A stretch of DNA of 26,344 nucleotides from a virus: positions 1 to 26,344 of IMG/VR virus record IMGVR_UViG_3300005098_000041; one strand, 5' to 3'. The position numbers and the translations under genes were made by a program. The notes beneath the pieces are model-generated. The model saw only the letters and a list, made by a program, of their open reading frames with translations. It was not told the origin of the DNA and did no database searches. Positions 1 through 26,344 of this stretch are shown here, one piece after another (positions within the stretch are counted from its first letter, which is position 1; the number at the start of each line of letters is the position of its first letter).

Positions 1-80
1 GGGGTGTGGTGTCGAGCGCCGAAATAACCAAGACCGCAGGACTCGGTAATCCACCGGTCACCGCCAACTGTAAGTATCCA

Positions 81-163
81 CGATTGCCGATACCATCGCC
101 GATACGATTGCCGATACCATCGCCGATACGATTGCCGATACCATCGCCGATACGATTGCCGAT
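81..163. repeat. 24-bp tandem repeat, about 3.5 copies
   Basis: A 24-base unit beginning CGATTGCCGATACC is repeated three times without change (81-104, 105-128, 129-152) and then for 11 more bases. Each unit holds two related half-units built around GCCGATA. It is immediately followed by a short dyad, CCGAT-GGC-ATCGG, at about 159-171. An open frame runs across it and would give an RLPIPSPI-type peptide, but that is a product of the repeat and I do not call it a gene. Function unknown; replication slippage is the likely origin. Confidence 0.9.
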
Positions 164-180
164 GGCATCGGATACATATA

Positions 181-210
181 TTGGTATTGGTATTGGTATT
201 GGTATTGGTA
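181..210. repeat. hexanucleotide repeat (TTGGTA)x5
   Basis: Five uninterrupted copies of TTGGTA lie about 17 bases after the 24-bp repeat array. Tracts like this change length by slippage. There is no gene immediately downstream that would make it an obvious phase-variable promoter spacer. Confidence 0.9.
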
Positions 211-796
211 TTGAAGAGAGAATTACGTGTAATGTGTAGAAGGTTGGCATAACCTAGGGTATGGGAGAGCGCGGGGCGCCACAAAAAGGGGATGCCGGGG
301 ATCGCGGGGATGGGATGCCGGCGGCGGTTGGAATCGGGGAGTGGATGCGAATGCTCAAGGGGAAATCACGCGGAAGCCGCCGGGGATCGGTCCGGTGCTG
401 GCTTGTGGCTCGGGGGATGGGGGGGGGATACTTTTTGCCCGACCCGACCCCCAATTCCCAACCTCGGGGTCTCAGAAAAATGGTGTCCTAAAAGGGCTTT
501 CGGCTTTCAGGGTGCAGTAGCGAAGAGGGGGTGTGTCGTTCACTGTGGGTTGCTGTGGGCTTGCTGAAGTCATCCCACGAGACTACTTCGCAGTAGCGCC
601 GCACGACCCACCTGACATATCGGCGTTGTGTTGGATCCGCGTGGTTGAAGGGTATTGGGACGGGAGGGTATGCCAGGGTGATGATCTCTTGCCTTCGGTA
701 CTCCCACTGGACGCCGCCTTCGCCGCGAGGTGCGGGGCTTGTTCGTCTGTGAGGTGTCGGCGGTTGATTGTGTGGTTGAGGTTGAGATTGAAATTC
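211..796. other. Apparently non-coding left region with a G-quadruplex motif
   Basis: I see no convincing gene here. The G-rich part holds a regular motif: G runs at 288-291, 297-300, 306-309 and 312-314 with loops of 5, 5 and 2 bases, which fits the standard G-quadruplex pattern. More G runs occur at 411-427. On the minus strand, the frame of the gene fragment at 797-967 stays open past its TGA down to a TAG at 488-490, but it lacks a good start codon and resembles nothing I recognise. This could be the end of the prophage or degraded sequence. Confidence 0.5.
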
Positions 797-967
797 TCAC
801 TTCGCGCCTCGCTCGCTGTAGGTGAAGATGGAGCTCGCGTATACGATGTCAGGTGACGGGTGTGCGTTGAGCCATATCACGTCACCCCGGTCCCTGTGGT
901 AGCGGGCAAGCTTCATCAGCGCGAGGTTCGGGTATTTGCCGTCCACTTGGATGAGGAGGATGTTCAT
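797..967 (-). pseudogene. Truncated radical-SAM-type phage protein (N-terminal fragment)
   Basis: A 56-codon leftward frame starts with MNILLIQVDG, continues with PNLALMKLARYH and ends shortly after VYASSIFTYSERGAK. This matches my memory of the N-terminal region of a phage-borne radical-SAM-like family (pattern: LIxVDG, PNLALMKIS-YHK, D-VYASKIFTF). Those proteins are several times longer and carry a CxxxCxxC cluster that is absent here. Its ATG overlaps the methyltransferase stop as ATGA, so it is placed as the third gene of a translationally coupled HNH-methyltransferase operon. The reading frame ends at a TGA (797-799) just where the family would continue, so I read it as a truncated remnant. 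A short functional protein is possible. The family call rests on recall, not a search. Confidence 0.5.
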
Positions 968-1713
968 GGCTGACCAAAAAGAGGGCTGACGCCACGCTCT
1001 ACGCGCTGGCGTGCCATCTGGCAGTAGTCAGCGTTGATGTCGATGCCGATGAAGCGGCGAGAGAGGCGGGCGGCGGCGACGCAAGTAGTGCCGCTGCCGC
1101 AGAAAGGGTCGAGGATGATGTCGTTGGGCGCAGTCCACCAGCGCACGAGGTCTGATAGCACGGAGAGCGGCTTCTGTGTCGGGTGCCTTGTGCGTTCTTT
1201 CCCTGCAACTACTGCCCGGGCGCCCCAGTCCTTGTGCTGTCCTTCCGTGTAATTGTAGGTGTTCTCTCCATCGGTGCGCTGCCAGATGCCGATGAGTTCC
1301 CAGCCGCTCATCCAGTTGACCTTCCGGGCTTGCGGCACGGGGTTGGTCTTGCAGTCGGCGTAGTAGTTGCGCAAGCGATAGCCGAGGGGATCGAGCATGC
1401 GCCGCAGCAGGTCAATGCGCTTCTTGTTGAAGTAGGAGATGAAACTGCCACCAGGCTTGAGTAGATGGTGGCATTGGCTTACCCAGTGATGGGTGAATTC
1501 CGCGTACTCGGCGTCATCTTTGAAGATGTCCCAGTCGCCGAAGTTGAGGACGATGTCCTTGGCTTCGAACTTCGTGCCGCGCCGCTTGATCACCGTGTTG
1601 CTGGATATGGCGTAGGGCGGGTCGGTGATGATGGCGTCAACGCAGGCGTCTGGGAAGGTGGGTAGGATTTCAAGGCAATCGCCGCAGAGAATTCGGTTGA
1701 TGGGCAAGTTCAT
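964..1713 (-). CDS. DNA N6-adenine (or N4-cytosine) methyltransferase
   Basis: This 249-residue protein transfers a methyl group from S-adenosylmethionine to an exocyclic amino group in DNA. The catalytic motif IV DPPY is at residues 31-34, in TDPPYAI. The SAM-binding motif I (FCGSG, preceded by ILDP) lies near residues 200-208, followed by GIDI. Motif IV before motif I is the beta-class order, and DPPY rather than SPPY favours adenine. The target-recognition region lies between. Its ATG overlaps the HNH gene stop by four bases (ATGA), so translation is probably coupled, and no good Shine-Dalgarno is seen. Phages use such orphan enzymes to evade host restriction or to mark packaged DNA. The recognition site cannot be read from sequence. 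Length and motifs look intact. Confidence 0.93.
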   Translation of the reverse strand: MNLPINRILCGDCLEILPTFPDACVDAIITDPPYAISSNTVIKRRGTKFEAKDIVLNFGDWDIFKDDAEYAEFTHHWVSQCHHLLKPGGSFISYFNKKRIDLLRRMLDPLGYRLRNYYADCKTNPVPQARKVNWMSGWELIGIWQRTDGENTYNYTEGQHKDWGARAVVAGKERTRHPTQKPLSVLSDLVRWWTAPNDIILDPFCGSGTTCVAAARLSRRFIGIDINADYCQMARQRVERGVSPLFGQP

Positions 1714-2168
1714 CGGGCCGTCCAGTGAAACAGTGGCTCGATTTCCGCTAGTGAAACGGGCGCGAGGGGCGGCGGGTCGGGTCTCCTGGGCTGACGGGCT
1801 AGACGGTTATCGACTGTCGTTTTCAGCACATGGCAGTCATGGCAGAGTAGCTGAAGGTTCGCAAGTGTCCAGTAGCGCAGCTCCCGGGGCGCCGATTGGA
1901 GCGGCACGATGTGGTCAATCTCGAACGGCTGTACGCAGCGGTTCCATTCTCCTCCATCCTTTCCGCAGATAGCGCAGCGATGCCCGTCGCGTTCTACCAG
2001 CGCTTCGTATTGAGCGTGCTGGAAGGTAATCAGACGGTATTCGTCCAGACAGGCTTCATGCCATAGGCGTCGCCGTGGCTCATTAACGGGCTTACCGCAC
2101 CAACGGCAGTAGCCTTTGCGCGGCGGATCGGTGAAGCTCTTAGGGAGCGGTGGATCGCGGTGGTTCAT
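1710..2168 (-). CDS. HNH endonuclease
   Basis: A 152-residue protein with an HNH nuclease core: CAIC at residues 65-68, the metal and catalytic segment EIDHIVPL at 83-90 (H86), an Asn in LANLQLLC (104), and the closing CHDCH at 109-113. The two Cys pairs probably bind a structural zinc. A further CRWC pair at 21-24 with C40 forms an extra N-terminal zinc-binding segment. AGGAGA sits seven bases before the ATG on the leftward strand. It is translated just ahead of the methyltransferase, suggesting a two-gene nuclease-methylase unit. It could be a restriction-like partner, a homing-type nuclease, or a packaging-associated HNH protein. The last is less favoured because the terminase is more than 3 kb away. 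Confidence 0.88.
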   Translation of the reverse strand: MNHRDPPLPKSFTDPPRKGYCRWCGKPVNEPRRRLWHEACLDEYRLITFQHAQYEALVERDGHRCAICGKDGGEWNRCVQPFEIDHIVPLQSAPRELRYWTLANLQLLCHDCHVLKTTVDNRLARQPRRPDPPPLAPVSLAEIEPLFHWTAR

Positions 2169-2188
2169 GCGGATTCTCCTGGTTGCTG

Positions 2189-2212
2189 GAGACTGGCGAA
2201 CGGGGCTACAAT
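2189..2212 (+). promoter_or_regulatory. Possible rightward promoter for the 2220 gene
   Basis: TACAAT at 2207-2212 is a good -10 hexamer. TTGCTG lies 18 bases upstream as a weak -35 (three of six consensus positions). The predicted start site, around 2219, falls at or next to the GTG start codon of the gene, which would give a leaderless message. Inferred from sequence alone. Confidence 0.35.
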
Positions 2213-2219
2213 ATGCGGC

Positions 2220-2783
2220 GTGCCAGAGTGGTTACAGGCAGTTCTGAGGTGGCTGGTGGGTGGAGCTGGCGTGGGCGTAACTGTCTGGTTGTTGAGCCTC
2301 GCACGCCAGGCTTGGGTCACGTACCAACAGGAATGGCGTGACTTCAGGGCGCACTTAGCGGAAGTATGGCTGGAGTACGTCCGCGTAATGGAGCAGGCGT
2401 ACGAGGGCAAGCGGATTCCGGAGATGAGGAGGACCGAGGCACTCCTGGCCGAAGAAGGCAGGCTGTCCAAGATGTCGAAATTAGAGCAGGACGCGGTGAG
2501 GAGCCTGTTCAATCGCTTTGAGAAATGGCGGCAAATGAGGATATGGGTAGGCGGGGGCAGGCGATTGAAACACTGGCAGGAATGGGAGCTGGCGGCTTCG
2601 GCGATGACGGAGTTGCTGGGAGCGATGCAAAGGCTCAAGATAACTGCTGTGAAGCCGATTCCCAGGGCCTCTAAGGCACACCTTTGGAGTCTGAGGCGGC
2701 ACTGGGGTCTTAGCCCGGCTACAGGACAAGCGCTGGATGTGATAAGAGAGCGGCTCGAGAAGCTGGGGCTGCTGCGGGAATGA
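2220..2783 (+). CDS. Unknown membrane-anchored protein
   Basis: I do not recognise this protein. From the GTG at 2220 it is 187 residues. One hydrophobic segment near the N-terminus (about residues 8-25, VLRWLVGGAGVGVTVWLL) is followed by a charged, mostly helical region rich in Glu, Arg and Trp, so a membrane anchor with a cytoplasmic body is likely. An upstream ATG at 2160 would add 20 residues but would overlap the start of the divergent HNH gene; the GTG fits better with the TACAAT box just upstream. No Shine-Dalgarno is visible. It is the only rightward gene inside the leftward block and converges tail to tail with MuF (gap of four bases), which marks it as a possible separate insertion. 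Superinfection exclusion would be a guess. Confidence 0.6.
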   Translation: MPEWLQAVLRWLVGGAGVGVTVWLLSLARQAWVTYQQEWRDFRAHLAEVWLEYVRVMEQAYEGKRIPEMRRTEALLAEEGRLSKMSKLEQDAVRSLFNRFEKWRQMRIWVGGGRRLKHWQEWELAASAMTELLGAMQRLKITAVKPIPRASKAHLWSLRRHWGLSPATGQALDVIRERLEKLGLLRE

Positions 2784-2787
2784 TCGT

Positions 2788-3771
2788 TCACGCATTCCGC
2801 TCCCAGAGGACGGATTTGAAGTAGCCGAAATTGTCGAGGATGCGGGCTTCGTCGGGTGCCTGCGTCCAGTAGTTTGCTGGGAGGATGCGGTTCGCTTGCA
2901 GGCGATCCCAGTCGCGGCGGTTGACCCAGACGAAGGTGGTGCGGCAGGAATAGTGAAAGGGAGGAGCGAAGCGACCGTTGACGATGTCTTCGCGGCTCAC
3001 ATAGCGACCGTAGAGAGGGCGGCAGATGTCGCTGGTGCGTTCGTCGAGCACTACCATGAGCTGACCGCCGGGAAGGAAGTCCGCCAGCGAGGGGTCGAGC
3101 CCATATTCGATTCTGCCGAAGTTGTAAGCGGTCATCACATTCGTGCGGTAGACGATCTCCTTATGCAGCTCCGGACTGAGGCGGCCGGGCACCCCGAACT
3201 GTAGGTCTTTCACCTGCTCCAGGAAGCCCTCGTATGTGAGTTCGCCCGCGAGTACACGCAAGAGCGCAGGTTTGACGATGCTGCGGATGGCTTGCTCGGC
3301 GAGATGGGCTACGGTGAGCGCATTGAGGGACTCCTGCCCGGAGAGGGCGTTGAACTGGTCACGGTTGACCGGCACCTTCGTAGCGAGGTAGGCGTAGGCG
3401 TCATCGTCATTGTCCCAAGTCAGCTCGTCGTCGGGGGGCTCGGAGTCAAAACGGATGAAGCTCGGCGGGAACGGAAGCCTGCGACGGTATTCGGACTCGC
3501 GCAGCTTCGCGCGCTGGTAGTCGGCTTCGCCGGCGAGTCCGTGAACATCGCAACTGAGGCGAAGCGAGTGAATGAACTTGCGGAACCCCGGCGTCTGGAA
3601 GCTGAGCGCATCGAGGGAGTGGAAGGCGGTGCCCGGGTCGAGGCGAGCGAGCTGTTCTGCCAGTGAGGCGTAGAGGCTGGCGTAGGGGACGGCGCCTTTA
3701 GCGAAGACTTCCGCCTCCAGCTTCGGAGCAATGGAGGCGACTTCGGGGGCGGTTTCGGGAATCGTCTGCAT
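2788..3771 (-). CDS. Phage head morphogenesis protein, Mu gpF / SPP1 gp7 type
   Basis: A 327-residue minor head protein of the MuF family, which sits at the portal vertex and is needed for head assembly or DNA delivery. The family's C-terminal signature is clear: the RTNVMTAYNFGR helix (209-220), then DERTSDICRPLYGR (243-256) and PPFHYSCRTTF (270-280), with conserved Asp, Cys and His positions. The N-terminal 200 residues are helical and less conserved. The leftward GAGGGG lies about nine bases before the ATG. It follows the portal gene, the usual order portal then MuF, but with an unusual 171-base spacer between them. There is no C-terminal toxin extension of the kind found in some MuF proteins. 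Confidence 0.9.
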   Translation of the reverse strand: MQTIPETAPEVASIAPKLEAEVFAKGAVPYASLYASLAEQLARLDPGTAFHSLDALSFQTPGFRKFIHSLRLSCDVHGLAGEADYQRAKLRESEYRRRLPFPPSFIRFDSEPPDDELTWDNDDDAYAYLATKVPVNRDQFNALSGQESLNALTVAHLAEQAIRSIVKPALLRVLAGELTYEGFLEQVKDLQFGVPGRLSPELHKEIVYRTNVMTAYNFGRIEYGLDPSLADFLPGGQLMVVLDERTSDICRPLYGRYVSREDIVNGRFAPPFHYSCRTTFVWVNRRDWDRLQANRILPANYWTQAPDEARILDNFGYFKSVLWERNA

Positions 3772-3800
3772 ATCAGAAGCCCCTCGCGATTGGAGTGCCA

Positions 3801-3880
3801 GGGAGGGGGGATGTGGGTCGTTCTGCGCTGGTAGCTCGTCCGGAGGGTTGAAGTCCGGTGTCCAAAGCAGTCCCCCTCCC
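3801..3880. other. Predicted structured spacer between portal and MuF genes
   Basis: The spacer 3772-3942 is the only long gap in an otherwise tightly packed operon. GGGAGGGGGG at 3801-3810 plus A at 3811 can pair with TCCCCCTCCC at 3871-3880 (one G bulged). Inside, CCGGA (3840-3844) pairs with TCCGG (3854-3858) around a nine-base loop, and CTGC (3823-3826) can pair with GCAG (3867-3870). In the leftward transcript this would be a closed, branched RNA about 80 bases long. No tRNA T-arm is present, and no small ORF with a ribosome site was found. It may attenuate transcription or tune MuF expression. Confidence 0.35.
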
Positions 3881-3942
3881 CGGCCGTATTCCTAGTCGGC
3901 GTTGTGCCGAATTGGAAGCGATGTTCTTGTATCTTCCGGCGG

Positions 3943-5271
3943 TCACGGCAGCGGCGGCTCCGTGAGTTCGGGTTGCTGTGCGCCGGGCTCGTCCTCGCCG
4001 GGGTTGCCCCAGATGCCGCTTATGCTGATGCCCCTCGTTGGGGCAATGAACATGTCGGCTTCGTCTTCGGGCGGGTTGAGGTGAAGGTCCTCAAACACCT
4101 GGCGCTTGGAGAGTGGATAGCCGAGGGACGCCATCTGCCGGAAGACTTCGAGGCGCGTGCGCATCTCGGAAGCGGCTTCGGTGCGGATGAAGAACTTCGG
4201 GTAGAGACGCGGCTCGGAGAAGTTGAGATCGACCGCCCAGTGGATGAGACGGTTCCAAGCCTGCATCTCCAGGCGCGAGTCCGATTCGAGGATGTCGCGC
4301 CGGATCATCTGGTGGATGTTGGCGGCGGCGTAGCTTCCGCCGCGTATCTCGGTCGTGAGGTTCTGCCCGAGGATGCCTTTGCTGACCTCCCGGTTGCAGG
4401 CTTCGATGAAGCCGTCGTAGCTGCCGGTGCCGCCGCGTCGGGCTTCTATGAGCTCGATGGCGAAGTCCTCGGGGATGAGAACGCCGGTCTCCTGCTGGTA
4501 GGCGCTGATGATGCTGTAGACATCGTCCTTCTCAGTGTCGCTAGCGTTCTTGGGATACTTACCCTGGATGGTGGGACTGCCGAACTTATCGAGATAGACC
4601 GCCCAGAAGCGGAAGCCAGTGCGCTTGAAGACGGAGTAGAAGTAGACGCGACGGAGGGCGGGGATGCCGTAGGGATTTTCCCAGCGCGTGTACGGCGTGA
4701 AAACGAGGAACTTCATTTCGGGAAGCGCGGCGCCTTCATAGTCGGCGGGGCTGCTCACGAGCCTGAGCTCGTTGTCCCAGGTGAACCGGAACTGGCGGTT
4801 GTGGCGTTGAAGCAGGCGGCGGGGAATAAGCCAGCCGTTCGCGTCGTCCCACTGGATTTCCAGCACGGAGACGCCGAAGGGGATGGCGTCAAGGAGGTTC
4901 AGGCGGTCCTGGAAGAATCCGCCCTCGATGAAATATTCGTGGCGACCGATCTCGCCAAGCCACCATTCGACCCAGGATGCAATCATCCCCGCCCTCTCGG
5001 AGTCGTCGGCGGGCTGGATAATCGTGGGCAGCGAAGTGACTCCGACCTTGCGGACGTCTACTACGCCGGCGAGGTGGGGGTCGAGGTCGAGGAGCTCCTC
5101 GTACAGACCCCAGGGGTAGGAATACTGCGCGTTCTTGGGCGTCTGGTTCTTGAGGATGACATCGTCGATGGTTCGGATTGTGCCGACGCGGGCGAGGAAG
5201 TTGTAGAAGTCCTTGCTGGCATCGGCTGTGACTCCGTAGAGCTGCCGGTTGGATTTCTCTTTCCTAGGCAT
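3943..5271 (-). CDS. Phage portal protein, Mu gp29 (DUF935) type
   Basis: A 442-residue portal protein, which forms the dodecameric ring through which DNA enters and leaves the head and docks the terminase and tail. It has typical gp29 features: the DPHLAGVVDVRK segment (64-75), LLDAIPFGVSVLEIQW (126-141), a following WLIPRRLLQRH region, and a C-terminal tail rich in Asp, Glu and Pro. The length is normal for the family. AGGAG lies nine bases before the ATG. The large-terminase stop codon directly abuts this ATG with no spacer, so the two are co-transcribed and probably translationally coupled. The stretch with GGSYAAANIHQ is also characteristic of DUF935 portals. Confidence 0.92.
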   Translation of the reverse strand: MPRKEKSNRQLYGVTADASKDFYNFLARVGTIRTIDDVILKNQTPKNAQYSYPWGLYEELLDLDPHLAGVVDVRKVGVTSLPTIIQPADDSERAGMIASWVEWWLGEIGRHEYFIEGGFFQDRLNLLDAIPFGVSVLEIQWDDANGWLIPRRLLQRHNRQFRFTWDNELRLVSSPADYEGAALPEMKFLVFTPYTRWENPYGIPALRRVYFYSVFKRTGFRFWAVYLDKFGSPTIQGKYPKNASDTEKDDVYSIISAYQQETGVLIPEDFAIELIEARRGGTGSYDGFIEACNREVSKGILGQNLTTEIRGGSYAAANIHQMIRRDILESDSRLEMQAWNRLIHWAVDLNFSEPRLYPKFFIRTEAASEMRTRLEVFRQMASLGYPLSKRQVFEDLHLNPPEDEADMFIAPTRGISISGIWGNPGEDEPGAQQPELTEPPLP

Positions 5272-6600
5272 TTAGAACACTCCTGCGACTTGGTATGCGT
5301 GGCGGCGTTCGCCGGTGGTTCGAACGCCCGTCGGGATGGCCGTGCCTGTGCTGCCGACGCCCCAGTAGGCGAGCAGCCGTGCGCTAACGGTGTCGTCGTG
5401 CTTGCCGCTGGGCGCAGTGCCGCTGAAAAGATTGGTGCGCGGATTCAGCATCAGCTCGAAGCTCTCCATCTCTTCGTTGGCGACGGGCTCGTCAATGAGC
5501 CTGATGCTGTGGTTGGCGACGAGCACGCGGAAGTGCTTGATGAGCATGGAGTTGAGCCGGGCACTCGCGACCACGTCGTCTATGTTGAGTTGGTACCTGG
5601 TGCGCAGCTGCTCGATCTCCGGGTCGCCGGGGCCGTTGGACTCCATGAGGACCGTGCCCGGGTACTGCTTGGCGATGTTGGCGAGGCGAGCCTCCTGGGT
5701 GGCGAAGTCGGGGTCCCGAAAGCGGTCAATGTAGACCTCGTCGAGCGTCTTTCGGTCAACTACCGAGATAACGCAGAAGTCTTTCTTGTGACCGAGGTCG
5801 AAGCCGATTGAGTAGGTGTGACCCGGTTCGGGGGGGAGCTGCTTTGAGCCGAGGCATTCCCGCCATCCGGGAAAGGCTTCCAGCATATCGCCGATGTACT
5901 CGGCGTATATCTCCTGCTGCACGAACTCTTCGGGCATATTAGAGACGCCGACGAGCTCGTCTATCTGCTCCTTAGTCAGGAGGGCGTTGTCGTAGGAGGT
6001 TCGATGGAAAATAGCCCAAGGACTGTCGGGGCTGCCCTGCTGGACTAGCTTGCCACGGTCGTCAAAGGACGCCCCGTGCGCCAGGGCGTGCATCTCAAGA
6101 CCGTGAAGCCAGTTGCGTCCTCGCGGGGTGCTGGTAAAGAGAGCGCGACTTCTCGGATTGTCGAGCAGCGTGGGAGCTAGGCATTCCTGCCAAGCGGTGG
6201 GACGCGCGCGAGCGCATTCGTCGAAGATCAGCAGATCGACGCCCTCCCCTACGAGCTGATCCTCGTTTTCAGCGGTTAGGAAATGGAGCTCGGACTGGTT
6301 CTGGAAGATGTAGAAGGGGGGGTCGTGGCGCTCTTTAGCGATGACTTGATTCCAGAGCCTGCGGTCCTTCAGAAACTTGCGGAACTTCTTGCGTCCAATG
6401 CGGCTGAGCCGATAGGACGGCGACACCCACCAGATGAGGCAGCCCGCGTGCTCATGGGCGTACTTCACGGCGATGCGGCAGGAGAACTCTGTCTTGCCGA
6501 AGCGGCGACCGCAACGGAGGATGATGAAACGCTTGCCCTGCTTGTACGCGGCGTAGACGGGAAGTTGACCCTGATGGAAGTCGAGAGAGACCGTTTGCAT
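5272..6600 (-). CDS. terL: Terminase large subunit (packaging ATPase and nuclease)
   Basis: A 442-residue packaging motor that threads DNA into the prohead and cuts it. The ATPase half has Walker A GRRFGKTE (31-38), an IWWVSPSYR strand (56-63), Walker B LLIFDECA (123-130) with catalytic Glu, and coupling motif FTSTPRG (155-161). The RNase-H-like nuclease half has GFDLGHKKD (D268), VLMESNG (E320) and GKHDDTVSA (D402/D403), the expected acidic triad. All key residues are present, so it should be active. It starts two bases after the small-subunit stop and abuts the portal start. Mu gp28-like by context. Confidence 0.96.
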   Translation of the reverse strand: MQTVSLDFHQGQLPVYAAYKQGKRFIILRCGRRFGKTEFSCRIAVKYAHEHAGCLIWWVSPSYRLSRIGRKKFRKFLKDRRLWNQVIAKERHDPPFYIFQNQSELHFLTAENEDQLVGEGVDLLIFDECARARPTAWQECLAPTLLDNPRSRALFTSTPRGRNWLHGLEMHALAHGASFDDRGKLVQQGSPDSPWAIFHRTSYDNALLTKEQIDELVGVSNMPEEFVQQEIYAEYIGDMLEAFPGWRECLGSKQLPPEPGHTYSIGFDLGHKKDFCVISVVDRKTLDEVYIDRFRDPDFATQEARLANIAKQYPGTVLMESNGPGDPEIEQLRTRYQLNIDDVVASARLNSMLIKHFRVLVANHSIRLIDEPVANEEMESFELMLNPRTNLFSGTAPSGKHDDTVSARLLAYWGVGSTGTAIPTGVRTTGERRHAYQVAGVF

Positions 6601-6602
6601 GG

Positions 6603-7058
6603 CTAGCTCTCAGCCTCGGGGACTGTGATCTGCCCTGGATGCACGGGAATGACCTGCGGAGCACCCGCTTCATCGGTGTCTTGGTCGAATTGCAGGCTCT
6701 TCTGGTTACTTGGCTCAAGCTGCGCCTGCAACGCTTTGGATATCTTCTCATGCTTGTCGATGGCTACGCCGAGCACGGTCGGGAGGATGTTTGCCGGTAT
6801 CTTGTCGATGTCGAGCTTCTCGATGATCCGCTCGGCAGCCTTCTGGATGATCTGGTCGAGTTGGTCGAGGACGCCGACGTCGATGTGCCATTGGAGCTCT
6901 TCCATCCAGTGCGAGTAACGCTGCGCCCAGCGGCGCAGGTTCGACTCGGCGATGCCGGTTTCCTCTGCGGTGCGCTTGTAGTTGCCATCCCGCAACCGTA
7001 GGTGCAGGAGTGCCTTGCGAATTTGCTCCTCCGTGTATTCCGAGCCGGTCCTGCTCAT
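6603..7058 (-). CDS. terS: Terminase small subunit candidate
   Basis: From the ATG at 7058 this is 151 residues. The open frame extends much further upstream, but that region has low-complexity composition and would run across the dyad element. The ATG at 7058 has TGAGGT about six bases ahead. The N-terminus is a helix-turn-helix, YTEEQIRKAL then NYKRTAEETGIAESNLRRW (residues 8-41), as in small terminases that recognise the packaging site. A long helical middle (50-115) suits oligomerisation, and an acidic and Pro-rich C-terminus could contact the large subunit. It lies directly upstream of terL with a two-base gap. Identification rests on this fold pattern and position; a helix-turn-helix regulator is the alternative. 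Confidence 0.82.
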   Translation of the reverse strand: MSRTGSEYTEEQIRKALLHLRLRDGNYKRTAEETGIAESNLRRWAQRYSHWMEELQWHIDVGVLDQLDQIIQKAAERIIEKLDIDKIPANILPTVLGVAIDKHEKISKALQAQLEPSNQKSLQFDQDTDEAGAPQVIPVHPGQITVPEAES

Positions 7059-7087
7059 CAACGACCTCAGTGGAGGCGGGCAGCCTC

Positions 7088-7181
7088 CTACTAGTAGGTG
7101 CGTGGGACGGGAGATTCGGGCTGTTTTGGCTGATTTCAGCCAAAACGGACGGCAGGCGGCGGTTCGTGCACCTACTAGTAG
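7088..7181. promoter_or_regulatory. 94-bp nested symmetric dyad in divergent intergenic region
   Basis: Left arm CTACTAGTAGGTGC (7088-7101) is repeated inverted at 7168-7181. Between them GTTTTGGCTGA (7123-7133) and TCAGCCAAAAC (7136-7146) form a perfect 11-bp dyad around TT. The outer and inner dyads share the same axis, 7134.5, with 21-base intervals on each side that are not conserved. CTACTAGTAG is itself palindromic, and its two copies are centred 84 bp apart, eight helical turns at 10.5 bp per turn. The element sits 30 bases upstream of the small-terminase start and about 90 before the protease start. It could be the terminase binding and cutting site or a looped operator controlling both head operons. 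No clear sigma70 promoter is visible nearby. Confidence 0.75.
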
Positions 7182-7272
7182 ATGCGAGCGCGGAGCCGCC
7201 AAGTGGAACTTGTCAGTTTCATTGCCATCTCGGCTGTGCGCTCGTTCAGCTTGCGGCAGGAGAGATTCGGCA

Positions 7273-8697
7273 ATGGCTGAAAACTGGCAGGTGGTTCCGT
7301 TCAAAAAGGCGAAGCCCGTGGAGGGCGGTGGCTGGGACCAGAGCGCGGCACGGAGACACGCGGCTGAGAAGGCTTCGTCCGACGGCTCCGGCGAGAAAGA
7401 CACTATCAACTGGACCGAGTATCGCCAGTTCTTCGGGCTCTACGACGCAGCCGACCCTGAGAATATTGGAAGCTACAAGTATCCGCTGAAGGACGTGCGG
7501 GACGGGGTGATTGTGCTCGTGTTCGAGGGTCTGTCGGCGGCGATGGCTCGACTCGGAAGCGCACCCGCGCAAGTTCGGAGGCGGCTTTACAACCTGCTAA
7601 AGCGCTACTACTCGCTGTTCGAGGGGAAGGAAGTGCCCGAATACAAGTTCGCACGGCTGAGCGGCGTGGAGATACTCCGACCGGGCAGGTGGAACGGCTT
7701 CGAGGTCTCGCGGGAAGACTGCCAGCGTCTCGTGGACGGCTACGACCCGAGCTACCTGCTGGCGCCAGTCCTGCTGGGGCATAAGATGGAGTACGGCGAT
7801 GGAGACGAAAAGCTTTCGGAAGGATGGGTTGAGCGCCTGTATTGGAAGGATGGAGCGGTCGCGGCTGACCTGGCTGATGTGCCGGACTCCACGGCAGAGC
7901 TGGTGCAGCAAGGAAGGCTGCATTACCCGTCGGTCTACGTGAGTCCGGACTTCAACGAACTGTACCACCTGGCGCTTCTGGGCGGATCCAATCCGGCAGT
8001 GGAAGGGCTGGCGACTTTGCGGGATGCGGTCGTTCAGTTCTCGGGCGATAAAGACGTGAGAGTAATCACCATGGATTCCAACAAGGAGGGCAAGACACCA
8101 ATGCCAGACATGGACGAAAAGGAAAAACTGACCCTCTTCCAGCGATTCGGTAGGCTGCTGGGCTTCACCGTGCAGCCGGCGGCTGACGGCGGCGTGAGCG
8201 TCTCTTCCGACGAAGAGGCGCTCGAGTTCAAGCGCCGTGCTGAGGCTGCGGAGACAAGGCTCAAGGAGCTGGAAGGGCGAGTCGCGGAACAGGAGAGGCA
8301 GGCGCGATTCGCTAGGGCGGAAGCCGAGGTAGACAGGCTGGTGGCCGAAGGCAGGCTGACTCCTGCGGTGAAGGACGCGGGGCTTACGGAAGTGGTGGCG
8401 TTCCTTTCCCGCGGCGAGAAGCTCAAGTTCAAGAAGGGAGACGAGGAGGTCGAAGGCACCTATGGCGACAGGTTGCTGTTCGCGCTTTCGCAGCTTCCCC
8501 AAAACCGGCTGAAGAAGCTGGCGGCGGCGCCCGACGCCGGCGAGGGATCGCTCCTTGGGCGCAGCGATGCCATCGACCAGGAGATGGAAAAGCAGCGTCT
8601 GGAGTTTTCCAGGAAGCACGGACGCGAGCCGGACCAGAAGGAAGAGCTCCAGCTCTACGAGATGGCTGTTAACACGGTTGACGGGAGGAAAAGCTAA
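7273..8697 (+). CDS. Prohead protease fused to scaffold, Mu gpI type
   Basis: A 474-residue protein. The start ATG at 7273 follows AGGAGA with good spacing; the open frame continues upstream through the dyad region but is not credible there. Residues 45-125 (NWTEYRQFFGLYD, YKYPLKDVRDG) are an N-terminal domain often joined to phage proteases. Residues 130-250 form the I-like protease: VEILRPGRWNG, APVLLGHKMEYGDG (H170), GWVERLYW, LHYPSVYVSPDF (S220) and YHLALLGGSNPAVEGL. H170 and S220 are my candidates for the catalytic pair. Residues 277-474 are acidic, helical and coiled-coil (VSSDEEALEFKRRAEAAET), as in scaffolds. It cleaves scaffold and itself during head maturation. The stop overlaps the next start (TAATG). 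Confidence 0.85.
   Translation: MAENWQVVPFKKAKPVEGGGWDQSAARRHAAEKASSDGSGEKDTINWTEYRQFFGLYDAADPENIGSYKYPLKDVRDGVIVLVFEGLSAAMARLGSAPAQVRRRLYNLLKRYYSLFEGKEVPEYKFARLSGVEILRPGRWNGFEVSREDCQRLVDGYDPSYLLAPVLLGHKMEYGDGDEKLSEGWVERLYWKDGAVAADLADVPDSTAELVQQGRLHYPSVYVSPDFNELYHLALLGGSNPAVEGLATLRDAVVQFSGDKDVRVITMDSNKEGKTPMPDMDEKEKLTLFQRFGRLLGFTVQPAADGGVSVSSDEEALEFKRRAEAAETRLKELEGRVAEQERQARFARAEAEVDRLVAEGRLTPAVKDAGLTEVVAFLSRGEKLKFKKGDEEVEGTYGDRLLFALSQLPQNRLKKLAAAPDAGEGSLLGRSDAIDQEMEKQRLEFSRKHGREPDQKEELQLYEMAVNTVDGRKS
8083..8103 (+). promoter_or_regulatory. Internal ribosome binding site for the scaffold
   Basis: AAGGAGG at 8083-8089 lies 11 bases before an in-frame ATG at 8101. This is a near-perfect Shine-Dalgarno in the middle of a coding region, placed exactly at the protease-scaffold junction. 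It is the arrangement known from Mu I/Z and lambda C/Nu3, where the scaffold is made by internal initiation. Confidence 0.6.
8101..8697 (+). CDS. Predicted scaffold protein from internal start
   Basis: In-frame 198-residue product sharing the C-terminus of the protease gene, starting MPDMDEKEKLTLFQRFG. It is charged and alpha-helical with a heptad-rich stretch (EALEFKRRAEAAETRLKE and following) and a C-terminal helix. This suits a scaffold that fills the prohead and is then digested by the protease. The evidence is the strong internal Shine-Dalgarno, the domain boundary at this point, and the precedent of phages Mu and lambda. Not proven without protein data. Confidence 0.55.
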   Translation: MPDMDEKEKLTLFQRFGRLLGFTVQPAADGGVSVSSDEEALEFKRRAEAAETRLKELEGRVAEQERQARFARAEAEVDRLVAEGRLTPAVKDAGLTEVVAFLSRGEKLKFKKGDEEVEGTYGDRLLFALSQLPQNRLKKLAAAPDAGEGSLLGRSDAIDQEMEKQRLEFSRKHGREPDQKEELQLYEMAVNTVDGRKS

Positions 8698-9368
8698 TGG
8701 CGACTGAAAGAGCTTACGGCTACAAGGCGGCGGCTGGTCTCGTGAAGTATCGCGGGGTCGTGCTCGATGGCAACGGCAAGCTTGCGTATCCGACCACCGA
8801 CGGCGACAAGATATTCGGGCTTACGACCGACGATGTGACGTCGGGAAAGGTCGGCAATGCGCAGCGGTCGGGGCAGGCGTACGCGGAGGTCTCGGAAGCC
8901 CTAAGCGCGGGGGATCTTCTGCGGGCACTCAAGACAACGGGGAAGCTGGAGAAGGCGGAAGCCACGGCCACCCTTAACTCGACGAACGCAAATGCGGACC
9001 TTACCTTCACGGCACAGCACAAGTTCCAGGGGGGCGACGGCGACGAAATCTCGGTAGAGCTGAAGGACCCTAGCGGCAACAACAAGTCGCTTTCTATCAC
9101 CGTCAACGGGAAGCAGATCACGGTCAGCCTGGCTACGGAGGGCTCGGGGGCGATCACATCCACGGCGGCGCAGATCAAGACGGCGATCGATGGGGATGCG
9201 GACGCATCTGATCTCGTGAGCGTCGCGGTGGAGGGAGACGGCAGCGGCGTGGTTGACGCGATCGCGCAGACCTTCCTGTCCGGAGGAAACGGCGCGTTCT
9301 GCACGGCGCTGGAGGCGGCTACCGCCGACGGCGACATCATCAGAGTTGACATAGGAGGCGTGGCCTAA
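8697..9368 (+). CDS. Head decoration protein with inserted beta module
   Basis: A 223-residue small capsid protein. Residues 1-87 (GVVLDGNGKLAYPTTDGDKIFGLTT, SGQAYAEVSEALSAGDLL) and 198-223 (GAFCTALEAATADGDIIRVDI) together match the pattern of trimeric decoration proteins of the DUF2190 type, which stabilise the expanded head. Between them, about residues 88-197, lies an extra domain with ITVSLATEGSGAITSTAAQI, EGDGSGVV and a closing LSGG. A close relative of this domain occurs in the tail gene at 18930. GGGAGG lies eight bases before the ATG; start and stop overlap the neighbouring genes as TAATG. The insert probably projects from the head surface and may bind polysaccharide, which is an inference. 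Confidence 0.8.
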   Translation: MATERAYGYKAAAGLVKYRGVVLDGNGKLAYPTTDGDKIFGLTTDDVTSGKVGNAQRSGQAYAEVSEALSAGDLLRALKTTGKLEKAEATATLNSTNANADLTFTAQHKFQGGDGDEISVELKDPSGNNKSLSITVNGKQITVSLATEGSGAITSTAAQIKTAIDGDADASDLVSVAVEGDGSGVVDAIAQTFLSGGNGAFCTALEAATADGDIIRVDIGGVA

Positions 9369-10372
9369 TGATTGAAGGAACCGTACATTACGACAAGACG
9401 CTCACGGACCTGTCTATTAGGTTCCTGGAGAGCGATTTCGAAGGGCAGTTGCTTGGGCCGAAGGTGGCGCCGTTGGTGACGGTGGACGAGCAGAGTGGTC
9501 GCTATCCCGTGTTCGGGATGGAGGAATTCAAGTACGCCGACGATGACGACCTGCTTTCCGATGAGGGCGAGGCGCGGATTTATGCGCCGTCGATGAGCGC
9601 AGACAGCTATAACTGCGACCTTCATGCCGAGCAGATAATCGTGTCTGAGTACAAAAGGGCGCGTTCGGACCGCGCCTTCGAGGTCGATGCAGCCCGCAGG
9701 CTTCCGGAGGTCATCCGGCGGATGCGCTGGAGACACGAGCTGAAGGTCGCGAGCCTGCTCACGACGGCGGGGAATTACGCCACCAATAACAAGCTGGACT
9801 TGGACTCGCTGGCGAACCGCAGATGGGATGAGAGCGCCCCGACCCCGATTGAGGACATCGAGAACGCGATGGACGTGATGCAGCTTCAGTGTGGCGTCTT
9901 TCCCGATACGCTCATCTTCCCGCTGGCAGCGTGGCGGAAGTGGAAGAACCTTTCGGATGTGCGCGACGCTATCAAGGGAGACCGCGGGGGCGCGATCGTG
10001 CGGCAGGATGTGGCGGACCACTTCGGATTCCGCAATGTCTTCATCGGCGCGGGGCTGCGTGACACGGCGAAGAAGGGACAGTCACGCAGCATGGCGCGGC
10101 TCTGGGGCACCAAGAATGTGGTGCTACTGTATGCGGGTAGCGGCGAATCGAACCTCCAGACGCCAGCGACGGCCAAGACGTTCGTGTTCAATCCGCCTGA
10201 GATCCCGACGGCGCAACTGGGAATGGTTGTCGGCATCGAGCGCATCCCTAAGCGTGGCGGTGTACCTGGCTCCATGTCTGCGGAAGCCGACTGGTTCTAC
10301 ACGGTCAAAGCGACTGGCGTCGCGGGCGGCAAGATTATCGCTGGGTACCTAATCTACAACGTCATCGCGTAG
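9368..10372 (+). CDS. Major capsid protein
   Basis: A 334-residue protein following protease, scaffold and decoration genes, the standard place for the capsid protein. Features resembling HK97-fold capsids are the N-terminal SIRFLESDFEGQLLGPKVAPLVTV, an extended E-loop region with YPVFGMEEFKYADDDDLL, a long helix with ARRLPEVIRRMRWRHELKVASLL (spine helix), the LIFPLAAWRKWKNLSDVRDAIKG segment and a C-terminal P-domain strand set ending AGGKIIAGYLIYNVI. Its sequence is closest in style to Mu-related siphoviral capsids. AGGAGG sits nine bases upstream of the ATG, the strongest Shine-Dalgarno in the operon, as expected for the most abundant protein. No N-terminal delta domain is present because the scaffold is separate. 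Confidence 0.9.
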   Translation: MIEGTVHYDKTLTDLSIRFLESDFEGQLLGPKVAPLVTVDEQSGRYPVFGMEEFKYADDDDLLSDEGEARIYAPSMSADSYNCDLHAEQIIVSEYKRARSDRAFEVDAARRLPEVIRRMRWRHELKVASLLTTAGNYATNNKLDLDSLANRRWDESAPTPIEDIENAMDVMQLQCGVFPDTLIFPLAAWRKWKNLSDVRDAIKGDRGGAIVRQDVADHFGFRNVFIGAGLRDTAKKGQSRSMARLWGTKNVVLLYAGSGESNLQTPATAKTFVFNPPEIPTAQLGMVVGIERIPKRGGVPGSMSAEADWFYTVKATGVAGGKIIAGYLIYNVIA

Positions 10373-10377
10373 TCACC

Positions 10378-10827
10378 ATGGGCTATGTCACCATCAACGA
10401 GCTGACGAAGCTTATTGACGCTAAAGTCCTGGCTTCGCTTGCCTACGACAAGGAGACGGGGACACCCGACATCGCCGACCCCGATGTGGTGCAGGAGCTT
10501 AATTCGCTCATTGAAAGCGCGAGCGGCATGGTGGACGGCTACCTGATGGCGTTTCACGAGGTCCCGCTCACGGGCACGATTGACCCGGCGCTGAAGAAGC
10601 ACACCGCGGAGCTGGTGATCGACCTAGCGTTTCAGCGGCGCCCCGGGGAAGCCGAGAACCCGCGAGCGAGGCACGCCGAGGCGGCGTTTGAGTGGCTTGA
10701 GGCGGTGAGAGCGGGAATCATCAAGCTGAAGGTCGAAGGGCAGGTGGAGAGGCAGCGCACCATCAAGTCGACCACGGAGGACACCGAGCCGACTTTCACG
10801 GCGGAGACCCTGGGGGTGCTGGCGTGA
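10378..10827 (+). CDS. Head-tail connector protein, Mu gp36 (DUF1320) type
   Basis: A 149-residue protein with the gp36 pattern: MGYVTINELTKLIDAKVLASL, then DPDVVQELNSLIESASGMVDGYLM, PALKKHTAELVIDLAFQRRPGE and a C-terminal helix. Proteins of this family form the adaptor ring beneath the portal. Here it comes right after the capsid gene and before the gpG-type protein, as in Mu-like phages. The Shine-Dalgarno is weak, so expression may depend on the upstream gene. The stop overlaps the next start as GTGA. Confidence 0.85.
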   Translation: MGYVTINELTKLIDAKVLASLAYDKETGTPDIADPDVVQELNSLIESASGMVDGYLMAFHEVPLTGTIDPALKKHTAELVIDLAFQRRPGEAENPRARHAEAAFEWLEAVRAGIIKLKVEGQVERQRTIKSTTEDTEPTFTAETLGVLA

Positions 10828-11420
10828 TCTTTGTGCGCATCGACAGTCGGGAACTCAGGGTGGCGCTGTCAGGGCTGGAGCGTAGGCTTAGCGATATGCG
10901 CGGCGGAATGAGGCTCGTGGGCGCGGAGGCGGTGCGAATGCAGGAGCGGCACATTCAGACGGGACGGGACTCGCATGGAATGCGTTTTCCGCCGCTCAAG
11001 CCCGTGACGGTCGCCCTAAAGGGTTCGTCCAAGCCGTTGGTGAACACAGGCGCGATGAAGGGCGGGATCAAGGCGTCGCCCCCAGGTCCCCGGAGCGTCG
11101 TGGTCTTTGTGCGGAAAGAGCAGGAGACGAAGGCGCTCACTCACCAGAAGGGTCGCGTGATTACGCCGAAGCGGGCGAGGATTCTGGTGAGGGAGATCAG
11201 CGGTCGAGAGCTTACGCGCATGGCGAAAACGGCGAGAGCAAAGAGGCTCAAGGGGATCAATGTCTCGCGCAGCAAGAAAACCGGCAAGACCTATGTTGTC
11301 TTCGGAAGGCGCGTGAAGGTGCCGCGGCGGCAGTTCTTCTACGCTACCGATGGTGAAAGGCGGAAGCTCGCGGATGTGCTTGCCGCTTGGGTGATGGCGC
11401 AGAAGGGAGTGGCTGCGTAA
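10824..11420 (+). CDS. Phage virion morphogenesis protein, Mu gpG / P2 gpS type
   Basis: A 198-residue protein with a GTG start that overlaps the preceding stop. The family signature is clear: a short N-terminal strand and helix, then DSHGMRFPPLKPVTVALKG (residues 50-68), the LVNTGAMKGGIKA turn, a basic middle, and the C-terminal VPRRQFFYATDGERRKLADVL ring-facing segment, where P-x-R-x-F-F is typical. In P2 this is the tail completion protein and in Mu gpG. It likely joins head to tail. The protein is strongly basic. The stop overlaps the next ATG (TAATG). Confidence 0.85.
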   Translation: MIFVRIDSRELRVALSGLERRLSDMRGGMRLVGAEAVRMQERHIQTGRDSHGMRFPPLKPVTVALKGSSKPLVNTGAMKGGIKASPPGPRSVVVFVRKEQETKALTHQKGRVITPKRARILVREISGRELTRMAKTARAKRLKGINVSRSKKTGKTYVVFGRRVKVPRRQFFYATDGERRKLADVLAAWVMAQKGVAA

Positions 11421-11863
11421 TGGCTGAAGCGAAGGTCATCACGGCGATTAAGGCGCTTGTCGAGATGCTCAAGTCCTCGGCGCATGTTTCGGCGGTTGAG
11501 GGCTGGTCAGTCTGTAGCGACTATCGCGACCTGCGGCTTCCGGGTGTGGATGTGGCGCCGGGTGCGCTAATGCGGGTTGGACAGGAAGTGGAGGCGACTA
11601 TCGTCTTCACCATCGCCGCGCCGGTTCGTGGGAATGTGGCGACAGCGGTGAATCAAATCTACCAGATAGACGGCGGGCTGTTTAACGCCATCTTTCATCA
11701 GCTCACGGGCGATGCGAGGAAGCTGTTCGGGAACCGGCTAGCCTACGGAGGCATCGTGACGCCCCCAGGGATGGTTGAGCGGACGGAGGAACGCCCCGAG
11801 CCGATATTGGTGGCGAGGGCGGAGGCGACTTTCAGATACTTGGAGCCGATGGCATCGGCGTAA
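11420..11863 (+). CDS. Tail terminator candidate
   Basis: A 147-residue protein from the ATG at 11420; the open frame upstream of it overlaps the preceding gene. I recognise no strong motif. It starts with a helix (VITAIKALVEMLKSSAHV) followed by alternating strands (EATIVFTIAAPVRG, ARAEATFRYLEPM), which is the layout of tail-terminator proteins of the gpU or Mu gp37 kind that cap the tail tube and join it to the head. Position between the gpG-type protein and the tube protein supports this. The assignment is from fold pattern and synteny only. Confidence 0.6.
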   Translation: MAEAKVITAIKALVEMLKSSAHVSAVEGWSVCSDYRDLRLPGVDVAPGALMRVGQEVEATIVFTIAAPVRGNVATAVNQIYQIDGGLFNAIFHQLTGDARKLFGNRLAYGGIVTPPGMVERTEERPEPILVARAEATFRYLEPMASA

Positions 11864-11878
11864 AGGAGGAGAGATATC

Positions 11879-12094
11879 GTGGACAGTGCTTCAAAGAGTA
11901 AAAGCAGGAAACCCACAAGAGTTTCCGACGCTGGCATCGTGATGAAGCGCGACTGCCAGGTCTGCGGCGACCATGCCGACTACCCGTCGGCGATTCAGGG
12001 AATGTACCGCAGTGGCCAGCTTATACCGAATCCAACTGCCGCCGAGCGCGAGTTCGTTGAACTCGGCTGGGCGGAGAAGGTAACGAGGAGATAG
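11879..12094 (+). CDS. Small unknown protein with one CxxC motif
   Basis: A 71-residue protein with a GTG start preceded by AAAGGAGGA, an excellent ribosome site. The N-terminus is basic (SASKSKSRKPTR). C26 and C29 in CQVCGDH may bind metal with nearby His. The rest reads GMYRSGQLIPNPTAAEREFVELGWAEKVTRR. Small proteins in this place, between tail terminator and tube genes, are common in phages (Mu gp38 is one), but I cannot match it to a family. Confidence 0.7.
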   Translation: MDSASKSKSRKPTRVSDAGIVMKRDCQVCGDHADYPSAIQGMYRSGQLIPNPTAAEREFVELGWAEKVTRR

Positions 12095-12098
12095 GCGA

Positions 12099-13292
12099 AT
12101 GCCGAACACGAGACAGTACACCGATGAAAGTATGCAGGAGATAGGACCGGGAAGGCTCTTCGTGGAGGTCGAGAACGCCAGCGGAACCAAGATGCTGTTC
12201 GAGCTCGGTCCTGCGACAGACCTTGCGGTGCGGCTCGCGCGGGAGGTGGTCGCGCAGGAAGCCATCCGCAAGGGCATCCGGTATACGGTATCCGAGAGGA
12301 TTCGCTCCCTGAGCGGCGAGCTGTCCGGGCGGCTGCTGGAGAACGTGAATCCGGCGGTCTCGAAGTACCTGCTCGGCATCGGAGAGACGCAGGTGAAGGC
12401 GGCGTCTACGGTGATGCCAGTGAAGGAGTCGTTCAAGCTCTACGGGACTGACGAGCGGATCGTGGGGCACGCGGCGAACATCGTGGCGCAAATGCCGGAG
12501 CCGAGCAGCTTTAATGCGACCCTGTTCGGTACTGGCGGGCCCCCGGACGGCACGTATTCCTTCGCCGTGGTCGCGTGGTATGACGAGGATGAGGAGACGG
12601 GGTCGTTCCCGGATAGCGCCGACGAGAAGGCGGAGAACGTCGAGGTGACGGCAAGCAGGGAGAAGATAGCCATGGATTGGACTGCGCCGTCCAATGTCAC
12701 CCCGCACCATTACAGCATTTACAAGCAGGACGCCGCGAGCTTCGACGAGACGCAGCCGGCACAGAAGATCGCCGAGACGACGGCGACCTCCTTCGTCCAG
12801 GGGGCGACATTCGCCAACCTGGGCAGCAAGACCTTTGGGGATTCCCCGCCTGGGCCGTTTGACCTGTTCAGCTTTGACCAGGGCACGACCTATGTGGTGA
12901 ATACCGACTACACTTTCGACGTGGGGACTGGAGCGATCAAGCGCGTCGCGGGCGGCTCCATCCCCGAAGGCGAGACACTGTTGTTGTTGTACTCCTATAC
13001 CGTTCCCGCCGCGATAACGACCCCCATCGGCGTCACTAAGGCGAGGCCGACCTACGTGAAGCTGGTGGTGCTTCAGCTTGAGGAAGGAGCGGACGGCTTC
13101 GAGGTCGGGTCGGAATGGTCATTCTATCGCGTTAACACGCAGGCAGGCGATACCAACGTGTCCTTCAACGAGGACGATTACTCGCAGGGGTTCGACTTCA
13201 CCTGGAACCTGCTCTATAGCCTGTCCGACGGCAAGATCGCGCAGAAGGTGGACCGCAACGGCGTGTTCACGGACTTCGACCTGAACTACTAG
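12099..13292 (+). CDS. Major tail tube protein with Ig/FN3-like insertion
   Basis: A 397-residue protein that should polymerise into the tail tube. The outer parts, residues 1-140 and 240-397, look like a tail-tube beta barrel (KASTVMPVKESFKLYGTDERIV, KARPTYVKLVVLQLEEGADGFEVGSEWSFYRVN, GFDFTWNLLYSLSDGK). Between them, about 145-235, is a fibronectin-like domain with TYSFAVVAWYDEDEETG, IAMDWTAPSNVTPHHYSIYK and a TSFVQGATFANLG turn. Tube proteins often carry such Ig-like domains, which stud the outside of the tail and may stick to cell-surface sugars. GAGGAGATAG lies upstream of the ATG. Lack of a sheath gene next to it indicates a non-contractile tail. Confidence 0.85.
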   Translation: MPNTRQYTDESMQEIGPGRLFVEVENASGTKMLFELGPATDLAVRLAREVVAQEAIRKGIRYTVSERIRSLSGELSGRLLENVNPAVSKYLLGIGETQVKAASTVMPVKESFKLYGTDERIVGHAANIVAQMPEPSSFNATLFGTGGPPDGTYSFAVVAWYDEDEETGSFPDSADEKAENVEVTASREKIAMDWTAPSNVTPHHYSIYKQDAASFDETQPAQKIAETTATSFVQGATFANLGSKTFGDSPPGPFDLFSFDQGTTYVVNTDYTFDVGTGAIKRVAGGSIPEGETLLLLYSYTVPAAITTPIGVTKARPTYVKLVVLQLEEGADGFEVGSEWSFYRVNTQAGDTNVSFNEDDYSQGFDFTWNLLYSLSDGKIAQKVDRNGVFTDFDLNY

Positions 13293-13299
13293 GAGTGCT

Positions 13300-13776
13300 A
13301 TGACAGGACGGAAGCAGCAGACGCGGGACCGGCGCGGGCTGGAGAGGAGAGTCCGGAAGCGCGGGTTTGAGTACACCTATTCCGACGGCACAAAAGAGTT
13401 CATCTGCAAGCTGAAGCTGAATCAGATACGGGACCTGGAGGAGCGCATTCGGGACTTCATCCCCAGCGGGGGCGCGGAGGAATTGCTGAAGAAGCTCTCG
13501 GCTGGCGATGTCGTCAACATTTCCCTGGACATCCTCGCGGAGATCGTATGCGTAGCGACGGGCAAGAGTTCGGCGGAAGTCGGGGAGCTGGACATTGACG
13601 ATGTCTTCGGCATCGTGGCGGAGCTGTTGCGCGTCCATATAGCGGAAAGGGAGGCGGTGTTCAATTTTTTCGAAGTCGCGGCTCCCATCCTTTCGGGGGT
13701 GTTTCAGCTCGCGGTCGGGGCAGGGCGGTCGAGCGTGGAAGCGACATCGAAGACGAATGCCGACTCCGGCGGCTAG
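13300..13776 (+). CDS. Tail assembly chaperone, short form (lambda gpG analogue)
   Basis: A 158-residue protein between the tube and tape-measure genes, the fixed position of tail chaperones. AGGAG precedes the ATG. It starts basic (TGRKQQTRDRRGLERRVRKRG), then a strand with FEYTYSDGTKEFICKLKLNQ and helices including EELLKKLSAGDVVNISLDILAEIVCVATG, typical of G-type chaperones. These coat the tape measure and bring tube subunits to it. The in-frame stop comes after a T-run slippery site that allows a longer product. The last 34 residues, beyond the slippage site, are specific to this short form. Confidence 0.82.
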   Translation: MTGRKQQTRDRRGLERRVRKRGFEYTYSDGTKEFICKLKLNQIRDLEERIRDFIPSGGAEELLKKLSAGDVVNISLDILAEIVCVATGKSSAEVGELDIDDVFGIVAELLRVHIAEREAVFNFFEVAAPILSGVFQLAVGAGRSSVEATSKTNADSGG

Positions 13777-14039
13777 GGCTGAGCGCAGCGGAAATCGCCG
13801 AGCTCACGGAGGCGGAGTACTGGCTCTATCTGGACTACGCCGCGTATGCTGAATTTATGGAGCGACTGGAGCGGGACCTGAATGCCGTCAGGTTCATGCC
13901 GATGGTGGAGGAACGTAGCAGGGAGAAGGCGGTGCGGTCGCTGCGGCGTGAAATGAACCGGCTGTCCGCATGGTTCTATGGTGCGCCCTCGCTGGAGCGG
14001 AAGCTGAAGGAGTGGCACCGGAAGGAACGAAGGAAATAG
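13300..14039 (+). CDS. Frameshifted tail chaperone fusion (lambda gpGT analogue)
   Basis: Joining the G frame to the -1 frame at 13671 gives about 246 residues. The T part is open from the slip site to TAG at 14037-14039 and reads through RRLGLSAAEIAELTEAEYWLYL, a pattern common in chaperone T segments, then a basic helical end (RREMNRLSAWFYGAPSLERKLKEW). It has no well-placed ribosome site of its own. The first ATG in the frame (13857) would miss the conserved LSAAEIAELTEAEY segment. In lambda and most siphoviruses the minor fused protein carries the tape-measure contact. The fusion is inferred from sequence and precedent. Confidence 0.78.
13665..13671 (+). promoter_or_regulatory. Slippery heptamer T TTT TTC for -1 frameshifting
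   Basis: In the chaperone G frame the codons are AAT TTT TTC, so the heptamer fits the X XXY YYZ rule and both tRNAs can re-pair one base back. The new frame is open for 122 codons. No strong stem or upstream Shine-Dalgarno stimulator is evident to me nearby; weak GC pairings exist around 13680-13720. Confidence 0.75.
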
Positions 14040-14042
14040 CAG

Positions 14043-16913
14043 ATGAATCCGAAGGTGGCAATCAGGTTCATCGCGGAAGCCCGGGAGGCGATACGGGAGC
14101 TGCGCAAAGTCACCGGGGAACTCAAGAAAGTGACGGCGGCGCAGCAGAAGACCAAGGAGAAAGCTGAGGAGATCAAGAAAGTCTCCATCGAATCGTCAAA
14201 GCAATGGGAAGCCGCAGGTGCGCGGATGCAGAGAATGTGGGACCGCGCTGCGCTCGGGGCGATGGCGGTGGGAGCAGCCCTCGGCTATATCGGCAAGCAG
14301 GCGGCGAGCGCGTTCGGCGAGATGGAGCTTAGCGTACTCACGATGCAGAGCTTCGTCGGCTCGGCGAAGCGGGCGCGTGAGGTTTATGAAGATTTATTGC
14401 AGTTCGCTGCGACTACACCCGTGGCGGTTGAGCAGATCGTGCGCGGCACCACCAATATGCTGGCGTTCGGGCAGGCGAGTCTCGATACGGCGAAGGACGT
14501 GGAGGAATTGAAGGAGAAACTGCTGCTGTTCGGGCTCGCGGCGAAGGTGACCCAGCTTCCGGGCGGGATGGAGCAGCTCATCCGTGCGTTCGCAGACCTG
14601 CGGAATCAGGTGATAGAAATCCGGCAGCTCTCGGCGGTCGGCATCTCGCGTCCACTTCTCAGAATGGAAGGAATCAAATTCGAGAAGGGGACGGGCGGAC
14701 TCATATCATCGGGCGAGGAAGCGTATCAGGCGGCGCTGCGGATTCTGAGGAGGCGCTTCGGTGTCTTGGCGGCGGAAGTGGACGAAGCCCTGGCGACACG
14801 CATCAGCAACATCGCCGACAAGATGAAGATTATGTTTATGCGGATGGGCGAGTCACTGAAAGAGCCCATCGGAAGGGTCATCGACTTCATTGTGGATGCA
14901 ATCAAGCGGGTCGGGGATCTCGTGGAGAAGAATAAGGGGGCGTTCGGCGCGATGGCTGCGTGGATTGCGGGAGCGTTTCTGCCGATATGGGGACCGCTGG
15001 TCGCGGGGTTCAAATCCTTTCTGACGCTGGCGGAGTGGGCACCTGGAGTCCTGCGCGTGCTGACGGCGGTCGTGAGTACGCTGACGGCGGCGTTTCTGGG
15101 CTTATGGGTGATGCAGCGGGTGACCATACTGTTCAACTTTCTGAGCAAAGCGGTGTTGGGCTTGAGCTTCGCCTTCAAGGGTGCGATTGCGCTCATCCAG
15201 GGCGGGGCAGGACTGAACGCTGCGCTTACGCTCTTGGCGGGCTCGGTCAATCCGCTGCTGCTGGTGCTCGGCGGGCTGGCGCTGGCTGTGGGCGGCGTGG
15301 CGTTCGCCATGTCCAATATGAGGAAGAAGACGGAGGATGCTACTTCGGCTTTGAGAGAGCAGCAGCAGGAAGTCACTGGCGCGCGCATCGCGATGGAGGC
15401 GGCTGGAGACGAGACGGATGATCTCGCACGGCGGGCGAAACAGGTGGGCGACAAGGCTGTCGTTACGAGCAAGGGCTTCCGCGATGTCAGCAAGACGGCG
15501 GCGGAGATGGCGGAGAAGTTCCCGGAAGCTGCGAGGGAGGCGGGCTTCCTGTCGACGGAGATGGGAATCGCTTACACGGAGACCGGAACGCTGGTTGACA
15601 GTGTCGGCGACCTCCAGGATGCGATAGGCCGATTCACGACTATCTTGGCGCGACGGGAACTCAAATTGCTTGAAGACCGCATCGCTGAGCTTGAGCGGAT
15701 TGCGAAGCGCACCTGGGACTGGACGCGGCAAGCGGAAGCGATCCTGGAAAAGGAGAGGCTGGAAAGGCAGGTTGAGGAGCGGAAGTACGAAATGGGTGAG
15801 GGCCCTTTGCCTCTGGGCTATACCCCTGCCGGGAAAGTGTGGGCCTGGGACTTCGCGACCGGGCAGATGGTGCTGGTGGATAAGCCGAAGCCGCCGAGCA
15901 CTACACCCGTGGAGGGCGGTGGCGGTCCGGCGAGGACGAAGAAAGAGACGAAGCAAGAAGAGCTGACCGAAGCGGAGAAGGCCGCCAAGAGAGCGCTCGA
16001 TGCGATGGCGGCGCGGAATCGGGCGGTGAATATCGCGACGGAAAAGTACCGCTTGGGCCTGCTGGATAATCTCGGGCTGATGAGGGAGCGCATCAGGGCG
16101 GAGAAGGACTACGTCGACAGCCTGATTGAACTGTTGGTGGGGCAGAAGGAGGGAACCGCACTCCATGACGACCTCGCGAAGAAGCTGGAGGCGGAAGTGG
16201 CGCATTTGGACGAGCTGGAGCACGCGCTGGCGGCGCTTACGGAGACGGCGGACAAGGCGGCGTACAGCACCCGCGAGATGCTGATGGCTAGGTTCACGCA
16301 GTGGATGGAGTGGCAGAAATGGTTCGACGAGCATGGAAAGGAACAGGAGTACCTCGCGCAGTCGTACTTCGGCGCTCCAGGCGCCATTAGACGGGCGGCG
16401 CCGCCCCCCGAGGAAGGCGAGGGAGGAGAAGTCAAGAAGGAGGTGGACGACTTCTGGAAGAACTTCCACGAGACGCTGATTGAAGGGGTAATGGAAATAT
16501 CCCGCAGCGTGGCGAGCGGAGATATCGCTCGCGCTCTGGAGAGGACTTTCAATACCCTGCAAGCGTTGATTGCGAACAAGATAATGGCGAGTGTCGGCGG
16601 GGTGAAGGGTGTCGGGCTGGCTTCCCTCTTCACGGTGGTGACGGGATTCATCGGCAAGGCATTCGGCATCGGTAAGGGCCGGCGCGAGGCGGTGCCGGTG
16701 AGGATTGAAAACGATTACCTGAATGTTCGGTGGCGGAGTGAGGACATGGGCTTCTTAATCCCTCCGAGGGCGTTCCTTGGAGGGACGGTGCAGATTGATT
16801 TGGGCGGCTTCACCGCCAACTTCGGCGGGATGACTGCGGATGAAGTCAGCAAGGAGGTGGCTCGGCAGGTCGAGCGCGGCACGCGCCGCAGCCTGACGCC
16901 GGTATTCGGCTAA
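14043..16913 (+). CDS. Tail tape measure protein
   Basis: A 956-residue protein, the longest gene here, directly after the chaperones. It opens with coiled coil (residues 5-60, EAREAIRELRKVTGELKKVTAAQ), followed by a conserved TP901-type region with AASAFGEMELSVLTMQSFVGSAKRAREVYEDLLQFAATTP and MEQLIRAFADLRNQ. Hydrophobic segments, which may cross the host membrane at DNA entry, lie about 303-425 (GAMAAWIAGAFLPIWGPLVAGF, LLVLGGLALAVGGVAFAMS). More coiled coil and helices follow to the C-terminus. No lysozyme or peptidase domain was recognised. At roughly 0.15 nm per residue the tail would be about 140 nm long. AAGGAA precedes the ATG. Confidence 0.92.
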   Translation: MNPKVAIRFIAEAREAIRELRKVTGELKKVTAAQQKTKEKAEEIKKVSIESSKQWEAAGARMQRMWDRAALGAMAVGAALGYIGKQAASAFGEMELSVLTMQSFVGSAKRAREVYEDLLQFAATTPVAVEQIVRGTTNMLAFGQASLDTAKDVEELKEKLLLFGLAAKVTQLPGGMEQLIRAFADLRNQVIEIRQLSAVGISRPLLRMEGIKFEKGTGGLISSGEEAYQAALRILRRRFGVLAAEVDEALATRISNIADKMKIMFMRMGESLKEPIGRVIDFIVDAIKRVGDLVEKNKGAFGAMAAWIAGAFLPIWGPLVAGFKSFLTLAEWAPGVLRVLTAVVSTLTAAFLGLWVMQRVTILFNFLSKAVLGLSFAFKGAIALIQGGAGLNAALTLLAGSVNPLLLVLGGLALAVGGVAFAMSNMRKKTEDATSALREQQQEVTGARIAMEAAGDETDDLARRAKQVGDKAVVTSKGFRDVSKTAAEMAEKFPEAAREAGFLSTEMGIAYTETGTLVDSVGDLQDAIGRFTTILARRELKLLEDRIAELERIAKRTWDWTRQAEAILEKERLERQVEERKYEMGEGPLPLGYTPAGKVWAWDFATGQMVLVDKPKPPSTTPVEGGGGPARTKKETKQEELTEAEKAAKRALDAMAARNRAVNIATEKYRLGLLDNLGLMRERIRAEKDYVDSLIELLVGQKEGTALHDDLAKKLEAEVAHLDELEHALAALTETADKAAYSTREMLMARFTQWMEWQKWFDEHGKEQEYLAQSYFGAPGAIRRAAPPPEEGEGGEVKKEVDDFWKNFHETLIEGVMEISRSVASGDIARALERTFNTLQALIANKIMASVGGVKGVGLASLFTVVTGFIGKAFGIGKGRREAVPVRIENDYLNVRWRSEDMGFLIPPRAFLGGTVQIDLGGFTANFGGMTADEVSKEVARQVERGTRRSLTPVFG

Positions 16914-16938
16914 TGAACCGCAAAATGACAATCGGGAT

Positions 16939-16970
16939 GGGTGGCTGCCACGGGGCAGCGATAGCCGCCC
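16939..16970. terminator. Hairpin between convergent genes
   Basis: GCTGCC (16944-16949) pairs with GGCAGC (16954-16959) around ACGG, and outer GGGTG (16939-16943) can pair with CGCCC (16966-16970) across a six-base bulge. It lies in the 71-base gap where the tape-measure gene meets the leftward gene. There is no T run, so it would be a weak or factor-dependent terminator at best. Confidence 0.35.
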
Positions 16971-16984
16971 GAGCAACGGACGGA

Positions 16985-17389
16985 CTACCTGATTTCCAGC
17001 GCCTTGTCCATGAACCACTCCAGATTCCTGCGGGCATAGCGACGGTCTTTCAGCAGACGTTCTACGGTTTCCATGCTGCTGATTTGCGCAATCCGGCTGA
17101 TGAACACCAGCCTACCCTCATCGTCAACGAACGCGCCCTGGTGAAACGCCGCGCCGGTTTCTTCGGCGATGCCCTTAGCCCATTTAACTGCCAGCTCATA
17201 GTGGGGAAACGCGTAGATGGAAACGAGTCCCTGCCCCTGGATGTGGCTGACAATCCAGAGCGGCATCTCGCCCATCTCGTAGAGGGGGACTTCGCCCGTC
17301 GCTGGTGCCTCAACGGACCCTGGATACAGAAGCTCAAGTGTGCACTTGCCGCCGCTTCCGGCGGTCTCGTTGGAAAGCCTCTGAGACAT
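16985..17389 (-). CDS. Unknown moron-type protein
   Basis: I do not recognise this 134-residue protein. It is mixed alpha/beta: WIVSHIQGQGLVSIYAFPHYELAVKWAKGIAEETG looks like a strand, turn and helix, then GRLVFISRIAQISS and a charged C-terminal helix pair (METVERLLKDRRYARRNLEWFMDK). There is no signal peptide or membrane segment, so it is likely cytoplasmic. It runs against the surrounding late genes and has its own strong promoter (17437-17465), an operator-like dyad at the start site and GAGGTG before the ATG. That independence suggests expression in the lysogen. Possible roles include regulation of the neighbouring lipoprotein or exclusion of other phages, both guesses. Confidence 0.75.
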   Translation of the reverse strand: MSQRLSNETAGSGGKCTLELLYPGSVEAPATGEVPLYEMGEMPLWIVSHIQGQGLVSIYAFPHYELAVKWAKGIAEETGAAFHQGAFVDDEGRLVFISRIAQISSMETVERLLKDRRYARRNLEWFMDKALEIR

Positions 17390-17412
17390 AGTAACACCTC
17401 ACAGTGGAATTC

Positions 17413-17429
17413 ACCAAGCATAGCTTGGT
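17413..17429. promoter_or_regulatory. Operator-like 7-bp dyad at the leftward start site
   Basis: ACCAAGC (17413-17419) and GCTTGGT (17423-17429) form a perfect dyad around ATA. Relative to the leftward promoter it covers about +1 to +17, so a bound repressor would block initiation. The same sequence would form a hairpin at the 5' end of the message, which could instead protect the RNA. Confidence 0.55.
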
Positions 17430-17436
17430 TACTCAT

Positions 17437-17465
17437 ATTATACCGCGGAGCGTGCAAAACTGCAA
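17437..17465 (-). promoter_or_regulatory. Strong sigma70-type promoter, leftward
   Basis: Read on the minus strand: TTGCAG (17465-17460) as -35, a 17-base spacer, and a perfect TATAAT (17442-17437) as -10. The start site is predicted near 17430, about 40 bases before the ATG of the 134-residue protein. It is the best promoter in the window. Confidence 0.8.
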
Positions 17466-17471
17466 GTGTTG

Positions 17472-17480
17472 TGGTAAAAT
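17472..17480 (+). promoter_or_regulatory. Possible extended -10 promoter, rightward
   Basis: TGGTAAAAT gives the TG of an extended -10 followed by TAAAAT (17475-17480). No good -35 lies 17 bases upstream, as often in extended -10 promoters. It would start transcription near 17486, ahead of the lipoprotein, and its upstream part overlaps the -35 of the leftward promoter, so the two would compete. Confidence 0.45.
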
Positions 17481-17488
17481 ATGCCGCT

Positions 17489-17536
17489 GAGGCATTTCGG
17501 TGCCTCGCAGTGGAACCCTGGGGGCTTCGTGCCCCC
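17489..17536 (+). other. Two hairpins in the lipoprotein leader
   Basis: GAGGCA (17489-17494) pairs with TGCCTC (17501-17506) around TTTCGG. GGGGGC (17520-17525) pairs with GCCCCC (17531-17536) around TTCGT. A third run, GGGGGC at 17536-17542 with GGGGAGGG at the ribosome site, could compete for the C run. No T tract follows either hairpin, so this looks more like a leader controlling translation or stability than a terminator. Confidence 0.45.
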
Positions 17537-17561
17537 GGGGGCCCGTCTGGGGAGGGAAGAG

Positions 17562-18089
17562 ATGAGAATAACGCTTATTGCGCTTCTCCCGTTGCTAATC
17601 ATGACGGCGTGCGGTGGCGGGGGCGGAGGGGCTGTGCCGAGCAGGCCGTCAATGCCTGCGACTGGCCCGACGCAGCCATCTATGACCGAGGGGGACGCGA
17701 GACAGGTAATCGCGGAAAATCTGCTGGGTGTAGAGTGGTCGGGGAGTTGGAAGCGGCACGGCGACGGACGCGAGTTTCCTGCGGAGTTGAGAGTGGATTC
17801 TATACCGGACCACTCGCTGTACGACGTAGGAGAGGGCAGTTGGTGTTTCGGCAGGATGGGGCCCTTAGGCTGGTTGCATCTGCCGTCAGGCATGAAAGTG
17901 AGGGATACGGGCACACTAGAAGTGGAGCTTGTCATCAGCGAGGAGTACGGTTTGCGGGGAGAGGTGATAGGAGATTCGTTTATCGGCACAGTTCACGAGC
18001 TGTACGTGTACTGGGATACGTTCTTCTTGGCATTCAATTTTGTCTTCCGCCAAGAGGTCGGCACCTTCCGTCTGAGCTACCAAAGTTAG
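17562..18089 (+). CDS. Phage-encoded lipoprotein
   Basis: A 175-residue protein from the ATG at 17562, which has GGAGGG just upstream; the frame extends 27 codons further but lacks a signal there. MRITLIALLPLLIMTAC is a lipoprotein signal peptide with the acylated Cys at 17, followed by six Gly and a Pro/Ser/Thr linker (18-45), a typical flexible tether. The folded part (about 50-175) is predicted beta-rich with VEWSGSWKRHGDG, GTLEVELVISEEYGL and FFLAFNFVFRQEVG. Family unknown. Placed in a moron cassette with its own promoter, it may alter the lysogen surface or block superinfection, as known for some phage lipoproteins. That role is inferred. Confidence 0.8.
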   Translation: MRITLIALLPLLIMTACGGGGGGAVPSRPSMPATGPTQPSMTEGDARQVIAENLLGVEWSGSWKRHGDGREFPAELRVDSIPDHSLYDVGEGSWCFGRMGPLGWLHLPSGMKVRDTGTLEVELVISEEYGLRGEVIGDSFIGTVHELYVYWDTFFLAFNFVFRQEVGTFRLSYQS

Positions 18090-18105
18090 GAAAGGCGCGC
18101 TCTAC

Positions 18106-18137
18106 TCAGGTGGCACGCCACCTGAACTGTGAGGTGG
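18106..18137 (+). promoter_or_regulatory. Hairpin able to expose or mask the HNH gene ribosome site
   Basis: TCAGGTGG (18106-18113) and CCACCTGA (18118-18125) form an 8-bp stem with CACG loop. The right arm is also complementary to the Shine-Dalgarno AGGTGG (18132-18137) of the next gene. The left arm and the ribosome site therefore compete for the same strand: one pairing leaves the site free, the other hides it. It lies between the lipoprotein stop and the GTG at 18142. Confidence 0.5.
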
Positions 18138-18141
18138 TCGC

Positions 18142-18936
18142 GTGAGCGCATTCGGCAACATCAGCGCACGCGGCTATCTCAACTTCAATCGCTCGCTCCC
18201 CATGGTGCGGCTGCCGGAGCTCGATGTGCGCTTGGAGATCCGCGCGGTGAGGCATACTGGACGGGGGAGCTATGTTGAGCGGTCTTATCGCGTGTATCCC
18301 CATGCTAGGGGGAAAACGGCTCAGGGCGTATGCGCCGAATGCGGCGGTATCTGGCAACGTCCCAGGGCTCACTTAAAGGGCGAAGGGCCCTACTGCTGCT
18401 CTCTAGTTTGTCATAACCGGTGGTTGGGACATCGGCAGCGGGGTTCCCGCAATCCTCATCCGAAGGCGAGGACCGACGCTTGGTTCGCCTGTGACTTTTG
18501 CTACAAGCTTATCCGCCTGCCACGGTCGGTGGCCGCTAGGTCGTCGCTTCACTTCTGTTCTAAGAAATGCAAGGATGAATACCAGCGCAGGGACGCACGG
18601 GGCGACCAGGCGTCAGCTTGGCGCGGGGGCGAAGTCACTCGCGGTAATGGATATGTCGGTGTCTGCGTGGAGCACGGCGGCGCCGGTAAGCGCACCAGAT
18701 ATCGGATGAAGCACAGGATAGTTATCGAGGCGGCCACCGGCAGACCATTCCCCTCAGGATTCGTAACGCATCACAGGAACGGTGATCCATCGGATAATCG
18801 TTTGGAAAACCTCGCGGTGCTCCGTCAGGGCGACCACGCGCGCCTGCATCGCTGGTCCATTAATGACCCGCGACGCAAGAGCCTGCGGATGCTAATAGTC
18901 CGAAAGGGCAAACTCGTGGAGGTGCCTGCGTGCTGA
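18142..18936 (+). CDS. HNH endonuclease with N-terminal zinc-finger pairs
   Basis: A 264-residue protein with a GTG start five bases after AGGTGG. Residues 64-150 have two treble-clef-like Cys sets (C64/C67 with C86/C90, and C117/C120 with C139/C143, in CAECGG, CDFCYK and FCSKKCKDEY), probably for DNA recognition. The nuclease core is at 170-235: RMKHRIVIEAATG, VTHHRNGDPSDNRLENL and GDHARLH, with H191, H210/H211, N219 and H232 as metal or catalytic candidates. This is the homing-nuclease style found as invaders of phage genomes. The first 55 residues carry no Cys and read like part of another protein, raising the chance that it inserted into a tail gene. The stop overlaps the next gene by seven bases. 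Confidence 0.87.
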   Translation: MSAFGNISARGYLNFNRSLPMVRLPELDVRLEIRAVRHTGRGSYVERSYRVYPHARGKTAQGVCAECGGIWQRPRAHLKGEGPYCCSLVCHNRWLGHRQRGSRNPHPKARTDAWFACDFCYKLIRLPRSVAARSSLHFCSKKCKDEYQRRDARGDQASAWRGGEVTRGNGYVGVCVEHGGAGKRTRYRMKHRIVIEAATGRPFPSGFVTHHRNGDPSDNRLENLAVLRQGDHARLHRWSINDPRRKSLRMLIVRKGKLVEVPAC

Positions 18937-19859
18937 GGATTCACGACGAATCTCTCGATCTGCATTTCACGCTTCAGGGCTCGACGGTCGAGGAGGCTAT
19001 CCCCACCAAGAATCAGCGGATAATAACGCGGCTGGACGGACTGCGAAGGCTCATCGCGCTCAGCAAGCCGGAGTACGTAGATGCGCTGACGCTCTATATG
19101 CCGATAACGGAGCTTGACGAAACCGGCGTACTGGGGGGCAAGACTTACTACGTGGCGAACTACCTCTGCTGGTGCTTCCAGGGCAATCGCATCGTGCGGG
19201 TCTTCCAGGCGAGCGAGGACTGCGGCAGCCTCCGCGTGTTCAAATGCTACCTGAAGGGCGTGGCGAGGGAGGTAGCTCAGTTCCTGGACTTCTCGAACGC
19301 GCAGACGGGACCTCAGTCGCCTTTGAGTGCGCTTGATGGTCCTCGGGTACCGGTCTCGCGCCCGCTCCCCCAGGAAGTGGGCTGGGACTTGCATGTGCAG
19401 GAGGATGGCGTGTGGGTGGCTGGGTATGCGACCGCGCTGGCGGGCACCGACAACGACCTGAAATTCAGTGCCATAGGGACCGATGTCGAGCACGAGCTGA
19501 CGGTGAACTACCAGGGACGCTTCCCGCTTGTGGACATCTCTATCGCTTATATCGACCCGTTGGCGAGCAATCAACCGCTGACGGTGGCGGTGAAAACGAA
19601 CGATGATGACAACACGCTGCTACGGACAGAAGCTTACATAGAGGTGAGCCTGGCGACGGACGGCGACGGCAATATTACCAGCACGGCGAACGAGATCAAG
19701 GCTGCGCTGGAAGCGGACAGCGGGGTCGCCCAGCTGATAACGGTGGAGATTGCCGAAGGCGACGGAAGCGGCGTCGTGAGTGCGATGGCGAAGACCTGGA
19801 TTACGGGGTGGAGCGAACGTGCGAATGCGAACACCAGCTTCTGGGACCGGGGGTACTGA
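18930..19859 (+). CDS. Tail-associated protein with decoration-type beta module
   Basis: A 309-residue protein from a GTG with GGAGG eight bases ahead, overlapping the HNH stop. Residues 1-130 (RIHDESLDLHFTLQGSTVEEAI, YYVANYLCWCFQGNRIVRVF) match nothing I know. Residues 165-295 form a module very like the insert in the head decoration protein: NDLKFSA, then IEVSLATDGDGNITSTANEIKAAL, and EGDGSGVVSAMAKTWITGW. Between tape measure and hub genes, it should belong to the tail tip. A distal-tail role is possible from position only. It may also be the downstream part of a gene split by the HNH invasion. Confidence 0.7.
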   Translation: MLRIHDESLDLHFTLQGSTVEEAIPTKNQRIITRLDGLRRLIALSKPEYVDALTLYMPITELDETGVLGGKTYYVANYLCWCFQGNRIVRVFQASEDCGSLRVFKCYLKGVAREVAQFLDFSNAQTGPQSPLSALDGPRVPVSRPLPQEVGWDLHVQEDGVWVAGYATALAGTDNDLKFSAIGTDVEHELTVNYQGRFPLVDISIAYIDPLASNQPLTVAVKTNDDDNTLLRTEAYIEVSLATDGDGNITSTANEIKAALEADSGVAQLITVEIAEGDGSGVVSAMAKTWITGWSERANANTSFWDRGY

Positions 19860-19886
19860 TTTGATCAAATTATTGAGGAGATAAAG

Positions 19887-20129
19887 ATGACAACAACGAA
19901 AGAGAAACTGGAATCACTGCGGAAGTGCGCGCTGTGTGGGAAGACCTGCGTGGATGCAGGTGAAAGGCCGCCGATCCGGGTTGACCTGCGCGTGAGAACT
20001 CCCGTCAACCCGCCGAAGCATCATATCAGTTTTGAGATGGATGACTTCCGGGTGTGCGGTAAAGCCTGCGCTATCCGAGCTATTGAGCACTTCGGGGAGA
20101 TTATGGCCAAACATTGGTCGGAGGATTAA
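19887..20129 (+). CDS. Small Cys-rich protein, probable zinc binder
   Basis: An 80-residue protein with AGGAGAT six to seven bases before the ATG. CALCGKTC (C14, C17, C21) and VCGKAC (C57, C61) flank a strand with HHISFEMDDF, which suggests one small zinc-bound fold. It ends with a helix (IEHFGEIMAKHW). It sits between tail genes and is not a known virion component by sequence. A palindrome ATTTGATCAAAT (19859-19870) lies just before its ribosome site. Confidence 0.72.
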   Translation: MTTTKEKLESLRKCALCGKTCVDAGERPPIRVDLRVRTPVNPPKHHISFEMDDFRVCGKACAIRAIEHFGEIMAKHWSED

Positions 20130-20135
20130 GGGGCT

Positions 20136-22214
20136 ATGGGCTACACGGCGCTGACAGACGCGGCTCTGGCGGGCTCTGATGTCCTGGTGATGGAATGGGT
20201 GCTTGAGTGCCGAAACGGCAAGCAGGCGCGGAATGCGGGGGCCTGGACGACCATTGAGCTGACGGAAGTGCCGACGATTCGTCGGGGCGGTTCCGGGCTG
20301 TATGCGACCGCGGAGTTCTCCGTTGACCGAGATTGGAACGGCGGGGTGCTCGACTACGCGGATGACTACGATGATACGAACCCATTGCAGATGGGAAGCG
20401 AGGTTCAGATCAAGTGCCGAGTGCGCGTGCAGGAGAATCCGGAGCTGTGGGAGGAGGAGTACAAGTTTCGCGGGTACGTGGACAAGGTTAACATCGACGC
20501 CCAGAAGCTCAGCGTGTTCGCATACGACAAGCTGGGGGTCTGCAAGCGGGCGATCTGCAAGCTGGGGACGGGGACGCCGTCCCAGCGGCAGGGGTATATC
20601 GAGTCAGAGATAAGCGCGACCCTCAGCGGCACTATCACGCTTGAGGTTGTGGCGACGAACACCCTGGCGATCAGGCAGGCTACCTACCCCCAGGCGTGGT
20701 ACGGCGGCAGTCCGCGCTCGTGGAAACGGTCTGCGATTCACCTTTACAAGCAGGGGGCAAGTGACCCGGAGCCGCGTGATAGCTGGCGACCGTATCATCA
20801 GGAAGGAGTCATCCGTCTCACCGACACGCCTTCGGGCACCTACGAGCTGCGCCAGGAGGGTGGCGACTGGACGGTGAAGGTCTACAAGATGCCAGGGGAA
20901 GCTGGCTCGCTCACGGTGGGGGAGATAATCGAGAGCGCACTGACTTACCCCAAGTGGGCCGACGCGGGCGGTGGTCTGGTAGAGGCGCACTTGGGTCCCG
21001 GATTTGACGCCGCGGACCTGGTTGGTCTTTCCCCCGGAGCGGGCGCGGTTTCGTACTTCGAGTGGGACGTTGACAGCGGCACCGTGGAGGAGCTGCTCTC
21101 CGAGCTGCTTTCGGAGCGATGGAGCGGCGCGTATAAGCTCTACTACGACCCGGTAACCGACAAGGTGATCGGGCTCGATGAGACTGACTTCAAGACCAAG
21201 GCGGACAATGCCAAGGCGACGCCAGCGGTGTATGACATTGATTCGCTCTGCTGGGTGAGCGCGGTCAGGCATTCGCGAACTCTTGACGACGTACAGGGCG
21301 GGGTCGTCGTGCGCGGCAGAAAGCCAGCGCCAGAGGCGGTCCTGAAGCCGTCGGACTCGGCGAAGATAACTACGCTGCTTCCCGAGCCTGCGTGGACGCG
21401 CCTCGACCTTGTGCCCTATATGGGCTGGAACGCGGAAGCGAACCTGCTGAACGGGTTGTATGAGGGCAGGGACTACTCCGTGGGCTATGGGCTGCGGAAA
21501 GACGGCGAGATCGGAAACGCCTACGACTTCATAGAGATTGACCTGGGTCGGGACGAGCCGCTGGCGGGCGTAATGGTGGCGTTCTGGGCGGAGGAGAACC
21601 CGCCGCGGCGAATGCAGATATGGATATACGCGAAGGCGAGCGGCGGAACTTATGAGCTTATCTGTCCGGAGGTGGACGGCGACTGGCTGAGCAATACGGA
21701 CTCGAAGGGAAAATACTACGAACTCGCAATCGTTGGGCTCTTCCGGTACATCAAGGTGAGAGGGCGGGCGTTTCGGGGCTTCGGTGCTGGCAGGCAGAGC
21801 GAAGGTGTGATTGCGCTCACGGAAATGCAGGTGCACAGGCAGGACAGGTATAAGGAAGTGATAGCCGTTCAGGAGACGGACGCTGCCGAGGCGGACACCT
21901 ACTACCCCGCCCTGGTAGACAAGTACTTTGCGTGCGGTCTGCCGGTCAAAATTGACGACCGGGAATTTATCCGGACGGAGGACGAACTCAAGCAGCGCGG
22001 GCGGCGGCTAGTCTATTGGGGAGTGCGGGCACCCATAGGTTTCGTGGTCGAGTCAGGGCAGGTGGACCCGCGGGAACTTCTCTACAAGACTGCGCCGGTT
22101 TCCGACCCCTACAACATCAGCGGGACTGCTCCCGTTCTCATAGAGGCGGTAGAGATATCGCCCGCTGGCACGAGGCTTGAGTGCACCGACTACTACACGG
22201 AGGGCTGGGTCTGA
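20136..22214 (+). CDS. Tail hub protein with discoidin-like domain
   Basis: A 692-residue protein. Residues 1-135 resemble the start of hub proteins of the gp27 / Mu gp44 kind: PTIRRGGSGLYATAEFSV, GSEVQIKCRVRV, EEYKFRGYVDKVNIDAQKLSVFAYDKLG. Residues 255-400 continue the hub fold (LLSELLSERWSGAYKLYYDPVTDKVIGLDE). About 430-568 looks like an F5/8 type C (discoidin) sugar-binding domain: NAYDFIEIDLGRDEPLAGVMVAF, MQIWIYAKASGGTYELI, FRYIKVRGRAF and IALTEMQVH. The C-terminal 120 residues return to beta-rich sequence. It probably forms the tail tip and contacts cell-surface glycan. It ends in TGATG, overlapping the fibre gene start. Confidence 0.75.
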   Translation: MGYTALTDAALAGSDVLVMEWVLECRNGKQARNAGAWTTIELTEVPTIRRGGSGLYATAEFSVDRDWNGGVLDYADDYDDTNPLQMGSEVQIKCRVRVQENPELWEEEYKFRGYVDKVNIDAQKLSVFAYDKLGVCKRAICKLGTGTPSQRQGYIESEISATLSGTITLEVVATNTLAIRQATYPQAWYGGSPRSWKRSAIHLYKQGASDPEPRDSWRPYHQEGVIRLTDTPSGTYELRQEGGDWTVKVYKMPGEAGSLTVGEIIESALTYPKWADAGGGLVEAHLGPGFDAADLVGLSPGAGAVSYFEWDVDSGTVEELLSELLSERWSGAYKLYYDPVTDKVIGLDETDFKTKADNAKATPAVYDIDSLCWVSAVRHSRTLDDVQGGVVVRGRKPAPEAVLKPSDSAKITTLLPEPAWTRLDLVPYMGWNAEANLLNGLYEGRDYSVGYGLRKDGEIGNAYDFIEIDLGRDEPLAGVMVAFWAEENPPRRMQIWIYAKASGGTYELICPEVDGDWLSNTDSKGKYYELAIVGLFRYIKVRGRAFRGFGAGRQSEGVIALTEMQVHRQDRYKEVIAVQETDAAEADTYYPALVDKYFACGLPVKIDDREFIRTEDELKQRGRRLVYWGVRAPIGFVVESGQVDPRELLYKTAPVSDPYNISGTAPVLIEAVEISPAGTRLECTDYYTEGWV

Positions 22215-23620
22215 TGGCGGGGGCACGGGACTACCCGAATCATCCGTTCAGAGACCGCGAGATCGAGCCCGCGAAGTTCAGGATCGAGAAGCTCGTGCGC
22301 GAGATGCTCCGCGAGGAGCTCAGGGCTCCATACGAGGACGAGGGGTTCACTTCGCGTCCGGGGCAAAGTGGCGGGGGGATCCCAGCGGGCGAGAGCGGTG
22401 GCGACCCGACGAGTGGCGTTAGTTCGCTCAAGAAGACCGGCGAGACGGATTTCCTGGTGGGGGATATCGAGCTCCAGTCGCTCAATCCCGATGTGCTGAC
22501 CCAGGACGGGGCGAACAACCGCTTCAGCTTCGACTTTGACCCCCTGCTGCCGCGTGATGGCTCGCGTGCGATGACCGGCGAGCTGGACATGGGCACGCAT
22601 AAGATTAAGGCGGTGGTGGATCCGACGCTGGACCAAGACGCGGCGACGAAGAAGTACGTGGATGAGCACGTGGGCGCCGCGGATGACCACTTGGTGAAGG
22701 CGACGGCGACCGACCCGACGCCCTCGGATCTACTGGGCAGCACGCTGAACGAGGACGGAACTATCGCGGTGTCGTTCTATGAGAACCCAGGGACGCTGGA
22801 CCAATTTCTCACTTTGAATCTGGCGCCTGCGTTCAAGGCTATTCCGTTCGTGACTGGCGCGGCGTCAGCAATGCTCTCTGCTGAGCTGGTTCTCGGCACG
22901 GCTGTTATTATGCGGGGCGACCTGGATGACCGTCCGGCGGCCGGAACCGCGGGCAGGATTTACATCGCCAGCGACCTGGGCTTGGTCTACCGAGACAATG
23001 GGGCGTCATGGGATGAAGTGGCGCATCTCTTCAGCCCGGCGAACTATGCGCAGCTCTATCAGGACTTCTACGAAGGAATTCCCTCCAACGGTTCTTGGAT
23101 ACTTATGAACGGGGGGCAGATCACACCCTCCGTGAACGGGCTGGTGGGGTTGATGCCCCCAGCGGAGATAAATGGCCTTGGCTATCTGTACCTGGCCAAC
23201 ACCTGCTATGACCCGGCGGATAATCCGCTTGCGCGCTTCAGCGTCCAAGCGTCGCAGACGACGTATGCGGTTATGCGCGCGGGCATGGCGGACGATTGGA
23301 CAGGCACGCAGCCAACGCACGGCATCTACGTGCAGCGAATAGACGGCGTCTCTGGCGCTAGTTGGTATGGGGTCTGCCGCTCTGGAGGCAACGAGACGAC
23401 TGCCGACCTCGGTGTGAGCGCCGACACAGCCATCCATCATTTCGCCTTCAAGAAGACGGGTTCCTCGGTCCAGTTCTATCACGGTGACGTGGAAGCCGGC
23501 AGTGCTATCACGACCAACATTCCGTCCAATATGCTTTTCGTAGGAGCTCACATTGTGAGTATGGAGATGGCGGCGAAAGCGCTGACGCTTGATTACTTCC
23601 TCACGAGGTGCAACCGGTGA
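22214..23620 (+). CDS. Tail fibre / receptor-binding protein
   Basis: A 468-residue protein from the ATG in TGATG at 22214; the 11 codons upstream are only read-through of the previous gene. Residues 1-40 are helical and may attach to the hub. A Gly/Ser-rich stretch (50-75) is a hinge. Residues 112-152 carry the widespread fibre motif AMTGELDMGTHKIKAVVDP then DAATKKYVDEH. Residues 235-268 (GDLDDRPAAGTAGRIYIASD, YRDNGASWDEV) are another common phage fibre motif. About 275-468 is a lectin-like beta domain (VQASQTTYAVMRAGMADDW, HHFAFKKTGSSVQFYHGD), the likely receptor binder. Confidence 0.85.
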   Translation: MAGARDYPNHPFRDREIEPAKFRIEKLVREMLREELRAPYEDEGFTSRPGQSGGGIPAGESGGDPTSGVSSLKKTGETDFLVGDIELQSLNPDVLTQDGANNRFSFDFDPLLPRDGSRAMTGELDMGTHKIKAVVDPTLDQDAATKKYVDEHVGAADDHLVKATATDPTPSDLLGSTLNEDGTIAVSFYENPGTLDQFLTLNLAPAFKAIPFVTGAASAMLSAELVLGTAVIMRGDLDDRPAAGTAGRIYIASDLGLVYRDNGASWDEVAHLFSPANYAQLYQDFYEGIPSNGSWILMNGGQITPSVNGLVGLMPPAEINGLGYLYLANTCYDPADNPLARFSVQASQTTYAVMRAGMADDWTGTQPTHGIYVQRIDGVSGASWYGVCRSGGNETTADLGVSADTAIHHFAFKKTGSSVQFYHGDVEAGSAITTNIPSNMLFVGAHIVSMEMAAKALTLDYFLTRCNR

Positions 23621-23688
23621 GCGTGGAGAAACAGGTGAGAACGAGAATCGGATTCTTCTGGGGGGAATCCATAAAACCGGAGGTTAAT

Positions 23689-24099
23689 ATGAGAAGGTTT
23701 CTAATTGTCGTGCTGGTGGCGTTAGTGTTGGTCGGCAGTTGCAAGGCGCAACTGGACAAGGTCAAAGTCGCGGGTCTGCTGGCGGGCTACGTGATTGACT
23801 ATGCGACCGGAAACGAGATTGATCTGTCGGCAGCCAGCGAGGTCGCGGAAGACCTCGCTCTGGGTTTCGTTGACGCCTACGCGGATGAGATCCCGGCACG
23901 CTACCGGGCGGAGACCGTTGCATTCGTCAAGAGCGTGATACCGAAGTTGATCGCGGATTGGGGTGCAAGGATCGGCGACGGCAAAGTGGTGATGCTCGGA
24001 CCGCAGGGGGAAGACTCGTCGGGCTACGAAGAAAGCCTAGCTGCATATCTGCTTTCGGAGTTCGAGGCCTTCCATGATGAATACCGGGAGGGTCAGTAG
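23689..24099 (+). CDS. Phage lipoprotein upstream of the lysis genes
   Basis: A 136-residue protein from the ATG at 23689, preceded by GGAGG; the frame extends upstream into the fibre gene end without a signal. MRRFLIVVLVALVLVGSC is a lipoprotein signal with Cys 18 as the acylation site. The mature part is helical (VKVAGLLAGYVIDYATG, VAEDLALGFVDAYADEIPARY) and acidic. Position directly before the endolysin suggests a role in lysis such as an outer-membrane spanin subunit, but it lacks the Pro-rich character of Rz1 and is longer. An exclusion lipoprotein is the alternative. It ends one base before the endolysin start. Confidence 0.72.
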   Translation: MRRFLIVVLVALVLVGSCKAQLDKVKVAGLLAGYVIDYATGNEIDLSAASEVAEDLALGFVDAYADEIPARYRAETVAFVKSVIPKLIADWGARIGDGKVVMLGPQGEDSSGYEESLAAYLLSEFEAFHDEYREGQ

Positions 24100-24100
24100 T

Positions 24101-24619
24101 ATGAGCAGGAATCCGTTCGATCCGAACTTCAATGTGACCATCGCGGTCGCAAGCGGCAGCCTGCGCGCGGTCGCTCTGGCGCTTTTCTACGATGCGCTGG
24201 GTGCCTGTGAAAGCGGCGGAGAGAACCGCGGCAAGATAGTGCGAGCGGTCATGGAGGGCAATGAAGGGCGGGCATATGAATGGTGCGCGGGGATCGCTAC
24301 GAACTGCTACATCCTGGCGGCGCGTCTCCTTCGCTTTCGTAATCCCTTCCAGGAGCTCGGCAGGAGACGGTGGAGCTCCAGCGCGCTCTACCGCTTTGCG
24401 CTAGGAAGGGGCTGGCTTACCTCGAGGCCGAAAAATGGCGACTTATTTCTCGTGAGAGGCGGGCGCACCGGCTACAGGCACACAGGCATGGTGGCGCGCG
24501 TCCAGTCGGAGCGCGTCGTCACCATAGAAGGGAACGTGGACGACCAAGTGAAGATGCGGAACCGGAGGCGTCGCGGCTTGGTGTTCCTCAGGGTTGGAGA
24601 GTACCCCATAAATGGCTGA
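24101..24619 (+). CDS. Endolysin, CHAP-type peptidoglycan hydrolase
   Basis: A 172-residue enzyme that should cut peptide or amide bonds in the host wall. The CHAP/NlpC layout is seen: ACESGGENRGKIVRAVM (35-51), the catalytic Cys in YEWCAG (C62), GDLFLVRGG (113-121), the catalytic His in YRHTGMV (H127) and a third polar residue in IEGNVDD (E143 or N145). It has no signal peptide or separate wall-binding domain, so it depends on a holin for release. GGGAGGG precedes the ATG at 24101. The next gene overlaps it by eight bases. Slightly short for the family but the core looks complete. Confidence 0.85.
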   Translation: MSRNPFDPNFNVTIAVASGSLRAVALALFYDALGACESGGENRGKIVRAVMEGNEGRAYEWCAGIATNCYILAARLLRFRNPFQELGRRRWSSSALYRFALGRGWLTSRPKNGDLFLVRGGRTGYRHTGMVARVQSERVVTIEGNVDDQVKMRNRRRRGLVFLRVGEYPING

Positions 24620-24965
24620 CGACCGCGAAAGCAGGGATGGGAAGCTGATGGCCGAAGTCAGCGACCTCGGCAAGAAGTGGGCCAGGTTGGATGGCGAGGT
24701 CGGCAATCTCAAGAAGTCTGCGGACAGGCACGCGACTGAAATAGGCGAGATATTCAGCAAGCTGGCAAAGCTCAAGTGTGACAAGCAAGGCGAGCGGATC
24801 CAAAACTTGAAGGAGGATGTTGATGAGATGAAACAGGAAATAAAGGATGGCTTCGGGAAGGTCCGTGAAGGTCAGACGCAGGTGATGTGGATCGTCATCG
24901 CCGCGTCGGCGCTGACACTTCTCAGCGTAGTCATCTCGGAACTGGTAAAGGGTCTATTGAAATGA
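24612..24965 (+). CDS. XhlA-like coiled-coil membrane protein (holin accessory)
   Basis: A 117-residue protein. Residues 10-88 are a continuous charged coiled coil (EVSDLGKKWARLDGEVGNLKK, IQNLKEDVDEMKQEIKDG), followed by one C-terminal membrane segment at about 90-113 (QVMWIVIAASALTLLSVVISELV). This is the layout of XhlA/BhlA proteins, which act with a holin in lysis. It overlaps the endolysin stop and precedes the holin candidate. GGAGAG lies about ten bases upstream. Confidence 0.75.
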   Translation: MADDRESRDGKLMAEVSDLGKKWARLDGEVGNLKKSADRHATEIGEIFSKLAKLKCDKQGERIQNLKEDVDEMKQEIKDGFGKVREGQTQVMWIVIAASALTLLSVVISELVKGLLK

Positions 24966-24976
24966 AGGAGGTCTCA

Positions 24977-25234
24977 ATGGTAAGTTATCTGAAGCGGATG
25001 CTGGGATTCGGCACCGACACCAATGCTCTGGAGTCGAAGGGATTCTTGGTACTGGCGGGTTCAGCCCTGTATGCTGTGTACGTCTGGTACACGGGCAGGA
25101 CACTGGAGGTTGACCCAACGGAACTCGCCGAGCATGTACAGAAGATTCTCATACAGGGCGCGGCGTGGGCTGGCGTGCTGCGTTCTATCAGCGCCTTTGT
25201 GAAGCCGTTTCTGAGGAAGCGCTGGGCGGGGTGA
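24977..25234 (+). CDS. Holin candidate
   Basis: An 85-residue protein. The ATG at 24977 is chosen because AAGGAGG ends about six bases before it; the in-frame ATG at 24962 lies upstream of that ribosome site. One clear membrane segment (22-39, GFLVLAGSALYAVYVWYTG) is followed by a second weaker one (about 55-76, VQKILIQGAAWAGVLRSISAFV) and a strongly basic end (KPFLRKRWAG), as in small holins. It should form the lysis pore in the cytoplasmic membrane. Its last 47 bases overlap the convergent recombinase gene. Confidence 0.65.
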   Translation: MVSYLKRMLGFGTDTNALESKGFLVLAGSALYAVYVWYTGRTLEVDPTELAEHVQKILIQGAAWAGVLRSISAFVKPFLRKRWAG

Positions 25235-26344
25235 GCGGCACTTCCTGAAGCAGCAGCCGCGCCAGCGCGATCACCGCCTCTGGCATCCCATAAAGGCTCT
25301 CCGTGAGTTCGCTGGAATCCCCCCCTCTCCGTGCTGTAATCACGGAAGACGGCGGGGTTGGGGGTTTCACTGAAAGCACCAGGTGTATGGATGCTCGGTC
25401 CTTGCGTGAGCGGCGGGTGACGGTTGCTCGCACGATGAGCACCTTCAGGAGCGCCTTCTTGGTGGTGAGGGGGGCGCTCTGCCACCAGGACTTGAGCGCC
25501 GACGCTAGGGCGTCGAAGTCGGCGAGGTGCTCGTAGCCGGGTTCGCGGGCGGAAACATGTCCGGAGGCTAGGCGGCGGCGGAGGGAGCGGAGTTCAGCTT
25601 CGCGCTTGACTCTCAGCTCTTCTATCATCTCGGGCTTTAGGACCTGCGCGACCTCCGGGGACTGCAAGTGTTTAAGCTCAGCCTCCGCTTTCTTGACCTC
25701 TGTCTCGATGGCGTGTCGCGCGCGCTTGGCTTCGTCGGAATGCTCAGAGAGAATATGGGGAAGCTCGTTGGTGAAAAACGAGCGAAGGAAGTCGCCGGTC
25801 AGGATTTCCTCCTCAACGAAGGCGTTGACGGTGGAGTCGACTTGGTCGGCGGGTACCTCTACATTGCCGCAAGGCTCTCTCGGCTTGCGGTGGCGGCTCA
25901 TGCAGCGGTAGCCTGCCCGGATCCCCCTGCCGCTGCCGGTCACGGTCATGCGGCTGCCGCAGACGCCGCAGTAGAGGATGCCGGTAAGGAGGCGTGTTCG
26001 GCTGATGGGCACGGTGCCCTCGCTGAGGATCCTCTGCGCTTCGAAGAACGTCGCCTCGTCAACCGTCGGTTCGCAGTAGTTGTCGATGATCTTCCAGTAC
26101 TTCCGGTCGCGCATCTTCCTGCCAGCCGGATTGGTGCGTGAGTTCTTCGGCAGATACCGATTGTAGACGAGCTTGCCGATGAACTTGTAATCACGGAGGC
26201 GATAAAAGAGAGTGGACGCCGAAAGCCTCTTGCCGCTGGCGGTGGTGATCCCACGCTGGTAGAGCCAGTCGGCGAGTGCGCTTAGGCTGCGCGAGTTCAC
26301 GAAGTACTGGAACATCTGCTGGTGGAGATGGCGGGTAGTGGGGT
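25188..26344 (-). CDS. Large serine recombinase (integrase), 5' end outside window
   Basis: The frame is open to the right edge, so the gene is cut there and the N-terminal catalytic domain with the nucleophilic Ser is not in view. What is visible is the recombinase domain (SLSALADWLYQRGITTASGKRL, DYKFIGKLVYNRYL), then the zinc ribbon (LTGILYCGVCGSRMTVTG, YRCMSRHRK, EPCGN), a coiled-coil region (HAIETEVKKAEAELKHLQ) and a C-terminal tail. This is the layout of large serine integrases that join phage attP to attB without high homology. It points left and converges on the lysis genes. No attachment site is recognisable in the window. The first visible Met (26315) is internal. Confidence 0.9.
   Translation of the reverse strand, partial: PTTRHLHQQMFQYFVNSRSLSALADWLYQRGITTASGKRLSASTLFYRLRDYKFIGKLVYNRYLPKNSRTNPAGRKMRDRKYWKIIDNYCEPTVDEATFFEAQRILSEGTVPISRTRLLTGILYCGVCGSRMTVTGSGRGIRAGYRCMSRHRKPREPCGNVEVPADQVDSTVNAFVEEEILTGDFLRSFFTNELPHILSEHSDEAKRARHAIETEVKKAEAELKHLQSPEVAQVLKPEMIEELRVKREAELRSLRRRLASGHVSAREPGYEHLADFDALASALKSWWQSAPLTTKKALLKVLIVRATVTRRSRKDRASIHLVLSVKPPTPPSSVITARRGGDSSELTESLYGMPEAVIALARLLLQEVPLTPPSASSETASQRR

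What the first reader, a model, noticed from the sequence alone, without database searches (positions are those of the whole stretch)
7088..7181. Perfectly co-axial nested dyad beside the small terminase gene
Inverted copies of CTACTAGTAGGTGC flank a perfect GTTTTGGCTGA dyad. Both pairs share the axis 7134.5, while the 21-base intervals between them are unrelated. Spacing is thus conserved without sequence conservation. The self-palindromic CTACTAGTAG cores are 84 bp apart, eight helical turns. This suggests a multi-subunit protein complex: a terminase packaging site, or a looped repressor controlling both divergent head operons.
Basis: partly seen in the sequence, partly recalled or inferred. 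Interest (0 to 1): 0.78.

Follow-up and report, generated by a model that had tools for sequence, protein, structure and literature searches.

The report
Mirror-image switch between divergent head operons
Between two sets of virus-assembly genes that run in opposite directions lies a mirror-symmetric control sequence, most likely one regulator site that switches on both sets at once; related viruses keep this mirror layout although its letters have almost entirely changed.

Summary
Arms 7088-7101/7168-7181 (14/14) and 7123-7133/7136-7146 (11/11) share axis 7134.5; 3000 shuffles of the gap gave nothing like it. The element fills a 214-bp divergent gap: TerS-TerL-portal run left, protease-scaffold-capsid run right. 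Seven diverged phages have the same divergent head-gene layout. Six have a significant central dyad in that gap (other divergent gaps: 2 of 32; Fisher p 1.5e-5 with the window counted). L089 and L045 also have a nested outer pair. In L043, L044, L062 and L103, -10-like boxes lie at mirrored distances (base 30-32) from the dyad axis (0/5000 shuffles); three of these four contigs encode a Mor/C-like activator. Where terS lies two genes further off, the dyad stays at the strand switch, which argues against a packaging site. Phage P2 is the precedent: one annotated activator site centred -56/-55 of both divergent late promoters pP and pO. Best reading: a divergent late-promoter pair sharing one central regulator dyad, the outer arms being mirrored promoter elements. 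The window's own regulator, start sites and binding are untested.

The parts
7059..7272 (.). Divergent intergenic control region between the two head operons
   Evidence: ORFs 6603-7058 (-) and 7273-8697 (+); the terS start MSRTG is conserved in L042 and, as MTRTG, in L089
7123..7146 (.). Central dyad GTTTTGGCTGA-TT-TCAGCCAAAAC, proposed binding site of a dimeric regulator shared by both promoters
   Evidence: 11/11 complementary, 0 of 200 shuffles; the only copy in the window even at 3 mismatches
7088..7101 (-). Left outer arm, reading GCACCTACTAGTAG towards terS: proposed promoter element of the terminase-portal operon
   Evidence: 14/14 inverted match to the right arm; GCACCTACT shared with the terS-side arm of L089
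7168..7181 (+). Right outer arm GCACCTACTAGTAG: proposed promoter element of the protease-capsid operon
   Evidence: 14/14 inverted match to the left arm
7166..7188 (+). Protease-side conserved stretch GTGCACCTACTAGTAGATGCGAG
   Evidence: Aligns to GTGCAGCTACTTATAGAGTGCGAG in L089 and ACTAGGTAGATGCGAG in L042
6603..7058 (-). TerS-like HTH protein, first gene of the leftward operon
   Evidence: Weak HTH matches; relatives in L042 and L089 at the same place; role inferred from position before terL
5272..6600 (-). Terminase large subunit
   Evidence: phrog_2 E 1e-34, PF03237
3943..5271 (-). Mu-type portal protein
   Evidence: PF06074 E 1e-84
7273..8697 (+). Head maturation protease, first gene of the rightward operon
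   Evidence: phrog_976 E 6e-28
8697..9368 (+). Scaffold-like protein
   Evidence: phrog_8757 and phrog_673
9368..10372 (+). Major head protein
   Evidence: phrog_1005 E 1e-42

Best explanation
The element is the control region of two divergent late (head) operons. A dimeric phage regulator, most likely an activator, binds the central dyad and contacts RNA polymerase at two promoters that point away from it; the identical outer arms are mirrored promoter elements, one per direction. One binding event at equal distance from both promoters would express terminase/portal and protease/scaffold/capsid together. Shown: the mirror symmetry, its place at the strand switch, and its persistence with different letters in relatives, four of which have -10-like boxes mirrored about the dyad. 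Inferred: that the window's arms are promoter elements, that the bound protein activates, and which protein it is.
For: Exact nested dyad in a divergent head-gene gap. Seven relatives with the same divergent order; six have a significant central dyad, 7 of 8 gaps with the window against 2 of 32 control gaps. Nested outer pairs also in L089 and L045. Mirrored -10-like boxes at base 30-32 in L043, L044, L062, L103: 62 matches at zero offset against 39.1 +/- 4.8, 0 of 5000 shuffles. Mor/C-family genes in the contigs of L103 and L044, and below the cut-off in L043; the L044 protein matches Mor, PDB 1rr7; Mor binds a dyad centred at -43.5 (PMC4287176). Arms conserved between window and L089 while the centres are not. 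P2 has one annotated activator site centred -56/-55 of pP and pO.
Against: The window's arms are poor sigma-70 -10 matches and no promoter was called in the gap. In L089 the terS-side arm ends only 8 bp before the ATG, which would leave almost no leader. L042 lacks a significant dyad. Arms are offset from the central dyad by 10 and 13 bp in L089 and L045. No Mor/C or Ogr gene was identified in the window, L042 or L089 records. The mirrored boxes were first noticed by eye, and L043, L044 and L062 are related to each other.
Confidence: 0.66

Rival explanations
1. Repressor operator: a multimeric or looping prophage repressor binds the outer pair (84 bp, eight helical turns) and the centre, silencing both head operons in the lysogen.
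For: The outer sites are near-palindromes by themselves in the window and 84 bp apart. The window encodes a serine recombinase and L089 a CI/S24-like repressor, so a temperate life cycle is plausible.
Against: The self-palindrome and the 84-bp spacing are not conserved in L089 or L045. Mirrored -10-like boxes and Mor/C-like genes in relatives point to activation. The dyad has one copy in each record examined.
Confidence: 0.17
2. Packaging (pac or cos) site recognised by the small terminase encoded next to it.
For: It lies 30 to 170 bp upstream of the terS-like start; TerS proteins often bind near their own gene (general knowledge).
Against: In L043, L044, L103 and L045 the dyad stays at the strand switch although the terS-like gene is two genes further on. 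Mirrored promoter boxes flank it there. Contigs run through it without a break, which does not favour a cos end (inference).
Confidence: 0.07
3. RNA-level element: a long hairpin in a transcript.
For: 7080-7190 folds as RNA at -55.7 kcal/mol, z -5.2.
Against: Any perfect DNA dyad folds as RNA. It lies upstream of both operons, has no terminator T-run and no Rfam match. L043, L044 and L062 keep only a short central dyad flanked by -10-like boxes.
Confidence: 0.05

Closest known systems
Phage P2 divergent late promoters pP/pO with one shared activator (Ogr) site, and the same layout in P2-like phage Smp131
   Same: Terminase-portal operon leftward, scaffold-capsid operon rightward, one regulator site midway: P2 site 3057-3087, start sites 3016 (-) and 3127 (+), centred -56/-55. 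In Smp131 PP' and PO' are the same 18 bp read both ways (PMC3931495). The geometry matches the window if its arms are -10 elements (dyad about -51).
   Different: In P2 the flanks are not mirrored in sequence; the window has identical 14-bp arms and a perfect 24-bp centre. No Ogr family match. The window's head genes are of Mu-like families, and terS is first in the leftward operon.
Phage Mu Mor/C-activated middle and late promoters
   Same: Dimeric activator on a dyad just upstream of or overlapping -35, centred at -43.5 for Mor (PMC4287176; PMC4461284). Relatives L103, L044 and, weakly, L043 encode Mor/C-like proteins and have the dyad at about -42 to -44 of both mirrored boxes.
   Different: Mu head genes are co-linear, so each Mu site serves one promoter; here one site lies between two mirrored promoters. 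No Mor/C gene in the window fragment, and the window's arms lie about 9 bp further out.

Membership tests
P2-type shared divergent late promoter (Ogr-dependent) | Terminase-portal and scaffold-capsid operons diverge from one gap | tested here: met
   P2 compared
P2-type shared divergent late promoter (Ogr-dependent) | Single regulator dyad midway between the two promoters | tested here: inconclusive
   A dyad is midway between mirrored arms; that the arms are promoters is not shown
P2-type shared divergent late promoter (Ogr-dependent) | TGT-N12-ACA site | tested here: inconclusive
   Absent from all gaps, but the exact pattern also failed on P2's own gap
P2-type shared divergent late promoter (Ogr-dependent) | Ogr/Delta zinc-finger activator gene (PF04606) | tested here: not met
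   No match in the window or seven related records; most of these records are fragments
Mu Mor/C-activated promoter | Mor/C-family activator gene (PF08765) | tested here: not met
   None in the window or L042 record; over the cut-off in the L103 and L044 contigs, below it in L043. The window is a fragment, so absence is weak evidence
Mu Mor/C-activated promoter | Dyad centred near -43.5 with a -10 hexamer and no -35 | tested here: inconclusive
   Fits L043, L044, L062 and L103 (boxes at base 30-32); in the window the candidate box lies at base 39
Phage pac/cos packaging site | Location tied to the small-terminase gene | tested here: not met
   In relatives the dyad stays at the strand switch, two genes away from terS
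Phage pac/cos packaging site | Virion DNA ends or packaging starts map to the site | not testable with these tools
   No reads or virion DNA available
Intrinsic terminator | Hairpin followed by a T-run at an operon end | tested here: not met
   None found; the element lies upstream of both operons

The most novel reading that the evidence does not exclude
Divergent phage head modules, apparently in hosts of more than one phylum, are under selection for a mirror-symmetric promoter: one regulator dyad between two copies of the promoter element. The geometry outlasts almost complete turnover of the letters and even a change of activator family, and the window's lineage uses an undescribed activator and promoter element.
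Probability: 0.33. Interest if true: 0.62.

Novelty: new variant of a known kind. Interest (0 to 1): 0.46.

Why it matters
It suggests how a phage can keep terminase/portal and capsid/scaffold in step when they lie in opposite operons: one regulator site equidistant from both promoters. The comparison turns a puzzling dyad into a testable rule (find the strand switch between head operons, then look for a dyad with mirrored boxes) that could locate late promoters and regulator sites in uncultured phages where neither can be recognised by sequence alone.

Tried and rejected
IMG/VR scan for CTACTAGTAG-N50-80-CTACTAGTAG: 26 loci, ten with the same 94-bp span, but these were low-complexity repeats or copies of one unrelated AT-rich family. 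Relatives sought with single proteins (TerS, TerL, major head protein): none; only portal motifs worked. Genome contigs gave nothing, so the host is unknown. No DNA match in GenBank phages. A Mu C consensus recalled from memory (TTAT-N6-ATAA) is present at the L103 dyad centre but was not found upstream of Mu lys or I, so it is not used as evidence. The exact pattern TGT-N12-ACA failed on P2 itself. Sigma-70 region 4: no convincing hit. The weak PF08765 hit in L089's contig (E 0.0016, one stop inside) lies among tail genes and was not accepted. L042: a weak dyad with ACTAG at bases 44 and 45 on its two sides is suggestive only. Hairpin telomere (N15-like) not pursued: the central TT is not self-complementary and no protelomerase was seen.

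Full report
What was checked. The two inverted pairs are exactly as described and share axis 7134.5. In 3000 dinucleotide shuffles of the 214-bp gap no inverted run of 14 arose and no axis carried two runs of 8 or more. The window is a whole 26,344-base linear virus record, probably a fragment.

Surroundings. The gap 7059-7272 separates two divergent operons. Leftward: TerS-like HTH protein, TerL, Mu-type portal, MuF-like head protein, HNH, methyltransferase. Rightward: head protease, scaffold, major head protein, adaptor, neck and tail genes. AT skew is mostly negative left of the gap and mostly positive right of it, as expected if transcription diverges there. No sigma-70-like promoter, terminator or Rfam match was found in it.

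Relatives. No relative was found with TerS, TerL, capsid or DNA queries in the contig collections. Searching with conserved portal segments found L042 (portal 58%, TerL 47%), L089 (portal 51%), and the more distant L043, L044, L062, L045 and L103, all with protease running left and terminase-portal running right in the locus orientation. Many other portal relatives, and Mu itself, are co-linear.

The gap in relatives. A central dyad is significant in L089, L043, L044, L062, L103 and L045 (0 to 5 of 200 shuffles) but not in L042. In 32 other divergent gaps from the fetched loci only two reach that level (Fisher p 1.5e-5 for 7 of 8 against 2 of 32). Dyad sequences differ between lineages; L043, L044 and L062 share a TTCA core. 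L089 and L045 also carry an outer inverted pair: ATAAGTAGGTGCAGTTTG / CAAAGTGCAGCTACTTAT (axis 59.5; best inner dyad 64.5, another inner register exactly 59.5) and AAAATCTATGTAA / TTACATAGATTTT (axis 144.5; inner 151).

Mirrored promoters. Reading outward from the dyad axis, L043 has TAAAAT and TAGAAT at base 30 on its two sides, L044 TATGCT and TACTCT at 31, L062 TAAGCT and TAAGAT at 30, and L103 TATATTTG and TATCTTTG at 32, the last resembling the Bacteroidota -7 element TAnnTTTG (general knowledge). The left and right outward strands of these four match at 62 positions at zero offset; shuffles give 39.1 +/- 4.8, maximum 57 in 5000, and other offsets reach at most 48. If these are -10 boxes, the dyad is centred near -42 to -44 of both promoters. 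Mor/C-family genes lie in the contigs of L103 and L044, and below the cut-off in L043; the L044 protein matches Mor (1rr7). Mu Mor binds a dyad centred at -43.5 (PMC4287176), and the C site lies upstream of -35 at the Mu late promoters (PMC4461284).

Back to the window. The outward unit (T)GCA[CG]CTACT is shared on both sides between the window and L089, with a protease-side extension TAGA(G)TGCGAG also found in L042, while the central dyads are unrelated. The self-palindrome CTACTAGTAG and the 84-bp spacing are not conserved. I read the arms as mirrored promoter elements (TACTAG at base 39, dyad about -51) and the centre as the regulator site. The promoter identity of these arms is inference: they are poor -10 matches, and no regulator gene was identified in the window lineage.

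Known precedent. P2's record annotates one activator site (3057-3087) for both pO and pP, with start sites 3127 (+) and 3016 (-): centred -55 and -56, between the same two functional operons. In the P2-like phage Smp131 the PP' and PO' sites are the same 18 bp read in both directions (PMC3931495). So the principle is known; its occurrence with Mu-type head modules, with mirrored flanks and with different activators is the new part.

Packaging. In L043, L044, L103 and L045 two small genes separate the gap from the terS-like gene, yet the dyad stays at the strand switch. This argues against a terminase site.

Limits. There are few relatives, three of them related to each other; the records are metagenomic and without hosts; the mirrored boxes were first noticed by eye and then tested; there are no binding, start-site or expression data.

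Noticed in passing
window 25188-26315 (-): Large serine recombinase (PF07508, PF13408) cut off by the contig end, its catalytic N-terminus missing; suggests a temperate phage.
   Followed up: no
window 7273-7570 (+): The first ~97 residues of the head protease are a separate domain shared (43-48%) with Thermus phage Riverbug and Methanocaldococcus fervens tailed virus 1, a bacterial and an archaeal virus, and with many co-linear relatives.
   Followed up: partly
window 18930-19859 and 8697-9368 (+): A domain of the scaffold-like protein (phrog_8757) recurs in a second protein encoded among the tail genes.
   Followed up: no
L089, gap 5706-6051 (central part): The central dyad is built of 10-bp iterons (CCGACTGAAA CCGACAGAAA CCGACATTTT, then TGTCGGGTTC TGTCGG), giving two possible dyad registers 5 bp apart.
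   Followed up: partly
window 1710-2168 (-) and 18142-18936 (+): Two HNH endonuclease genes, one in each operon.
   Followed up: no
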